A stretch of DNA of 64,000 bases from an uncultured Phycisphaerae bacterium. Its GTDB lineage: Bacteria; Planctomycetota; Phycisphaerae; UBA1845; Fen-1342. The notes under the pieces were generated by a model. That model did not search any database, was not told where the DNA came from, and was given only the letters and a program-made list of their open reading frames with translations. A program made the translations under genes and the position numbers. This document shows positions 1 to 64,000 of this stretch, one piece after another. The DNA lies in the NCBI GenBank assembly GCA_937928595.1, contig CALGJV010000003.1, forward strand, positions 62,001 to 126,000, read 5' to 3'. Within the stretch, counting starts at the first letter, position 1. Every line of letters begins with the position of its first letter.

Positions 1-1301
1 CGCCCCGCGGTGACGTCGCTGCCCAGCGCCCACGCGAACAGCTCCCGCAGCCCCCCGCGCCAGTCGACCCCCATCACCAGCGCGAGGCCCAGCACGAACG
101 GGGCGAGATCCAGCAGTGCCCCGGCCATGCGCTGGAACGACAGCGCGATGGCGGCATCCGCCGGTAGTGCCGCCGGCTGGGCCAGTGCCGCGCGTCGGAA
201 CAGGAACAGCAGCACCAGCACGGACAGCATGACGGCGAGCGTCAGCGAATGCACCCACGCCGGTCCGCGCTGCGGCCCCGCGCGACCGGCCAGGACCTCA
301 CGCACGTCGATCGTGTTCTCGGCCGGTGGGCCTTCGACCCGCGCGAAACGCACGAAGCGCTGGCCGCTCCGGTCGGTCATCAGCAGGGCGAGGTGCTGAT
401 TGAAGGCGGTCGCGTGCTCGTACCGCGCCACGCCCGTGCCGGGCGGCAGCGGCGACAACTGCACTTCGGCGGTACGCCATTCGCTGCCGCCGGGATCCGC
501 TCCGCCCAGTCGGCGGTAGACCTTCAACTGCGGGCCGTCGTCCGGCGCCGCCAGGGCCGCGACGAGCATCGGCACGCCGGCCACCTCGGCGAACCAGAAC
601 CCGTCGAGCCGCGGCAGCGGCGGCGTGATCACGGTGCTGTCCCACGCGGTGCCCGCGCCGGCCTGTGTGTACATCTCCAGCGCCCCACGTTGCGGGCCGT
701 CCGCTATCAGGCGAAATATCGCGGGACGCCCATGCAGCAGCCCCAGCCGCGGCGGAGTGTCGTTTGCCGCGTCCGACGCGAGCCCGGGCGGGCAGGCCGC
801 CACCGCGGTCCAGACCCGGCCGTCGTAGCGGGCGATCGACAGCGGCGCCCCGCCGGGGTCGAAGGGTTGTGTGGCCGGGGGGGTGTCGTCCGTCAGGCGA
901 AGCAGCTCGCCCGGGCCTGGCGAGCGAACCAGCGCGTACAGGTACCGGGCGTCGCCGCACAGGTCGGAGGGCACGCGTTCACGCGGCAGAACGGCGCTGG
1001 CGAGCCAGGCGCCGTCGCCGAACACGTAGAAGCGACCGTGGCCGGTGACGGCGTAGAGACGCTCGCCGACCGGGTTGATTCCGACGATGCGGGCGTTGAG
1101 CGTCGGCACCGGCTCGAAGAACCCGCCGACCTTGCGCCGAAACACCAGCGACGCGTCGGACCGAGCGCTCACGATCCATAGCGCCGTCTCGGTCCCGCTC
1201 GTCAGGATCGTGCCGCTGGGACCGCGGTCCGCCGGCTGGGCCGCCGCGGCGGCGCAGACGCAACCGACCATGAGGGCCGCCGTCCGGCGCCGGGTGCTCA
1301 C
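1..1301 (-). CDS. RDD-like membrane protein with large exported N-terminal domain (3' end off window)
   Basis: The reading frame is open from a GTG at 1301 to the left window edge, about 433 codons, so the C-terminus is missing. The GTG overlaps the stop of the upstream lipoprotein gene in a GTGA arrangement, which implies translational coupling and supports this start; an ATG at 1271 is the alternative. Residues 1-22 look like a signal peptide (Arg-rich n-region, then CVCAAAAA). Residues 23-345 are soluble and rich in G, W, Y and D, with short repeated strand-like stretches that suggest a beta-propeller-like ectodomain. A membrane segment lies near residues 350-371, followed near 385-408 by R-M-A-G-A-L-L-D and hydrophobic residues, resembling the first helix of RDD proteins. 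The RDD call is from that motif alone. Substrate and role are unknown. Confidence 0.7.
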   Translation of the reverse strand, partial: MSTRRRTAALMVGCVCAAAAAQPADRGPSGTILTSGTETALWIVSARSDASLVFRRKVGGFFEPVPTLNARIVGINPVGERLYAVTGHGRFYVFGDGAWLASAVLPRERVPSDLCGDARYLYALVRSPGPGELLRLTDDTPPATQPFDPGGAPLSIARYDGRVWTAVAACPPGLASDAANDTPPRLGLLHGRPAIFRLIADGPQRGALEMYTQAGAGTAWDSTVITPPLPRLDGFWFAEVAGVPMLVAALAAPDDGPQLKVYRRLGGADPGGSEWRTAEVQLSPLPPGTGVARYEHATAFNQHLALLMTDRSGQRFVRFARVEGPPAENTIDVREVLAGRAGPQRGPAWVHSLTLAVMLSVLVLLFLFRRAALAQPAALPADAAIALSFQRMAGALLDLAPFVLGLALVMGVDWRGGLRELFAWALGSDVTAG

Positions 1302-2176
1302 GACCCGCGTCCTGTGGCCGCGCCGGCCTCGTCCGGCCCGACCGCGTCGACCCGTTCGATCTCGCCCTGCCAGCCGGCCGGGAAGTCGAACACGTCGGCC
1401 GGCAGGTCGTCGCGGAACTTGGCGCTGACGATGTCGAGGCGCATCTCGGCCCGGTTCGCGGGCCAGCGGATCACATAGCGCCGCGCCGTGCGCGGCCCGT
1501 CGCGTCCGATGGCTTCATATTGCCGCAGCTCGGCGTGCATGACGACCTGCCCGTCCGGCAGCCGGTCGATGATCTCCAGCGGCTGATACGGCGGCCGGGG
1601 ATCCAGGCGGATCTCGCGCGCGCCGCGGGGCTGCCGGTCAAGCCCGAAGCGCACGTAGATCAGCCGGTGATCGTCTCCCACCACCCGCAGCAGCGGCAGG
1701 AACCCGTCATCCAGGGTTTCGGAGAGGGGCCGGAGCATGAGCGCGTCAAGGAGCCGGTCCGGCGGCACCGGCAGGCCGCGGCCGACCCGGCCGCGGGCGT
1801 CGGCCCACAGGCCGTACCAGAGCTTGCGCACCTCGGGCTCGATCCAGACCCAGTAATGCTCGTCGTTGGAGCCGATCTGCGCGACGGTCCCGGCGAGCGA
1901 TTGCACGTCGAACAGAAGCGACTGCGGCGGGCGGAACAGCAGCCGGGCGTCGTGGCCGACGTAGGCGCGGGGTCGTCCGTCGGCGTCGGTGAAACGGAAC
2001 GAGACGAGGCCGCGGCAGCCGAGCGGGCGATCAATTCGGCCGAGGTTCTCATTGACGCGGTTCAGCGCCTCGCGGCGGGACTGCGGGGCAACCCCCTTCG
2101 GTCCGCCCCAGTCGAGGCCGTTGCACCCGCCCATGAGCGTGAGCAGCACGCCCAGCGCGCCGAGGGTTCTAGCCAT
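1298..2176 (-). CDS. Exported lipoprotein, LolA/DUF4292-like
   Basis: The 292-residue product begins with a hydrophobic signal ending in a lipobox (LMGGC), so Cys18 is the predicted lipidated residue. The body is a run of alternating strand-like segments ending in phrases such as DVFDFPAGWQGEIERV. That resembles planctomycete lipoproteins distantly related to the LolA/LolB fold, which bind lipid or lipoprotein. No catalytic motif is visible. The gene overlaps the upstream Cys4 protein by 8 bp and the downstream RDD-like gene by 4 bp, so the three are probably co-translated. A role in envelope assembly or monitoring is inference. Confidence 0.75.
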   Translation of the reverse strand: MARTLGALGVLLTLMGGCNGLDWGGPKGVAPQSRREALNRVNENLGRIDRPLGCRGLVSFRFTDADGRPRAYVGHDARLLFRPPQSLLFDVQSLAGTVAQIGSNDEHYWVWIEPEVRKLWYGLWADARGRVGRGLPVPPDRLLDALMLRPLSETLDDGFLPLLRVVGDDHRLIYVRFGLDRQPRGAREIRLDPRPPYQPLEIIDRLPDGQVVMHAELRQYEAIGRDGPRTARRYVIRWPANRAEMRLDIVSAKFRDDLPADVFDFPAGWQGEIERVDAVGPDEAGAATGRGS

Positions 2177-2711
2177 TCTCGTTCTCCCCGAGTGCGTCGG
2201 GCACGACGAAGTCCGCGGCGACGGTACCGCCGCCCAGCAACGCCTCGAGCTGGCCGCTGAGCCGCTCCAGTTCGTCGTCCGCGAGGTCGGGTCGCAGGAC
2301 GCGGCGCCGTCGGTCGGTGCGCGGCTCGCGAAACTCCCAGACGGGCGGCGTCGCGTCGTCCGCGGCGTGCTCCAGCTTCAGGACCTTCTTGCGCCAGAGC
2401 AGAAGGGCCAGCACGAACCGGAACTGCACGTGCTCCGGCCGGTCCGAGTCCTCCAGTCGGTCGAAGAACGCGTAGACGGCCTCGCGGTCGAACGGCAGGC
2501 TTCTGCGGGCGGCCGGTTCGGGCCGCTGCGTCCGCCACTGCCCCAGCGGCGGCGGATCGGTCGGCGGGGGGCATCCCGTGCAGTAGTCCCGGCGCTCGTA
2601 GCCGGACTCGGTTTCGTACAGGCAGGCCAGGAACGGCTGGCCCACTTCGAACGGCCGCCCGCAAGCTACGCACGCGCCCGTCGCCCGTGGCATGTTCCAG
2701 TCGCGCGTCAC
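2169..2711 (-). CDS. Conserved small Cys4 zinc-finger-like protein
   Basis: This 180-residue protein starts with a probable treble-clef or zinc-ribbon knuckle: C14-x2-C17 and C44-x2-C47, with an additional Cys30. Between the pairs the sequence describes a strand-turn-strand. The C-terminal two thirds is charged and helical, with an Arg-rich stretch near residue 125, and lacks any membrane segment. A second ATG six codons in is possible. It lies between ruvX and the lipoprotein gene and overlaps the latter by 8 bp. I do not recognise a characterised homologue. A nucleic-acid or protein-binding role is plausible from the zinc knuckle only. Confidence 0.7.
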   Translation of the reverse strand: MTRDWNMPRATGACVACGRPFEVGQPFLACLYETESGYERRDYCTGCPPPTDPPPLGQWRTQRPEPAARRSLPFDREAVYAFFDRLEDSDRPEHVQFRFVLALLLWRKKVLKLEHAADDATPPVWEFREPRTDRRRRVLRPDLADDELERLSGQLEALLGGGTVAADFVVPDALGENENG

Positions 2712-2773
2712 GCGGTCTCCCAGTCAGCGGTCGGCGATTATACGGCCCGCGAGCGGCGCCGCGAGGTTGTCGT

Positions 2774-3205
2774 TCAAGGGCTGGAGGGCGGGCGGCGGGC
2801 GGCGAGGAATGAGCGGAGCAAGGCCGTGGCGGCCAGGGCGTCGCGAAGCCGGCGGCGGCGGTTCGGCGGCACCGCCGCCTCGTCGAGCCACTGGTCGGCC
2901 TGGAAACTCGTAAGCCGTTCATCCCAGACTTCGACCGGCAAAGTGGACCGCGCCCGAACCGCGGCGATGAAATCACGCGTGCAGCGGGTCTGGGCGCTGT
3001 CGGTGCCGTCCATGTTCAGCGGCAGTCCGATGACCACACCGTCGGCTTCTTCGACCGCGGCGGCGGCGAGCACCTGGGCCGCGGCGTCGTCGAGGCCGGC
3101 GGCGGTGGGGAGGATGCGGGCGGGAAAGGCCATGGTCTCGTCGCGGTCGGACACGGCGAGTCCGATGCGGCGGGAGCCGAAGTCGACAGCGAGCCAGCGT
3201 CCCAT
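2774..3205 (-). CDS. ruvX: Putative pre-16S rRNA nuclease / Holliday junction resolvase YqgF (RuvX)
   Basis: The 143-residue product has the RNase H-like fold signature of YqgF: an N-terminal WLAVDFGSRRIGLAVSD strand-turn holding the first catalytic Asp, VVIGLPLNMDG in the middle, and VWDERLTS near residue 100. In Escherichia coli YqgF processes the 5' end of pre-16S rRNA. I chose ATG 3205 because its product has the usual family length (about 140) and a GGAG lies 11 nt upstream. ATG 3214 would add three residues but leaves GGAG only 2 nt away. It is the first gene of a minus-strand set and diverges from rpoB. Confidence 0.88.
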   Translation of the reverse strand: MGRWLAVDFGSRRIGLAVSDRDETMAFPARILPTAAGLDDAAAQVLAAAAVEEADGVVIGLPLNMDGTDSAQTRCTRDFIAAVRARSTLPVEVWDERLTSFQADQWLDEAAVPPNRRRRLRDALAATALLRSFLAARRPPSSP

Positions 3206-3561
3206 AATCAACATGACTCCGTTGGTCCGGTGACGGTGGTCCGTCACATCCCGCCTTCCCCAACTGCCTCCCGCGACGCAACTTGCGACGACCAGAAAAA
3301 TATCGCATCGGCCGCTTGCAATCCAGTGGCCCATCCATCAATAATGGTGGGCTTGCTTGAAATTGAAGATGCGCGGCGGACCGGCTCGTTTCAGCAGCAG
3401 CCAGCACGCGTGGCTGCGGGGGCACGACCGGCGGGCTAGCGGAGCCTGCCGGGCGGGGTCGTCCGTTGGACGCGTCGCCGGCCGCGGCTCGGCGGCCGGT
3501 GGGGGTTGGGACTCGATTTGAGCGCGCGCTATCCCGCAAGGACCACGCGAGGGACTCCCGC
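3206..3561. other. Divergent ruvX/rpoB intergenic region
   Basis: These 356 bp separate the ruvX and rpoB starts. The part near 3290-3355 is the most AT-rich stretch here and includes a small imperfect inverted repeat around 3330-3351 (CCCATCCAT...ATGGTGGG). A weak rpoB promoter candidate is TTGGGA (3506-3511) with TATCCC (3530-3535), 18 bp apart. I see no ribosomal protein gene, no convincing small ORF and no recognisable L10-type leader here. Confidence 0.5.
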
Positions 3562-7383
<3,822 letters not shown>

Positions 7384-7405
7384 GTTTCGCGGCGGAGGCC
7401 GGACG

Positions 7406-7906
7406 GTGGACGTGGTGTACGGCGACGGACGGGACGTGACGCCGGTCGAACTCACCGAGTTCTACCAGCGGCTGCGCCACGACATCGCCGCCCGCCCGGA
7501 GCAGATCCGCAAGATGATGGCGGGCAGCGCGGCGTTCGTGACGGCGCGCGTCGGCGGGCGGCTGATCGGGCTGGCCCGCGGCGTGTGCGACGGGCTCCGC
7601 GGCTACCTGACCGAGTGCAAGCTCGACCCGGGTTTCCAGGGACCGGCCGCGGTGACCCGCACCGACGGCCGGATCGAGCACGACCTGCACGGGATCGCGC
7701 GGGAGCTGGCGCGGCGGGTGCTCACCGCGCTGTACGCCGAGGGCGTGCAGCGGGTCGACGCGGTCGCGTACGGCACGGAAGTCGACTTCTGCGAGGAGCT
7801 GGGCTTCAAGCGCCCGGCCGGACTGGTGGGCGTGACGATGCGGGCCGAGGACTGGGCCGCCGCCGCGTCCGGGCCGGCGCGGGCGAAAACGGGTCCGGGC
7901 GCGTAG
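7406..7906 (+). CDS. GNAT-like N-acetyltransferase between rpoB and rpoC
   Basis: A GTG at 7406, preceded by GGCGGAGG, opens a 166-residue frame. It begins 23 bp after the rpoB stop and ends 35 bp before the rpoC ATG, so it should be on the rpoBC transcript. Fold cues for GNAT enzymes are the central strand region ([20 protein letters not shown]), a weak acetyl-CoA loop (HGIAREL in place of Q/R-x-x-G-x-G/A), a helix containing [11 protein letters not shown], and a C-terminal [10 protein letters not shown] that resembles the common FYxKxGF end. The acetyl-CoA loop is degenerate, so activity is uncertain. Its substrate is unknown; ribosomal or polymerase protein acetylation would only be a guess from position. 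Confidence 0.75.
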
Positions 7907-7940
7907 GCGCCGCGGACCGCTACACGAGGGTGCCAAGCCG

Positions 7941-12359
<4,419 letters not shown>

Positions 12360-12388
12360 GCCCGCGGTCGTCCGCTGGGCATGAACAC

Positions 12389-12417
12389 ATCGCCCGCGGC
12401 CGTCGGTCGCGGGCGAT
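12389..12417 (+). terminator. Hairpin after rpoC
   Basis: A perfect 10-bp stem (ATCGCCCGCG / CGCGGGCGAT) with a 9-nt loop lies 30 bp after the rpoC stop. No U-tract follows, only TCCGTTGG, so it may be an RNA-stabilising or weak intrinsic terminator. Confidence 0.55.
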
Positions 12418-12456
12418 TCCGTTGGTGGGAGGGACGGCGGCGCGCTCGCACCGGGG

Positions 12457-12473
12457 CCGGCCCGCGGGGCCGG
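12457..12473 (-). terminator. Short GC hairpin after the NtrC-like gene
   Basis: CCGGCCC and GGGCCGG form a 7-bp stem around GCG, just past the stop of the minus-strand response regulator. It has no T-tract. With 12389-12417 it gives the convergent gene pair two hairpins. Confidence 0.35.
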
Positions 12474-12476
12474 GGT

Positions 12477-13832
12477 TCAACCGCCGGGGATGTTGTACTT
12501 GGCCATCTTGTCCCGCAGCGTGGTGCGCGGGATGCCCAGCCGCTGGGCCGCACGAGCCTGGTTGTTGCCGCACTGTCGCAGCGCCAGCACGATCATCCGC
12601 CGCTCGAGATCCGCTACCGTCTCGTGCAGATCCAGCGTCGCGGCCGTCAGCGGCTCGAGCGGCGGCGGAGCGGTCTCGCCGCGTCCGCCGCCCAGCGGCA
12701 GGACGTGCTCGGGCCGGATCTCGGGCCCGTCGCAGAAGGCCAGGGCGCGCTCCAGAACGTGCTCCAGCTCGCGGACGTTGCCCGGCCAGTGGTAGCGCAG
12801 CAGCTCGTCGAGCGCGGCGCCGCTCAGGTTGACGTGCCCGGCGTCGACTCGCCGCGCGTGGCGCGACAGAAAGTGTTGCGCCAGGATCGGCACGTCGTCG
12901 CGCCGCTCGCGCAGCGGCAGCAGGTCGATCCGCCCGCCGCTGAGACGGTCGAGCAGCTCCGCCCGCAGCCGGCCGTCCGCGACGGCCCTCGCGGGATCGG
13001 CGGCCGTGGTGCAGATCACCCGCACGTCGAGCTCGATGGGGGTCGCGGCGCCGCGCCGCTCGATCGCCCCGTGGGACAGCAGCCGCAACAGCCGGGGCTG
13101 CACCTCGAGCGGAATCCGCTCGAAATCGTCCAGCAGCAGCGTCCCCCCGTCGGCCAGTTCACAACGGCCGGCCCGCGGGCGGGCGGCCCCCGGCACGGCG
13201 CCCTTTTCGTAGCCGAACAGCTCATTCTCGAGCACGGCCGCGGCCACGTCCGCGCAGCCGAAGCGGACGAGCGGCTTGGCCCCGCGCGGGCTGAGTTCGT
13301 GGAGCGTCTCGGCCACGGCGTCGCGCCCCGTGCCCCGCTCGCCGACGATCAGCACCGGCCGGTTGGTCGGGGCGAGCGTCCGCACCTGCTGAAACACGCG
13401 GCGGAGTGCGGGGCTGCGCCCGACGAGCCGGCCGCACGTGTCCGGCGGGCCCCCGGCCCCGCCGGCCGGACGACGGGCCATCAGGGGCTCGAGCTTGGCC
13501 AGGAGTTCCTGGGTCGTGAAAGGCTTGGTGATGTAATCGTGGGCACCCCGCTTGATCGCGAGCACGGCGGTGTCGATCGTCGCGTAGGCGGTCATGAGGA
13601 TGACTTCGACCGCCGGGCGGGTCTGCTTGATGTGCGTGAGCAGGTCGAGCCCGCTGAGGCCGGGCATGCGGACGTCGGATACGACGACGTCGATCGGACA
13701 GGTGTCGAGAATGCGACGCGCGGCCGCCGCGTCGGCGGCTTCGTAGACCTGATAGCCGTTCTCGGCGAGCTCGATCTGGAGCGTGATCCGTTTCAACGGC
13801 TCGTCGTCGACGACGAGGATGGAACCGGGCAT
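12477..13832 (-). CDS. NtrC-family response regulator with degenerate AAA+ motifs
   Basis: The protein is 451 residues from ATG 13832 (MPGSILVVDDEP). The receiver domain (1-118) is intact, with D53 as the phospho-acceptor, the DD pair near 9-10 and K103. The central AAA+ domain (135-365) departs from active sigma-54 activators. Walker A is GERGTGRD, with Arg170 in place of Lys; Walker B is LLLDD, with Asp for the catalytic Glu at 236; and the sigma-54 contact loop is GAVPGA (211-216) instead of GAFTGA. The arginine-finger region (GRLRAELLDRL) is recognisable. A Fis-type helix-turn-helix occupies about 420-447 (NNQARAAQRLGIPRTTLRDK). It probably binds DNA and senses phosphorylation but may not drive sigma-54 open-complex formation. 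No cognate kinase is adjacent. Confidence 0.9.
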   Translation of the reverse strand: MPGSILVVDDEPLKRITLQIELAENGYQVYEAADAAAARRILDTCPIDVVVSDVRMPGLSGLDLLTHIKQTRPAVEVILMTAYATIDTAVLAIKRGAHDYITKPFTTQELLAKLEPLMARRPAGGAGGPPDTCGRLVGRSPALRRVFQQVRTLAPTNRPVLIVGERGTGRDAVAETLHELSPRGAKPLVRFGCADVAAAVLENELFGYEKGAVPGAARPRAGRCELADGGTLLLDDFERIPLEVQPRLLRLLSHGAIERRGAATPIELDVRVICTTAADPARAVADGRLRAELLDRLSGGRIDLLPLRERRDDVPILAQHFLSRHARRVDAGHVNLSGAALDELLRYHWPGNVRELEHVLERALAFCDGPEIRPEHVLPLGGGRGETAPPPLEPLTAATLDLHETVADLERRMIVLALRQCGNNQARAAQRLGIPRTTLRDKMAKYNIPGG

Positions 13833-13959
13833 ACGCGTCCCTGAAGTGTCCGAGGGGCCTCTCAACCGCCGGCCGCGCATTGCACCGCAAACAGCGCAGG
13901 ACCGCAACCGCCCGCGCGCCACCTCGCAGAGGGCTGCGTCGAGCCCCGTCGCGGAGCCG

Positions 13960-14631
13960 CTACCGGGCCGGCGGTCCCTGGGCGATCCGGGCTTCGAACG
14001 CGGCCTTCAGCTCCGGGTCGGCCAGGATCACGGCGATACGGGCCGCCAGCGCCTGGCCGTACTGCGTGCCGCGCTGCCGCTCGTCTTCGGTCGTGTGGCC
14101 CATCAGCAGCCCGAGCAGCTCGTTCTGGGTGGGCGCTGGTCCGGCCGTGCCCTTTTCGATCCGCGTGTTGCCGACGAAGCGGCTGAGCTGGTTGTACGCG
14201 ACGATCCGTTCGTCGAGGAAATCCTGCCGCGCCGCTCCCGACAGCGCGTGGTAGCGTTCAATGTCGCGCATCAGCAGGGGCTTGAATGCGTCGAACAGGT
14301 GGGCCCGGAATGCCGCCTGCTGCTCGGGGGCCGACGTGCGGTATTCGGCCAGGAACCGGTCGCGAAACGCGGCATCCGTGACCAGCCGCCGCACCTGCGC
14401 TTGAAGAAACGCCTCGCAGCGGGCCCCGCGCAGACGCGGCAGCCCCTTCGGGTGCATCATGTACTGGGCCACCACATCGGGCGGCGTGTCCGCGCCCGGC
14501 ACCGCCGGCACCAGCAGCACTTCCGCGACGAACCACCACAGTCCGCCCAGCGCCACGATGGGCGCAGCGCAGAGCGCGACCATCTTCGCCCGTCGCCACC
14601 GGTAGAATGACCGTGCGTCACCCGTCAGCAT
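13960..14631 (-). CDS. Single-pass membrane protein of unknown function
   Basis: ATG 14631 follows a strong GAGGAGCGC and gives 223 residues. A short basic cytoplasmic start (FYRWRRAK) is followed by one membrane helix at about 17-42 (VALCAAPIVALGGLWWFVAEVLLV). The remainder is a predicted extracytoplasmic helical domain rich in Ala, Arg, Glu and Gln, with regular heptad-like stretches. No lipobox, enzyme motif or known domain is evident. It diverges from the LigD-like gene at 14712. The frame stays open further upstream to 15126, but that extension overlaps the divergent gene and is Pro/Arg-rich. Confidence 0.65.
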   Translation of the reverse strand: MLTGDARSFYRWRRAKMVALCAAPIVALGGLWWFVAEVLLVPAVPGADTPPDVVAQYMMHPKGLPRLRGARCEAFLQAQVRRLVTDAAFRDRFLAEYRTSAPEQQAAFRAHLFDAFKPLLMRDIERYHALSGAARQDFLDERIVAYNQLSRFVGNTRIEKGTAGPAPTQNELLGLLMGHTTEDERQRGTQYGQALAARIAVILADPELKAAFEARIAQGPPAR

Positions 14632-14711
14632 GCGCTCCTCGGCGTCGCGGCGCCGCGGCCGCGCCGTCTGACAGCGTAGTCGAGCGCGGCGGGGGCGTAC
14701 AGGCGACCCGC

Positions 14712-15089
14712 ATGTTCGCGCTGCTGGAACACGACCCGACCCCGTCCACCGGAGCACCGCCGGCCGCCCCCCCGCATTGGGACCTGCTGGTCGCGGTGGC
14801 GGGCCTGGAGCGAGTGCCGACGTGGCGTTTGGTCGCCAACCCGCTGGCGGCGGCCGCGCCGATTCCAGCCGAGCGGATCGGCGACCACCGCCCCTTGTAC
14901 CTGACGTACGAGGGACCCGTGAGCGGCGACCGCGGCCGCGTGCGGCGGCTGGATGAAGGCCCGGCCGATGTGCTGGCGCTGGATGGACCGCGGCTGCTGG
15001 TCGTCTTTCACGGGCAGCGTCTGCGCGGGCGGTGGGAGGTCGTGGCCGGCGGCAGGGGGCACGTGCTGCGACGCGTGGCCGGGCCCTGA
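14712..15089 (+). CDS. Stand-alone LigD-type 3'-phosphoesterase-like protein
   Basis: This 125-residue protein keeps the order of motifs found in the N-terminal phosphoesterase domain of bacterial LigD: an early EHD, then HWDLL (the family has HxDLRLE), then HRPLYLTYEGPVSGDRGRVR and DEG (the family has H-x-x-Y-x-x-FEG-x-I-P...G-x-V-x-x-WDxG), ending in LRGRWEV. LigD PE domains trim 3' phosphates or ribonucleotides at DNA breaks during end joining. Here no ligase or polymerase domain is attached and no Ku gene is nearby. The His and Asp of the first two motifs are present. ATG 14712 lacks a clear Shine-Dalgarno sequence, so the start is uncertain. Confidence 0.7.
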   Translation: MFALLEHDPTPSTGAPPAAPPHWDLLVAVAGLERVPTWRLVANPLAAAAPIPAERIGDHRPLYLTYEGPVSGDRGRVRRLDEGPADVLALDGPRLLVVFHGQRLRGRWEVVAGGRGHVLRRVAGP

Positions 15090-15126
15090 ACGGCGGGGGG
15101 CACTGGCCCGTGGGGGGGGCCGCCAC

Positions 15127-15132
15127 TATAAA
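15127..15132 (+). promoter_or_regulatory. Candidate -10 (TATAAA) for the carboxypeptidase gene
   Basis: TATAAA stands out in a GC-rich gap 68 bp ahead of the GTG at 15200. No good -35 lies 16-18 bp upstream, so the promoter call rests on the -10 only. Confidence 0.35.
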
Positions 15133-15199
15133 GGGGGCGCTTGCCGGGCCGGCGGCGGCTCGACGGGCTTCCGTTCGTCAAGCTCCGAGGAGGTTCGGC

Positions 15200-16696
15200 G
15201 TGCCCAGTTCGGCCTATGAGGCGTTCATCACTCGCGTCAAGGAGATCTCGACGGCCCGGGCGATCGAGGCCGTCCTCGAGTGGGATCAGGAAACCTACAT
15301 GCCGCCGCGCGGCGCCGAGCAGCGCGCCGCACAACTGGCGCTGATCGCCGGGCTGGCCCACCAGCGACTGATTGACGAGGCGTTCGGCGCGGCGCTGGCG
15401 GCGGTGGAGCAGGAAGCCGACCCGGACCCGGTCGTGGTGACGAATGTGCGGGAGATGCGGCGGCTGTTCGACCGGGCGGTGAAGCTCCCGACGGACCTGG
15501 TGCAGGAGATCGCGCGGACGGTCGCGCTCGCCAAGACGGCGTGGGTGCGGGCCCGCAAGGAGAACCGCTTCGCGGACTTCGCGCCGCACCTGGAGCGCGT
15601 GCTGGAGTTGAAGCGCACCGTCGCGGACAAGATCGGCTACACGACCGAGCCGTATGACGCCCTGATGGACGAGTTCGAGCCCGGCGCGCGGGCGGCCGAC
15701 GTGCAGAAGGCGTTCGACGAGCTCAAGCGCCAGCTCGTGCCGCTGGTCCGCGCGATCAAGGACGCGCCGCGGCAGCCGAACCCGGAGTTGCTGACGCGGC
15801 CCGCGCCGGCCGCGGCTCAGGCCGCCTTCGGGCGGCGCGTCGCGGCGGACATGGGCTTCGACTTCGAGGCCGGCCGGCTGGACGTGTCGGCGCACCCGTT
15901 CTGCTCGGGCACTTCGCCGCTCGACGTGCGGCTCACGACGCGCTACGACGAGAACTACCTGCCCGCGTCACTGTTCGGCATCATGCACGAGGCCGGCCAC
16001 GGCCTGTACGAGCAGGGCCTCGACCCGGCCCACGCGGGCACGCCGATGGGCAACAGCGTCTCGCTGGGGATTCACGAGTCGCAGTCGCGGATGTGGGAGA
16101 ATCTGGTCGGCCGCAGCCGGCCGTTCTGGGCCCACTACTTCCCCAAGCTCCAGGCGGAGTTCCCGTCGTTCGCCGGCGTGTCCCTCGAGGACTGGACCTT
16201 CGCCATCAACACGGTGCGGCCGTCGTACATCCGGGTGGAAGCCGACGAGGTCACGTACAACCTGCACATCCTGCTGCGGTTCGATCTCGAGCGGCAGCTG
16301 CTCGACGGCCGGCTGAAGGTGCGGGACGTGCCGGCGGCGTGGAACGAGTCTTTTAAGGCGCTCCTGGGGCTGACGCCGCGGACGGACGCCGAGGGCTGCC
16401 TCCAGGACATCCACTGGAGCATGGGCATCCTCGGGTACTTCCCGACCTACGCGCTGGGCAACCTGTATGCGGCCCAGTTCTTCCGGGCGGCGCAGCGGGC
16501 GCTGCCGGATCTGGACCTGCACATCGCCCGCGGCGAACTCCGGCCGCTGCGGGAGTGGCTGCGGGAGAACATCCACCGGCACGGCCAGCGCTACCGCGCG
16601 CACGAGCTGGTGCAGCTCGTCACCGGCGAGCCACTGACGCACGCGGCGTTTTTCGAGTACCTCACGAAGAAATACAAGCCGTTGTACGGATTCTGA
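15200..16696 (+). CDS. Metallocarboxypeptidase, peptidase family M32 (Taq type)
   Basis: The 498-residue product is a cytoplasmic zinc carboxypeptidase that trims C-terminal residues from peptides. The active-site HEAGH (in IMHEAGHGLYEQG) supplies two zinc ligands and the catalytic Glu. Family hallmarks also include WDQETYMPPRGAEQRA near the N-terminus, DVRLTTRY, GIHESQSRMWEN (zinc ligand Glu in HESQSR) and IRVEADEVTYNLHI. I placed the start at GTG 15200 because AGGAGG lies 7 nt upstream and the length then matches the family (about 500). The frame is open 56 codons further back, without family similarity. Confidence 0.93.
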   Translation: MPSSAYEAFITRVKEISTARAIEAVLEWDQETYMPPRGAEQRAAQLALIAGLAHQRLIDEAFGAALAAVEQEADPDPVVVTNVREMRRLFDRAVKLPTDLVQEIARTVALAKTAWVRARKENRFADFAPHLERVLELKRTVADKIGYTTEPYDALMDEFEPGARAADVQKAFDELKRQLVPLVRAIKDAPRQPNPELLTRPAPAAAQAAFGRRVAADMGFDFEAGRLDVSAHPFCSGTSPLDVRLTTRYDENYLPASLFGIMHEAGHGLYEQGLDPAHAGTPMGNSVSLGIHESQSRMWENLVGRSRPFWAHYFPKLQAEFPSFAGVSLEDWTFAINTVRPSYIRVEADEVTYNLHILLRFDLERQLLDGRLKVRDVPAAWNESFKALLGLTPRTDAEGCLQDIHWSMGILGYFPTYALGNLYAAQFFRAAQRALPDLDLHIARGELRPLREWLRENIHRHGQRYRAHELVQLVTGEPLTHAAFFEYLTKKYKPLYGF

Positions 16697-16737
16697 ACAC
16701 CCCCGCGGCCCGGCCGCCCGCCGCGCCGGCACCGCCT

Positions 16738-17322
16738 TCAGCGGGCCGTCAGCCGCTCAACCTCGCGCTGGAGCCGCACCGTGTCCGCGGGCCGCTCGTT
16801 GGCCCGCAACTCGCCCGACACCGTTGCTTCGCCCAGGAAATCGACCAGGTTGCCGGACCGCGACTCCAGGCGCAGCGTGCCGGCCTCGAGGGTCACGTCC
16901 AGCCGACCGGCCTTCAGGTCGTCGCGGTCGCGCAGGTAGGCGAAGCCGACCCCCCGGTACACGTTGACCCCGTCCGCGTTGGCTACCACGTAGCGCAGCG
17001 CCGCGTTGTGCATCGCCGAATCCACGAACGTCCGTCCGGGCCACGGCCGCCAGTAGATGGTCACGGACAGGTACTGCGTCGCCGCGGTGCCGCCCGGCAG
17101 GGGCCGCTCGGCGCAAGCGACGACGAGCAGGTCGTTGTCCGCCACGACCCGGTAGGTACAGTCCGCCAGCCGGACCCGGTAGTCTTCCGGGAAGAACGGG
17201 TCGCGGTACGACCGGAGGGCCAGGTCGGCCCGGGGGGCGTGACACCCGCCCGCGGCCACCGCCGCCAGGAGGAGCGCGGCGCGGATGGACCGCGACAGCC
17301 GGCGCGAGGGGTCAGTCTTCAT
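16738..17322 (-). CDS. Lipoprotein of unknown function
   Basis: The 194-residue protein has a basic n-region, a hydrophobic core and the lipobox VAAGGC, predicting lipidation at Cys27. The mature part consists of strand-rich segments (YRVVADNDLLVVAC, TQYLSVTIYW) and a C-terminal charged helix. No known domain is recognised. The first 11 bp overlap the end of the amidohydrolase gene, so the two are probably translated together. An envelope location is the only firm inference. Confidence 0.65.
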   Translation of the reverse strand: MKTDPSRRLSRSIRAALLLAAVAAGGCHAPRADLALRSYRDPFFPEDYRVRLADCTYRVVADNDLLVVACAERPLPGGTAATQYLSVTIYWRPWPGRTFVDSAMHNAALRYVVANADGVNVYRGVGFAYLRDRDDLKAGRLDVTLEAGTLRLESRSGNLVDFLGEATVSGELRANERPADTVRLQREVERLTAR

Positions 17323-18181
17323 CGGTGAAGATCTTGCTGGACGGCCGTGCGACCGGCGCGTCGGTGGTTCGGATGCCCAGGAGCTGAAGCGTATCCCGCT
17401 CGACGATCCCGCGCAGCTGCTCGCGCGGGATGACGGGCAGGACGCTGCCGTGCCCGAACTGGTTGACGGAGTACAGCGCTTCGATGCACGCCGCGGGCGC
17501 CCGGAACGGGAAATCGCTGCCGAACAGGACCTTGTCGATCACGCCGTATTCCGACGCGCTCAGCAGCGCGGTGTAGCTTTCCCACGGCTGCCGCAGCAGG
17601 CCGGCGACGCTGGCGTACACGTGGGGGTGCTTGCCGAGCAGCACCACCGTTTCCGAAATCCACGGGTGCCCGAGCCGGGCGATGACGATGCGCAGGGCCG
17701 GGAATGAGCGTGCCACTTCGTCGAGCAAGGCCGGTTCCGCGTACTCCAGCCGGGCCGCGGCTTGGCGGTGGCTCGGCTCGAAAACGATCGGCAACCCGCG
17801 GCGCTCGCACGCTTCGTACAGACGCTGCGCGCGGGTGTCGCACGGATGGAAGTCCTGAAGGGCGGGGGAGAGGATCACGCCCTTGAGGTTCAGTTCATCC
17901 TGCGCCACGCGCAGATCTTCGGGCCAGACCGGGTCCGTCGGGTCGATGCCGGCGAAACCGACCAGCTTGGGAGCATTGCGGCGCACGCACTCGGCCACCA
18001 GACGGTTCGGAATTTCGGCGCCGAGGTAGCGGCTCTTGAAGCCGAGGACGATCGCCCGGTCCACCGGGCCGAGCGCCTCGCGGTGGTGCAGTTCGTCCGC
18101 GCACAGGCCGCCGACGTCGGCGAACGCGGCCCCGAGTTGGGCCGGCGAGGTCCAGATGCGGGTGTGACAATCGACGATCAT
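17312..18181 (-). CDS. Amidohydrolase-2 family metal-dependent hydrolase
   Basis: Starting from ATG 18181 (MIVDCHTRIW), the 289-residue product has the TIM-barrel landmarks of amidohydrolase family 2: an N-terminal DCH (the family has DxHxH; the second metal His is replaced, DCHTRI), a central strand with FAGIDP, LKGVILSP, IVIARLGHPW and a late VLFGSDFPF, where the Asp is the catalytic metal ligand. Members include decarboxylases and lactonases. Replacement of the second His in DxHxH weakens any metal-dependence claim. The frame upstream of 18181 lacks similarity. It is the upstream partner of the lipoprotein gene at 16738. Confidence 0.78.
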   Translation of the reverse strand: MIVDCHTRIWTSPAQLGAAFADVGGLCADELHHREALGPVDRAIVLGFKSRYLGAEIPNRLVAECVRRNAPKLVGFAGIDPTDPVWPEDLRVAQDELNLKGVILSPALQDFHPCDTRAQRLYEACERRGLPIVFEPSHRQAAARLEYAEPALLDEVARSFPALRIVIARLGHPWISETVVLLGKHPHVYASVAGLLRQPWESYTALLSASEYGVIDKVLFGSDFPFRAPAACIEALYSVNQFGHGSVLPVIPREQLRGIVERDTLQLLGIRTTDAPVARPSSKIFTDED

Positions 18182-18321
18182 GCCAGTACGTGCCGGTTCG
18201 CGACCGGGTGCGGCGGGGACCAGCGCGTCGTACCGCCGCCAGTGGCGCGCCGCTCCGCAACCCACAACCGGTGGTAGAAATCGTACGGGCCGGCGGCGCG
18301 GCCCGTCAAGCGCGCGGGCCG

Positions 18322-19701
18322 TCAGACCGTCTCGGCCCGGGCGCGTTCCACGTGGATTCGCAGCCGCTTGATCCGTCGCGGCTCCGCTTCGACGATCCGG
18401 AATCGCACGTTCTCGTGCTCGAACTCCTCGCCCGCCGCAGGGATCTTGCCCAGCGTGGCGAAGACGAACCCGCCGATCGTCTCGTAGTCGGCCTCCTCCG
18501 GCAGGTTCACGCCCAGCTCCTCGTTGAGCTCGCGGATGTGCATGCGGGCGTCGACCTCCAGCGTATCTTCGTCGACGCGGTTGACCGTCGGCGGTGGAGC
18601 CTGGTCGTATTCGTCGTCGATCTCGCCGACCAGCTCCTCGAGGATGTCCTCGATCGTCGCCAGGCCCGCCGTGCCGCCGTACTCATCCAGCACGATCGCG
18701 ATCTGCACCTTGGTGGTGCGGAATTCCTCAAGCAATTCGTCCAGCGTCTTCGTCTCGGGCACGTACGGCGCCGACCGCATGACCCGGCGCACGTCGAACG
18801 GCTCGGCCGGATTCAGCCGCAGCAGGTCCTTCGCGTACAGCACACCGACGATGTGGTCGATCGAGCCTTCGTAGACCGGCACGCGCGAGTGCCCGGTCCG
18901 CACGATCACGTCGCGCGCCTCGGCGTAGGTCGCGGTGGCCGGAATCGCGTCGATGTCCGTCCGTGGTGTCATGATGGCGCTGACCGGCGTCTGGTCGAGC
19001 TCGAACACCGACTCGATCATCTCCTTCTTTTCCTCGTCCACGGCCCCGTACGCCTCGCCCTCGGACACCGCGTCGAGGATCTCCTGCGCGACCCGCTCCG
19101 TCTCGGCCTCCTCCGTCGCGTCGTTCTTGCCCAGCAGCCGGCGCACGATGAACTCGGTCGCCGTGCAGAACCGCCCGAACGGCCACAGCACCACCCGGAG
19201 CACACGCAGCGCGGCGAAGTTCCGCGCCAGCAGCCGCTCGCCCGCGTGCACCGCGACCGCGTGGGGCACGGCGATGGCGAAGATCGCCAGCAACAGCAGC
19301 GACACCAGCCCCACCTCGGCAACCGTGCCGACCGAGATGGCCCGCTCGAGTGTGCGGGTGTAATACGCCCACGTGCCCCCGATGACCCCCAGCGCCGCCA
19401 AGAGCCGCAGGAAACTGGCCTGCGTCTGGAGCTCCCACTCGTAACGGTCCAGCCACGCCAGCCGCTGTTCCCGGTTGGCCTCCGACAGTTGCTCCGAAAG
19501 CCGGGCCCGCGAATGCAGCGGCAGGGCGAACGCGAGCGCCGAGATGTACGTGGTCAGCCCCAGGAGGAGCAGACCGCCCAGTATCACCAACCGCCGCCTC
19601 CCGACGGCTGGGTCGCGCCGGCCGCCCGGCACCCCGCCGAGCCCGGCCCGACCCGGAATCCAGCCGTATGCTATCGGCAACGAGGTGTAGGCGACAACCA
19701 T
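18322..19701 (-). CDS. CorC/HlyC-family CBS-domain membrane protein
   Basis: The 459-residue protein has three membrane segments in its N-terminal half (near 40-62, 92-113 and 130-157). Two CBS repeats follow (MTPRTDIDAIPATATYAEAR... and a second with TKVQIAIVLDEYGGTAGL), and then a CorC_HlyC domain (ADYETIGGFVFATLGKIPAAGE). Relatives are linked to Mg/Co ion efflux (CNNM/CorC/MpfA). The first membrane part is more divergent than the usual DUF21 domain, so transport by this protein is an inference. It starts 16 bp after the MnmE-like gene ends, suggesting one transcript with mnmE and coaX. Confidence 0.88.
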   Translation of the reverse strand: MVVAYTSLPIAYGWIPGRAGLGGVPGGRRDPAVGRRRLVILGGLLLLGLTTYISALAFALPLHSRARLSEQLSEANREQRLAWLDRYEWELQTQASFLRLLAALGVIGGTWAYYTRTLERAISVGTVAEVGLVSLLLLAIFAIAVPHAVAVHAGERLLARNFAALRVLRVVLWPFGRFCTATEFIVRRLLGKNDATEEAETERVAQEILDAVSEGEAYGAVDEEKKEMIESVFELDQTPVSAIMTPRTDIDAIPATATYAEARDVIVRTGHSRVPVYEGSIDHIVGVLYAKDLLRLNPAEPFDVRRVMRSAPYVPETKTLDELLEEFRTTKVQIAIVLDEYGGTAGLATIEDILEELVGEIDDEYDQAPPPTVNRVDEDTLEVDARMHIRELNEELGVNLPEEADYETIGGFVFATLGKIPAAGEEFEHENVRFRIVEAEPRRIKRLRIHVERARAETV

Positions 19702-19717
19702 CCACGACCGGGCACCG

Positions 19718-20929
19718 TCAGCGCTCTGCGGATGGTGCGATCAGGCGCAAGATTTTTTCAGAAATAGCGTTATGGTCTTCATCCCCCGCGGCTGAACGGA
19801 GCGCCGTTGCCACGTCGGCTCCGATCGCAGCCGGCTCCGACTCGTCCGGGTCGGATGTCCGGCCCGCCGTCAGGACGCGGTGCCCGAGCTCGGCCAGGCC
19901 GTGCCTTGCAAGGGCGGAGATGCGGATGGCGACGGGCCGCCACCCGCCGGGCAGGTCGTCGCGGGCAACCGCCGCCGTTTCGAGGTCCCCTTTGTTGATC
20001 GCGACCACCGCGGGCGCCAGGTCCGGGTATGTCCGGATAAATTGGACCGTTGTCACCGCGTCCGTACCGTCCAGGACGGCAACCGTGACCGCGGCGGTCG
20101 CGATCGCCCGGTGGGACCGCTCCACACCGGCCGCCTCGAGCGCGTCATCCGTCGCCCGCAGGCCGGCGGTATCGATCCATGTGACGGGGTAGCCGTCGAG
20201 CTCGGCTTCCACTTCGAGCCAATCGCGTGTGGTGCCGGGGTGCGGCGAGACCAGCGCGACCGGCTGGTCTGCCAAGGTGTTCAGCAGCGTACTCTTGCCC
20301 GCGTTCGGCGGCCCGACGAGCGCCACCCGCAGCGGCCGCGTGAATCGAGCGACGGCATCCGCCCGCGTGGCGATCGCGGCGAGCCGGGCCCGCACCGCCG
20401 GCGCGGCCGCCGCGCCACCGGCCGCGAGGCCGCGCACGCACTCGTCGAGCACCGCGCGGAGGCGGCGCTCCTGGTCCAGCACCCAAAGCACACCCCGCAG
20501 CGTGAGCACTTGCGGAAGGACCGCGGCAACCGCGGCCGCGAGGGCATCCCGTGCGGGCCAGAGGCCGGGCGCGGAAACTGCGCCGTCGGCCGACGCGCGC
20601 GCTGCGGTGCGGTCTGCCAATCCGCACGCGGCCGCGAGGGCCCGACACTGCTGCACAAGAACCGGGTTGCCGTGCAGGTGCACGCGCACGTCCGCGTTGG
20701 GAAGGGGGGCATGCACGGCCACCAGTACGTCATCCAGCGGCGCGCCGTCGGCGTCCACGAGCGTCGCGCGGCGGACCCGTCCTGCGGCCGGTAGCGGTTG
20801 CGAAGGCGGCTGCGCCCATTGCAAGTGGCGGGCGGCGAAGTCCTGCACCCCCGGCCCCGTGAGCCGCAGAACGGCGATTGCGGCCGGTCCGGCGCCGGTG
20901 AGCAGCGCCGCGCCGCCGGCGGCTGTCAC
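19718..20929 (-). CDS. mnmE: Reduced MnmE/TrmE-like tRNA-modification GTPase
   Basis: A GTG at 20929 overlaps the coaX stop (GTGA), giving 403 residues against about 450 for the family. The GTPase domain is complete: G1 GPPNAGKS (206-213), a K-loop-like PGTTRDW, G3 DTAG (253-256) and G4 NKGD (312-315). The N-terminal folate-binding domain is recognisable ([11 protein letters not shown]) but shortened; the stretch that normally reads GEDVVEIHCHGG is [11 protein letters not shown]. The protein stops at RLIAPSAER, without the C-terminal CIGK motif whose Cys is needed for wobble-uridine modification. Either it is a diverged MnmE or a related GTPase with another job. MnmG is not in the window. Confidence 0.8.
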
Positions 20930-21705
20930 GGCTGGCCCGCGGCCTTTCGATAGGCCAGCGCGATCCCCATGAGGCACAGGTCGGGCACCACGGCATCGAC
21001 GAAGTCGGCCAGTTCGGCCACGAGCGCCGCGTTACCGCCGGTCAGGACGAGTTGCGGCCACTCGCCCAGTTCGGTGGCGAAGCGCTCGACGATCTCGCGG
21101 AGTGCTCCGACGGCGCCGTACACGACCCCGGCGGTGATCGCGGCCCTCGTGTTGCGGCCGAACACGCTCGCGGGGGCGTCGGGCTGAATCCGCGGCAGTT
21201 GGGCCGTGCCGGTGTGCAGGGCGTCGCAACTGAGCTGGAGCCCGGGCAGAATCGTGCCGCCGAGGAAGCGCCCGTCGGCGGACACGCAATCGACGGTGAG
21301 CGCGGTGCCGAAGGAGGCGATCGCGCAGGCGGCCTGGATCCGCTCCCAGGCCGCGGCGGCCGCGCACAGCCGATCGACGCCGACCTCGCTCAGGTCGTCG
21401 ACGTCGGCCGCGATGGGCAGCGGGAGGTCATCGCGGACGCACAGCACGGGCAGCCCGGTGATGTCGCGGGCCAGCGAGCGGATCTTCCTGGTGTTGGGCG
21501 GGTTCACGCTGCCGATGACGACGGCGCGGGTGGCGCCGCGGAGGGCGTCGCAGGCGGCGGCGAGGGCGTCGCGCCATTGCTCCGGATGTTCGAGCGCGAC
21601 GCGTTGCGTGTCGTGGATACCGTCGCCGTCCCAGACGCCGAGGCCGACCCGCGTGTTCCCGATGTCGATTGCCAGCAGCGCATCAGCCGGCGGAAACGCC
21701 TGCAT
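20926..21705 (-). CDS. coaX: Type III pantothenate kinase
   Basis: The 259-residue product phosphorylates pantothenate in the first step of coenzyme A synthesis. ASKHA-fold motifs are present: [13 protein letters not shown] with the phosphate-binding Asp, GVDRLCAA with the pantothenate-contacting Asp-Arg, [10 protein letters not shown] with the catalytic region Asp, GGTILPGL, and a late [10 protein letters not shown] 21705 gives a few residues before the first strand, as usual. The 3' end overlaps the MnmE-like start by 4 bp. Confidence 0.94.
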
Positions 21706-21753
21706 CGTCCTTGGCTCCGCAGCCCCGTCGGGCGCACCACCGCCCGACCGCGC

Positions 21754-21782
21754 ACGTTACCGCGCCGGCGCGGGGTGGCCAA
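21754..21782 (-). promoter_or_regulatory. Weak candidate promoter for coaX
   Basis: On the minus strand TTGGCC (21782-21777) and TAACGT (21759-21754) are 17 bp apart and about 50 bp ahead of the coaX ATG. The -10 matches consensus at only three positions. Confidence 0.3.
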
Positions 21783-21795
21783 GTGGGAAGGGCGT

Positions 21796-21819
21796 GGCAC
21801 GAAGGCACGAAGGCACGAA
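21796..21819. repeat. Three tandem copies of GGCACGAA
   Basis: The 8-bp unit GGCACGAA is repeated exactly three times in the coaX/obg gap, followed by GG. It is the only such short tandem repeat I noticed in an intergenic part of the window. Confidence 0.9.
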
Positions 21820-21922
21820 GGGATTGCGGCGCGGCGGGCCGATGCTCCCGTATGACAGTCTGTGCCGCTGTGCTTCGACCGCGGCGGGGGCTGCGCTGCG
21901 TAACGCCCGGCACATGCGGGCT

Positions 21923-23173
21923 TCAGCCGCGATCGGGTTCGTCCGGATCCGCAAGATCCGGGCGGAGCGGGGCGTCATCCGGCCGCGGGGCATCTTCTGA
22001 TGGCGCGGCGGCGTTTTGCGCCGGTTCGCCGGGTTCGTCGTCGTCGCTCGTCCCGGAGTCGTCGCGGGCATCCAGCGCCGCCGCATCGGGCGGGCCGGTT
22101 TCGAAGTCGGCGCCAAGGTCGAGCTGCTGCGGCGCCTGCTCCGCCTCGGCGGCCCGCACGCGCTGCACCGTGGTCCACAGCTCCTCGAGCAGTTCGCGCA
22201 GCCCCGCACCGGTCACGCCCGAGATACCGCGTACCGGTCGCGCCAGGGCGGTGCTCAGGGCCCGCAGGGCCTCGGGCGCCTCGGTGAGATCCAGCTTCGT
22301 CCCGACCACGATCTCCTCGCGCGCCGCCAGCGTCGCGCTGTACTTCTCCAGCTCGCGACGGATGATGCGGTACGCCTCGACGGGTGCGGGCGCGCCCTGT
22401 GGCGGGCACAGCTCGACGAGGTGCACGATGACGCGGGTCCGTTCGATGTGCCGCAGAAAACGGTCCCCGAGCCCGACGCCCTCGTGCGCGCCCTCGATGA
22501 GTCCCGGCAGGTCCGCCAGCACCAGCCGCCGGAAGCCCGGCAGCTCTGCGATGCCGAGCTGCGGCTCCTTCGTCGTAAACGGGTAATCGGCGATCTTCGG
22601 CCGGGCCCGCGTGAGGCGTGCCAGCAGCGTGCTCTTGCCGGCGTTGGGGAGGCCGACCAGCCCCACGTCCGCGATCAGCTTCAGCTCGAGCCGCAGTGTC
22701 CGCTCCTGGCCGGGCAGGCCGGGCTCGAACTCGCGCGGAACCTGGTGGGTCGAACTCACGAAGTGCGCATTGCCGCGGCCGCCCCGCCCGCCGCGGGCGA
22801 CGCGCACCGCCTGGCCGTCGTGAACGAGGTCCTTGAGTAGCACGCCGCTGGTTGCGTCGTACACCAGCGTGCCAACGGGGACGGTGATGACCAGGTGCGC
22901 GCCGCGCTTGCCGGCGCAGTTGCTCCCGGAGCCCGGGCGGCCGTTCGCCGCGCGGTAGTGGTGGCGGCCGGCGAGGTCCAGTAGCGTGTTGGGCCCGGCG
23001 CGGGCGACGAGGATGACGGAGCCGCCGTGTCCGCCGTCGCCGCCGTCCGGCCCGCCCTTGGGGATGTACTTCTCGCGGCGGAACGAGACGCAGCCGTCGC
23101 CGCCCTTGCCGCCGCGGACGTGGATGACGACCTCGTCGACGAACAGTCGGCTGGTTCCGCCGGCACGCTGCAT
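21923..23173 (-). CDS. obg: Obg/CgtA GTPase
   Basis: The 416-residue product is the ribosome-associated GTPase involved in 50S assembly and growth control. It has the glycine-rich Obg fold (GGKGGDGCVSFRREKYIPKG), then the G domain with G1 GLPNAGKST, DYPFTT, G3 ADLPGLIEGAHEG and G4 TKLD. The usual C-terminal domain is replaced by an acidic, Pro/Asp/Glu-rich tail of about 70 residues. ATG 23173 is the first ATG before the fold; no clear Shine-Dalgarno sequence is visible, and TTG 23209 is an alternative. The upstream gap to the TPR gene carries no gene. Confidence 0.93.
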   Translation of the reverse strand: MQRAGGTSRLFVDEVVIHVRGGKGGDGCVSFRREKYIPKGGPDGGDGGHGGSVILVARAGPNTLLDLAGRHHYRAANGRPGSGSNCAGKRGAHLVITVPVGTLVYDATSGVLLKDLVHDGQAVRVARGGRGGRGNAHFVSSTHQVPREFEPGLPGQERTLRLELKLIADVGLVGLPNAGKSTLLARLTRARPKIADYPFTTKEPQLGIAELPGFRRLVLADLPGLIEGAHEGVGLGDRFLRHIERTRVIVHLVELCPPQGAPAPVEAYRIIRRELEKYSATLAAREEIVVGTKLDLTEAPEALRALSTALARPVRGISGVTGAGLRELLEELWTTVQRVRAAEAEQAPQQLDLGADFETGPPDAAALDARDDSGTSDDDEPGEPAQNAAAPSEDAPRPDDAPLRPDLADPDEPDRG

Positions 23174-23581
23174 GCGGTGGACTGCAACGACTGCGGGCGG
23201 GCGTGTCAAGCGCGGCGGGCCGCCGGCGCAGGCGGTCCGGGCCCGAGCAGGAGGGCAGAAGGGGAAGATCGGATGACCGACAGATCAAGAGCAGGCGCAA
23301 TGAACGAACGCGGGGCGTGCGGGTGCGACGGGTGGTCGGCCCGCCGGTACCGCGTTCCGTTCCAGCTTGGCCCGCTGTGTGTGGGGCGACCGCCGCAGCA
23401 ATCAACGCCGGACTCGGTGAAGGTCCGGCGATACCGCCGTGACGGGACCGGGATGTCTCCGGCCGGGGGGGCGGGGTCCACCGCGGCGGGTGCACGTGGC
23501 GTGGCCGAAAGGCATACCCCCACATTGCCAGGATCGATCGCCCCGCGCACCCGCGCCGCGGCCGGATCAGGACATCGGGCG
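23174..23581. other. Intergenic gap upstream of obg
   Basis: About 400 bp separate the obg start from the end of the TPR gene. Several overlapping frames are open here, but none has a Shine-Dalgarno sequence, domain motif or codon pattern of a gene. I see no clear promoter, tRNA or hairpin of note. Confidence 0.4.
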
Positions 23582-25816
23582 CTATGGGGCCGTGCTGGCC
23601 GCGGGCGGCGCCAGGCGCCAAGCCCGCCCGTTGCGGTACGCCGCGAGTCGGGCCCCCAAGCCGTCGAGCCCGTCGCTTCCGCCCCGCGCTTCCGTCAGGC
23701 GCAGCGCGCGTTCGCATGTGGCGATCGCGGCGGCGAGATCGCCCGTCTCGGCCTGCGCCGCAGCCAGCGTGTCGAGCGCTTCGGGGGTCTCGCCTGCCAG
23801 CGTGAGCGCCTGGGCCAGTCGCAGCGCGAGTGCTCCGTCGCGCACGCCGTCGTCCGGCGCCGTCGCCAGCAGCCACGCCGCCCGTTGCAGGATCGCCGGA
23901 TCGCCCGGCCACGCCGCGGCCGCGCGGCGCCCGACCGCCGCTGCCTCGACGTAGCGGCGCGCGTTGGTCAGCGCGGCGAGCAGTCCCAGCGCGGCGCGCG
24001 GATCGCCTCCGGGTTCCTCCGCCAGCGCGCGAAAGCCGGCGATCGCGGCGTCGAGCTGCCCGAGGCGCGCCTGGACCTGCGCTCGCAGCAGCCGGTACTC
24101 GCGGTTGGCAGGCTCCCGTTGCACGGCCCAATCCAGGGAGCGCAGGGCCTGGTCGAGCTGACCGGCGCGCACCTGCCGCTCGGCGGTCGCGAACCAGGTC
24201 GCACCGCTGCCGCCGGGACCGGCGGGGTGCGCTTCGGGCGGCCCTGTTCCGGCGGCGAGGGCGGCGCGCGCCTCGGCGACGTAGGACTCCAGCGGCGCCA
24301 GCGCCCCGCTCGTGTCCCCCGCGCGCAGTCGCAGGGCGGTCCGGCGCGCCGTGGCCAGGGGAGCAACGAGCGGGTACGCCTGTGCGCGGCGGTACATTTC
24401 CTCCGCGTCCGCGAAGCGCTGCACGCGCTCGTACTCCTGCGCGAGGTTGAGCAGCGCGCCCCAGGCGCGCGGATTGCGGGCGAGCGTCGTCTCCCACAGC
24501 GTGATCGCATGCTCGTAGGTCCGACTCTGCTGGAAGGTCAGGGCTGCGAGTGTGACCAGCAGCGCGCCGCCGCCCGCCCGGGTGACAGTGTGCCGCGCGG
24601 TGGCCGGCACAACCGCCGCGACGCAGCGCCGCAAGGCCAGCACGGCGAGGACGATGAACCCGAGGCTGCCGAGGTAGGCGAAGTGGTCGGCGACGTACGA
24701 GAACCGGAACGGGTACACGTCGACGAAGCCGAGGGCCGGAAACAGCAGCACGCCGCTGGCCGCGAGCAGCGCGAGCGGCCCCCGCCCCCAGCGGCGCCGC
24801 CCCAGCGCGGCGACAACCACGCCGCCGCACAACACCGCGAGCGGAACGTACTGGGTCGCCGCGCGCGGGTCGATCTCCCAGCGCGGGTAGAAGAAGATCA
24901 GCGGGTGCGGCCACAGGACGGTGCGGGCGTAGTGCAGGTAGGCGCTGGGCGCGAGAATCGCCGCGCGTGCCAGCGCTGACAGCTCGAAGTCGACGCCCTG
25001 CGCCCGCACATGGTGCTTTTCGAGGTACGCGGTGAGCAGCCCGAACGCGGCGCCCAGCAGGAACAGCGGCACCGTGGCCAGCCGCCGCCGCCGGTCGAGT
25101 CGCCGCTGGTACCACAACAGGATCACCAGCAACGGCGCGAGCATCGCCGTCACGGTCTTGCTCAGCAGCGCCGCCGTGAAGAGTCCCAGCGTGGCCGCGT
25201 ACCAGCGCCACCCGCGGCCGTCGGCGAAGTTGAGGAACGCGAGCAGCGCGAGGAAGAAGAACAGGCCGGAGAGCACGTTCTTCCGCTCCGTGACCCACGC
25301 GACCGACTCGACGTGAATGGGGTGCAGCGCGAACACCGCGGCGATCAGCCCGGCCGCGGGAATTCGCAGGCGCGTGCAGATCCGCCACAGGACGAGCGCG
25401 CTGCCCGCGTGCAGCAGCACGTTCACGACGTGGTAGCCGGCCGGGTGCAGCCCCCACAGCCGATGCTCGAGCCAGAATGTCGAGAACACCAGCGGGTAGT
25501 ACTGCGGCGTGTTCGGCCGAAGCGCGCCCGCCGCGTCGCGCCGGAGCTCCCACAGCCGCGGCAGGCCGTCGGCCGCCTGTACGAGACGGTTCTCGGTGAG
25601 GTAGTCGTCATCGTCCCAGATGTACCCGGCCCACAGCGCCGGCAGGTAGGCGATCAGCGTCCCGGCGACCAGCGCCAGGCTCCACCAGCGGGATCCGCCG
25701 GGCGCTGCGACCGCGGGAGGCGCGTGTGCGGGCGGCGATAGCGCCGCGGCGCGCGGCGCAGCAGCGCTGCGCCGTGCGACCGGCTCCACCGGTTGCTTCT
25801 TTCGATGGCCCGACAT
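23582..25816 (-). CDS. TMTC-like polytopic membrane protein with C-terminal TPRs
   Basis: This 744-residue protein has a Pro/Ala-rich cytoplasmic start, then about ten membrane helices (residues 45-410), then a soluble helical half with Ala-rich TPR-like repeats (about 440-730). The first loop has an acidic cluster WDDDDYL (D68-D71), comparable to the acidic loop of GT-C glycosyltransferases, and later HPIHVESVAWVTERKNVLSG, a phrase typical of TMTC-like proteins in planctomycetes and verrucomicrobia. Eukaryotic TMTCs transfer mannose from a lipid carrier to protein. A protein O-glycosyltransferase role here is inference. It diverges from the dihydrouridine synthase gene. Confidence 0.82.
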   Translation of the reverse strand: MSGHRKKQPVEPVARRSAAAPRAAALSPPAHAPPAVAAPGGSRWWSLALVAGTLIAYLPALWAGYIWDDDDYLTENRLVQAADGLPRLWELRRDAAGALRPNTPQYYPLVFSTFWLEHRLWGLHPAGYHVVNVLLHAGSALVLWRICTRLRIPAAGLIAAVFALHPIHVESVAWVTERKNVLSGLFFFLALLAFLNFADGRGWRWYAATLGLFTAALLSKTVTAMLAPLLVILLWYQRRLDRRRRLATVPLFLLGAAFGLLTAYLEKHHVRAQGVDFELSALARAAILAPSAYLHYARTVLWPHPLIFFYPRWEIDPRAATQYVPLAVLCGGVVVAALGRRRWGRGPLALLAASGVLLFPALGFVDVYPFRFSYVADHFAYLGSLGFIVLAVLALRRCVAAVVPATARHTVTRAGGGALLVTLAALTFQQSRTYEHAITLWETTLARNPRAWGALLNLAQEYERVQRFADAEEMYRRAQAYPLVAPLATARRTALRLRAGDTSGALAPLESYVAEARAALAAGTGPPEAHPAGPGGSGATWFATAERQVRAGQLDQALRSLDWAVQREPANREYRLLRAQVQARLGQLDAAIAGFRALAEEPGGDPRAALGLLAALTNARRYVEAAAVGRRAAAAWPGDPAILQRAAWLLATAPDDGVRDGALALRLAQALTLAGETPEALDTLAAAQAETGDLAAAIATCERALRLTEARGGSDGLDGLGARLAAYRNGRAWRLAPPAASTAP

Positions 25817-25893
25817 CGCGACCCTGAGCTTAGCCGCCGGGCGCTGCCCCTGCCATTCGAGCCGGCGCGCGTCGGCCCGAGCACCAATCGCAC

Positions 25894-25899
25894 TATAAT
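25894..25899 (+). promoter_or_regulatory. Perfect TATAAT -10 close to the dus start codon
   Basis: TATAAT ends 8 bp before the ATG at 25908, so transcription would begin at or within about 2 nt of the start codon. The -35 position (near 25871) is a poor match (GTCGGC). No Shine-Dalgarno sequence fits in the 8-bp gap. Confidence 0.6.
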
Positions 25900-25907
25900 C
25901 GCCCCCG

Positions 25908-26960
25908 ATGCTGCGAATCGGCGGAATCGAGCTGGACGTGCCGGTCGGACAGGCGGCCCTGTCGGGCTACAGTGACGGCCCGATGCGGCGGATCGCGCGC
26001 CGGCTGGGCGCGCCGTACGCGTTGCACGAGGTCGTGCTCGACCGCAGCATTCTGCGGCCCGGCAAGCTGCGCCGTCGGACGATCCCGCCGCTGGAGCCCG
26101 ACGATCACCCGATCGGCGGGCAACTCATGGGAGCCGAGCCGGACGAGTTCGCGGCGGCCGCCGAGATCATGGTCGCGCACGGCTACGACGTGATCGACAT
26201 CAACTTCGGCTGCCCCGTCAAGAAGGTCCTCGGCCGCTGCCGCGGCGGATATCTGCTTTCAGACCCGGACACGGCCCTCGCGATTCTCCGGGCGGTGCGG
26301 GCGGCCGTGCCGCCGGCCGTGCCCGTCACGCTCAAGATGCGCCGCGGCATGGACGACACGGTCGAGAGCGAGCGTGCCTTCTTCCGCATCTTCGATGCCG
26401 CGTGGGATCTGGGCTTTGCGGCGGTGGCGGTTCACGGCCGCACGGTGCGGCAGAAATACGTGGGGCCGAGCCGGTGGGATTTCCTCGCGCGGGCAAAGCG
26501 GCACGCGGGCGACCGCGTCGTGCTCGGCAGCGGAGACCTGTTCACGGCGGAGGATGTGCGGCGGATGCTGGCGGAGACGGGCGTCGACGGCGTGCTGTTG
26601 GCGCGCGGCTGCATCGGCAATCCGTGGCTCTTCAGGGAGACACGGGCGCTGCTGGCTGGCGGGCCGCTGCCGCCTCCGCCGGACGTGCCGGAGCAGGGCC
26701 GTGTGATCCGGGCGCACTTCGACCTGACGGTGCAGGCGTACGGCGAAGCGAAGGCGGCGCAGGTGATGCGGAAGTTCGGGATCAAGTACGCGGAGCTGCA
26801 CCCGCACTACCGCGAAGTGCGCACGGCGTTCGTGCGGGCCCAGACCCCCGACCGCTGGCAAGCCGTGCTGGATGAGTGGTACGACCCGTCGCGGCCCTGG
26901 CCGCCGGGCGTGCGAAAGACCGGCCCCGGGCTGCTGGTGGCGGCGGGGGCGTGCCAGTAG
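25908..26960 (+). CDS. dus: tRNA-dihydrouridine synthase
   Basis: The 350-residue product is a flavin enzyme that reduces uridines in tRNA. The FMN-binding TIM barrel shows its usual landmarks: ALSGYSDGPMRRIARRLGA near the start, the catalytic Cys in INFGCPVKKVLGR, VTLKMRRGMDD, AVHGRTVRQKYVGPS, VLGSGDLFTAEDV and VLLARGCIGNPWLF. C-terminal helices follow. The GCPVKK signature points to the DusB group. ATG 25908 sits just after a TATAAT, so the mRNA is probably leaderless. The TPR gene is divergent. Confidence 0.93.
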   Translation: MLRIGGIELDVPVGQAALSGYSDGPMRRIARRLGAPYALHEVVLDRSILRPGKLRRRTIPPLEPDDHPIGGQLMGAEPDEFAAAAEIMVAHGYDVIDINFGCPVKKVLGRCRGGYLLSDPDTALAILRAVRAAVPPAVPVTLKMRRGMDDTVESERAFFRIFDAAWDLGFAAVAVHGRTVRQKYVGPSRWDFLARAKRHAGDRVVLGSGDLFTAEDVRRMLAETGVDGVLLARGCIGNPWLFRETRALLAGGPLPPPPDVPEQGRVIRAHFDLTVQAYGEAKAAQVMRKFGIKYAELHPHYREVRTAFVRAQTPDRWQAVLDEWYDPSRPWPPGVRKTGPGLLVAAGACQ

Positions 26961-27063
26961 CGCGCCGGTCGCGCAGCCGAAACGACTCGGGCCACGCCGC
27001 CGTACCCCGCGTCGCGCCGCGAGCAGCGGCCGCGATCATGCGCGCGATGTCCAATCGCCCCGC

Positions 27064-27093
27064 TTGTCCGACGGGTCCCGGGCGGGCTACACT
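27064..27093 (+). promoter_or_regulatory. Candidate promoter for tRNA-Gly
   Basis: TTGTCC (27064-27069) and TACACT (27088-27093) are 18 bp apart and place the start of transcription about 10 nt before the tRNA 5' end. Each hexamer matches consensus at four positions. Confidence 0.5.
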
Positions 27094-27109
27094 GTGCGAG
27101 ACGGATGCT

Positions 27110-27182
27110 GCGGGCGTAGCTCAATTGGTAGAGTATCAGCCTTCCAAGCTGAATGTTGCGGGTTCGAGCCCCGTCGCCCGCT
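27110..27182 (+). tRNA. tRNA-Gly (anticodon UCC)
   Basis: The 73-nt cloverleaf has a 7-bp acceptor stem (GCGGGCG / CGCCCGC), a D-arm with GTAGCTCAATTGGTAGAG, an anticodon stem TCAGC/GCTGA around CTTCCAA with anticodon TCC, and a T-arm containing GGTTCGAGCC. The discriminator base is U, as expected for glycine tRNAs. The 3' CCA is not encoded. It stands alone between dus and the chemoreceptor gene. Confidence 0.96.
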
Positions 27183-27244
27183 TCTTTCCCCTCCCGCTCC
27201 CGGTGCTGCAACAGGTTCTCGCGTCCGCGGGTTCCGCGGCGCGC

Positions 27245-27282
27245 GACGCGGGCGCCGGAGGCGTGCCTCCGGCGCCCGCGTC
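27245..27282. terminator. Perfect 18-bp inverted repeat between tRNA-Gly and the chemoreceptor gene
   Basis: Two 18-nt arms (27245-27262 and 27265-27282) are exactly complementary, with GT between them. This is the longest perfect hairpin I found in the window. It sits downstream of both convergent units (tRNA and chemoreceptor), as expected for a bidirectional terminator, though neither side has a T-tract. Confidence 0.6.
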
Positions 27283-27324
27283 GGTCAGTCCACGGGGCGG
27301 CATGCCCGTGGTGCGCCCCCGTTA

Positions 27325-29343
27325 CTAGAACTCGCTTGCGCCGGGCGCGTCGCCGGCGGCGGTCGAGGGGTGGTCGTGCGTGGCCGCGGTCGCGGCCGGT
27401 GCGGGCCGGCTGGGCGCGTGCGTGCGGTGCAACCTGCTCAGCAGGCCGTGGTGGGTCGTCGGGCCGGCCTTGCGGGCGGCTGCGTGGGTGGCCGCCGGGG
27501 CGGCCGCCGCGGCCGCCTGGGGGTTGCCGTGTCCGCCGACCAGGGCGGCCAGCTCGGCGACGACGCCGTTGACCGCGACGGCCTGGGCCGAGAGCTGCTC
27601 GGCGGCCGAGGCGGCCTCTTCGGCGCCGGCGGCGCTCTGCTGGGTGACCTTGTCCATCTGGGCGACGGCGGTGTTGACCTGCTCGACGCCCTGGGCCTGC
27701 TCGTCGCTGGCGCGGGAGATGCCGTTGATGAGCTCGGCGACGGTGGCGGCCTCGGTAACGATGCCGCCGAGGGCCTTGGCGACCTCGGTGGCGACATCGG
27801 CGCCCTGCTTGGCGCGCTGCACCGAGCCCTCGATCAGGTTGGTGGTGTCCTTGGCGGCGGCGGCGCAGCGCTGCGCCAGGTTACGGACCTCCTCGGCGAC
27901 GACGGCGAAGCCCTTGCCGTGCTCGCCGGCGCGGGCGGCCTCGACCGCGGCGTTGAGAGCCAGGAGGTTGGTCTGGAAGGCGATCTCCTCGATGACCTTG
28001 ATGATCTTGCTGATCTGGCCGGAGGACTCGTTGATGGCGACCATGGCGTCGTTGAGCTGGCGCATGGTCTTGTCGCCCTCGTCGGCGGCTTTGCGAGCCT
28101 GCTCGGCGCTTTCGCGGGCCTTGCGGGCGTTCTCGGCGTTGGTGCGGGTCATGGCGGCCATCTGCTCCAGCGCGCTGCTGGTCTGCTCGAGCGAGGAGGC
28201 CTGCTCGCTGGCCCCCTCGGCCTGGGTCTGGGCCGCCGACGCGATCTGCGAGGCCGCCTCGGTGACCTGCGTGGCCCCGTCGGTGAGGCTCACGATGATG
28301 CGGTTGATCGGCTTCGTGATGCTCCGCGTGATGAACGCCGCGAGCACGATGGTGAGCAGCGCGCCGATGCCGACGGCGGTCGCGATGAAGGTCTTCAGGA
28401 AGGAGGACTGCGCCGTCGCCGTCGCGGTGGCCTGGTCGGCGACATGCTCGTTGATGGCGACGAGCTTGTCGAGCAGTGCGCTGGCCGTCCGCTGCGTCTC
28501 GGTCACCTTGCCGAACAACAGCTCCTCGACCGACTCCAGCGTGGCGACGGCGTCGTCCGCGACCTTCTGCATCGCCGCGAACTTCTCGAAGATCGCGGTG
28601 CACGTGCCGCTCAGCTCGTGGCACAGGCGCTGCGCTTCGTCCCGTTTTTCGGCGGCGACGAGCTGCTTGACCTGCTTGATGCCCGCGTGGAAGGCCTGGT
28701 GAAGCGTGTCGAACTCGCGGACCAGGCGGCTCAGCTCCGGGTTCTCTGTCTTGAACGTCGCCAGCCACTTGCCCGCGTTGCAGGTCGTATGGTCTTCACC
28801 GCCGTCGAAGACCCCCTGTCCCTGGTAGATCACGCCCGCGACTTTGTGCAGCAGCGCGTAGTGATCCTTGGTGAAGCGCTCGAGCTGGCGGCTGACGAAC
28901 ATCGGGTCGGGCAGGCCGAGCTGGTCGAACTGCTTGCACATCTCCACGTATCTGGTGTTCTCGTCGCGCCAGGCCTGCCAGGCCGGCACGAACTCCTGCC
29001 ACGTCGCGGCCTCTTCCGGCGTCTGCGGCAGCGACTCGTAGACCTTCCAGGCCGCCTCGTACTTCTCACGGGCCTTGGCGATGTTGTCGTACTGCCGCGC
29101 GCGGACATCGGCCGGCAAGCCGGGGATGGCCAGCGTGCGCAGCGAGCCGCGGATGTTCTCGGCGCTGTTTTTGATGACATCCAGTGCGGCGACGCTCGGC
29201 AGGCGGACGACCCCCAGCTCATGGATATGCTCGTTGCTCGTCAGCGCACCGTAGAACCCGAGCACACCGAGGACCACGGCGATGAGCCCCACGCTGCCGA
29301 ACCCGAACCCGATCTTCGCGCCCAGTTTCATTCGCTTGAACAT
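27325..29343 (-). CDS. Methyl-accepting chemotaxis protein with CZB-like motif
   Basis: ATG 29343 follows GGAGACAAGG and gives 672 residues. One membrane helix (about 10-32) and a second (about 313-336) flank a helical sensor region. Within it, residues near 183-225 carry H-x3-C-x2-GKWL and a later LH-x3-FH, the pattern of chemoreceptor zinc-binding (CZB) domains, with the His and Cys zinc ligands in place. A HAMP-like linker and the cytoplasmic signalling hairpin follow; its tip ([21 protein letters not shown]) is canonical. The C-terminal 60 residues are Ala/His/Pro-rich. No che or flagellar genes are nearby. The sensed ligand is unknown; zinc or redox/hypochlorite sensing are options known for other CZB proteins. 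Confidence 0.92.
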
Positions 29344-29692
29344 GTGCCTTGTCTCCGAAGGGTCCTGACCGAAGAACCCACGCCGAGTACGCCCACCCCA
29401 CCGGCGCCGGCCGGACCGATACTGCTGTCGGGTCGCGTCCGAGGGGCCAACCGAGACGTCAGCGAAGGTATCGTGCGGAAGTCTGAGGCCCTTCAATACG
29501 GTCAATTCGGGAGCCGATTCGGACGAATGCCGGAGCGGTGGGCGGTTTGAACAGGGGGAAACGGGCGACGGGCGCCGCCGACCTTGGCCGAAGGGAAGGC
29601 TGGATTATCGGGCTCGCGGGGCCCGCACCGGGGGGCCGGGCAAAAGGCCCCGCCGGTGCGGCATCCCGCAGTAAATCGCCAGAGACGCTCCT
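29344..29692. other. Gap between hpf and the chemoreceptor gene
   Basis: About 350 bp with no convincing gene. A weak minus-strand promoter candidate for the chemoreceptor is TTGAAG (29496-29491) and GATACC (29472-29467), 18 bp apart. I found no sigma-28-type flagellar promoter. Confidence 0.35.
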
Positions 29693-30043
29693 TCAGCGGA
29701 CGGGCGCGGACACGGCGACGCGGGACCGCCGCCGTCGGAGCATCAGCCGCGTCGCGCGGGCGTCGCGCACCCGCCGCGCCAGACGGTCGGCGCACCGGCA
29801 GATGGCCGGCTCGATCTGGAGATCCGTGACTTCCGCGTCGACCTGCCCGCCGGCGCGGAGCTGGGCCGTCATGCGACAGCGCATGTCGAGCCCGCCGCGC
29901 GGGCCGTTGAGGTCGTCCAGGCGCACGCGGACCGCGAGCAGGCGGTCGGCGAAGCGGGCCAGGGCGAAGCGCACCCGGCGGTCGACGAGCTCCCGCAGCG
30001 CGGGCCGGAGTTCGAGGTTGCGGGCGAGAATCTCCACACGCAT
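29693..30043 (-). CDS. hpf: Short HPF/RaiA-family ribosome hibernation factor
   Basis: ATG 30043 has an excellent Shine-Dalgarno sequence (GGAAAGGAGG), giving 116 residues. The sequence follows the beta-alpha-beta-beta-beta-alpha order of HPF/RaiA: MRVEILARNLELRPALRELVDRR-type strand and first helix, then VRVRLDDLNGPRGGLDMRCR, then a second helix with CADRLARRVRDARATR. Such proteins bind the 30S decoding region and silence ribosomes in stationary phase. It lacks the C-terminal dimerisation domain of long HPF, so it would act as a short type. It diverges from the LysR-type gene. Confidence 0.83.
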   Translation of the reverse strand: MRVEILARNLELRPALRELVDRRVRFALARFADRLLAVRVRLDDLNGPRGGLDMRCRMTAQLRAGGQVDAEVTDLQIEPAICRCADRLARRVRDARATRLMLRRRRSRVAVSAPVR

Positions 30044-30085
30044 GGCAGCCTCCTTTCCGGACGGCCTCCGCCGTCCCACTGTACA

Positions 30086-30114
30086 ACTATGGCCGCGCCC
30101 GCTAACTTAATCAA
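30086..30114 (-). promoter_or_regulatory. Candidate promoter for hpf
   Basis: On the minus strand TTGATT (30114-30109) and CATAGT (30091-30086) are 17 bp apart in the only strongly AT-rich stretch nearby. The predicted transcript starts about 37 nt ahead of the hpf ATG. Confidence 0.5.
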
Positions 30115-30135
30115 ATAGAAAGCAATGTGTTGATT

Positions 30136-30152
30136 CATAGAGAATATCTATG
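30136..30152. promoter_or_regulatory. Inverted repeat, probable LysR-type operator
   Basis: CATAGA-N5-TCTATG is a perfect 6+6 palindrome ending 13 bp before the GTG of the LysR-type gene. Its position suits autorepression of that gene and possibly control of hpf. Confidence 0.5.
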
Positions 30153-30165
30153 AAGGGATCCCGCC

Positions 30166-31065
30166 GTGCGGACGCTCAACTACCACCATCTCGAGTACTT
30201 CTGGGCCGTCGCCCGCGGCGGCAGCGTCGCGGCCGCCGCCCGCGAGCTGCACGTCTCGCAGCCGACCGTGTCGGCCCAGTTGCGCACGCTGGCGACCGCG
30301 CTGGGCACGCCGCTCTTTCGGCGCGTGGGGCGGCGGCTGGCGCTCACCGACGACGGCCGCACCGTGTTCCGCTACGCCGACGAGGTGTTCGCGCTGGGGC
30401 GCGAGCTGCTCGAGGCGCTGGCGCAGCGGCCGGAGGGGCGGCCGCTGCGCTTTCACGTCGGCGTGGCCGACGTGTTGCCGAAGCTGGTGGCGTACCGCCT
30501 GCTTCAACCGGCGTTGCGTTTGCCCGAAACGGTTCGGATCATCTGCGAGGAAGGCACGCCGCGCGAGCTGCTGGCGCGTTTGGCCGTGCATGAGCTTGAC
30601 CTCGTGCTGTCGGACGCGCCGGTCGGGGCGGAGTCGAACGTGCGGGCGTACAGCCACCTGCTGGGGGAATGCGGCCTGACGGTCTGCGGGGTGCCGGCGC
30701 TGGCGCGGCGGCTGCGGCGCGGCTTTCCCGGCTCGCTCGACGGCGCGCCGCTGCTGCTGCCGACCGGCGGGGCCCCGCTGCGGCGGGCCCTGGACCGCTG
30801 GCTCGCGGAGCGCGGGCTGCACCCGCGGATCGTCGGCGAGTTCGAGGATACGGCCCTGCTCAAGGTGTTCGGCGAGGCCGGGACCGGGCTGTTCGCCGTG
30901 CCGAGCGTGGTCGCGGACGACGTCATCCGGCGCTACGGCGTCCGGCGGGTCGGTCTGATCGCGGAGGTGCGGGCCCGGTTCTACGCGCTGTCCGTCGAGC
31001 GGCGCATGAAGCATCCCGCCGTCGTGGCCATCGCGCGCAGCGCGCGCCGGGAGCTGTTCGACTGA
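30166..31065 (+). CDS. LysR-type regulator, NhaR-like
   Basis: GTG 30166, preceded by GAAGGG, opens a 299-residue product. The start, LNYHHLEYFWAVARGGSVAAAA, with the helix-turn-helix SQPTVSAQLRTLATALGTPLFRR, matches the NhaR branch more than general LysR proteins. A periplasmic-binding-like effector domain follows (about 90-290), with DLVLSDAPVGAESNVRAYSHLLGECGLTV-type phrases. NhaR in enterobacteria senses Na+ and activates the nhaA antiporter. No antiporter is next to it here; its neighbour is hpf, separated by an AT-rich region with a palindrome. Confidence 0.9.
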   Translation: MRTLNYHHLEYFWAVARGGSVAAAARELHVSQPTVSAQLRTLATALGTPLFRRVGRRLALTDDGRTVFRYADEVFALGRELLEALAQRPEGRPLRFHVGVADVLPKLVAYRLLQPALRLPETVRIICEEGTPRELLARLAVHELDLVLSDAPVGAESNVRAYSHLLGECGLTVCGVPALARRLRRGFPGSLDGAPLLLPTGGAPLRRALDRWLAERGLHPRIVGEFEDTALLKVFGEAGTGLFAVPSVVADDVIRRYGVRRVGLIAEVRARFYALSVERRMKHPAVVAIARSARRELFD

Positions 31066-31069
31066 GGCG

Positions 31070-32221
31070 TCAGGGCGCGCCGAACGGCACGGGGTTGACG
31101 CGCAAGATCGCCGATTCGACCGCGACGTACAGCGTGCCTGCGGGCGTGAAGGCGAGGTCCGCGATCCGGCCCGGGAACTCGCCCACCAGCACGCCGCGCG
31201 TCGCCACGCTGTAGCGGTCCGGCGCCAGCGCAAAGCCCACGACGTCGTTGCCGTCGGCCGTGCACAGCTCGTGCCGCGCCGTATGGCCGTACTTCGTGCT
31301 GGGGTTGAACGCCGCGCCCACCCACGGGTTCCTCGTCGAGGTCACCAGCGGTGCGGCCAGCGTCGGGTGCGCGGCGGCGTAGGCCTGCTCGGCCGGCGTG
31401 TCCACGTGGCCCACGACTTCGGGCCAGCCGCAGTCGGCCCCCGCGTTCACGCGGTGCAGCTCGTAAAGGCCGTCGGCGCTCTGGTCGAACACGAACGGCA
31501 CGAGCGAGTCCGGATCGACCGCGATGCCGCGCGGATTGCGCAGCCCCGTGGCGAACACGGGGGAGCCGGCGGTCGGATTCGTGGCGGGGATCGTGCCGTC
31601 GAAGTTGTAACACAGCACCTTGCCGAGCCGCGCGGTCCCGTCGTGCGGCGCCGTCGTGTCGGTCTGGTCGCCGGTGGCGATGAACAGCCGCAGGTCGTCC
31701 GCGAACGCGATCCGCCCGCCGATCCGGGTCGTTGCCGCCGTGGCCGGGAACGACGCCACGAACACCTCGCTTCCCTCGGCGACATCGCCCGTGCCCCGGA
31801 AGTATACGACGCGATAGTCAACGATGGCGCGCGGGTCGTCCGTCGCCGCGGCCGTGTCGGAACGGGCGTAGCAGACGTATACGCGCGGCTCCGCCGGGAA
31901 CCGCGGGTACACCGCCAGTCCCAGCACGCCGCGTTCGCCGGCGTAGTTCACCGGGACGGTCGCGAAGGGCTCGTCGAGCAACACGCCGTCCTTGATGATC
32001 CGGATCGCACCGGTGGTGCGCTCGGCGAAGAAGACCCGCCCGTCGCTGGCCGCTGAGAGCAGCGTCGGCCGGGCCGTGGTGACCGCCAGGTACTCGGCGC
32101 GAAAGCCCGGCGCGACGTTGATCGGCGGCGGCAGGGTGGAGCCCGACGGGCAACCGCACAGCGTCACGAGCCCGCTCGCGACGACCACGATTCGCACGCG
32201 GCGGATCAGAGCAACGTGCAT
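31070..32221 (-). CDS. Glucose/sorbosone dehydrogenase-like exported lipoprotein
   Basis: From ATG 32221 (Shine-Dalgarno GGGAGAA), the 383-residue protein has a signal and a possible lipobox (TLCGC). The mature part is a six-bladed propeller of the soluble PQQ glucose dehydrogenase/Yli-like group: RVFFAERTTGAIRII, GERGVLGLAVYPRF, LRLFIATGDQTD, FATGLRNPRGIAVDP and ADCGWPEV are family phrases. It probably oxidises an aldose or similar alcohol in the periplasm, with PQQ as the usual cofactor; cofactor ligands could not be verified. It converges on the LysR-type gene with a 4-bp gap. Confidence 0.85.
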   Translation of the reverse strand: MHVALIRRVRIVVVASGLVTLCGCPSGSTLPPPINVAPGFRAEYLAVTTARPTLLSAASDGRVFFAERTTGAIRIIKDGVLLDEPFATVPVNYAGERGVLGLAVYPRFPAEPRVYVCYARSDTAAATDDPRAIVDYRVVYFRGTGDVAEGSEVFVASFPATAATTRIGGRIAFADDLRLFIATGDQTDTTAPHDGTARLGKVLCYNFDGTIPATNPTAGSPVFATGLRNPRGIAVDPDSLVPFVFDQSADGLYELHRVNAGADCGWPEVVGHVDTPAEQAYAAAHPTLAAPLVTSTRNPWVGAAFNPSTKYGHTARHELCTADGNDVVGFALAPDRYSVATRGVLVGEFPGRIADLAFTPAGTLYVAVESAILRVNPVPFGAP

Positions 32222-32372
32222 CCCGTTCTCCCTGGGAACAGGGCCGTCAGGGCGTCCGACACCCGGTTCCGCCGACCGCCCGTCGCGGACCGGGTCCGGC
32301 CACTGCTCCCGTTCCATTTATCGGCATCGCATCGTACTGGCCCGCTGCGGGTCTGCAAGCCGCGGGAAGCGT

Positions 32373-32804
32373 TTAGCGGTCCTCGTAGAGCGCCCGAACT
32401 TTCTCCAGGATCGTCGGGTCGCCCTCCTGGAAGGCCCGCTCGACCCAGATTGCCCGCATGGCCGGGTCGGACTGCATGAATCGTCGCCACCAGGACGACG
32501 GCTGCGTCGTGACCGTCGCGGCGTACAACTTGTGGAGCTGGCGCAGTCGTTCTTGGTACTTCGGATCGAGGGCCGCGAAACGCCGGGCGGCGAGCACGGC
32601 TCTCGGGTCGTTCGCAACGCCGTCCGGCTTGAGGAGTTCGCGCATCTGCTCTTGCCGCTGTTCGGGCAACGCCCGCCACGTGGCTTCGCCTGCGTTTGTC
32701 TCGGCGGGAGCGGGGCGAAGCCACCAGTACAACGCCGCGTTCGCCAGCGCGAACGCGAACGCCAGAAACACAGCCGAGCGTCGCACGGTCCGCAGGATGT
32801 TCAT
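32373..32804 (-). CDS. Small membrane-anchored protein in ECF operon (DUF3106-like)
   Basis: The 143-residue protein has one N-terminal membrane helix (about 8-29) and a helical C-terminal domain with Arg/Leu/Glu-rich repeats (LPEQRQEQMRELLKP, LDPKYQERLRQLHKLY). This resembles DUF3106-type proteins and LTXXQ-like periplasmic stress proteins. It overlaps the anti-sigma gene by ATGA, so it is translated with it. It may be a periplasmic sensor or regulator of the sigma/anti-sigma pair; this is inference from context. Confidence 0.7.
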   Translation of the reverse strand: MNILRTVRRSAVFLAFAFALANAALYWWLRPAPAETNAGEATWRALPEQRQEQMRELLKPDGVANDPRAVLAARRFAALDPKYQERLRQLHKLYAATVTTQPSSWWRRFMQSDPAMRAIWVERAFQEGDPTILEKVRALYEDR

Positions 32805-33271
32805 TTCTTCAGTACCAGGAGTCGATCCAGTTCCAGAAGGGTATCCAAGTCGGCCTCGACCCAGGGATCATCGAGCAGCACGGCCAACTCGGCCTGGTGG
32901 GCGGCGGCGCGACGCTCCTCCTCGGACAGCGGCGGCGGGGGCGGGAAGACCGCTGGACGGCGGGCCCATTGCCAACCCACCCCGGCCGCACCCAGGCACG
33001 CGATGACGACCCAGACGGCCGCGTGCAGCGCCTGGAGCGCGGAGTGCGGTCTCGGTTTCCGCACGACGACATCCGGAAGATCGACCGGTACGTCGGGCAG
33101 GGCGGCGGCCGAGTCGCCCAGCCGCATCAGTCCGGACCAGGTGCGTTCGCGCTCGACCAACGCTCGGCATTGTTCGCAACCGGCGATGTGCGTCATCCAG
33201 CGCGACGTCTCGGCGGGGGCGAGCTCTCCCGCGATCAACCGGTGTGCCGCATCGACGTCAATGTGGTCCAT
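32801..33271 (-). CDS. Zinc-binding anti-sigma factor, membrane-anchored
   Basis: The 156-residue protein has the ZAS motif H28-x3-C32-x2-C35 in an N-terminal helical domain typical of anti-sigma factors that clasp ECF sigmas. A membrane helix lies at about 83-102 and an acidic/leucine-rich extracytoplasmic tail follows. It lies 68 bp after the sigma gene and overlaps the DUF3106-like gene. It should hold the ECF sigma inactive until an envelope or redox signal releases it. Confidence 0.85.
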   Translation of the reverse strand: MDHIDVDAAHRLIAGELAPAETSRWMTHIAGCEQCRALVERERTWSGLMRLGDSAAALPDVPVDLPDVVVRKPRPHSALQALHAAVWVVIACLGAAGVGWQWARRPAVFPPPPPLSEEERRAAAHQAELAVLLDDPWVEADLDTLLELDRLLVLKK

Positions 33272-33339
33272 GCGCGGTCCAGACCGAACGTGCGGACCGG
33301 TTTTCTACAGCGCCGCGGAACCGTGTGCCAGCCGGCGAA

Positions 33340-33996
33340 CTAGAGGAGGTCGTTCAGCCTCCTGCGGAGGCGGTCGCGGGCCCGGGCGAGCAGTGCCCGA
33401 ACGGCTTCTTCGGTGAGATCGAGCACCGCCGCGATTTGCTGGTATGTGAGGTTCTCGTACTCGAACAGCGTGACGGCCGCGCGCTGCCGTGGGGGCAGGG
33501 ATTGGATCGCGCGGGCGACCCGTTCGCGGAGCTCGTCGAGCGACACCTGGCCCTCCGGCCCCGGCCGGTCGGTGTCCGGTACATCGGGCAGCTCGCCCGC
33601 GCCGGCGCGCCGCCGGTGCGCGAGCGAACGGCGGTCGCTCAGCACGAGGTTCGTGGCGATGCGGTACAGCCAGGTCGTGAACTTCGCGGTCGGCTGATAG
33701 TCGGCCGCTTTGCTCAGAACTTGGACGAAAACATCCTGCGTGAAGTCCTCGACGGCCGGACACGGGCCGATGAGGCGGGTGATGTAACGGCCGACACGTC
33801 CGCTGTTTCGGCGTATGAGGGCCGCGGCGGCGGAGCGATCCCCGTTCCGGGCCTGGAGCATGAGCTGCGTGTCGAGGTCGGCGAGCGCAGCCTCCAGGAG
33901 CGCCGCGGTGTCCACCGGCTGCGCGGCACCCTTGACGGACTCAGCGGTTGCAGGAACGTCCGCCGGACTGCGAAGATCGTGATCGGAAAGCGCCAT
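33340..33996 (-). CDS. ECF RNA polymerase sigma factor
   Basis: The 218-residue protein has a 35-residue variable start, then sigma region 2 (VGRYITRLIGPCPAVEDFTQDVFVQVL, followed by FTTWLYRIATNLVLSDRR) and region 4 (LPPRQRAAVTLFEYENLTYQQIAAVLDLTEEAVRALLARARDRLRRRL). There is no region 3 and no fused C-terminal domain. It is first in the ECF/anti-sigma/membrane-protein operon, with a standard -35/-10 promoter upstream. Confidence 0.92.
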   Translation of the reverse strand: MALSDHDLRSPADVPATAESVKGAAQPVDTAALLEAALADLDTQLMLQARNGDRSAAAALIRRNSGRVGRYITRLIGPCPAVEDFTQDVFVQVLSKAADYQPTAKFTTWLYRIATNLVLSDRRSLAHRRRAGAGELPDVPDTDRPGPEGQVSLDELRERVARAIQSLPPRQRAAVTLFEYENLTYQQIAAVLDLTEEAVRALLARARDRLRRRLNDLL

Positions 33997-34040
33997 CGGC
34001 AGTCCACCCCCGGGGGGACAGTCTTATCCAGCACGCGCGC

Positions 34041-34069
34041 ATTGTAACGGCCGCGCGGCGGGCGGGCAA
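34041..34069 (-). promoter_or_regulatory. Promoter for the ECF sigma operon
   Basis: Minus-strand TTGCCC (34069-34064) and TACAAT (34046-34041) have 17-bp spacing. The start of transcription would fall about 38 nt before the sigma ATG. It looks like a housekeeping sigma-70-type promoter, not a duplicated ECF motif. Confidence 0.6.
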
Positions 34070-34125
34070 CAGCAGGTTTCGGGCGTGCAACGCCCGGGAT
34101 CGCGCCCAGTCTCGGAGGCGGCGGT

Positions 34126-34725
34126 CTATCGGTGGCGTGCGATCTGTCGGGCGCGGGCGTGCGGTGGGTCAATCAGAACGACGCACTCGAGATAGCGACG
34201 TCCGAACTTGATGCATTCGCCCTCGTCCGGGATGAAAATATCGACCGTGTTGTGCCGGAACCGTTGGTGAGTCCGGTCGGTCACCGTGAACATCCGACGC
34301 AGTGCCGGGATGTAGACCCGGGAACCCAGCGGCACGAAAGCGGGTGCCGCGCACTGGCCGACCCCCGACGGGACGCCGGCCGCCGTCGTGCCCCGATCGC
34401 AGTAGGCGGTGACCCGCAGGACCCGCAGCAGACGCTGGGTAGTGGACGAAGGCCGTGTCTTCGGACGAGCCGGAGGGGTGTTCGCCTCGTGCACGACAGG
34501 CGGCGTGTTCTGGACTGGCTCGGCCGGTTCGGCTGTTGCGACCGCCGTCCGGGCGATTTCCGGGCCGTCGAAAGTGACCTCGGCGACGTAGGCGAAGTCG
34601 CCCACGAGCTCGCAAGCGGGGTCCAGCTCGTCGATGAGGCGGGTCGGTGTGTCCGAGGTGGACAAGCCGAACGCCAGCAGCGCGAGGAAGCTCAGCCGCG
34701 CAAGCGGCTGCAAGGCAGATAACAT
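34126..34725 (-). CDS. Exported 3D-domain protein (RlpA/MltA-like double-psi barrel)
   Basis: The 199-residue protein has an N-terminal hydrophobic signal, a Pro/Thr/Ala-rich linker (about 70-95) and a C-terminal 3D domain: RVTAYCDRGTTAAGVPSG, FVPLGSRVYIP, VTDRTHQRFRHNTVDIFIP, FGRRYLECVVL. The three conserved Asp of the 3D motif are present in those phrases. The fold is shared with MltA and resuscitation-promoting-factor accessory domains, which act on peptidoglycan. The ATG is preceded by GGAG within a potentially structured leader. Confidence 0.82.
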   Translation of the reverse strand: MLSALQPLARLSFLALLAFGLSTSDTPTRLIDELDPACELVGDFAYVAEVTFDGPEIARTAVATAEPAEPVQNTPPVVHEANTPPARPKTRPSSTTQRLLRVLRVTAYCDRGTTAAGVPSGVGQCAAPAFVPLGSRVYIPALRRMFTVTDRTHQRFRHNTVDIFIPDEGECIKFGRRYLECVVLIDPPHARARQIARHR

Positions 34726-34790
34726 CCAGGGCTTCTCCGTTCCTGACCGTGGAAGCTCGGTGTTGCCGGTCGCCCATGCAAGCCCCGCGG
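34726..34790 (-). promoter_or_regulatory. Structured 5' leader of the 3D-domain gene
   Basis: Just upstream of the ATG, minus-strand GGGCTT (34785-34780) can pair with AAGCCC (34734-34729). Between these arms GACCG (34771-34767) can pair with CGGTC (34749-34745), and TTCC with GGAA. The Shine-Dalgarno GGAG adjoins the outer 3' arm, so folding could hide it. The segment ACGGTCAGGAACGGAGAAGC looks faintly like part of SRP RNA, but the full consensus is absent. Confidence 0.4.
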
Positions 34791-34943
34791 TCGAACGCCC
34801 ATTCGCCGCGGTTGATGATGACGCGAATGATATGCGGGCGAGCGACCGAAAGCCAGTTCTTCACCGTCCGGATAACACGCAGTTGACTTGCCCGCCGTCC
34901 CGCACGTCGCTGGGGTTCCTGCTTATCGCGCCGGGATTTGCGT

Positions 34944-34972
34944 TTGACGGTGGCGCGCCGGGCGGGTTCAAT
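34944..34972 (+). promoter_or_regulatory. Promoter for tpiA
   Basis: TTGACG (34944-34949) and TTCAAT (34967-34972) are 17 bp apart, predicting a leader of about 108 nt before the tpiA ATG. It is the strongest -35 in this gap. Confidence 0.6.
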
Positions 34973-35038
34973 AAGGCCGCGTCGCGGAGGTGCCGCGGCT
35001 GTCCAGGCAGCTGCGCGAATCGATCGGGGCGACTCGGC

Positions 35039-35081
35039 ATGTGTTTGTAAAAATCGCATCTACAAAAGTTTACATCGGAGG
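35039..35081 (+). promoter_or_regulatory. AT-rich tpiA leader with two exclusive stems and a three-codon ORF
   Basis: ATG-TGT-TTG-TAA (35039-35050) is a minimal frame coding Met-Cys-Leu. Overlapping it, TTTGTA (35044-35049) can pair with TACAAA (35061-35066), or TGTAAA (35046-35051) with TTTACA (35069-35074). These two pairings exclude each other. The Shine-Dalgarno CGGAGG (35076-35081) is next to the second arm. A regulatory role is inference. Confidence 0.35.
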
Positions 35082-35086
35082 CGCCG

Positions 35087-35863
35087 ATGCGCAAGCCGCT
35101 GGTGGCCGGTAACTGGAAGATGAACCTCGACCTTGCGGGTGCCCGCAAGCTCATTGGCGAGTTGCGCGCCGGCTACAGCGCGGAGGCGGCGGCGAAGGTC
35201 GAGGTGGCCGTGTGTCCACCCGCCGTGTACGTGCTTCCGGCGGTTGAGGCCGCCCGGGGCAGCGGGATCGCCGTCGGCGCGCAAGACCTGTACTTCGAGG
35301 CGAGCGGCGCATTCACGGGCGAGATCTCGGCGGCGATGGTGAAGGACGTGGGGGCGACTTACGTCATCATCGGCCACAGTGAACGGCGGCACACGATCGG
35401 GCATCTCGAAGACGACCGGATGATCAACCTGAAGGTGCGGGCCGCGCGCAAGGCCGGTCTGACGCCAATCTTATGTGTCGGCGAGACGCTGGCGGAGCGG
35501 CAGGGTGGGCAGACGCTCGACGTGCTGACGTTTCAACTGACCGCGGGGATCGTCGGGCATGCGCTGGGTTCGGAAGCGGACCTGGTGCTCGCGTACGAGC
35601 CGGTCTGGGCCATCGGGACCGGACAGAACGCGACGCCGCAGCAGGCTCAGGAGGCCCACGCGCACCTGCGGGCCGAGCTGCGGCGGCTGGCGGGGCCCGT
35701 GGCGGACCGCGTGCGGATCCTCTACGGCGGGAGCATGAAGCCGGAGAACGCGGCGGAGATCCTGGAGCAGCCGGACGTGGACGGCGGGCTGGTGGGAGGT
35801 GCCAGCCTGAAGGCGGACTCGTTCCTGGGGATCGTCCGGGCGGCGCTGGCGACGGCAACGTGA
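35087..35863 (+). CDS. tpiA: Triosephosphate isomerase
   Basis: The 258-residue glycolytic enzyme interconverts dihydroxyacetone phosphate and glyceraldehyde 3-phosphate. Motifs are complete: AGNWKMN with the active-site Asn and Lys, IIGHSERR with the electrophilic His, LAYEPVWAIGTG with the catalytic Glu, and LYGGSMKPENA for phosphate binding. CGGAGG lies 5 nt ahead of ATG 35087. It leads a plus-strand run with secG, yicC, tatD and an epimerase. Confidence 0.97.
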   Translation: MRKPLVAGNWKMNLDLAGARKLIGELRAGYSAEAAAKVEVAVCPPAVYVLPAVEAARGSGIAVGAQDLYFEASGAFTGEISAAMVKDVGATYVIIGHSERRHTIGHLEDDRMINLKVRAARKAGLTPILCVGETLAERQGGQTLDVLTFQLTAGIVGHALGSEADLVLAYEPVWAIGTGQNATPQQAQEAHAHLRAELRRLAGPVADRVRILYGGSMKPENAAEILEQPDVDGGLVGGASLKADSFLGIVRAALATAT

Positions 35864-35941
35864 ATCTGCTAGTGTAAGGGACTTGCGTCGCGCCCGGCCG
35901 GGGAGTCGGTGGGCGGGCGCCGGACCGGACAGAGAGACGCG

Positions 35942-36421
35942 ATGATCCTTGGCGCGGTACATCACACGATCCTGGCGATCTTCTTCGCCGTCGTCGCCAT
36001 TTTGCTGATGATTGTGATCCTGTTGCAACGCGGGCGCGGCGTCGGTCTGGCGGGCGCGTTCGGCGGCGCCGGCGGAGCTTCGGCGTTTGGCGCGAAGACG
36101 GGCGACGTCCTGACGTGGGTGACAGTCGTCGGGGCGGCAGTGCTGCTGATCTTCACCATCGTCCTCAACTTTGTATTCGTGCAGGGCGATCCAGGGCTGG
36201 GAACCGGCCCGGTGCTGACGGCCCCGGCCGGGGCTCAACCGGTGGTGGAGACGGGCGGCGCGGCGCCGCTGCCGAGCGAGGGCGGCGCGCCACCGGCGGA
36301 GACGACGGCGTTACCGCCAACGGGCACGACGACGGGTGGGCCGACGGAACCCGCGAGCACGCCGCCGGAGGCGGCTCCGCCGCAGCCTGCGCCAACGGCG
36401 GAGGGGCCGAAGTCGGAATAA
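35942..36421 (+). CDS. secG: Preprotein translocase subunit SecG
   Basis: The 159-residue product has the two SecG membrane helices (about 8-29 and 58-79) and between them the conserved cytosolic loop [29 protein letters not shown]. It belongs to the SecYEG export channel. The ATG follows GAGAGACGCG. The C-terminal 70-80 residues form a low-complexity Pro/Thr/Ala/Glu tail, longer than in most SecG proteins. It lies 78 bp after tpiA, as in many bacteria. Confidence 0.93.
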
Positions 36422-36533
36422 GCCGGTACGCGCGGGGGCGCCGCGGCGCCCGGCGAACGCGGGGGAGCCGATGGGCGGGGGAGCGGCACGGCTCGTCCCG
36501 TGGAGTGAACGGAGCGGGCGCGGGAGCCTGCGC

Positions 36534-37415
36534 ATGGTGGTGTCGATGACCGGGTTCGGCGAAGCCCGCCTGGAGGAGGGCGGCCGGTCGTACCACGTCG
36601 AGATCCGCAGCGTCAACAACCGGTACTTCAAGCCGACGATCCAGTTGCCGGAGGAGTTCGCGCTCCTCGAGAACGAGGTCGAGCGGGTGCTGCGGGCGCG
36701 GCTGTCGCGCGGCAGCATCACGCTCCGCCTGCACGTGCGCGACGTGAACCCGCAGGCCGCGTTGCAGATTGACGCCCCGGTGCTCCAGGCCTACCTGGCC
36801 CAGCTGCGGGCGGCGGCCGGGAGTTCGCCCGAAACGCGCATCGACCTCGCGACGCTGCTGACGCTGCCCGGCGTCAGCCAGCCGCGCGCGGTGGACGAGG
36901 AGCAGCGGGCGGCCCTGTGGCGCGTGCTGCGGGGGCTGATCGAGACCGCGTTGGACCGGCTCATCGCGATGCGCGCGCGGGAGGGGGCGGAGCTGGCCGC
37001 GGACCTGCGGCGGCACTGTGAGCGGATCGAGGCGTCGCTGCGGGTGGTGCGGACACGGGCGCCGCTGGTCGTGCGGGAGTACCGGGATCGGCTGCGGGCG
37101 CGGGTGGAAGAGCTGATCGCCGACAGCAGCGTGAAGCTGGCGGAGCAGGACCTGCTGAAGGAAGTCTCCATCTACGCCGAGCGCAGCGACATCAGCGAGG
37201 AGCTCAACCGGCTGGACGGGCACCTGCAACAATTCGAGGCGCTGCTGGCGGGCGAGGAATCGGCGGGCCGCAAGCTCGAGTTCGTCGCGCAGGAGATGCT
37301 GCGCGAGGCGAACACGATCGGCTCCAAGACCGGCGACGCGGAGATCGCGCGCGAGATCATCGAAGTGAAGAGCGCCATCGACCGCATCAAGGAGCAGGTG
37401 CAGAACGCGGAATGA
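36534..37415 (+). CDS. yicC: YicC-family endoribonuclease
   Basis: The protein begins MVVSMTGFGEA, the classic YicC start, at ATG 36534 after GGGAGCC, and is 293 residues. The N-terminal domain has EIRSVNNRYFKP, and the C-terminal DUF1732 half has EGAELAADLRRHC, EEISELNRLDGHLQQF-type phrases and the terminal GRKLEFVAQEMLREANTIGSK. YicC proteins are metal-dependent endoribonucleases that take part in small-RNA turnover in E. coli. The upstream part of the frame, overlapping secG, is not part of the gene. Confidence 0.93.
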   Translation: MVVSMTGFGEARLEEGGRSYHVEIRSVNNRYFKPTIQLPEEFALLENEVERVLRARLSRGSITLRLHVRDVNPQAALQIDAPVLQAYLAQLRAAAGSSPETRIDLATLLTLPGVSQPRAVDEEQRAALWRVLRGLIETALDRLIAMRAREGAELAADLRRHCERIEASLRVVRTRAPLVVREYRDRLRARVEELIADSSVKLAEQDLLKEVSIYAERSDISEELNRLDGHLQQFEALLAGEESAGRKLEFVAQEMLREANTIGSKTGDAEIAREIIEVKSAIDRIKEQVQNAE

Positions 37416-37464
37416 CGGGGACGGCCGCGGCGTCGCCGCGCGGGGCGGCGCCGGGTCGGGCAGC

Positions 37465-38256
37465 ATGCTGATCGACACCCACTGCCATCTGACCAGCCCG
37501 GAACTGCGGCCCGCGGTGGAGGCCGTTCTGGCCCGCGCCGCGGCCGCGGGCGTCACGCGCATGCTGACCGTCGCGACGGACCCGGCCGACCTGGCGGCGG
37601 CCCTGGAGCTGGCGGCGGCCCACCCGCGCGTCGGGGTGATCGCCGGCATCCACCCGCACGAGGCGGGGCGGTGCGGCGCGGCGGACCTCGACGCGCTGGC
37701 GGCGGCGGTGCGGACGGACGCCGCCGGGCCCCGGCGGATCGTCGCCGTCGGCGAGACGGGGCTCGACTTTCACTACGACTTCGCGCCGCGCCCCCGGCAG
37801 GAGGAGGTCTTTCGCGCACAACTGGGGCTGGCGCGCGACTGCGGGCTGCCGGTCGTGATTCACGCCCGCGAGTCGGAAGACCGCGTGTGCGACATCCTGG
37901 CGGAGTATCCGGCACTCGCCGGGCGGGTCGTGTTCCACTGCTTCTCGGCGGACGAGCGGGTGGCGGCTCGGGCCCTGGCGCTGGGCTGCTGTTTTTCGTT
38001 CACGGGGGTCGTCACGTTCCGGAAAGCCGATACGATTCGGGCTGCGGCCCGCAGCCTGCCGCCGGAGCGGATCCTGCTCGAGACCGATGCGCCGTGGCTG
38101 TCGCCGGAGCCGCATCGCAAGGTGCGGCCGAACGAGCCGGCGCTGCTCGTGCACACGGCTCGGAGCCTGGCGGCGACGCGGGGCGAGAGTTTCGAAACGC
38201 TGGCGGCGACGACGACCGCGAACGCGCGGCGCTTCTTTCGCCTGGCCGAGGAGTGA
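37465..38256 (+). CDS. tatD: TatD-family metal-dependent hydrolase (DNase)
   Basis: The 263-residue TIM-barrel enzyme has all metal-site motifs: IDTHCHL (HxH), VGETGLDFHYDF with the Glu, VIHARES (His), VFHCFSAD (His) and LLETDAPWLSP (Asp). TatD enzymes are Mg-dependent 3'-5' exonucleases involved in DNA repair and fragment degradation. The downstream epimerase starts 2 bp after its stop, so the two are in one operon. Confidence 0.93.
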   Translation: MLIDTHCHLTSPELRPAVEAVLARAAAAGVTRMLTVATDPADLAAALELAAAHPRVGVIAGIHPHEAGRCGAADLDALAAAVRTDAAGPRRIVAVGETGLDFHYDFAPRPRQEEVFRAQLGLARDCGLPVVIHARESEDRVCDILAEYPALAGRVVFHCFSADERVAARALALGCCFSFTGVVTFRKADTIRAAARSLPPERILLETDAPWLSPEPHRKVRPNEPALLVHTARSLAATRGESFETLAATTTANARRFFRLAEE

Positions 38257-38258
38257 AC

Positions 38259-39197
38259 ATGGGCGTGTGCCTCGTAACGGGCGGCGGCGGGTTCATCGGC
38301 AGCCACATCGTGCGCGGCCTGCTGGAGCGCGGGCGGACGGTTCGCGTCCTGGATGACTTCAGCACGGGCAAGCGCGAGAACCTGGCGGAGGTGGCCGACC
38401 GGATCGAATTGATCGAGGGCAGCATCTGCGACGTGCCCACGGTTGAGCGGGCCCTGCGGGGCGTCGAGGTGGTGTTTCACCTGGCGGCGCGCGCCAGCGT
38501 GCCCCGCAGCGTCGAGCAGCCCCGCCCGTCGCACGAGATCAACGTCACCGGCACGCTGAACCTGCTGATTGCCGCGCAGGCGGCGCGGGTGCGCCGGCTG
38601 GTCTACTCGGCCAGCAGCAGCGCCTACGGCGACACGCCGGCGTTGCCCAAGCGGATCGACATGCGGCCGCAGCCGCTCAGCCCGTACGCCGTGAGCAAGC
38701 TGGCGGCCGAGCACTACTGTGCGTGCTGGTCGCACGTTTACGGTCTGTCGACCGTGTCGCTGCGGTACTTCAACGTGTTCGGTCCGCGGCAGGACCCGAC
38801 CAGCGCGTACGCCGCGGTGATCCCGGCGTTCGTCGCGCGGATGCTGCGGGGCGAGCGGCCGATCATCTACGGCGACGGTGAGCAGTCGCGGGACTTCTGC
38901 TACATCGAGAACGTGGTGGACGCGAACCTGCGGGCGGCGGAGGTGCCGGAGGCGCACGGCGAGGTCGTGAACGTCGCGTGCGGCGAGCGGACGACGCTCA
39001 ATCAGATCGTGGCCGACCTCAACCGGCTCTTGGGCACGAACGTGCAGCCGATCTACGAGCCGCCGCGGGCCGGCGACGTGCGGCACAGCCTGGCCGACAT
39101 CACCGAGGCCCGGCAGCTGCTGGGCTACGAGCCGCGCGTCTTGTTTGCCGAGGGACTGCGGCGCTCGCTCGACTGGTACAAGGCCAACCTCAAGTAG
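38259..39197 (+). CDS. NAD-dependent sugar nucleotide epimerase (UDP-GlcNAc/UDP-Glc 4-epimerase type)
   Basis: The 312-residue short-chain dehydrogenase/reductase has the Rossmann GGGGFIGSH at the start, VVFHLAARASVPRSVEQP, the catalytic SSSAYG and SPYAVSKLAAEHYC (Tyr-x3-Lys), SLRYFNVFGPRQDP, and SRDFCYIENVVDANL. The DPTSAYAAVIPAF stretch is typical of WbpP/TviC-like UDP-GlcNAc or UDP-GalNAc 4-epimerases used in surface polysaccharide synthesis; exact sugar specificity is not fixed by sequence. GAGGAG overlaps the tatD end. Its last 8 bp overlap the convergent alanine racemase gene. Confidence 0.92.
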   Translation: MGVCLVTGGGGFIGSHIVRGLLERGRTVRVLDDFSTGKRENLAEVADRIELIEGSICDVPTVERALRGVEVVFHLAARASVPRSVEQPRPSHEINVTGTLNLLIAAQAARVRRLVYSASSSAYGDTPALPKRIDMRPQPLSPYAVSKLAAEHYCACWSHVYGLSTVSLRYFNVFGPRQDPTSAYAAVIPAFVARMLRGERPIIYGDGEQSRDFCYIENVVDANLRAAEVPEAHGEVVNVACGERTTLNQIVADLNRLLGTNVQPIYEPPRAGDVRHSLADITEARQLLGYEPRVLFAEGLRRSLDWYKANLK

Positions 39198-40119
39198 CGC
39201 GCGCCGCGAGGCGGTCGTACTGCCGGACGCCCAGCGCGGTGTAGCGGCAGAGCACTTCGTGCGGGCGAATGCCGAGATGCTGGGCGAGCTCAGCCTCCGT
39301 CAGGCCGTCGCCGAGCAGCACGACCTCGTCGCCGGGGCGATCGTCGGGCGAGGCCGAGACGAACGCCGTGTTCATGCCCACTTCGAGAATCTGCTGGCGG
39401 CGCCCGTTGATCAGGACCGGGCCCGCCGTCAGGCCGTTGCTGTAGCCGACGAGGATCACACCGACGCGGGGACACTCGAAGCCGGTGTAGCCGACCGGAC
39501 CCTCCGCATCCCGCGCCGCGTGCAGTCGCGTGCTGACGCGGACCGCCCCCCGGTACAGTGCCAGACCCGGCCGCACCGCGTCCAGCCACGTCTCGGGGTA
39601 CTCGAGCAGGCTCGTCGCGGCGCAGTGCAGCGGCCGGCCGCGGTGCCCGCAGGCTGCGCGGAGGCGGTGCGCGGCTTCGACCGTCACGGCGTGCGCGAAG
39701 TAGTCGACGACCGTGCAGTGGCGGACCAGGTCGTCGAGCCTCTCGGGGGGGCAGCCGAACCGCTGCATACCCGTATCGACCTCGATCGCGACCGGCAGAC
39801 CGGCAAAGCGTGCGGCGTCGTCGGGGGTGGCCAGGGCGGGGCGCAGACCGAGAGCGCGATACTCGGCCGGATCGCCGTCCGGCGGACCGAGCACCAGACC
39901 GCCGCGGCCGAGTTCGCGGGCTTCGGCGGGCGAGAAGTAGGCGAACTCGTCGACGACCGGAGCGAGGACGTCGGCGACCGGGGCCGCGCCGAGGCCGTAG
40001 GCGTCGGACTTGATGACGGCGATGAGCCGGACGCCGGTCGTGCGGCGAATGGCCTCCGCCGCCGCGCGGACCCGATCGAGGGACACCCGGACCTGCACGT
40101 GGGGAGAACGCACTGACAC
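39190..40119 (-). CDS. alr: Alanine racemase-like PLP enzyme, short form
   Basis: The 309-residue product is shorter than the usual 360-380. It has the PLP lysine in AVIKSDAYGLG (the family has KANAYGHG), EVDTGMQRFG, VRPGLALYRG and VGYSNGL, with the catalytic Tyr candidate in PVGYTGF. The normally invariant MDQ after the last strand of the C-terminal domain reads MNT. The start lacks the usual WxEIDL motif and reads VQVRVSLDRV. It should supply D-Ala for peptidoglycan, but the altered residues leave room for another amino acid. It converges on the epimerase gene with an 8-bp overlap. Confidence 0.82.
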   Translation of the reverse strand: MSVRSPHVQVRVSLDRVRAAAEAIRRTTGVRLIAVIKSDAYGLGAAPVADVLAPVVDEFAYFSPAEARELGRGGLVLGPPDGDPAEYRALGLRPALATPDDAARFAGLPVAIEVDTGMQRFGCPPERLDDLVRHCTVVDYFAHAVTVEAAHRLRAACGHRGRPLHCAATSLLEYPETWLDAVRPGLALYRGAVRVSTRLHAARDAEGPVGYTGFECPRVGVILVGYSNGLTAGPVLINGRRQQILEVGMNTAFVSASPDDRPGDEVVLLGDGLTEAELAQHLGIRPHEVLCRYTALGVRQYDRLAARAT

Positions 40120-40174
40120 TGCCGCGGGACCTCCGTAGGGCGGCGCGGAGTATACCGCGCGCTCGTGCGGCCGG

Positions 40175-41251
<1,077 letters not shown>

Positions 41252-41392
41252 CGGACCGCCCGCTCCGCCGCCGCACGGGCCGCGGCGGGGCGGACTCCAA
41301 AACCGGCCGGCGATTGTAGCGGCCGCCGCTCGGGCTCACGGGTACACTGCTGGCGCCGGCCGGGCCGGCGCTCGGCCGCAGGGAGCCGCCGC

Positions 41393-42535
41393 ATGAGCGA
41401 AACGACGCCGGTGGAGTCGGTCGTGCGGGTCCGCTGTGCGTGCGGACAGCGGGTACGGGTGAAGAACGCCCGCGCCGGGGCGATCGTGCAGTGTCCGCGT
41501 TGCGCCCGCTCGATTCGGATCACCGATGCGGACCTGCGGGCGGCGGTGCTGGGGGTCGCCCTGCAACCGATGCAGGCCGACATCGCGCATGCTCCCGACG
41601 CGATCCCGCTGGGCGACGAGCGGCTGCGGCTGGCCCGCACCGGCTCGCGCCCCGGCCCCACTGGCGAAGTGGTTGAGACGGAGGAGGAGCTCGTCCGCGA
41701 CTTGCTCAAGCCCAGCGCCTTCTGGGGCCGACGCTGGGCGTTCGGGGAGCGTGGCGCGCCTGCGAAGTCGTACGCCGCGCTGCCGCAGTCGGAAGCCCTG
41801 CGTCAGTTCGTGGCCGAAACGGCCGCGAGCCTCGTGCTCGGCGGGCGCGTCCGCAATCTGTGGACGCTGGCGGCGACCGCCGGCGGCGTGCTCGTGCCGC
41901 TGGCGGTCATGACCGGGCTGATGTACGTGACTCAAGGGTGGTATGTGGCGTCGCTCGCGGGCCTGGCGGTGGGGCACGTCCTGCTCGCCCTGTCCGTGAT
42001 CGGAATCCTGCAATTCTGGTGGACGACGCTCACACAGACGGCCGGCGGCGAGGACGACATTCCGATCGTCGTGCCGGAGTGGGATTTCCTGTCGGATGCC
42101 GTCCGCCCCGCCGTAACGCTGGTGATCAGCGCTCTGGTCGCCTTCGGACCGGCGGCCTGGATGTGGGCGGCGTACCGGACGGCCGTCCCGCAGTTTCATG
42201 CGACCATCGCGCTGCTGGTCCTCGGCAGTGCGCTTTGGCCGCTGGTGCTCCTGTCACTGGGGGCCTGCGGCTCGCTGGTGCTGCTGCTGCCGGACCGGCT
42301 GGTGGCGACGCTGCGGGGTCTGGGGGCGGCGTACCTGGTGGCATGGGGGGTCGAGGCGGTGAGCGCGGCGGTGGTGGTCGGCTGCGGCATGCTCGAATCA
42401 CGGCTGGCAACCACATCGCTCTCGCAGCTCGCGCTCGATGTGACCTGGCTGCTGATCACCATGTATGTCGGGTACGTCCTGTTCCGGACGATCGGGCTGC
42501 TGTACCGCTGCTTCGCCCACCGGCTGCCGGTCTGA
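41393..42535 (+). CDS. Zinc-ribbon polytopic membrane protein of unknown function
   Basis: ATG 41393 follows GGGAG and gives 380 residues. A Cys4 ribbon lies near the N-terminus (VRCACGQRVRVKNA... CPRCARSI), then about 130 charged cytoplasmic residues, then about six membrane helices (150-375). The N-terminal ribbon followed by membrane spans is common in planctomycete proteins of unknown function. No transporter or enzyme motif is visible. The frame is open about 360 codons upstream, but that part is a shadow of queA. Confidence 0.72.
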   Translation: MSETTPVESVVRVRCACGQRVRVKNARAGAIVQCPRCARSIRITDADLRAAVLGVALQPMQADIAHAPDAIPLGDERLRLARTGSRPGPTGEVVETEEELVRDLLKPSAFWGRRWAFGERGAPAKSYAALPQSEALRQFVAETAASLVLGGRVRNLWTLAATAGGVLVPLAVMTGLMYVTQGWYVASLAGLAVGHVLLALSVIGILQFWWTTLTQTAGGEDDIPIVVPEWDFLSDAVRPAVTLVISALVAFGPAAWMWAAYRTAVPQFHATIALLVLGSALWPLVLLSLGACGSLVLLLPDRLVATLRGLGAAYLVAWGVEAVSAAVVVGCGMLESRLATTSLSQLALDVTWLLITMYVGYVLFRTIGLLYRCFAHRLPV

Positions 42536-42568
42536 CCGCTTCGGCGGGCCCGGTGCGGGGCCGTGCGG

Positions 42569-43828
42569 TCACTCCGCGAACAACCGCCGCACCAGCTCGG
42601 CCGCGCGCGTCCGCACCTGTTCGAATGCCCCGCGCGCGATCGGCCGCGTGCCGTACCAGACGAACGCCTGGTTGACCTCGTAGCTGCCCTCGTCGTAGGC
42701 GCTCTCCGGCGCGAGGTAGCCGATCCCGCCGTTGGCGTATCCGGCGACGTAGACCGGCCGCCCGGCCGCGGCGCTGAGCTCGTCCCCCAGTACGGAGAAC
42801 GGTTCGGCGGCGACCGCGACGATCGCCGTGTCGCCGATACGCAGCGCCTGCAAGATCATCGGCAGCGCGGCGGGCTCGTCGTCGCGGCGCGCCGCGGCCC
42901 AGCGGTCCAGCGCGTCGCGAATCCGGTCCGGGACATACCCCGCCTCCCCGGCCAGGCCTTGCCTGAACCGCTGCGCCAGCGTGGCGGCATCGGCGGCGCT
43001 CAGCGGGACGACCGGCACCGCGACGGTCTCCGCAGCGCTGCCGACCACGTCGGGCTGCGGCGGCTCGGCGGCGGCGCCGGCGAGGGCCGCCGCGGCGCAG
43101 CGGGCCAGCTCGTCGCCCCACTCCGCGACGTGCGCGAAGTCGTTGCGCACGGCCGGGGGGTTGATGTTGCCGGCGGCGCCGTTGACGACGAGCACGGTCG
43201 GGCGTCCCGGCAGGCCGTCGGTCAGGGTGCGAGCGGCCCGGCCGGCGATGTCGCCGCTGATCAGCCGGTTCGCCGCGCTCATGGCGACGTTGTGCATGCC
43301 GTAGATCGTCAGGGCGGCGGCGTATGTGCCGTCGGCGCGGCGCCAGCCCAGCACCGCCAAGCGTGGATCGGTGTGTCGCGACGATCGGCCGCGGCGTTCG
43401 ATACCCAGCGTGCAGCGGCCTTCCGCCCGGTGAAGCGTCACGTCCTGCTCATCCCGCGCGGCGGCGACCGCGAGCGTGAGCAGGTTCTCCCGGAGGCGCG
43501 CGACGTACTCCGCCTCGTATGTGCCGCAGTTCGTGAGGTGGATCGTGGCGGGGCCGGAGTGCGTGTGCGTGGCGCTGACCACGACCTCGTGCGGCGCGAG
43601 GCCGAGCAGAGGGGCGAGGTGCTGCCGGAGCGTGACGACGAAGTCGTGCTCGAATCCGATCACGTCGGCGTGCAACCAGAGCAGCCGGCCCGTGCCGGCC
43701 CGCAGCCACAGCGCCCGGGTGTAGAGCGGATCGTGGACGCCCGTGGACGGCTGGCGGCGGGCGACGTAGCCGGAGAGCTCGACGCCCGCGGCGGGCGTGA
43801 TGTCGATCACTGCGGTACCCAGCTTCAT
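42569..43828 (-). CDS. Neutral/alkaline ceramidase-like hydrolase
   Basis: ATG 43828 overlaps the DegT stop (ATGA), giving 419 residues. The start GTAVIDITPAAGVELSGYVARRQP and the VSATHTHSGPATIH motif, with a His/Thr metal pair, match the N-terminal catalytic domain of neutral ceramidases and their many bacterial relatives, which are zinc amidases. VNGAAGNINPP and YANGGIGYLAPESAYDEGSYEV are further family phrases. No signal peptide is present, so a cytoplasmic amidase on a sugar or lipid substrate is possible. Ceramide as substrate is not implied. Confidence 0.83.
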   Translation of the reverse strand: MKLGTAVIDITPAAGVELSGYVARRQPSTGVHDPLYTRALWLRAGTGRLLWLHADVIGFEHDFVVTLRQHLAPLLGLAPHEVVVSATHTHSGPATIHLTNCGTYEAEYVARLRENLLTLAVAAARDEQDVTLHRAEGRCTLGIERRGRSSRHTDPRLAVLGWRRADGTYAAALTIYGMHNVAMSAANRLISGDIAGRAARTLTDGLPGRPTVLVVNGAAGNINPPAVRNDFAHVAEWGDELARCAAAALAGAAAEPPQPDVVGSAAETVAVPVVPLSAADAATLAQRFRQGLAGEAGYVPDRIRDALDRWAAARRDDEPAALPMILQALRIGDTAIVAVAAEPFSVLGDELSAAAGRPVYVAGYANGGIGYLAPESAYDEGSYEVNQAFVWYGTRPIARGAFEQVRTRAAELVRRLFAE

Positions 43829-45093
43829 GCCGCCGCCTCCCGGGACGGCGGCCGGGCGGCCAGTTCCCGGAGCTCGCGGCGGTGTGCGTGGAGCTTTTCG
43901 AAGGCCCGCGCGATGTCGTCGGTGTCCTCCGGCGTGCCGAGCAGCACGTTCTGGTAGAGCCATGCGCCCGCGCCGCCGCAGATCTCCTCGCAGTTCGGGC
44001 AATGCACCGCGGCGTACGAGAGGTCCGGATGCCGGTCGAACGCGGCGCTGTACGGCCCGAAGTCGCCGTTGGCGAACAGCGGCTGCCGGTACAGCGGCAG
44101 CGGGTACCCCGGCGAAGCGGGGATCCCCTCGGCTTCCAGCGCCCGCAGGAACACTTCCCGCGGCGCGCCGAACTCGGCCGCGTCGTAGCGAAACAGAAAC
44201 AGGTGGTTGCCGTGACGGTGCGGGTACGTCGGCCGCGCCTGCGGGCGGATGCCCGGCACCTGCCGCAGGCGCTCGTAGAGCCGCAGCGCGTTGCGCTCGC
44301 GTCGCCGCGTCTGCTCCTCCAGCTTGTCGAACTGGCTGTTGAGCAGTGCCGCCTGGAACTCCGTGATGCGGTAGTTGCCGCTGATCGTGTGGTGCTCGTA
44401 CCACGCGCCGTCGGGCACGCGGCCGCAGTTGTGGATCGAGCGGACGCGGGCGGCCAGCGCGGGATCGTCGGTCACGACCGCGCCGCCCTCGCCCGACGTG
44501 AGGTTCTTGGACGATTGGAACGAGAAGCAGCCCAGGTGCCCGAGCGCGCCGACGCGGCGCCCGCGGTACTCGGCGCCGTGGGCGTGGGCGGCGTCCTCAA
44601 TGACGACCAGGTTGTGCCGGCGCGCGAGCGCGAGCAGCTCGTCCATCTCGGCCGGGAGCCCGCCGATGTGCACCGGGATCAGGGCGCGGGTGCGCGGCGT
44701 TACCGCGGCCGCGGCGGCCCGCGGGCACAGGTTGAATGTGTCGGGGTCGATGTCGACGAACACGGGCGTCGCGTTGGCCTCGGCCACGGCCGAGGCGGTC
44801 GCGAGGAACGTGTAGGGCGGGACGAGCACTTCGTCGCCGGCGCGGATGCCGGCCGCCAGCAGCGCGATGCGCAGCGCGACGGTGCCGCTGGCGACCGCGA
44901 CCGCGTGGCGGGCCTGCTGATACTCGGCGAAGCGGGCCTCGAAGCGCTCGATCTCGCCGCGGCCGTGCAGGCCCCAGTAGGCACCGTGCAGGGCCCGCAG
45001 CAGCGCGGCCTCGTCGGTCGGGCCGATCTCGGGCCAGCGGGGGAAGGGACGGTTGCGAACCGGCGCTCCCCCGAGGGCCGCGAGCACGGACAC
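43825..45093 (-). CDS. DegT/DnrJ/EryC1-family PLP aminotransferase
   Basis: The 422-residue protein is a type I fold PLP enzyme: AVASGTVALRIALLAAGIRAGDEV, PPYTFLATASAV, PVHIGGLPAEMD, VIEDAAHAHGA, and the PLP lysine in SFQSSKNLTSGEGG. Relatives aminate keto-sugar nucleotides or act as dehydratases; some planctomycete members fall in the AHBA-synthase-like branch. The length exceeds the usual 380. It is first in a translationally coupled pair with the ceramidase-like gene. Confidence 0.9.
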   Translation of the reverse strand: MSVLAALGGAPVRNRPFPRWPEIGPTDEAALLRALHGAYWGLHGRGEIERFEARFAEYQQARHAVAVASGTVALRIALLAAGIRAGDEVLVPPYTFLATASAVAEANATPVFVDIDPDTFNLCPRAAAAAVTPRTRALIPVHIGGLPAEMDELLALARRHNLVVIEDAAHAHGAEYRGRRVGALGHLGCFSFQSSKNLTSGEGGAVVTDDPALAARVRSIHNCGRVPDGAWYEHHTISGNYRITEFQAALLNSQFDKLEEQTRRRERNALRLYERLRQVPGIRPQARPTYPHRHGNHLFLFRYDAAEFGAPREVFLRALEAEGIPASPGYPLPLYRQPLFANGDFGPYSAAFDRHPDLSYAAVHCPNCEEICGGAGAWLYQNVLLGTPEDTDDIARAFEKLHAHRRELRELAARPPSREAAA

Positions 45094-45307
45094 GGCGATA
45101 CTCCGTCTGACAGTCGGCGGGCGTCCCCGGCTCCCGCGCCCGCATGTTCGAGCTGGCGGGTGCGGACCATCGCACCCGCTGCCGCCAGTGTAACCGGCGC
45201 AGCGGCAGGAACAAGTGTGCGGCGCCCCGGAACGGACCCGGCGCCCCCAAAGCCCCCCCGCGGCCGCCGGGAGACGGTCGATGCGCGCCGGTCCGCCGCG
45301 CGGTGGG

Positions 45308-46774
45308 CTACCGTTTGAGGAACACGAACCGCTTCACGCCGCCGCTCTTGATTTGGAGACGGACGCCTTCCTTCAAGTCGTGCTTCTTGAGCGCCGCCCG
45401 GAAGCCCGCCACGTCCCGGATCTTCTGGCCCCCGACCGAAATGATCACGTCCCGCACGCGGATCCCCTCCCTCTCGGCGAGGCTGCCGACCTTCACGTCG
45501 GTGACGACCACCCCGCCCTCCTCCGCGCCGAGGTCGAGCTTCTCGGCCAGTTCGGGCGTCAGGGTCTGCACGGTCAGCCCCAGGTCCTCGGTCGTCTCCC
45601 GGGTTGCGCCGCCGGTCGCGCCGGCGCCGCCCTCGAGCTCGCCGATCTCAAGCGTCACCTCCTTCGGCTTGCCCTCGCGGACCAGCTCGATCTTCACCTT
45701 GGTGCCGGGCTTGATGCCGGCGACATGGTTGCGCACCTGGTTCATGTCGGTGGCGGTCTTGCCGTCAATCTTCACGAGGATGTCGCCCACCTGGAGACCG
45801 GCCTTGTCCGCCGGGCCGCCGCCGGTCACGTCGCCGATGAGCACGCCGTCCTTGCCCTCGTATCCGAACGACCGCGCCAGCTCCGGCGTGAGGTTCTGGA
45901 TGGCCACACCCATCCACCCGCGCACCACGCGGCCCTCGTGGATGATGGCCTCCATGATGGTTTTCGCCATGTTCACGGGGATCGCGAAACCCACGCCCTG
46001 GTAGCTGCCCGTGCGCGTCGCGATGGCCGTGTTGATCCCGATGACCTCTCCGTCGAGGTTCACCAGCGGGCCGCCGCTGTTGCCCGGATTGATGGCCGCG
46101 TCCGTCTGGAGGAAATCCTCGTAGTCGGCGATGCCGACATTGGCCCGGCCCTTCGCGCTGATGATCCCGGCCGTCACGGTCTGCGACAGCCCGAACGGGT
46201 TGCCGATCGCGAGGACCCACTCGCCGACGGTCACTGCGTCCGAATCGCCCAGTTCGGCCGCCGGCAGGTTCTTGGCGTCGATCTTCACGACGGCGAGGTC
46301 GGTCTTCTCGTCGGTGCCGACGACCTTCGCGGGGAACTCGCGGTTGTCAGCCAACTTCACGACGATGTCATCCGCCCCGCCCACCACGTGGTTGTTCGTC
46401 AGGATGTAGCCGTCGGCGCTGACGATCACGCCGGTGCCCTGGCCGCGCTGCACGAAGTCCCGCGGCTGGCGCGGGAGCGCGAAGAACCGATCGGCGAAAT
46501 CGTCGCCGAAGAACTCCCGCAGCCGGTCCTCGTTGGGGATGCCCGAGCGTCCGCCCACCTGGAGCTTCTTCGTCGAGTTGATGTTCACGACCGACGGCTT
46601 GACGCTGCTGGCGACCTCCTCGAACGCCTTCGACAGTGCTCGGGCCTGCTCAATGGCCGGACTGGGCGGGGGCTTCACGGCGGCGGCCGCCGTCCGCGAC
46701 GTCAGCCCACCGTTCATCACCAGCACCAGAACCAGAGCCCCGAGGACCGACCCGCAACCACGCCAAGCACGCAT
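45308..46774 (-). CDS. degP: HtrA/DegP-type serine protease
   Basis: The 488-residue periplasmic protease/chaperone has a signal peptide, then a trypsin-like domain with His in LTNNHVV, Asp in EKTDLAVVKI and Ser in NPGNSGGPL, and two PDZ domains (about 285-375 and 395-485). The first PDZ starts with MGVAIQNLTPELA. ATG 46774 follows AAGGAG; the upstream 61 codons of open frame are Arg/Pro-rich and not protease-like. It degrades misfolded envelope proteins. Confidence 0.95.
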   Translation of the reverse strand: MRAWRGCGSVLGALVLVLVMNGGLTSRTAAAAVKPPPSPAIEQARALSKAFEEVASSVKPSVVNINSTKKLQVGGRSGIPNEDRLREFFGDDFADRFFALPRQPRDFVQRGQGTGVIVSADGYILTNNHVVGGADDIVVKLADNREFPAKVVGTDEKTDLAVVKIDAKNLPAAELGDSDAVTVGEWVLAIGNPFGLSQTVTAGIISAKGRANVGIADYEDFLQTDAAINPGNSGGPLVNLDGEVIGINTAIATRTGSYQGVGFAIPVNMAKTIMEAIIHEGRVVRGWMGVAIQNLTPELARSFGYEGKDGVLIGDVTGGGPADKAGLQVGDILVKIDGKTATDMNQVRNHVAGIKPGTKVKIELVREGKPKEVTLEIGELEGGAGATGGATRETTEDLGLTVQTLTPELAEKLDLGAEEGGVVVTDVKVGSLAEREGIRVRDVIISVGGQKIRDVAGFRAALKKHDLKEGVRLQIKSGGVKRFVFLKR

Positions 46775-47099
46775 CGTCGCATCTCCTTGTGCCGCCCCGG
46801 CGGCTGCCTTCCCGCGGCTCCCGGCCGGCGGGATTATCGTACGTCGGCGCCATGGTGACGGCGATACTTGTACGAAGCGCCCCAGGCAGGTGCTACGCTG
46901 AGGTGGCTCAAGCGGTTTTCCCAAGTGCGACAGATTTCGACAAACAGCAAGCCGCACCCGTGCCGGGCCGGTGTCAGGTGGAGGTCCGATAACCGAAACT
47001 CAAGCCTCGGCGCACAACGACGGCCCGCTCCCGTCGCGTGGTGAGAGCGGACCGGGAGCGGATTCGGCCCGGGCGTCGAGCGGCCGGCGAGCGGAGCAG
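46775..47099. other. Gap between thioredoxin-type and htrA genes
   Basis: These 325 bp carry no gene. A -10 candidate for htrA (minus-strand GATAAT, 46838-46833) has a weak -35. A hairpin candidate after the thioredoxin-type gene pairs CCGCTCCCG (47025-47033) with CGGGAGCGG (47053-47061), loop 19 nt. Confidence 0.4.
46833..46838 (-). promoter_or_regulatory. Candidate -10 (GATAAT) for htrA
   Basis: GATAAT on the minus strand matches the -10 consensus at five positions and lies about 59 bp ahead of the htrA ATG. The -35 (CCGTCA at 17 bp) is poor. Confidence 0.4.
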
Positions 47100-48554
47100 C
47101 TACTCGTCGTCCGGTGTCGGGGCGTCCTTTCGGGCGGCGGCTTTCTTGGCGCGCTCTTCGGCCGCTTTCTTGACCTGCTCGGGGTCGAACAGGTTCTCGC
47201 CCTTGAGGAGCTTGTCGATCTGCTCGCTCAGCTCCTCGGCGAGCTTGTCGGAATAGCCGACGTGGACGGCCTGCACGACGCCCTGCTTGTCGATGAGGAG
47301 CGTGCAGGGGATGCCGCTGATGTTGTACTTCCGGCTGATCTTGCCGTCGGCGTCGAGGAACTGGCGGAACGTCAGTTTCTTGTCCGAGACGGTGCTCTTG
47401 ACCTTGTCGCGCACGTTCGCGCGGTCGGTGTTCATGCCCAGGACCGTCACCGGCTTCTCGGCGTACTGCTCGTGGAGCTTCTGAATCTGCGGGATGGCCT
47501 TCATGCACGGCCCGCACCAGGTCGCCCAGAAGTCGAGCACGAGCACGCGGCCCTTGAAGTCGGCGAGCTTGACCGGCTTGTCGTCGAGGTCCTTGCCCTC
47601 GAAGTCGGGGGCGGGCTGGCCGATCAGGTCGGTCGGCTCGGGCTGGTCCTCGGACTCCTCCGGCGGCGCGAACTTGTCGACCTTGCGGATGTCCGCGCCC
47701 GGCTTGTAGACGAACTGCTCACCCGGAATCTCGGTGTCGTATTTCTGGTCCCGGAAGGCGATCGTCACGATGGCGTGCACGACCTTGCGGGGGAATTCGG
47801 CCGGGAGGGACTCCTCGGAGATGCCCGGCGGCAGCTCGAGCTGCTTCTGGATGACCTCCGTGGCGTCGATCTTCACGCCGCCGGGCAGGTGCGTGGTCTC
47901 GTCGAGCCAGATGTGGACGGGGAGTTGCAGCGCGTAGGGCCCGAACTCCTCGACGTTGCGGGTGTCGAGGACGGCTTCGATCCGGACGCCGGGCCGGCCG
48001 TCGCGCGTCTCCGGCTCCACGGCGGAGTAGCCGACGATCATCGGGAAGAGCTGCTCGAACGTCTTGTCCGGCGCCGCGAGCACGAACGCGACCGGGTGCG
48101 GCGGGCCGCTGCCGCGCAGCGTTTCGCGGGCCTTGTTCAGGTCGACGCGCTCGGGCGCCGGCTCTTCCGTGTACTGCTCGAGCATGTCGGAGTACAGCCA
48201 GAGTTTCGCGCCGTTCGCGTGGATCGCGAACTCGTCGCCGATGAGCGCCAGCCGATTCGGCCCGGCCCAGGCGAACGTGAGCGTCTGGCCGTCGTTGTCC
48301 TTGATCTCCTTGCCCTCCTTGTCCTGCGCCAGCAATTCGAACTTGAACTCGGCCCGGTCGGCGTACGATTTCGCCGCGCGCAGGCGGTTCATCATCTTCT
48401 CGATCAGCGGCTTCGCTTTCGCCGCGGCCTCCGGCGAGGCCGGCCGGGTGGTCGGCCGGGTGCCCGGCGCGGTGGCCGGGGTCTGGGCGTACAGCGCGCA
48501 CGTCGCCGCCAGGACGGGCACGGCGGTCAGGATCGATCGGGCCAGGGATCGCAT
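47100..48554 (-). CDS. Exported two-domain protein: DUF2092/LolA-like plus TlpA-type thioredoxin
   Basis: The 484-residue protein has a signal peptide and a Thr/Pro/Arg-rich linker (about 23-40). A LolA-like/DUF2092 domain follows (about 50-300: FKFELLAQDKEG, LPVHIWLDETTHLPG). A TlpA/ResA-type thioredoxin domain comes last (about 315-455), with IGQPAPDFEG, the redox motif WATWCGPCMK and the cis-Pro GIPCTLLID. The tail is Lys/Ala-rich. A thiol-disulfide oxidoreductase with an attached substrate-binding domain in the periplasm is the natural reading. Confidence 0.88.
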   Translation of the reverse strand: MRSLARSILTAVPVLAATCALYAQTPATAPGTRPTTRPASPEAAAKAKPLIEKMMNRLRAAKSYADRAEFKFELLAQDKEGKEIKDNDGQTLTFAWAGPNRLALIGDEFAIHANGAKLWLYSDMLEQYTEEPAPERVDLNKARETLRGSGPPHPVAFVLAAPDKTFEQLFPMIVGYSAVEPETRDGRPGVRIEAVLDTRNVEEFGPYALQLPVHIWLDETTHLPGGVKIDATEVIQKQLELPPGISEESLPAEFPRKVVHAIVTIAFRDQKYDTEIPGEQFVYKPGADIRKVDKFAPPEESEDQPEPTDLIGQPAPDFEGKDLDDKPVKLADFKGRVLVLDFWATWCGPCMKAIPQIQKLHEQYAEKPVTVLGMNTDRANVRDKVKSTVSDKKLTFRQFLDADGKISRKYNISGIPCTLLIDKQGVVQAVHVGYSDKLAEELSEQIDKLLKGENLFDPEQVKKAAEERAKKAAARKDAPTPDDE

Positions 48555-48638
48555 GCAGGTCTCCAGGGCTAGCGCCCGCCGGCCGGGGCGACCGGGTCCG
48601 CCCGCGGCCGTCTCGTCGGCAGAAGCCCACGGGGCAGT

Positions 48639-49424
48639 TTAGCGGCGGGACGAAACCTTGTCGCGGTCCGGTCCGGCGGCGGTTGGCCGGGCGCGGTCGG
48701 CGCTGCGCACGCGGCGGCGGATGGCGAGGAGCCGCGGCAGCGCTTCCAGCAGCAACCGGGCCACGCGGACGCGGCTGTCGGGATCGTTGCGCCACAGCAC
48801 GCCGACTTCGGCGATCCGCAGCCCGCGGCGCTCCGCCCGCGCGAGCAGCTCGCAATCCCACAGCCAGCCGTCCTCCACCACCTCGGCCGCGAGCGGCTGC
48901 GCGAGCGCGGTCGGCAGGAGCTTGAAGCCGCATTGCGTGTCACGAATCGCCGGGACGAGCAGCCGCCGGCGGACGGCGCGGAACCCCCAGGCCAGCACCC
49001 GCCGGGCCCATGGTTGCGGCGGCGCGAGCCGGGCGCCGGGGGCGTCGCGCGAGGCGATCGCGAGGTCTGCGCCCGCGTCGAGCGTCGCTCGGAGTCGCGC
49101 CAGTTCCGTCAGCGGCGTCGAGAGGTCGGCGTCGCACAACAGCACGTACCGGCCGGCGGCCGCGGCGATGCCGCGGCGCAGCGCGTCGCCCTTGCCGCGA
49201 TTCGACGCGCGCCGCAGCACGCGGGCGCCTCCGGACGCGGCGACGTCGGCCGTGTCGTCCGTGCTGCCGTCGTCGACGACGAGCAGTTCGACGGGGCCCG
49301 GATGCCGCGCCGCGAATTCGCGCAGCGCGGCGAGGGTGCGTGGAAGGCGGCGGGCTTCGTTGTAGGCCGGGATCACCACGGAGAGGTCGGGCGGCGGCGC
49401 GGGCGTCGGGGGCGCGGTGGACAT
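48639..49424 (-). CDS. Family 2 glycosyltransferase, dolichyl-phosphate-glucosyltransferase-like
   Basis: The 261-residue protein has the GT2 fold without membrane helices: SVVIPAYNEARRLPRTL, LVVDDGSTDDTADV, NRGKGDALRRGIAAA, VLLCDADLSTPLTEL with the DxD-type Asp, IRDTQCGFKLL and DGWLWDCELL. The CGFK phrase is typical of the ALG5-like branch, which transfers glucose or mannose to a polyprenyl phosphate. Such lipid-linked sugars would suit the GT-C/TMTC-like protein at 23582, though they are not adjacent. It diverges from the Gfo/Idh gene. Confidence 0.9.
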   Translation of the reverse strand: MSTAPPTPAPPPDLSVVIPAYNEARRLPRTLAALREFAARHPGPVELLVVDDGSTDDTADVAASGGARVLRRASNRGKGDALRRGIAAAAGRYVLLCDADLSTPLTELARLRATLDAGADLAIASRDAPGARLAPPQPWARRVLAWGFRAVRRRLLVPAIRDTQCGFKLLPTALAQPLAAEVVEDGWLWDCELLARAERRGLRIAEVGVLWRNDPDSRVRVARLLLEALPRLLAIRRRVRSADRARPTAAGPDRDKVSSRR

Positions 49425-49446
49425 CAGGCCTGCTGCGGGTCCGTTT

Positions 49447-49476
49447 TTGACGCGCGCGGGTCGCGTCCGTTACATT
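49447..49476 (+). promoter_or_regulatory. Promoter for the Gfo/Idh-cytochrome operon
   Basis: TTGACG (49447-49452) and TACATT (49471-49476) are 18 bp apart, predicting a transcript start about 50 nt before ATG 49532. Confidence 0.6.
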
Positions 49477-49531
49477 GTTAGGTCGTCGCACTCAAGCGGC
49501 AAGCGTGCGGACGCGCACGAGGCAGAACCAC

Positions 49532-50902
49532 ATGAGCGGTACCATGAGTGGTACGGAGCGCAGCGGGGGGCTGACGCGGCGGCAGTTCGTGCAGAGGGCG
49601 GCGGCGACCGGGCTGATGGTGACGCTGCCGGCCTGGGCGCAGGAGACGGCGCCGACGCCGGGGCGGGTCGACGAGCTGGCGGTCGCCGTGATCGGCAGCG
49701 GGGCTTGGTCAAACAGCCAGGGCCTGAACCTCGTGCGGCACTGCCTGAAGATCCCGGGGCTGCGCTTCGTGGCGGTGTGCGACATCTGGCCGTACGCGCG
49801 GCGCTACACGAAGAACATTCTCAAGAAGTACGACCAGAACCCCAACGAGTACGAGGATTACCGCGAGCTGCTGGAGAAGGAGAAGACGCTCGACGCGGTG
49901 ATCATTGCGACGCCCGACTGGGTGCACGCCGAGCAGACGGTCGCGTGCCTCCAGGCCGGCAAGCACGTGTACTGCGAGAAGGAGATGTCCAACACGCTCG
50001 CCGGGGCCCGCGCGATGGTGCAGGCGGCCCGCGCGAGCGGGAAACTGCTCCAGATCGGCCACCAGCGCCGCAGCAACCCGCGCTACTGGCACGCGCTCAA
50101 GCTGATCGAGAAGGACAAGCTCCTCGGTCGCATCACGCACTGCTTCGGCCAGTGGAACCGGCCGCGTCTGCTGGAGATCGGCTGGCCGAGCGGGGAGGAG
50201 CTCGACGCGGCCACGCTCCGCAAGTACGGTTACGACTCGATGGAGTCCTTCCGCAACTGGCGCTGGTACCGGAAGTACTCGGGCGGGCCGATGGCCGACC
50301 TCGGCTCGCACCAGATCGACGTGTTCAACTGGTTCCTGAAGACGCCGCCGAGGACCGTGCAGGCCGCGGGCGGGCTGGACTACTACACGGAGCAGAAGGG
50401 GCGCGACTGGTACGACAACGTGATGGCGATCTACGAGTACCCGACGGCCGCGGGGACGGTGCGGGCGTTCTACCAGGTGCTGAACACGACCAGCCACGGC
50501 GGGTTCTTCGAGACGTTCATGGGCGACGAAGGCTCGCTGGTCATCTCCGAGGACACGCGCAAGGGCCAGATCTTTCGCGAGGAGGCCGCCAAGAAGCGCG
50601 AGTGGGAGAACGAGGCCGACAAGGTCGAGACGATGGGCCGCGAGGCCATCAACCTCAAGATCGGCGAGACGCTCACGTCCACCGGCGAGAAGGACCCCGA
50701 GGGCCAGCGGCTGCTCGAGGAGAGCCGGAAACCGCCGCACCAGCTCCACCTCGAGAACTTCTTCAACGCGATCCGCAACGGCACGCCGCTGAGCTGCCCG
50801 GCCGAGGTCGGCTACGAGGTGTGCGTCGCGGTGCTGCGGGCGAACGAGGCGATCGCGAAGGGCGGCCGCGTCGAGTTCCAGCCGGACGAGTTCAGGGTGT
50901 AG
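49532..50902 (+). CDS. TAT-exported Gfo/Idh/MocA oxidoreductase
   Basis: ATG 49532 gives 456 residues. A twin-arginine signal (LTRRQFVQRAAATGLMVTLP) is at about 14-35. The Rossmann domain has AVIGSGAWS, CDIWPYARR, IATPDWVHAEQT and HVYCEKEMS, in which the EK motif supplies the catalytic Lys. The C-terminal Gfo/Idh domain has GGPMADLGSHQIDVFNWFL. Most such planctomycete proteins act on sugars or polyols in the periplasm; the substrate is unknown. The cytochrome gene begins 3 bp after its stop, so the dehydrogenase and the haem proteins are probably made together. Confidence 0.9.
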   Translation: MSGTMSGTERSGGLTRRQFVQRAAATGLMVTLPAWAQETAPTPGRVDELAVAVIGSGAWSNSQGLNLVRHCLKIPGLRFVAVCDIWPYARRYTKNILKKYDQNPNEYEDYRELLEKEKTLDAVIIATPDWVHAEQTVACLQAGKHVYCEKEMSNTLAGARAMVQAARASGKLLQIGHQRRSNPRYWHALKLIEKDKLLGRITHCFGQWNRPRLLEIGWPSGEELDAATLRKYGYDSMESFRNWRWYRKYSGGPMADLGSHQIDVFNWFLKTPPRTVQAAGGLDYYTEQKGRDWYDNVMAIYEYPTAAGTVRAFYQVLNTTSHGGFFETFMGDEGSLVISEDTRKGQIFREEAAKKREWENEADKVETMGREAINLKIGETLTSTGEKDPEGQRLLEESRKPPHQLHLENFFNAIRNGTPLSCPAEVGYEVCVAVLRANEAIAKGGRVEFQPDEFRV

Positions 50903-50905
50903 GTC

Positions 50906-52771
50906 ATGCGTCGTGGGGTTGCGTCCGTCGTGGTGCTGGGCCTGGCCGCGGCGTGCTGCGCCGCCGATGAGCCGGGCACCGGTCTGCTCCGAACGGACAG
51001 CCTGGCCCCGTACGTCCACCGGCTGACGCTGTACGATCACGACGGCGCGGCCATCGACCCGACGCAGGACGACGCTCCGCCGTATTCGCCCCGCATGACC
51101 TGCGGCAAGTGCCACCCGTACGACCGGATCGCCGGCGGCTGGCACTTCAACGAACCCCGTCCCGACGCGTTCGGGGGGCGGTCCGGCGAGCCGTGGCTAT
51201 TGACCGACCCCGCAACCGGCACGGTCCTGCCGCTGTCGGGCCGCGGGTGGCCGGGGGCGTTCGCGCCGGAGGCGGTGGGGCTGAGCGAGTGGCAGTTCGT
51301 GCTGCGGTTCGGCCGGCACCTGCCGGGAGGCGGGTACGGCGAGCCGGACGGCGAGCGCCGTCGGGCGGCGCCGGAGGCGGCGCGCTGGCGCGTCTCCGGT
51401 GCGCTTGAGATCGATTGTTTGGTGTGCCACGCGGCCGCGATGCACCACGACCCGGCCGAGCGGGCGCGGCAGGTGGAGGCGCAGAACTTCCGCTGGGCGG
51501 CGACCGTGGCGGCGGGACTGGCGGTGGTGCGCGGGGAGGCCCGCAAAGCGCCGGACGACTGGGATCCCGAGGCGCCGCCGGACCTGGACCGTCCGGACCG
51601 GAGCGGGCCACGGCTGGTGTACGATCGCGCGCGGTTCGACCCGGATCAGCGGGTGCTGTTCGATCTGACGCGCCGGCCGCCGGCCGAGCGCTGCTACTTC
51701 TGTCACACGGTGCGCGAGGTCGGCGTCGAAGAAGAGCGTGAGCTGCGGGCGGGACGGGACGTGCATTTGGCCGCGGGCCTGGCGTGCACCGACTGCCACC
51801 GGAACGAACTGGATCACCACATCGTGCGGGGTTACGGGGCCGCGGCCGCGCCGGAAAGGGAGCTATTGGGGGGCAACGCGGCGCTGTCGTGCGAGGGGTG
51901 CCACCTGGGTACGTCGGGCGGCGCGGCGCTGGGGCCGGATGTGGCCGGGATGCACGGGGCGCCGTATCCGCAGCACCGCGGTCTGCCGCCGCTGCACTTT
52001 GAGAAGATGACCTGCACCGCCTGCCACAGCGGCCCGTGGCCCGACATGACGGCCCGCCGGTTTCAGACGGCGCTCGCGCACGGGCTGGGGTTGGCGTCAC
52101 GCGAGCGGCGTGACACCGACCCGCCGCTGATCCTTGCGCCGATCTTCGGACGCGGCGCGGACGGCCGCATCGAGGCGCAACGCATGGTCTGGCCCGCGTA
52201 CTGGGGCCGGCTCGAGGGCGAGCGCATCACGCCGCTGCTGCCCGAGACCGTGCGGAAGCTGGCCGGGGCGGCGCTGCCCCGGGTCGCGAAAGACCCGCCG
52301 CCGCCCCCGACCGACGAGCAGATTGCCGCCGTGCTCGCGGCGCTCGGTCGGGCGGAGGGGGCGGCGGGCGAAGCTGTCTACATCCGCGACGGCCGGCTTT
52401 ACCGGCTGGGCGCGGACGGAGGGCTGGTGGTCACGCACGGTCATCCGGGCGCGGCGGCGTATCGGTGGGCGGTAGGGCACGACGTGCGGCCGGCGTCGCA
52501 GTCGCTCGGAATCGGCGGCTGCACGGACTGCCACGTGGACGGGGCGCCGATCGTGTTCGGTTACGCGGCGACGCAGCCGGCCGGGCCGGGCGCGTTGCGT
52601 ATGTTCGAGCTGCGCGGGGAGGATCCGCGGCTCGTGGAGGCGTGGGCGGCGGGTTTCGCCTGGCGGCCGGTGTTCAAAGTTTTCGCGTTCGCGTGCGTCG
52701 GAGTTATGACGCTGGTGCTGCTGCATGGCGGTCTCGACGGGCTCCTGGCGTTGCTGGGGAGGAGGCCGTGA
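50906..52771 (+). CDS. Seven-haem cytochrome c with C-terminal membrane anchor
   Basis: The 621-residue protein has a signal peptide (cleavage near residue 20; Cys17-18 may form a lipobox instead) and seven CxxCH motifs at about 66, 171, 263, 294, 329, 370 and 539. Additional His residues between them could be distal ligands. A membrane helix lies at about 595-616, leaving the haems outside. The first six haems form an N-terminal group; the seventh follows a spacer of about 165 residues. I do not recognise a named family. The next gene, for a cytochrome-b-like protein, begins 1 bp after the stop. A quinol- or dehydrogenase-linked electron carrier is the likely role. Confidence 0.88.
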   Translation: MRRGVASVVVLGLAAACCAADEPGTGLLRTDSLAPYVHRLTLYDHDGAAIDPTQDDAPPYSPRMTCGKCHPYDRIAGGWHFNEPRPDAFGGRSGEPWLLTDPATGTVLPLSGRGWPGAFAPEAVGLSEWQFVLRFGRHLPGGGYGEPDGERRRAAPEAARWRVSGALEIDCLVCHAAAMHHDPAERARQVEAQNFRWAATVAAGLAVVRGEARKAPDDWDPEAPPDLDRPDRSGPRLVYDRARFDPDQRVLFDLTRRPPAERCYFCHTVREVGVEEERELRAGRDVHLAAGLACTDCHRNELDHHIVRGYGAAAAPERELLGGNAALSCEGCHLGTSGGAALGPDVAGMHGAPYPQHRGLPPLHFEKMTCTACHSGPWPDMTARRFQTALAHGLGLASRERRDTDPPLILAPIFGRGADGRIEAQRMVWPAYWGRLEGERITPLLPETVRKLAGAALPRVAKDPPPPPTDEQIAAVLAALGRAEGAAGEAVYIRDGRLYRLGADGGLVVTHGHPGAAAYRWAVGHDVRPASQSLGIGGCTDCHVDGAPIVFGYAATQPAGPGALRMFELRGEDPRLVEAWAAGFAWRPVFKVFAFACVGVMTLVLLHGGLDGLLALLGRRP

Positions 52772-52772
52772 G

Positions 52773-53276
52773 ATGAGCAGCGTGCCGCAGCCGGCGTCGA
52801 GCCCGATTCCGGCGACCGCCGCGCCTGCGGCGGTGGGCGGAGCGGCGAGGGAGCGTCGGAGCCTGTCGGCGTGGGAGCACGTGGCGCACACGGTAGCGCT
52901 GGTGGGCGTCGGGGTACAGGCTGTCACGGGGTTCGGCGAGGGGCTGGGCCTGGGTGAGCTGGAGGGGTGGCGGTTGCTAGCGCACCTGTGCGGGGCGGGC
53001 CTGTTCGCGGCGGGGTTCACGGCCACGATGCTGCTGTGGCTGCCGCGGGCGCGCAGGGCGGTGCCCGGGATGGGGTGGGTGCGTCGCACACTGTACTGGC
53101 TGGTTCTGGCGGCGGGGGTGGCGGTGATGTGGCCGATGCTGCTGGCGATGCTGCCGCTGGCCGGCACGGCCGCGCAGGAAGAGCTGGTCGAGTGGCACGA
53201 GGCCGCCGCGCTGACGCTGGTGGTGCTCATGGTGCCGCACACGGTGGCGTCGCTGGTTGCGCGGTTGCGGTGCTGA
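52773..53276 (+). CDS. Four-helix cytochrome-b-like membrane subunit
   Basis: ATG 52773 follows GGAGGAGGCC, giving 167 residues. After a Pro/Ala-rich start come four membrane helices. His residues occur in each (WEHVAHT, LLAHLCG, VEWHEAAA, MVPHTVA), with spacing that could ligate one or two b haems as in cytochrome b561 / FdnI-type subunits. No cytochrome b family motif is complete. It directly follows the seven-haem cytochrome gene and could pass electrons between quinone and the c-type haems. Confidence 0.72.
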   Translation: MSSVPQPASSPIPATAAPAAVGGAARERRSLSAWEHVAHTVALVGVGVQAVTGFGEGLGLGELEGWRLLAHLCGAGLFAAGFTATMLLWLPRARRAVPGMGWVRRTLYWLVLAAGVAVMWPMLLAMLPLAGTAAQEELVEWHEAAALTLVVLMVPHTVASLVARLRC

Positions 53277-53346
53277 GCCGGCGCGCTTGGGGGACTCGCA
53301 CGTTCCACGCGAGGCAGACCGCGGGTCCTGTGGGATGCGCGCCGCC

Positions 53347-53808
53347 TCAGTCGTAGAACGTCGGCAGGTAGCGCAGCGTTGCGCTCAGCACGACAATCAG
53401 CGCGAGCAGGCCGAGGGCCCAGTTGAGCCAGCCCGCGGCGCGGGCACGGACCGCGTCGAAACGCGGGCCCGGCAGGCTGAGCAGCAGGCCGACGTGGAAC
53501 AGCCCGAGTCCGACCAGGAACTTCACGCCGAAGAGCCCGTGGTACAGGCCGGTGTACGGCTGTCCGCGGACCGCGGGCACCTTGAAAAGGACGAAGTTGA
53601 CGAGCCCTGTCACCAGCAGCAGGGCGATGCCCGCCGCCGCGACGCCGACCCAGCGGCGCGCGAGCCGCTGCTGGAGCGCGGTCCGGGTGCCGTCCTCCAG
53701 TCCGGCCAGCGCCGGCCCCAGCGCGAGGCGCTGGTAGACCAGGGCGCCGCCCAGCGCCAACGCCGCGCCGATGTGAAACACGCGAAGTACGATCTGCAAC
53801 GCATCCAT
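53347..53808 (-). CDS. Four-helix integral membrane protein (CopD/DUF2269-like)
   Basis: The 153-residue protein has four membrane helices (about 5-25, 50-73, 85-107, 125-146). The first contains RVFHIGAALALGGAL and the third LGLFHVGLLL, with His residues on helical faces, reminiscent of CopD- or DUF2269-type haem or copper membrane proteins. It converges on the cytochrome operon with a 70-bp gap. Participation in the same redox module is possible but unproven. Confidence 0.68.
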   Translation of the reverse strand: MDALQIVLRVFHIGAALALGGALVYQRLALGPALAGLEDGTRTALQQRLARRWVGVAAAGIALLLVTGLVNFVLFKVPAVRGQPYTGLYHGLFGVKFLVGLGLFHVGLLLSLPGPRFDAVRARAAGWLNWALGLLALIVVLSATLRYLPTFYD

Positions 53809-53900
53809 CCGCAGGCTCCGGTCGCGTCCGTGCCGCGGCCACGCCGCCGCGGGGATGGATTGTAGGGACGAACCGCGTTGCCGGCCGGACGGGGGCGGCG

Positions 53901-54617
53901 CTACGCCGGCACGGCGGTCGTCTTGCGGCGACGGCGGCGCTTCTTGACCACGCCGAGCCGCGGCGCGTTCGCGACCCGCGGCGGCAGGTTGCGGGCCGTC
54001 GCGATCACGTCGCGCGGCGTCTCGCAGTGTGCGTCGGCTCCCACCTCGCGCCAGAGCCCGTCCGCGCGGCCGAAGATGCCGCCGGTGACGATGATGTTCA
54101 TTTCGCTGCAGACGCCGATTTCGCGGATGCGCTCGATGACGGCCCGCGTGGCGGGCACGGTCTCGGGCACCGCGCCGTAGATCAGCATCAGGTGCGGTCG
54201 CAGCTTGCCGACGAGCTGGAGCACCTCGTCATCCGGCACGCCGCCGCCGATGAAGTACACCTCCCACCCGTCCGCCTGCAACAGGTCGGCCATGAGCTGC
54301 CCGCCGAGCTCCTCGCTCTCCGTCGGCGCGCAGGCGACCAGCACCCGCCGGCCGGTGGCCGGGCGGCGCGGCAGGTGGGGCTGCACCTGGTCGGCGGCGG
54401 TGCGGTTGATGCGGCAGGCGAGGTGCTCGGTGGCCGTGTCGATGCGGTCGTCGCGGTAGAGGCGCTCCACCTGCGACATCGCGGGCCAGATGACATCACA
54501 GACGAGCTCTTCGGCGGACTGCCCGTGGCGCAGGGCTTCGTTGACGAGGTCGAAGCATTCCCATCGGCGGCCGGCCAGCAGCGGTTGCAGGTAACGGAGG
54601 AGAAACGGTTCGGGCAT
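53901..54617 (-). CDS. B12-binding-fold protein lacking the axial His
   Basis: ATG 54617 follows ACGGAGCAGC, giving 238 residues. The N-terminal helical B12-binding-2 cap (LYRDDRIDTATEHLACRINRTAAD) and the Rossmann-like B12 domain (RRVLVACAP, MADLLQADGWEVYFIGGGVP, LIYGAVPETV, NIIVTGGIFG) are clear. The loop that normally reads E/D-x-H-x-x-G is TESEELGG, with Glu instead of the cobalt-ligating His. A Lys/Arg-rich tail closes the protein. It resembles sensor partners of MerR/CarH- or corrinoid-type proteins but may bind base-on cobalamin, another ligand, or none. Confidence 0.83.
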   Translation of the reverse strand: MPEPFLLRYLQPLLAGRRWECFDLVNEALRHGQSAEELVCDVIWPAMSQVERLYRDDRIDTATEHLACRINRTAADQVQPHLPRRPATGRRVLVACAPTESEELGGQLMADLLQADGWEVYFIGGGVPDDEVLQLVGKLRPHLMLIYGAVPETVPATRAVIERIREIGVCSEMNIIVTGGIFGRADGLWREVGADAHCETPRDVIATARNLPPRVANAPRLGVVKKRRRRRKTTAVPA

Positions 54618-54747
54618 GGAAGCTGCTCCGTGTTGCGCCCGTCGCATGCGACCGTCCACGCGCAGTCACCCAGCGGGACCGCAACGGGCCGACTGACGAA
54701 ACCCCAGCATCCATGCCGGTGGGATACGCTGTGCGGGCGAGGCACAC

Positions 54748-54767
54748 CGTCCGGAGGGCTCCGGACG
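54748..54767. repeat. Perfect inverted repeat CGTCCGGAG-GG-CTCCGGACG
   Basis: Nine-base arms flank GG. It lies about 130 bp upstream of the B12-fold gene and 320 bp upstream of the divergent gene. As both flanking genes point away, a terminator is unlikely; an operator or an RNA element in the B12-fold leader fits better. Confidence 0.55.
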
Positions 54768-54994
54768 CCTCGCGGTTCATCGCTCGCTGGGGCTATCGGT
54801 GCACGCCAATCCGGAGCTTGAGACCGGTTTGTGGGCCCGTGGCGCCGCGCCTCCGGCGATCCGCCGGCCGGCCCCGCCGGGCCCGCGCACGCGCCGGGTG
54901 ACCCCACCATTTCTCGGAACCGTCCCGCGACGCCACCGGTCTGCGGGCGGTCCCCGGCCGGCGTCGCGCGGCCGATCCTGCGCCGCGGCCCAGC

Positions 54995-55022
54995 TTGACA
55001 CCACGGGGCGGGCGCGTAGTGT
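54995..55022 (+). promoter_or_regulatory. Promoter for the barrel-protein/tig region
   Basis: A perfect TTGACA (54995-55000) is followed after 16 bp by TAGTGT (55017-55022). The start of transcription would lie about 60 nt before ATG 55089. Confidence 0.55.
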
Positions 55023-55088
55023 ACAGTGTTTTCGCGCCGTCGCGCGGTGCCGCGGCCGCCGTCGGCCGCGGTAACTGGATGGTACTGA

Positions 55089-56216
55089 ATGGGTTACGCT
55101 TACACGCCCGGCCTGACCGTTGCTGCCGGCACGGTGGTGCGCAAGGTGCGCCGCCTGCCGCTCAAGGGCGAAGTGCTGGTTCAGGTCGGCCAGTCGGTCG
55201 CGGCCGACGATGTCGTCGCCCAGACCAACCTGCCGGGGGAGGCCAAGCCGATCAAGGTGGCCGGTCAGCTCGGCATCGCCGTCGAGGACCTGCCGGAGGT
55301 GATGCTGAAACGGGAGGGTGACGTCGTCGCGGCCGGCGAGGTTCTGGCCCGCACGAAGGGGCTTTTCGGCTTGTTTCGCAGTGAGTGCCGCGCGCCGATC
55401 GACGGCACGGTAGAGTCAATCTCGACGGTGACGGGCGTCGTGATGCTGCGCGGGCGGCCGACGCCGCTCCAGAAGCGGGCGTACGCGCGCGGCACGATCG
55501 TGGCGGTGGAACCCGGGGAGTCCGCCACCGTCGAGGTGCGCGGCACGTTCATCCAGGGGATTTTCGGCATTGGCGGCGAGACCCACGGTCCGCTGACGAT
55601 GGCGGTGGACCGGCCGGATCAGGTGCTCGACGCGGACCGTTTGCGGCCGGAGCACGCGGGGAAGGTCGTGGTGGGGGGCAGCCTGGTGACGGCGGCGGCG
55701 GTGAAGCGGGCGATCGCGCTGGGCGTGCGGGGGATCGTGGCGGGGGGGCTGAACGACGCGGACCTGCGGGATTTTTTGGGCTACGAACTGGGCGTGGCGA
55801 TCACGGGCGAGGAGACGCTGGGAATCACGCTGATCGTGACGGAGGGGTTCGGGTCGATCCAGATGGCGCGGGCCACGTTCGACCTGCTCGCGAGCCGGGC
55901 GGGCCGCGACGCGAGCATCAACGGGGCGACCCAGATCCGGGCGGGAGTGATTCGCCCGGAAATCCTGATTCCGCTGGAGGACGCGGCCCTGGGGACGGCG
56001 ACGCCGGCGGCCGAAGAGGATAGTATTCTCCGCGTCGGCACGCCGCTGCGGGCCATTCGCGACCCGTATTTCGGGCGGCTGGGTCGGTGTGTCGGGCTGC
56101 CGGTGGAGCTTGTGCGGCTGCCGAGCGAGACGATGGTGCGCGTGCTGGAAGTGGAGTTCGAAGACGGCACCCGGGCGATTCTGCCGCGGGCCAATGTGGA
56201 GTTGATCAAGCGGTGA
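55089..56216 (+). CDS. Unrecognised barrel-sandwich/KOW-like protein
   Basis: The 375-residue protein is not one I can name. Its N-terminal 130 residues contain two lipoyl/RnfC-like barrel-sandwich patterns (LPLKGEVLVQVGQSVAADD; then VVAAGEVLARTKGLFG and CRAPIDGTVESISTVTG), but without a lipoyl-lysine DKA or biotin MKM motif. The middle (170-300) alternates helices and strands with glycine-rich turns (GKVVVGGSLV, GVRGIVAGGLND). The last 50 residues resemble a KOW-like small barrel (VRVLEVEFEDGTRAILP). There is no signal or membrane segment. The next gene is 35 bp on, then tig. Confidence 0.75.
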   Translation: MGYAYTPGLTVAAGTVVRKVRRLPLKGEVLVQVGQSVAADDVVAQTNLPGEAKPIKVAGQLGIAVEDLPEVMLKREGDVVAAGEVLARTKGLFGLFRSECRAPIDGTVESISTVTGVVMLRGRPTPLQKRAYARGTIVAVEPGESATVEVRGTFIQGIFGIGGETHGPLTMAVDRPDQVLDADRLRPEHAGKVVVGGSLVTAAAVKRAIALGVRGIVAGGLNDADLRDFLGYELGVAITGEETLGITLIVTEGFGSIQMARATFDLLASRAGRDASINGATQIRAGVIRPEILIPLEDAALGTATPAAEEDSILRVGTPLRAIRDPYFGRLGRCVGLPVELVRLPSETMVRVLEVEFEDGTRAILPRANVELIKR

Positions 56217-56251
56217 GCCGCGGACGCGGAAACGCCGCAGGAGGACGCGCG

Positions 56252-56452
56252 ATGCAGTCGCGGTGGGCACGGTATCGGCGGTGGTGCGCGGTGCTGGGCA
56301 GCGGCGGGATCTCGCTGGGAATCTTCAGCGCCTTCTCGCTGGTGAGCTTCGCGCAGGTCTTTACGCAGTTGCTGTCGAGCTGGCTGTCGGCGCTGGTGAC
56401 GCTGCTGCTCGGCGGCGACGCGAGTCGGTTCTTCGGCGGCGGAAACGCCTAG
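56252..56452 (+). CDS. Small single-pass membrane protein
   Basis: ATG 56252 has a strong Shine-Dalgarno sequence (CAGGAGG, 8 nt upstream) and encodes 66 residues: a basic start (SRWARYRRW), a long hydrophobic segment (about 13-53, one or two helices) and a short Gly-rich end (RFFGGGNA). It lies 35 bp after the barrel-protein gene and 82 bp before tig. Size, hydrophobicity and ribosome-binding site support a real gene; function is unknown. Confidence 0.65.
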   Translation: MQSRWARYRRWCAVLGSGGISLGIFSAFSLVSFAQVFTQLLSSWLSALVTLLLGGDASRFFGGGNA

Positions 56453-56534
56453 CCCGCGCCGGGCGGGCGACGCCTGCACGGCGCGCGACCGGGGACGACC
56501 GGCCGGCGGGCCTCTTTCTCGACGGGAGCGAGCG

Positions 56535-58001
56535 ATGGACGTGCCCGGGGCAGCACAGGATCCGGCGATCTGGCAGAAAGCACAGGAGGAATCCGCGCGG
56601 CTGCTGGAGGAACTGAAGAAGGCCGTCAAGGCCGAGCACAAGGACGTCGGCGTGCTCCGCAAGGAGCTGCGCGTGACGGTGCCCGCGCAGGTCATCCGCG
56701 ACCACATGGAGCACAACTTCGCGGAGCTCATGCACGACGCGTTCGTGCCGGGTTTTCGCAAGGGTCGCGCGCCGCGGCGGCTCGTCGAGAAGCGCTATGG
56801 CAGCGAGGTGCGCGAGTCGCTGACGACCGCCATCATCGGGCAGTCCTACTTCGCCTCGATCGAGAACGAGAAGCTGGACGTGCTGGGCGATCCGCGCTTC
56901 CAGATCACGACCGACGCCGGTGTGCAGCTGATGGAGTTCGACGAGGCGCTCCAGCACTTCCAGCTGCCGGAGAGCGGCGACTTCACGTACACCTGCGAGA
57001 TCGAGCTCAAGCCGCAGTTCACGCTGCCCGAGCTGCGCGGCATCCCGGTCGTCGAGCCTGAGATCACCGTCACCGACGAGATGGTCGCCCAGCACATGCT
57101 CCGGCGGCGCAAGATCCGCGGCCGGTTCGAGCCGGTCGCGGAGGCCGCGGAGAAGGGCGACCAGGTCGTGGCGGACGTGACGCTGCGGCATGGCGAGCAG
57201 GAGCTGAAGCGCGAGGAGAACGCGTCGCTCGGCGTGCGGCCGACGGCGATCGACGGGATTCCGCTGCCGGACCTGGAGCAGGTCCTGGTGGGGGCGCGGG
57301 CCGGCGACACGCGGACGTGCGAGTGCACGCTGCCGCCGGACCACGAGCGGACCGACCTGCGCGGGGCCAAGGCGCAGTTCACGTTCCGCATTCACGAGAT
57401 CAAGCGGCTGGTGCCGGAGGGGCTGCCGGAGTTTCTGCAGGCCTGGGGCTTCGAGAGCGAGGCCGAGGCCCGGGACTACTTCCGCGAGCAGCTCGAGGCC
57501 GAGCGGACGGACCTGCTGGCCCGCGCCCGGCACAGGCAGATCGAGGAGTACCTGCTGGCGAACACGGCCCTGGAGCTGCCGGAGGGGCTCTCGGCGCGGC
57601 AGACGGAGCGGGCGGTGCTGCGGCGGGCGATCGAGCTCCAGCAGCGCGGCGTGCCGCTGAGCGACATCGAAGCGCAGATTGATCAGCTGCGCACGTCCGC
57701 CCAGGCCGAGGTGCAGCGGGAGCTGAAGCTGAGCTTCATTCTGGACAAGATCGCCGCGGACCGCGAAGTCGAGGTGACCGACGAGGAGCTCAACACCGCC
57801 ATCGCCCGGATGGCACAGCTCTACAACCGGCGGTTCGACCGCGTGCGCGACGACCTCCAGAATCGCGGGCAGCTGAAGCAGCTGGTCGAGCAACTGCGGC
57901 AGAACAAGACCGTCGAGCTTCTGCTGGCGGATGCCAAGGTCGGCGACGCGGCACCCGATAGGAAGGAAGCGGACGGCGGCCCGGGCAAGCAGTCCGGCTG
58001 A
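56535..58001 (+). CDS. tig: Trigger factor
   Basis: The 488-residue ribosome-associated chaperone has the ribosome-docking motif PGFRKGRAP in the N-terminal domain, then an FKBP-like PPIase domain (GDQVVADVTL to FRIHEIKRLVPEGLP) and the C-terminal helical chaperone arms (about 290-460). An N-terminal extension of about 40 charged residues precedes the usual start, and the C-terminus has a Lys/Gly-rich tail. The PPIase domain is diverged, so prolyl isomerase activity is uncertain. It is followed by two clpP genes. Confidence 0.93.
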   Translation: MDVPGAAQDPAIWQKAQEESARLLEELKKAVKAEHKDVGVLRKELRVTVPAQVIRDHMEHNFAELMHDAFVPGFRKGRAPRRLVEKRYGSEVRESLTTAIIGQSYFASIENEKLDVLGDPRFQITTDAGVQLMEFDEALQHFQLPESGDFTYTCEIELKPQFTLPELRGIPVVEPEITVTDEMVAQHMLRRRKIRGRFEPVAEAAEKGDQVVADVTLRHGEQELKREENASLGVRPTAIDGIPLPDLEQVLVGARAGDTRTCECTLPPDHERTDLRGAKAQFTFRIHEIKRLVPEGLPEFLQAWGFESEAEARDYFREQLEAERTDLLARARHRQIEEYLLANTALELPEGLSARQTERAVLRRAIELQQRGVPLSDIEAQIDQLRTSAQAEVQRELKLSFILDKIAADREVEVTDEELNTAIARMAQLYNRRFDRVRDDLQNRGQLKQLVEQLRQNKTVELLLADAKVGDAAPDRKEADGGPGKQSG

Positions 58002-58063
58002 ACCTCGGCGACCGGGCGGGGCCCGCCGGTCGGCATGGCCCCGGTCCGGACGAAGGAGACCGC

Positions 58064-58702
58064 ATGGCGTACTGGCCCGATCGCGAACCCATCCGGATGC
58101 AGGGCGGGCAGCCCCAGGCCTGGCGGCAGATGGGCCTGAACGAGCTGCTGCTCGAGAACCGCATCATCTTCCTCGACCTGCCGCTCGATCCGAACATCAC
58201 GATCAACAGCAGCACGGTGTGCTCGCACACGATCAAGAGCATGCTGTACCTGCAGTCGATCAAGCGCGACCAGGACATCCACCTGTACATCAACTGCCCG
58301 GGCGGCGACATCGACGACACGCTGGCGATCTACGACACCATGCGGTTCCTGAACTGCGAGATCGCCACCTACTGCGTCGGCTCGGCCAGCAGCGGGGCCG
58401 CCCTGATCCTCGCGGCCGGGACGCGCGGCAAGCGCTACGCCCTGCCGCACGCCAAGGTCATGATCCACCAGCCGTGGGGCTACGTCGGCGGGCAGGCCGC
58501 GGACATGCGCATCCAGGCCGACGAAATCCTCCGCGTAAAGAAGACGATCATTGAGATCCTGGCCGCGGCGACCGGCAAGTCGACCGAGCAGATCGGGCGC
58601 GACATCGAGCGCGACCGCTACATGACGGCCGCGGAGGCCCAGGAATACGGCCTGATCGACGAGATTCTCGACGAGTCCCGCGACAAGAAGAAGAAAAAGT
58701 AG
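58064..58702 (+). CDS. clpP: ATP-dependent Clp protease proteolytic subunit (paralogue 1)
   Basis: The 212-residue protein is a ClpP serine protease. Catalytic Ser lies in VGSASSGAALIL (the usual Met after Ser is Gly), His in VMIHQPWG, and Asp in RDIERDRYMT. The C-terminus is a run of Lys. The Ser/Gly change at the oxyanion neighbour distinguishes it from the next gene and matches one branch of paired ClpPs. It lies 62 bp after tig, with GAAGGAG ahead of the ATG. Confidence 0.95.
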   Translation: MAYWPDREPIRMQGGQPQAWRQMGLNELLLENRIIFLDLPLDPNITINSSTVCSHTIKSMLYLQSIKRDQDIHLYINCPGGDIDDTLAIYDTMRFLNCEIATYCVGSASSGAALILAAGTRGKRYALPHAKVMIHQPWGYVGGQAADMRIQADEILRVKKTIIEILAAATGKSTEQIGRDIERDRYMTAAEAQEYGLIDEILDESRDKKKKK

Positions 58703-58714
58703 GAGTCGCTGCGC

Positions 58715-59344
58715 ATGACCCGTGCTCAGACGCTGATCCCCATCGTCGTCGAACGCGAAGGCCGGGCCGAGCGGGCCTACGACATCTACTCGCGGCTGCT
58801 CAAGGATCGCATCGTTTTCCTGGGCGACGAGGTCGACAGCGACCTGTCCAACGTCGTGATCGCCCAGATGCTCTTCCTCGCCAACGAGGACCGCAAGGCC
58901 GACATCCACCTGTACATCAACTCGCCCGGCGGGTCGGTGTACAGCGGCATGGCCATCTACGACACGATGCAGTTCATCCCCTGCCCGGTCGCGACCTACG
59001 TCATCGGCGCCGCCGCCAGCATGGCCGCCGTCCTGTCCGCGGCCGGCGCGGCCGGCAAGCGCTACGTGCTGCCGCACGCCCGCATCATGATCCACCAGCC
59101 GCTGGGGGGGGCCCGCGGCCCGGCGACGGACATCAAGATCGAGCTCGACGAGATGCTGCGGACCCAGAAGCAGCTCTACGAGGTTCTGGCCCGGCACACG
59201 GGCAAGAGCCTCGAGCAAATCACCGCCGACTGCGACCGCAACAACTGGATGGATGCGGAGCAGGCGGTGGCGTACGGGCTGGCCGACAAGGTGCTCGAGG
59301 CCATGCCCGAGGGCCCGGCGCCGGCCTTGCGGCCGATCGCCTGA
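58715..59344 (+). CDS. clpP: ATP-dependent Clp protease proteolytic subunit (paralogue 2)
   Basis: The 209-residue ClpP begins with the canonical N-terminal [29 protein letters not shown]-type loop. It keeps Ser in [10 protein letters not shown], His in IMIHQPLGG and Asp in ADCDRNNWM. It starts 12 bp after the first clpP, so both are co-expressed and may form a mixed tetradecamer, as in other bacteria with paired ClpPs. The usual clpX does not follow; a lipoprotein gene does. Confidence 0.95.
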
Positions 59345-59406
59345 CGCCCGCGCCGCCGGCCCCGCCGCGGTCGCCCCCGCGGCGGCGCGCGGAAGGAGCG
59401 TGTGCC

Positions 59407-60057
59407 GTGAACGCCGTCTCCCCCCTTTATCGCTCCGCCCGTCCGCGGGGCGGCCGCGCGCTGGCGGCCGCGGCCGTCCTGTGGTGCGGGGTCGCCGCCG
59501 GATGCTGGACGCCGACCCAGGGCGATGTGCAGCAGGAGAACCGTGCCCTGCGCGAGGCCCTGCGGAAGCGCGAGAGCGAACTGGCGGCGCAGGCCACCAC
59601 GATCGAGCAGCTCCACCGGCAGCTCACGCTGGCCCGCGGCCTGAGCGACGACGATCTCAAGAAGATCTTCTACCCCGAGCGCCTCGAGATCGACCGGCTC
59701 TCGGGCGGCGCCGACTACGACGGCCGGCCCGGCGACGACGGCGTGACCGTGCACCTGCGCCCGATCGACCGCGACGGCGACGTGATCAAGGTGGCCGGCG
59801 ACATCCGCATCCAGCTTTTCGACCTGGCCGCTCCGCCGGACCGCAACCTGATCGGCGAGTACACCATCCCCGCGGACCAGGTCGGCAAGCTGTGGCACGG
59901 GAAACTGCTGACAGGCCACTACACGATCAAATGTCCGTGGCCGGGCCTGCCGCCGGAGAATCCGGTAATCACGATCCGGGCGGTCTTCGTCGACTACTTT
60001 ACCCGGCGGGTGGTGTCGGCCCAGGCGGTGTGTCAGGTCAAGCTCGCCCCGCGGTGA
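59407..60057 (+). CDS. Lipoprotein with coiled-coil start
   Basis: The 216-residue protein has a long n-region, a hydrophobic core and the lipobox GVAAGC (Cys at about 33). Residues 40-75 form a coiled coil (QQENRALREALRKRESELAAQATTIEQL, given here as its general pattern of heptads). The C-terminal domain is strand-rich (VTVHLRPIDRDGDVIKVAGD). GAAGGAG precedes the ATG. No known family is recognised. It is the last gene before RNase P RNA. Confidence 0.72.
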   Translation: MNAVSPLYRSARPRGGRALAAAAVLWCGVAAGCWTPTQGDVQQENRALREALRKRESELAAQATTIEQLHRQLTLARGLSDDDLKKIFYPERLEIDRLSGGADYDGRPGDDGVTVHLRPIDRDGDVIKVAGDIRIQLFDLAAPPDRNLIGEYTIPADQVGKLWHGKLLTGHYTIKCPWPGLPPENPVITIRAVFVDYFTRRVVSAQAVCQVKLAPR

Positions 60058-60095
60058 CGGTCGGCGGCCGTTCGCCCGTTCCCGGATCGGCGTGT

Positions 60096-60101
60096 TAGAA
60101 T
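60096..60101 (+). promoter_or_regulatory. -10 element (TAGAAT) of the RNase P RNA gene
   Basis: TAGAAT ends 7 nt before the predicted 5' end of the RNA, matching the -10 consensus at five positions. The -35 region is GC-rich and unconvincing. Confidence 0.55.
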
Positions 60102-60108
60102 ACGCGCC

Positions 60109-60516
60109 GGCGGAGTGGGCCAGGCGGTCGCGGCCGGGTCTCCGGACGCCGGTCGAGGAAAGTCCGAGCTGGATCGGGCACGGTGATGGCTAACGGCCAC
60201 CGGGCGTGAGCCCAGGGAAAGTGCCACAGAAAAGACACCGCCCGGCCGGGCGTGCCCGGTCGTGGTAAGGGTGAAAAGGTGCGGTAAGAGCGCACCGCGC
60301 GACCGGTGACGGTCGTGGCAGGGCAAACCCCACCGCCAGCAAGCCCAAATAGGGGGCGAGAGCCGGCCCGGCTCGTTACCAGCCCCGGGTAGGGCGCTCG
60401 AGCCCGTTGGCAACGGCGGGCCCAGAGGAATGACCGCCGCCCGGTCGAGCTCGCCTGCGGCCTGCGGGCCCCTGGGCCGACCGGGCACAGAACTCGGCTT
60501 ACCGGCCCACTCCGCC
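60109..60516 (+). ncRNA. rnpB: RNase P RNA, bacterial type A
   Basis: The RNA of about 408 nt is bounded by a perfect 13-bp P1 helix (60109-60121 with 60504-60516). Conserved core segments occur in order: GAGGAAAGTCC (CR-I), CCACAGAAAA, GGTAAGAGCGCACCG, GCAAACCCCACC, AGAGGAATGACCG and ACAGAACTCGGCTTACC near the 3' end, including the P4 strands. RNase P matures tRNA 5' ends. Several long frames overlap it but have no coding features. Confidence 0.96.
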
Positions 60517-60626
60517 CGCTCCGGCCGGCGCGCCCGGACCGGCGCGGCTTCGTCGTCCGGCGAGGGCGCGGGTACGATGGTCCCCGCAGGGCCCGCCGGC
60601 CGGGGGCGGCGGCACGAGGTACGGGC

Positions 60627-62111
60627 ATGGTGCAGGTCTGCGGCCTCGACGTGGAGCCGATCATCGGGCTCGAAATCCACGTTCAGCTGGCGACGCGCAC
60701 GAAGATGTTCTGCGGCTGCCCGCTGGAGTTCGGCGCGCGGCCCAACTCGCGCGTCTGCCCGGTGTGCCTGGGGCTGCCGGGGGCGTTGCCGGTGATCAAC
60801 CGGCAGGCGGTCGAGCTGGGCGTGCAGGCGGCGCTGGCGCTGAATTGCAGCATCGCCGAGCTGACCAAGTGGGACCGCAAGAGCTACTACTACCCCGACC
60901 TGCCGAAGAACTACCAGATTTCGCAGTACGACCTGCCGCTCGCGTTCGACGGCCTGTTCGAGTTCCCGATCGACGACCGCATCGCCCGCATCCGCATCCT
61001 GCGGGCCCATCTCGAGGAGGACGCCGGCAAGAACGTGCACGACCTGCCCGGCTGCTCGGGTATCGACCTGAACCGCGCCGGCACGCCGCTGCTGGAGATC
61101 GTGACCCAGCCGGACCTCCGCTCGGCCGACGAGGCCCGCGAGTTCGCCGTGCAGCTCCAGCGGCTGGTGCACTACCTCGGCGTGAGCCACGCCGACATGC
61201 AGAAGGGCCACCTGCGCTTCGAGCCCAACATCAACGTGCGGATTCACCGCGACGGGCAGGTGTTCGTCACCCCGATCGTCGAGGTCAAGAACCTCAACTC
61301 GTTCCGGTCGCTCCACGGCGCCATCGCCTACGAAATCCCGCGGCAGGTCGAGGAGTGGCTCGCCACCGGCGTCACGGCCGCCACCGGCAACAAGCGCAAC
61401 CGCGGCTGGGACGACACGCGCGAGGTGACGGTTCCGCAGCGGGAGAAGGAAGAAGCGCACGACTATCGCTATTTCCCCGATCCGGATCTCGTGCCGTTGA
61501 CGGTACAGGCCGCGTGGGTTGCGGAGCTGCGCGAGCGCCAACCCGAGCTTCCGCTGTGCCGCACCGAGCGCTTCATCAGCGAGTACTCGCTGCCGCCCCG
61601 GGACGCCCACGCGCTGGTCGAGGACCGCGCGACGGCCGACCTGTTGGACCATGCGGCCGAGGCCGGGGGGGACAAGGTGGTGCTCGGCAAGCACTTCCTG
61701 AGCTTGTGGGCGCGCTTCGCGAACGAGCGCGGCACGACCATCGCGGGCCTGCGAATTTCCCCGGGCCGGCTGGCCGAGCTGGCGAACCTCGTCGCGACGG
61801 GCCGGATCAACGCGACCGCCGCCGCGCAGGTCGCCGAGGCGATGCTGGCGAACCACGACGCACCGACGGTGCTGGCGGAGGAGCTGGGGCTCATGCAGAG
61901 CCGCGACACCGACCGGATCGCCGCGTGGGTGACGGAGGCCCTCGCCGCGAACGCCGCCGCAGTGCAGGACGCGCTGGCCAACCCGAAGAAGGCCAGGGCC
62001 GCACGCGGCTTCCTGACCGGGCAGGTGATGAAGCTCTCCGGCGGCCGGGCGGATCCGAAAATCGTCGGTGAGCTGATCGACCGCGCCCTGGCCGAACGCG
62101 CGGGCGCTTGA
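60627..62111 (+). CDS. gatB: Aspartyl/glutamyl-tRNA(Asn/Gln) amidotransferase subunit B
   Basis: The 494-residue subunit of GatCAB amidates misacylated Glu-tRNA(Gln)/Asp-tRNA(Asn). Family landmarks are PIIGLEIHVQLATRTKMFCGCP, the second zinc pair in RVCPVCLGLPG, YYYPDLPKNYQISQYD, HLEEDAGK, LNRAGTPLLEIVTQPD, FEPNINVRIH, VEVKNLNSFRS and HDYRYFPDPDL. The C-terminal YqeY-like tRNA-binding tail is complete. gatA and gatC are not in the window. Confidence 0.97.
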   Translation: MVQVCGLDVEPIIGLEIHVQLATRTKMFCGCPLEFGARPNSRVCPVCLGLPGALPVINRQAVELGVQAALALNCSIAELTKWDRKSYYYPDLPKNYQISQYDLPLAFDGLFEFPIDDRIARIRILRAHLEEDAGKNVHDLPGCSGIDLNRAGTPLLEIVTQPDLRSADEAREFAVQLQRLVHYLGVSHADMQKGHLRFEPNINVRIHRDGQVFVTPIVEVKNLNSFRSLHGAIAYEIPRQVEEWLATGVTAATGNKRNRGWDDTREVTVPQREKEEAHDYRYFPDPDLVPLTVQAAWVAELRERQPELPLCRTERFISEYSLPPRDAHALVEDRATADLLDHAAEAGGDKVVLGKHFLSLWARFANERGTTIAGLRISPGRLAELANLVATGRINATAAAQVAEAMLANHDAPTVLAEELGLMQSRDTDRIAAWVTEALAANAAAVQDALANPKKARAARGFLTGQVMKLSGGRADPKIVGELIDRALAERAGA

Positions 62112-62223
62112 CCGACACGGAGGTGTCCGCCGCCGTGCAGGTCGGTCGGGGCCGGTTGCCGACGACGGGCAGGACCGCGGGGCGGCGGGCGAACCGGACT
62201 TCCTGCCCGCGGGAAAGCGGCGG

Positions 62224-64000
62224 TCAGTGCCCGCCGCGCGTCAGCGGCGGGATCGCGCGCAGCGGGGTGCCCAACGCGGCGTTGACCGCCCGCAGCAGCG
62301 ACTCGTTCTCGATGGCGTGCCGCACGGCCCGGATGTCCGGCTCCAGGACCCGGTCCGCCACCATCGCCGGCGCGACCGTCCGCACCGCGAGGTACGCCGC
62401 GCGGGTGCCGCGTCCCAGGCGTTCCGCGATCGCCACCCGTTGCGCGGGCTGCGTGACCTGCTCGAACGCGGCTCGCTCCTCGTCGCTCAGGCTCAGGCTG
62501 CCGGGCGGCGTCGCCAGCGGCGCGGCGACCGCCGCGCTGCCGGCCGGCGCACGCGCGGCGTTCGGATCCCGCCGCATGCCCACGCGCCAGTCGATCGCCT
62601 GGGCCGCCACGAGCAGCTCGATCGCCAGGGCCGCCTGCACATGCCCGATCACGGTCCGCAGCTTCCGCGCCGCGATCGTCGACATCGACACGTGGTCCTC
62701 CGTGTTCGAACTCGACGGGATCGAGTCCACCGACGCCGGGTGCGCCAGCACCTTGTTTTCCGACACCAGGCTGGCGGCCGTGTACTGCGCGATCATGTAG
62801 CCGGAGTTGAGCCCGCTCTTGGTGATGAGATTCGACGGCAGATTCCGGTTGTGCCGCGCATCGAGCAGCATTTGCGTGCGGCGCTCGCTGATGTCCGCCA
62901 GCTCGGCCACGGCGATCGTCAGAAAATCGGCGGCCAGCGCCAGCGGCTGCCCGTGGAAGTTGCCCGCGGAGTACGCATGGCGGTCGGCGAAGCTTTCCGG
63001 CCGGTTGGACAGGAACGTCTGCACGTCCCACGGGTCGCCGGTGCCGGGGAAGAACAGGGGGTTGTCGGTCGCGGCGTTGCATTCCCGCTCGGCGACCATC
63101 CGGGCGTAGGCGATCGCGTCGCGCGTCGCGCCGTGCACCTGCGGCGTGCAGCGGACCGAGTAGGCGTCCTGCACGTCGTCGGCCACGTCCACGAGGCGGC
63201 TGTCCGCGATCAGCGCCCGCAGGTTCGCCGCGCTGTCCTGCTGCCCGTCCAGGTTGCGGGCGGCGTGCACGCGCGCGTCGAGCGCCCGGGTCCGGCCGCA
63301 GAGCGCCTCCAGCGACAGCGCCGCGGTGGCGTCGGCCGTGTTGGCCAGCCGCTCGGCGTCGTAGGTCGCCAGGGCCAGCAGCGCGGCGGAGAAGTTCGCG
63401 CCGTTCGTCAGTGCCAGCCCTTCCTTGAAGCTCGGCTGCGGCAGGCGCTCGTAGCCGAGGTCGGCGGCGAGGTGCTCGGCCGCGGAGCGCAGCGTGCGGC
63501 CCGCGTAGGTGTGGTAGCCGAGGTCGGCGGGCTCGCGGACGACGTAGTAGCGGCCCTCCCCGAGCAGGACGACGAACAGGTGCGCGAGGGGGCAGAGGTC
63601 GCCGCTGGCGCCGAGCGAGCCGCGCGTCGGCACGAGCGGGACGATGCCGCGATTCAGCATGCGCGCGAGGCACTCCACGAGTTCCGGACGCACGCCGGAG
63701 TGGCCCTTGAGGAACGCGTTGAGCCGCAGGGCCAGGGCCGCCCGCACGACGTCCGGGGGGAAGTAGTTGGCGGGATCGTTCGGGTCGGCGTTGTCGCCGA
63801 CGCCCACGGAGTGGCTCAGGAGGATGTTCCGCTGCATGGCCTCGAAGTGGTCGGGCTCGATCCGCGTGTTCTTGAACTCGCCGAAGCCGGTCGTCACCCC
63901 ATAGACGCGCGGCAGCGGCCGACCGGCGGCCAGGGCGGCGTTGTACTCGGCGACAATCTGCGTGATTTCCCGCCAGCCGCGGGCGACGGCCGCCAGGGCG
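62224..64000 (-). CDS. hutH: Histidine ammonia-lyase (5' end off window)
   Basis: The frame runs past the right edge, so the N-terminus is missing; at least 592 codons are present. YGVTTGFGEFKNT, the MIO-forming Ala-Ser-Gly in RGSLGASGDLCPLAH, and the lyase core (SVRCTPQVHGA, ERECNAATDNPLFF, HNRNLPSNL, HPASVDSIPSSSNTEDHVSMS) identify an aromatic amino acid lyase. SH in NILLSHSVGVG marks histidine specificity, as against Phe or Tyr. After the usual IDWR stretch there is a Pro/Ala/Ser-rich insertion of about 50 residues before the final helices. The enzyme makes urocanate. It converges on gatB. Confidence 0.92.
   Translation of the reverse strand, partial: ALAAVARGWREITQIVAEYNAALAAGRPLPRVYGVTTGFGEFKNTRIEPDHFEAMQRNILLSHSVGVGDNADPNDPANYFPPDVVRAALALRLNAFLKGHSGVRPELVECLARMLNRGIVPLVPTRGSLGASGDLCPLAHLFVVLLGEGRYYVVREPADLGYHTYAGRTLRSAAEHLAADLGYERLPQPSFKEGLALTNGANFSAALLALATYDAERLANTADATAALSLEALCGRTRALDARVHAARNLDGQQDSAANLRALIADSRLVDVADDVQDAYSVRCTPQVHGATRDAIAYARMVAERECNAATDNPLFFPGTGDPWDVQTFLSNRPESFADRHAYSAGNFHGQPLALAADFLTIAVAELADISERRTQMLLDARHNRNLPSNLITKSGLNSGYMIAQYTAASLVSENKVLAHPASVDSIPSSSNTEDHVSMSTIAARKLRTVIGHVQAALAIELLVAAQAIDWRVGMRRDPNAARAPAGSAAVAAPLATPPGSLSLSDEERAAFEQVTQPAQRVAIAERLGRGTRAAYLAVRTVAPAMVADRVLEPDIRAVRHAIENESLLRAVNAALGTPLRAIPPLTRGGH

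Follow-up and report, generated by a model that had tools for sequence, protein, structure and literature searches.

HupR of Rhodobacter capsulatus is an NtrC-type response regulator that has lost its interaction with sigma-54 and is sigma-70 dependent, and TyrR and DhaR, which have an NtrC-like core without a working GAFTGA, are also sigma-70 dependent (PMC3162934). VpsR, with an NtrC-like core that likewise lacks a working GAFTGA, regulates sigma-70 promoters and does not require phosphorylation (PMC10274813, PMC3162934). The NtrC proteins of R. capsulatus and Caulobacter regulate sigma-70 promoters as well and need their phosphorylation site; in addition, Rhodobacter NtrC needs ATP binding and Caulobacter NtrC needs both Walker motifs (PMC10274813). 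The weight of individual residues can be judged from PspF, in which the GAFTGA substitution T86A results in no engagement of the sigma-54 complex, N64S is still able to engage it, and the Walker B substitution E108D is close to wild type on duplex DNA (PMC4132715). Among about 110 homologues that deviate in GAFTGA, Thr-to-Pro is the preferred change (PMC3162934).

The protein described here resembles the NtrC proteins of R. capsulatus and Caulobacter in having a receiver, an AAA+ core and a Fis-type helix-turn-helix (HTH) and in having lost the GAFTGA region; however, their loop was lost by deletion, whereas in our protein it is substituted and the Walker A lysine is an arginine. It is similar to HupR in being NtrC-type with GAFTGA lost, a likeness by kind. 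Both the architecture of this group (NtrC-type with GAFTGA lost) and its conserved, intact receiver and HTH were found in the protein. The sensory domains of TyrR and DhaR are of other types, and VpsR is independent of phosphorylation, whereas our protein has an intact aspartyl receiver and a kinase that co-occurs with it.

Results

The window, i.e., the entire 64,000-nucleotide stretch of DNA that was analyzed, belongs to genome G000 (3.69 Mb, 46 contigs, 98% complete). On its reverse strand (12477..13832) it encodes an NtrC-type response regulator of 451 amino acids with the N-terminus MPGSILVVDDEPLKR, as judged from the translation, Pfam and 33 orthologues. All of its parts lie on this strand: the receiver (residues 5-114; 13491..13820; PF00072, 102 bits), a degenerate AAA+ sigma-54-activator domain (residues 136-300; 12933..13427; PF00158, Sigma54_activat, 162.6 bits), the AAA+ lid with its sensor II WPGNVRELE kept (residues 308-377; 12702..12911; PF25601, 80 bits), and the Fis-type HTH, NNQARAAQRLGIPRTTLRDKMAKY (residues 406-446; 12495..12617; PF02954, HTH_8, 55.8 bits). 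When NCBIfam profiles were compared with the regulator, no equivalog scored above its cut-off.

An earlier note on this DNA had reported altered Walker A, loop and Walker B motifs next to normal receiver and Fis domains, and the translation bore this out to the letter. Walker A reads GERGTGRD (residues 164-171; 13320..13343; K170R) in place of the GESGTGKE of most orthologues in the window's family (f1), the L1 loop reads GAVPGA for GAFTGA (residues 211-216; 13185..13202; F213V and T214P), and Walker B reads LLLDD (residues 232-236; 13125..13139; E236D) where canonical orthologues have LLDE. Compared with bEBPs, then, the AAA+ sigma-54 interaction fold is present, the GAFTGA loop and the Walker A lysine are absent, and the Walker B acidic pair is DD, not DE. 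An AF2 model of the AAA+ fold was confident (pLDDT mostly >90) and matched the NtrC1 AAA+ domain with a target TM of 0.92-0.96. Both arginine-finger arginines, R290 and R296, are conserved, and the position aligned with the N64 "switch" of PspF is Gly, compared with Ser in canonical orthologues. Since PspF fails to engage with T86A and tolerates E108D, the change to GAVPGA carries most of the weight and E236D alone would not; for the same reason, the earlier view of the Walker B Glu as a strict requirement was too strong (PMC4132715).

The divergence of the protein is restricted to one domain. Its identity to 13 canonical f1 orthologues was 0.770 in the receiver, 0.519 in the AAA+ domain and 0.782 in the HTH, compared with 0.781, 0.787 and 0.782, respectively, when canonical f1 members were compared with each other. 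Since 47 of the 127 AAA+ sites that are invariant among these 13 orthologues were changed, as opposed to 1/59 receiver sites and 1/23 HTH sites, degeneration of the AAA+ domain exceeds chance. The receiver retains D10, the phosphoacceptor D53, T81 and K103, and the HTH is intact. The other degenerate f1 members displayed the same pattern, mildest in G002; the HTH count was higher in G017, where a long insertion before the HTH disturbs the alignment.

The orthogroup comprises 34 proteins, one per genome, from three families of a single Planctomycetota (Phycisphaerae-like) order: 20 of the 27 genomes of f1, one genome of f4 and 13/13 genomes of f6. A receiver-only search, in which orthologues had at least 53% identity (E of 1e-33 or better) and paralogues at most 48% (6e-30 or worse), with the sole exception of a G025 copy that begins at a contig end, recognized no orthologue in the order outside these families. 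The regulator was not found in 7/27 f1 genomes, although most genomes are draft metagenome bins in which absences may be gaps. Among the f1 members, the loop reads GAFTGA in 13/20, a one-letter variant in 2/20 (GAFTNA and GAFTSA in the otherwise canonical orthologues of G001 and G006; L018, L026), and lost in five, i.e., GAVPGA in the window, GTVAGA in G002, GAAGAA in G015, replaced in G012 and deleted in G017. GAFTGA is absent from all 14 members of f4 and f6. The earlier note had proposed that orthologues be aligned to see whether all three changes co-occur, and they do not. Only the loss of GAFTGA recurs; K-to-R in Walker A was seen in G000 and G044 only, most degenerate orthologues keeping the lysine (Ala in G038/G039, missing in G033), and Walker B changes vary from lineage to lineage. 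The residue table of orthologues rules out a single inherited set of three changes. D10, D53, T81 and K103 are conserved in its every row, and the 25 aligned orthologues all carry the same HTH string, PRTTLRDK. Separately, the G009 orthologue (L025 / L142) ends in RTTLRAPSHEP rather than RTTLRDKMAKY, perhaps through a frameshift or assembly error, and G008 contains a second exact match to the DDEPLKR pattern (G008:C50:7829-7848), which may reflect an additional copy or duplication of a contig.

Phylogenetic analyses indicated that GAFTGA was lost repeatedly. Since the f1 members are separate from the f4/f6 members on the full-length protein tree, the motif was lost at least twice, given a canonical ancestor. 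The full-length tree also groups the five degenerate f1 members (98/95); however, the RpoC tree, for which overlapping pieces of G009 were merged and in which G016 is one third complete, rejects a clade of their genomes (p-AU 1.7e-5). The receiver and HTH alone neither supported nor rejected such a clade (p-AU 0.27). A single common loss in these five members was set aside on the RpoC result, the receiver and HTH being indecisive, and the RpoC tree points to further independent losses within f1. Their grouping on the full-length tree may result from long-branch attraction, and a degenerate copy could have been transferred. The earlier note had held that canonical orthologues within the lineage would signify private decay. 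At the genus level this was observed, the nearest genome to G000 on RpoC being the canonical G022, a weak placement; however, because the same loss of GAFTGA recurs in other orthologues, the case is not simply one of private decay.

One f6 genome encodes an orthologue without a motor. G035 contains an intact 224-aa frame (L249:2955-3626, G035:C82) with matches to PF00072 and PF02954 only, i.e., a receiver and an HTH with the AAA+ domain absent. Its identity to orthologues was 51-67% in the receiver and 62-83% in the HTH. The gene occupies a syntenic position, downstream of a UDPGP gene, as does the full-length orthologue in G044, and upstream of a membrane-protein gene that other f6 genomes also have in the vicinity of the regulator. 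Regulators of the RegA/PrrA/ActR type have a two-domain architecture of receiver and Fis-HTH. G035 matches it in architecture, and among the proteins considered only G035 consists of these two domains alone, the window protein still having its core. On this sequence evidence the AAA+ core is dispensable, in G035 at least, and, given the recurrent losses and its complete absence in one relative, the regulator probably has no further need of its motor.

In degenerate pairs from the same genus, dN/dS was about 0.02 in the receiver, 0.07 in AAA+ and 0 in the HTH (G041/G042), and 0.07, 0.30 and 0.08, respectively (G038/G039). By these ratios the AAA+ core of such pairs is relaxed yet still constrained. 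The degenerate cores are mutually divergent, with a mean identity of about 0.48-0.50.

A candidate kinase accompanies the regulator. The regulator gene of G031 overlaps a gene for a HAMP/HisKA/HATPase_c histidine kinase, and that of G040 lies beside the corresponding kinase gene. The G000 kinase (C22:128253-129359) is intact, with H, N and G boxes present. In f1, 17 genomes contained both genes, three the regulator alone, one the kinase alone and six neither (Fisher p=0.0017, uncorrected for phylogeny); the three regulator-bearing f1 genomes in which the kinase search was negative are all <85% complete. Adjacency in relatives, together with this co-occurrence, suggests that the HAMP kinase phosphorylates the window regulator.

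G000 itself encodes sigma-54 (rpoN; PF04552, 177 bits) and four other proteins with a full Sigma54_activat domain, which scored 233-242 bits compared with 162.6 for the window regulator and whose loop is GAFTGA in three and GAFTDA in one. Since rpoN and four canonical-type activators remain, loss of GAFTGA is not a by-product of sigma-54 loss. Sigma-54 loss as the cause of degeneration was ruled out more widely, rpoN being present in G000, G002, G015, G017 and, as a fragment, G012.

A putative sigma-70-type promoter, TTGCGG-N17-TGCAAT (13879..13907, reverse strand), lies about 46 bp ahead of the ATG and was recognized by a shared upstream pattern; TTGATY-N17-TGCAAT is common to the upstream regions of f1 orthologues, canonical ones included. 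The assignment is suggestive only, the consensus having been derived from the same sequences. Upstream of the regulator gene, no sigma-54 promoter was found in the window, and other orthologues gave two weak matches only. Palindrome and k-mer footprinting of the region upstream of the gene revealed no convincing operator or target site, and genome-wide counts of -24/-12 matches did not separate degenerate from canonical genomes.

As for neighboring genes, the regulator converges with an RpoC gene downstream (7941-12359, forward strand) and also adjoins rpoC in G013 and G014. The upstream gene (13960..14625, reverse strand) encodes a 221-aa single-pass membrane protein of no Pfam family, a candidate neighbor whose link to the regulator is uncertain. 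In several f6 genomes, distant homologues lie close to the regulator; as an obligate partner the protein was ruled out by its occurrence in genomes without the regulator. A short ORF at 14607-15089 has a weak, sub-cut-off match to the LigD 3'-phosphoesterase domain, and the window also contains a class A RNase P RNA (60112-60517, 263 bits).

Discussion

The earlier note had read the altered motifs as the mark of a sigma-54-independent regulator, or of a phosphorylation-controlled DNA-binding protein with an inert AAA+ core. Domain-restricted divergence, recurrent loss of GAFTGA, the motor-less orthologue in G035 and the retained kinase all favor that reading; the three changes were not inherited together as a set. 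We consider it likely, on comparative grounds, that the window protein is a functional, phosphorylation-controlled DNA-binding regulator uncoupled from sigma-54 open-complex formation. A membrane histidine kinase, presumably the HAMP protein, would phosphorylate D53 of the receiver, and phosphorylation would govern dimerization or oligomerization and, through it, how the Fis-type HTH binds its DNA sites. The bound regulator would then activate or repress, by recruitment or occlusion, a promoter that we take to be of the housekeeping-sigma class. With GAFTGA lost, the AAA+ core would no longer contact sigma-54 and, with K170R, efficient ATP hydrolysis would probably be gone, the core staying as a folded scaffold or dimerization spacer under relaxed selection.

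A related but considerably less probable scheme is that the protein is a nucleotide-dependent sigma-70 activator of the R. capsulatus and Caulobacter NtrC kind, its ATP-bound core being needed to form the active oligomer. Residual ATP binding, as in R. capsulatus NtrC, may persist, because K170R is not strictly exclusive of nucleotide binding, PspF tolerates the counterpart of E236D and the arginine fingers are kept. Conservation of the fold and of those fingers, the Walker A lysine in most degenerate orthologues, some purifying selection on AAA+ and the published precedents (PMC10274813) agree with such a core; however, the lysine is replaced by Arg in the window protein and by Ala in G038/G039, G033 lacks it, and G035 does without the core entirely.

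It is improbable, in our estimation, that the gene is decaying toward loss, i.e., that selection on sigma-54 activation was lifted and the protein is becoming non-functional. Divergence of the receiver and HTH is no greater than in canonical orthologues, dN/dS of degenerate pairs from the sister family is well below 1 in all three domains, degenerate forms persist in 13/13 f6 genomes, and the kinase is retained; these observations stand against the extent of the AAA+ changes (47/127 invariant sites) and the seven f1 genomes without the regulator. Six f1 genomes lack both regulator and kinase, so that the system as a whole is dispensable in some genomes, and loss of the window copy could be under way.

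We think it very doubtful that the core is a ligand-binding scaffold, e.g., one that binds a cyclic dinucleotide in the manner of VpsR or FleQ: these two proteins were among the sequence and structure matches, as NtrC-type proteins generally were, but the window core offers no specific evidence of a ligand site, the degenerate cores are strongly dissimilar to each other, and G035 lacks the core. Least credible of all is an unusual but working sigma-54 activator in which GAVPGA is tolerated, for although sigma-54 is present in G000 and a Walker B E-to-D change functions in PspF (PMC4132715), both Phe and Thr of GAFTGA are replaced, T86A leaves PspF unable to engage the sigma-54 complex (PMC4132715), Thr-to-Pro is favored at that position in defective homologues (PMC3162934), and constraint is relaxed across the whole AAA+ domain.

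With the window protein read as a phosphorylation-controlled regulator independent of sigma-54, its orthologues invite a broader proposal. Single NtrC-type proteins that left sigma-54 are already known (HupR, Rhodobacter and Caulobacter NtrC, VpsR). What stands out here is the unusual completeness of the series that runs between canonical and motor-less forms, in orthologues from neighboring genera with a near-identical HTH and a co-occurring kinase. We put forward tentatively, at somewhat short of even confidence, that one orthologous regulator with one kinase and a nearly unchanged HTH has repeatedly switched from sigma-54-dependent, ATP-driven action to sigma-54-independent action, every stage (canonical, loop-mutated, loop-deleted, ATPase-dead and motor-less) surviving. 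If true, NtrC-type proteins would have a natural evolutionary path to RegA/PrrA-type (receiver-Fis) regulators, the target promoters changing class while the regulator stayed the same. The series makes testable a regulator's change of promoter class in which the signal is kept and the DNA site is probably kept, and the usual label of "sigma-54-dependent response regulator" probably misdescribes proteins of this kind.

Follow-up and report, generated by a model that had tools for sequence, protein, structure and literature searches.

A recurrent bacterial gene module joining an exported Gfo/Idh oxidoreductase, a seven-haem cytochrome c and a predicted b-type cytochrome

The window, which is the whole stretch of 64,000 nucleotides analysed from an uncultured Phycisphaerae bacterium, carries three plus-strand genes with intervening gaps of 3 bp and 1 bp, and their coordinates agree with the tight arrangement described in the original prediction. 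The trio and the two genes adjoining it are listed below.

48639..49424, minus strand: GT2, a divergent family-2 glycosyltransferase adjoining GFO (PF00535, 97.7 bits), possibly associated, outside the core
49532..50902, plus strand: GFO, a TAT-exported Gfo/Idh/MocA oxidoreductase of 456 aa (PF01408/PF02894 and TIGR01409 above cut-off)
50906..52771, plus strand: CYTC, a seven-haem c-type cytochrome of 621 aa with a signal peptide and a C-terminal membrane helix (PF14522 above cut-off, seven CxxCH motifs)
52773..53276, plus strand: CYTB, a predicted diverged cytochrome b561/FdnI-type b subunit of 167 aa with four helices (conserved His, profile and fold match)
53347..53808, minus strand: facing gene, with helices and three His (no Pfam family)

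The Rossmann NAD(P) domain and the C-terminal alpha/beta domain that define the Gfo/Idh/MocA family were both found in GFO (Pfam PF01408, 64.9 bits, cut-off 24; PF02894, 53.4 bits, cut-off 22.9). Together with a TAT signal recognized by TIGR01409 (18.1 bits, cut-off 16.7), these scores confirm the proposed exported Gfo/Idh enzyme. The motif EKE is kept in 32 of 32 module GFOs and DLGSHQxD in 30 of the 32. K150, D256 and H260, which we take to be the catalytic Lys and Asp/His after inositol dehydrogenase, are invariant in all 14 sequences compared. The nearest structures to the predicted fold are glucose-fructose oxidoreductase (1h6d, 1rye) and the levoglucosan and scyllo-inositol dehydrogenases; the closest of them in the PDB, the Zymomonas glucose-fructose oxidoreductase, is only about 20% identical. 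The glycoside 3-dehydrogenase family of BT_2158 (NF058561) shares the Gfo/Idh family and, by its NCBIfam label, sugar oxidation, but GFO lies far below its cut-off (82.5 versus 750 bits) and is not a member.

CYTC belongs to the Cytochrome_C7 family (PF14522, 31.8 bits, cut-off 24.8), which was matched by 19 of 19 CYTC relatives at E <= 0.001. Exactly seven CxxCH motifs were counted, at positions 66, 171, 263, 294, 329, 370 and 539, and a hydrophobic C-terminal helix spans residues 587-611, in keeping with the membrane-anchored seven-motif protein first described. All 59 CYTC sequences, the window's included, combine the seven motifs with exactly seven further invariant His (38, 80, 287, 304, 357, 364 and 525 in the window). 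Because this pattern recurs in every CYTC examined, electron transfer through all-bis-His haems is its likely role. Scores were below cut-off for the octaheme tetrathionate reductase family (TIGR04315, 23.8 versus 375 bits) and for the methanogen seven-haem and HmcA families. The multihaem part of model m026da78dd872 had no Foldseek match at E <= 0.001, where the VIA rows concern mainly residues 563-760, and this is hence no sign of a novel fold.

The His residues of CYTB (36, 39, 71, 142 and 156) are spread over helices 1, 2 and 4, with two of them in helix 4; helix 3 (about 106-134) has none, which corrects the earlier statement that every helix contains His. H71 and H142 are invariant in 18 of 18 sequences, and 14 of the 18 relatives lack a complete second haem pair H39/H156. 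The haem ligands of FdnI are His in helices 1, 2, 4 and 4, and this pattern (window His 39, 71, 142 and 156) and the four helices are common to CYTB, FdnI and prokaryotic cytochrome b561 (PF01292). The fold was taken from a model of the relative L039, itself built without haem, which superimposes on FdnI 1kqf_C with Z 10.8 and rmsd 3.8 over 149 residues; 1kqf_C was also matched in the CYTB profile search at E 5.6e-4. The window CYTB scores 11.1 bits against PF01292, under the Pfam cut-off of 30.1, and 8 of 18 relatives match this family at E <= 0.01 (best 2e-15). The formate dehydrogenase gamma model TIGR01583 is not reached, the best relative scanned scoring 75.4 versus 115.85 bits. On these models CYTB is a diverged FdnI/b561-type cytochrome b, whose His occupy the helices on which an FdnI-like fold should carry them; a four-helix protein devoid of paired His on facing helices had been named as grounds for abandoning the original prediction. 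The partner of FdnI is a molybdenum/iron-sulphur enzyme, whereas that of CYTB is a multihaem cytochrome c with a Gfo/Idh protein.

The facing gene does encode helices and three His, but its supposed likeness to CopD/DUF2269 is unsupported, as no Pfam family was found at E <= 1. No copy was detected by tblastn at E <= 1e-3 in 45 loci (L034-L078, six duplicate contigs included), and on both grounds the gene lies outside the module and is ruled out as a subunit. Of 54 main-type loci, 6, the window's among them, have a divergent GT2 homolog next to GFO, and 3 others have one downstream.

The trio is conserved in relatives, as the original prediction required, and is part of a larger module of the order GFO-CYTC-CYTB-discoidin protein (DISC)-PMT glycosyltransferase-ApbE. 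DISC, PMT and ApbE lay outside the first view of the locus; in the window genome this second half is located on another contig. All six genes occur together in 18 of 29 main-type loci with enough flank, with in-locus counts of 25/34 for ApbE, 28/36 for DISC and 22/34 for PMT. Of the 54 main-type CYTC loci, 48 have flank, and in 43 of these CYTB is fused to CYTC or lies no more than 500 bp after it. CYTC-CYTB is a single reading frame in 15 loci; L039 has such a natural fusion. In 32 of 46 main-type loci a GFO ortholog lies on the CYTC strand, at most 1.3 kb upstream; of the other 14, five are from family genomes that hold GFO elsewhere.

In 27 genomes from the family of the window's bacterium, GFO and CYTC have identical distributions: the two occur in 21 genomes, GFO as a single copy in each (E <= 1e-90), and GFO is missing from the remaining six (Fisher 3.4e-6, relatedness not corrected). 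DISC was found in 18 and module-type ApbE in 20 of the 21 CYTC-bearing genomes, versus 0/6 of the others for each. In the single-contig genome G006, GFO, CYTC and DISC/ApbE stand at three separate places, and all are retained. Gfo/Idh genes are common in the phylum of the window genome, which might make a chance neighbour conceivable, yet orthologs of this GFO, each 45-76% identical to its best match among the module GFOs, lie upstream of CYTC across several phyla; the locus tallies and the 27-genome profile reject chance adjacency, to which we give practically no credence. These data show that GFO, CYTC and CYTB belong together, with DISC, PMT and ApbE. The functional linkage of Gfo/Idh, multihaem c and b-type proteins that had been proposed is well supported by gene order, c-b fusions and co-occurrence; electron flow between enzyme and haem, and its direction, we infer.

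CYTC relatives show weak similarity to MtrC/MtrF, DmsE and NrfB-type cytochrome models, which would suit a multihaem terminal reductase or an extracellular electron-transfer branch in which GFO, DISC, PMT and ApbE act as maturation or cell-surface accessories. Such a role appears very unlikely, given seven haems with seven invariant extra His and no obvious open catalytic haem, a membrane helix in CYTC, and no porin among the gene families recurring around CYTC.

In the reading that we tentatively prefer, GFO with a tightly held NAD(P) would oxidize a sugar-like compound outside the cytoplasm, with electrons passing through CYTC and haem b to quinone and ApbE possibly supplying a covalent flavin. 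GFO would be exported folded with NAD(P) already bound, and would act on a sugar- or cyclitol-like compound at the outer side of the membrane. Since the bound NAD(P)H could not leave, it would be re-oxidized in place, and the splitting of the electron pair into single electrons would fall to a flavin that the module's ApbE attaches or supplies. The electrons would cross CYTC by way of its seven bis-His haems, reach the haem b on the outer side of CYTB (H71/H142) and from there enter quinone. The oxidized product would be imported, in some lineages by a permease encoded in the module itself: the open reading frames scanned between CYTB and DISC are all permease-like in seven loci (L046, L148, L153, L154, L156, L157 and L158). 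PMT and GT2 may glycosylate an exported subunit. The role would resemble that of the periplasmic sugar and alcohol dehydrogenases coupled to cytochrome c, in which an exported dehydrogenase feeds a cytochrome and then quinone or an oxidase; those are flavo- or quinoproteins (FAD/GMC or PQQ enzymes), whereas the catalytic subunit of the module is a Rossmann NAD(P) enzyme.

Known ApbE flavinylation systems comprise Nqr, Rnf and FMN_bind proteins, as set out in passages of PMC8238504, PMC11334425 and PMC12052999. They likewise place a PF02424 ApbE beside envelope redox proteins, and the module ApbE is above the cut-off of this family. The single ApbE of the window genome, on another contig, scores 151.8 bits (cut-off 25.6). 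In contrast to these systems, the window genome has no FMN_bind and no NqrB/RnfD proteins, which are absent from 22 and 21 of the 27 family genomes in all, respectively. A regex search found no conserved D-x-x-[ST]-G-A-[ST] attachment motif in any module protein, which counts against the flavin step, although a substrate may be encoded elsewhere in the genome; isolated matches occur in module proteins of L056, L073, L061, L064, L068 and L176. The motif as a DNA pattern gave 64 matches in the window genome versus 47 for the reversed control and is therefore little above chance. Among 47 loci around flavin-motif matches the sole exported-looking candidate was a SOUL-like lipoprotein in L196 (DSASGAT). 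It was rejected as an ApbE target: its homologs occur in 4 of 27 genomes, and the region of the motif did not align. In a stricter form of the preferred reading, a Rossmann NAD(P) enzyme would have become the catalytic subunit of a membrane respiratory complex, with NAD(P) as a fixed prosthetic group whose re-oxidation outside the cytoplasm would run over a covalent flavin, placed by a dedicated ApbE at a new target site, and then over the seven haems with bis-His ligation and haem b to quinone; this is a speculative possibility and on balance doubtful.

Transfer of electrons from NAD(P)H to haem without a flavin is, to our knowledge, rare, and GFO may instead work redox-neutrally on a glycan with bound NAD, like glucose-fructose oxidoreductase or GH109, exchanging no electrons with haem, while CYTC-CYTB would pass electrons to or from another partner, and what unites the genes would be common regulation or a common envelope structure. 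The Zymomonas enzyme, which has the family, the export signal and the closest fold in common with GFO, holds NADP tightly and recycles it internally, so that 1h6d and 1rye, the nearest folds, include an enzyme of this kind; a second Gfo/Idh gene (GFO2) is present in several modules, and L044, L048 and L049 have CYTC-CYTB and no GFO within about 6 kb upstream. The Zymomonas enzyme works without an electron carrier, whereas the GFO of the window is linked to ApbE and to haems of types c and b. Both the perfect GFO/CYTC co-occurrence in 27 genomes, unlinked cases included, and the gene spacing of 3 bp and 1 bp argue against a redox-neutral GFO, which we regard as rather unlikely.

Electrons might also run the other way: quinol would donate them to CYTB, CYTC would relay them to GFO, and a compound such as a keto-sugar, reduced by GFO, would act as the electron sink. 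Modules of haem b and multihaem c are often partners of reductases, and Gfo/Idh enzymes are reversible; the formation of NAD(P)H from menaquinol would, however, be uphill, and the permeases within modules and catabolic neighbours such as the 3-keto-disaccharide hydrolase/isomerase fusion of L046 indicate uptake and breakdown. We therefore consider reverse flow unlikely, even though the module is carried by the fermenting Pontiella sulfatireligans (L051). The passages on strain F21 of this species in PMC6388578 report fermentation products and mention no electron acceptor, so that a respiratory sink is not evident there; this counts against the preferred reading, as do the main-type loci with no GFO upstream and the CYTC-CYTB loci L044, L048 and L049.

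No description of the module was found in the open-licence PMC literature. The recurrence of the trio and a flavin-attaching enzyme in several bacterial groups suggests an undescribed route by which electrons from a sugar-like compound enter the membrane. PVC bacteria are rich in exported Gfo/Idh enzymes, and wiring to haem would be a concrete, testable answer to how these regenerate their cofactor outside the cytoplasm. The ApbE of the module, moreover, represents a class of its own, one that accompanies a redox module and lacks any known flavinylation substrate. In 13 of 27 family genomes the module-type ApbE is the only one (in G015 as a fragment only), with neither FMN_bind nor NqrB/RnfD proteins, and its target would therefore add a new class of flavinylated protein. 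Because c-b fusions exist in nature and one carrier is in culture, the questions of the cofactor and of the ApbE target are workable.

The window comes from contig C3 of a genome that comprises 3.69 Mb in 46 contigs. As originally predicted, three plus-strand genes occupy positions 49532-53276, the first two 3 bp apart and the last two 1 bp apart; they are listed here with the gene that faces them:

49532-50902 (+), GFO, Gfo/Idh oxidoreductase with a TAT signal
50906-52771 (+), CYTC, seven-haem cytochrome c
52773-53276 (+), CYTB, diverged FdnI/b561-type cytochrome b
53347-53808 (-), facing gene

CYTC (621 aa) contains exactly seven CxxCH motifs, matches Cytochrome_C7 and ends in a C-terminal hydrophobic helix, in agreement with the predicted haem number and membrane anchor. 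All seven motifs are conserved in 59/59 CYTC sequences (the window's own and 12 from a distant clade included), as are exactly seven further histidines (38, 80, 287, 304, 357, 364 and 525). Because seven haems are matched by seven spare His ligands, the sequences suggest electron transfer through haems that are all bis-His, with none left open for catalysis. In the PDB, nitrite reductases align with short segments of CYTC (lowest E 1.1e-7, spanning about 56 positions), and no curated family was reached across the full length.

GFO (456 aa) exceeds the cut-offs of PF01408, PF02894 and a TAT signal model, as expected of the exported Gfo/Idh enzyme proposed earlier, and reaches the cut-off of none of the curated equivalog models compared. 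The closest fold to its predicted model (mean pLDDT 82.4) is Zymomonas glucose-fructose oxidoreductase, yet at only about 20% identity, followed by scyllo-inositol and levoglucosan dehydrogenases, likewise at about 20%. Residues K150, D256 and H260 are invariant (14/14 aligned). In the window's GFO the glycine-rich NAD(P)-binding loop (window 49694-49723, residues 55-64) carries four inserted residues, either a real change or an assembly error; of 32 module GFOs, the remaining 31 have the short loop.

CYTB (167 aa) alone gives a bare hint of PF01292 (E 0.34). Relatives at loci L038 (57.5 bits) and L043 (50.4 bits) clear the cut-off of 30.1, and 8/18 aligned relatives match at E <= 0.01. A profile built from these 18 relatives matched the formate dehydrogenase N subunit FdnI (1kqf_C, E 5.6e-4). 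At L039, CYTC and CYTB are naturally fused (760 aa), and the AlphaFold model of this protein (mean pLDDT 75.3, pTM 0.73, 32 rows) has one plus four long helices; its residues 610-760 match 1kqf_C over 149 residues (Z 10.8, rmsd 3.8), followed by E. coli superoxide oxidase (Z 10.1). Taken alone the fold match would be weak, because unrelated helical bundles reach Z 9.0 in that ranking; sequence and fold agree on the FdnI/b561-type assignment. The histidine expected in every helix was not found: those of CYTB lie at 36, 39, 71, 142 and 156, with none in helix 3. By position and by analogy with the haem ligands of FdnI, H71 and H142 (both 18/18) are the predicted ligands of an outer-side haem, and H39 (4/18) and H156 (10/18) those of a second, inner-side haem that most CYTB relatives would lack.

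The facing gene, once considered a CopD/DUF2269-like member, matched no Pfam family at E <= 1 and had no copy by tblastn in 45 loci (L034-L078, six being duplicates of the same contigs), which places it outside the module. Window 53901-54659 (-) encodes a stand-alone B12-binding protein, similar to corrinoid proteins or to sensors of the CarH type.

CYTC relatives occur in 21/27 genomes of the window's family, in 35/392 of the phylum (E <= 1e-20) and on 23 contigs of a named collection, whose carriers include Phycisphaerae, other Planctomycetota, Kiritimatiellales (among them the cultured Pontiella sulfatireligans), Verrucomicrobia, Omnitrophota and KSB1; two archaeal contigs with a short CYTC match only (L057, L058) were excluded from the counts. 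The usual order is GFO-CYTC-CYTB-DISC-PMT-ApbE, often followed by a second Gfo/Idh gene. The last three families were assigned on L041 proteins:

DISC, discoidin-like protein: PF22633, 34.8 bits (cut-off 27.8)
PMT, glycosyltransferase: TIGR03663, 190.5 (cut-off 126.25); also PMT_2
ApbE, FMN transferase: PF02424, 141.6 bits (cut-off 25.6)

ApbE lies between GFO and CYTC in L150 and L155, and is fused to PMT in one reading frame in L046 (9751-12276) and L153 (1035-3572). Seven loci have permease genes between CYTB and DISC (five over the Pfam cut-off, L156 slightly under, L153 from NCBIfam only), which suggests uptake of product or substrate. The corresponding gap holds a different ORF in L063 and an aldolase-like ORF (labelled by eye) in L043. 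Just upstream of the module, L046 2426-3826 encodes a xylose-isomerase-like barrel fused to a 3-keto-disaccharide hydrolase domain.

Linkage was counted in the 54 main-type loci that remained once six duplicate contigs, paralog loci L074 and L075, and L057/L058 had been dropped; the two halves of the contig-spanning gene of genome G006 (L076, L077) were entered separately. Given enough flank, CYTB adjoins or is fused to CYTC in 43/48, GFO is present in 32/46, DISC in 28/36, ApbE in 25/34, PMT in 22/34 and the complete six-gene set in 18/29. The window was scored as lacking ApbE, DISC and PMT; in its genome DISC and ApbE lie on contig C11 with PMT between them. G006, a single contig, keeps GFO, CYTC and DISC/ApbE at three distant sites. 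In the distant planctomycete family f23 (L166-L174, L176-L178), a divergent ApbE lies within 1.7 kb of CYTC in 12/12 loci and a Gfo/Idh gene beside it in 12/12 (Pfam confirmation in one, L169); CYTB, DISC and PMT were not detected in these 12. In L169 a formylglycine-generating-enzyme-like gene is immediately 5' of CYTC.

Among the family genomes, GFO orthologs are present in exactly the same 21/27 as CYTC, some matches being contig-end fragments (Fisher 3.4e-6, p-values here overstating independence because the genomes are related). DISC occurs in 18/21 CYTC-bearing genomes versus 0/6 others, and module-type ApbE in 20/21 versus 0/6; the three without DISC (G008, G009, G020) are 82-88% complete.

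The window genome has a single ApbE, and neither FMN_bind nor NqrB/RnfD was found in it; in 13/27 family genomes the sole ApbE is module-type, likewise without both. One account puts about half of the genomes with ApbE outside any characterised system (PMC11334425). The flavin-attachment motif D-x-x-[S/T]-G-A-[S/T], as given in one source (PMC12052999), is conserved in no module protein. Module ApbE may use another attachment site, have its substrate elsewhere or supply free FMN. A SOUL-like lipoprotein (labelled by eye; L196 1399-2109, G000:C11:93422-94132) carries the ApbE-type motif DSASGAT in a linker; it was rejected as a candidate, the motif being unconserved among relatives.

Other candidate cytochromes were seen too. 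At L034 (G000:C25) 3756-11943, a distant 1032-aa CYTC relative adjoins a phosphate-porin-like protein and looks like a separate porin-cytochrome system; an arsenite-methyltransferase-like gene (labelled by eye; Pfam, methyltransferase) is also present, and L074 and L075 have similar neighbours. The product of L035 5199-6593 (-) looks like an exported lipoprotein and has about eight CxxCH motifs, counted by eye.

No description of the module was found in a search of open-licence PMC papers. One host, P. sulfatireligans, is described as fermenting in one source (PMC6388578), so that a respiratory electron sink is not evident in it. From the observed linkage, haem and ligand conservation and family assignments, we infer a mode of action. 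An exported NAD(P) enzyme is unable to swap its cofactor with the cytoplasm and so needs recycling in place. GFO would probably hold bound NAD(P), recycled where the enzyme sits, outside the cytoplasm, and its neighbours would cover the needs of recycling: an enzyme that handles flavin, seven steps from haem to haem, then haem b and a membrane subunit that faces the quinone; the electron path and its direction, the flavin step and glycosylation would belong to the same scheme.
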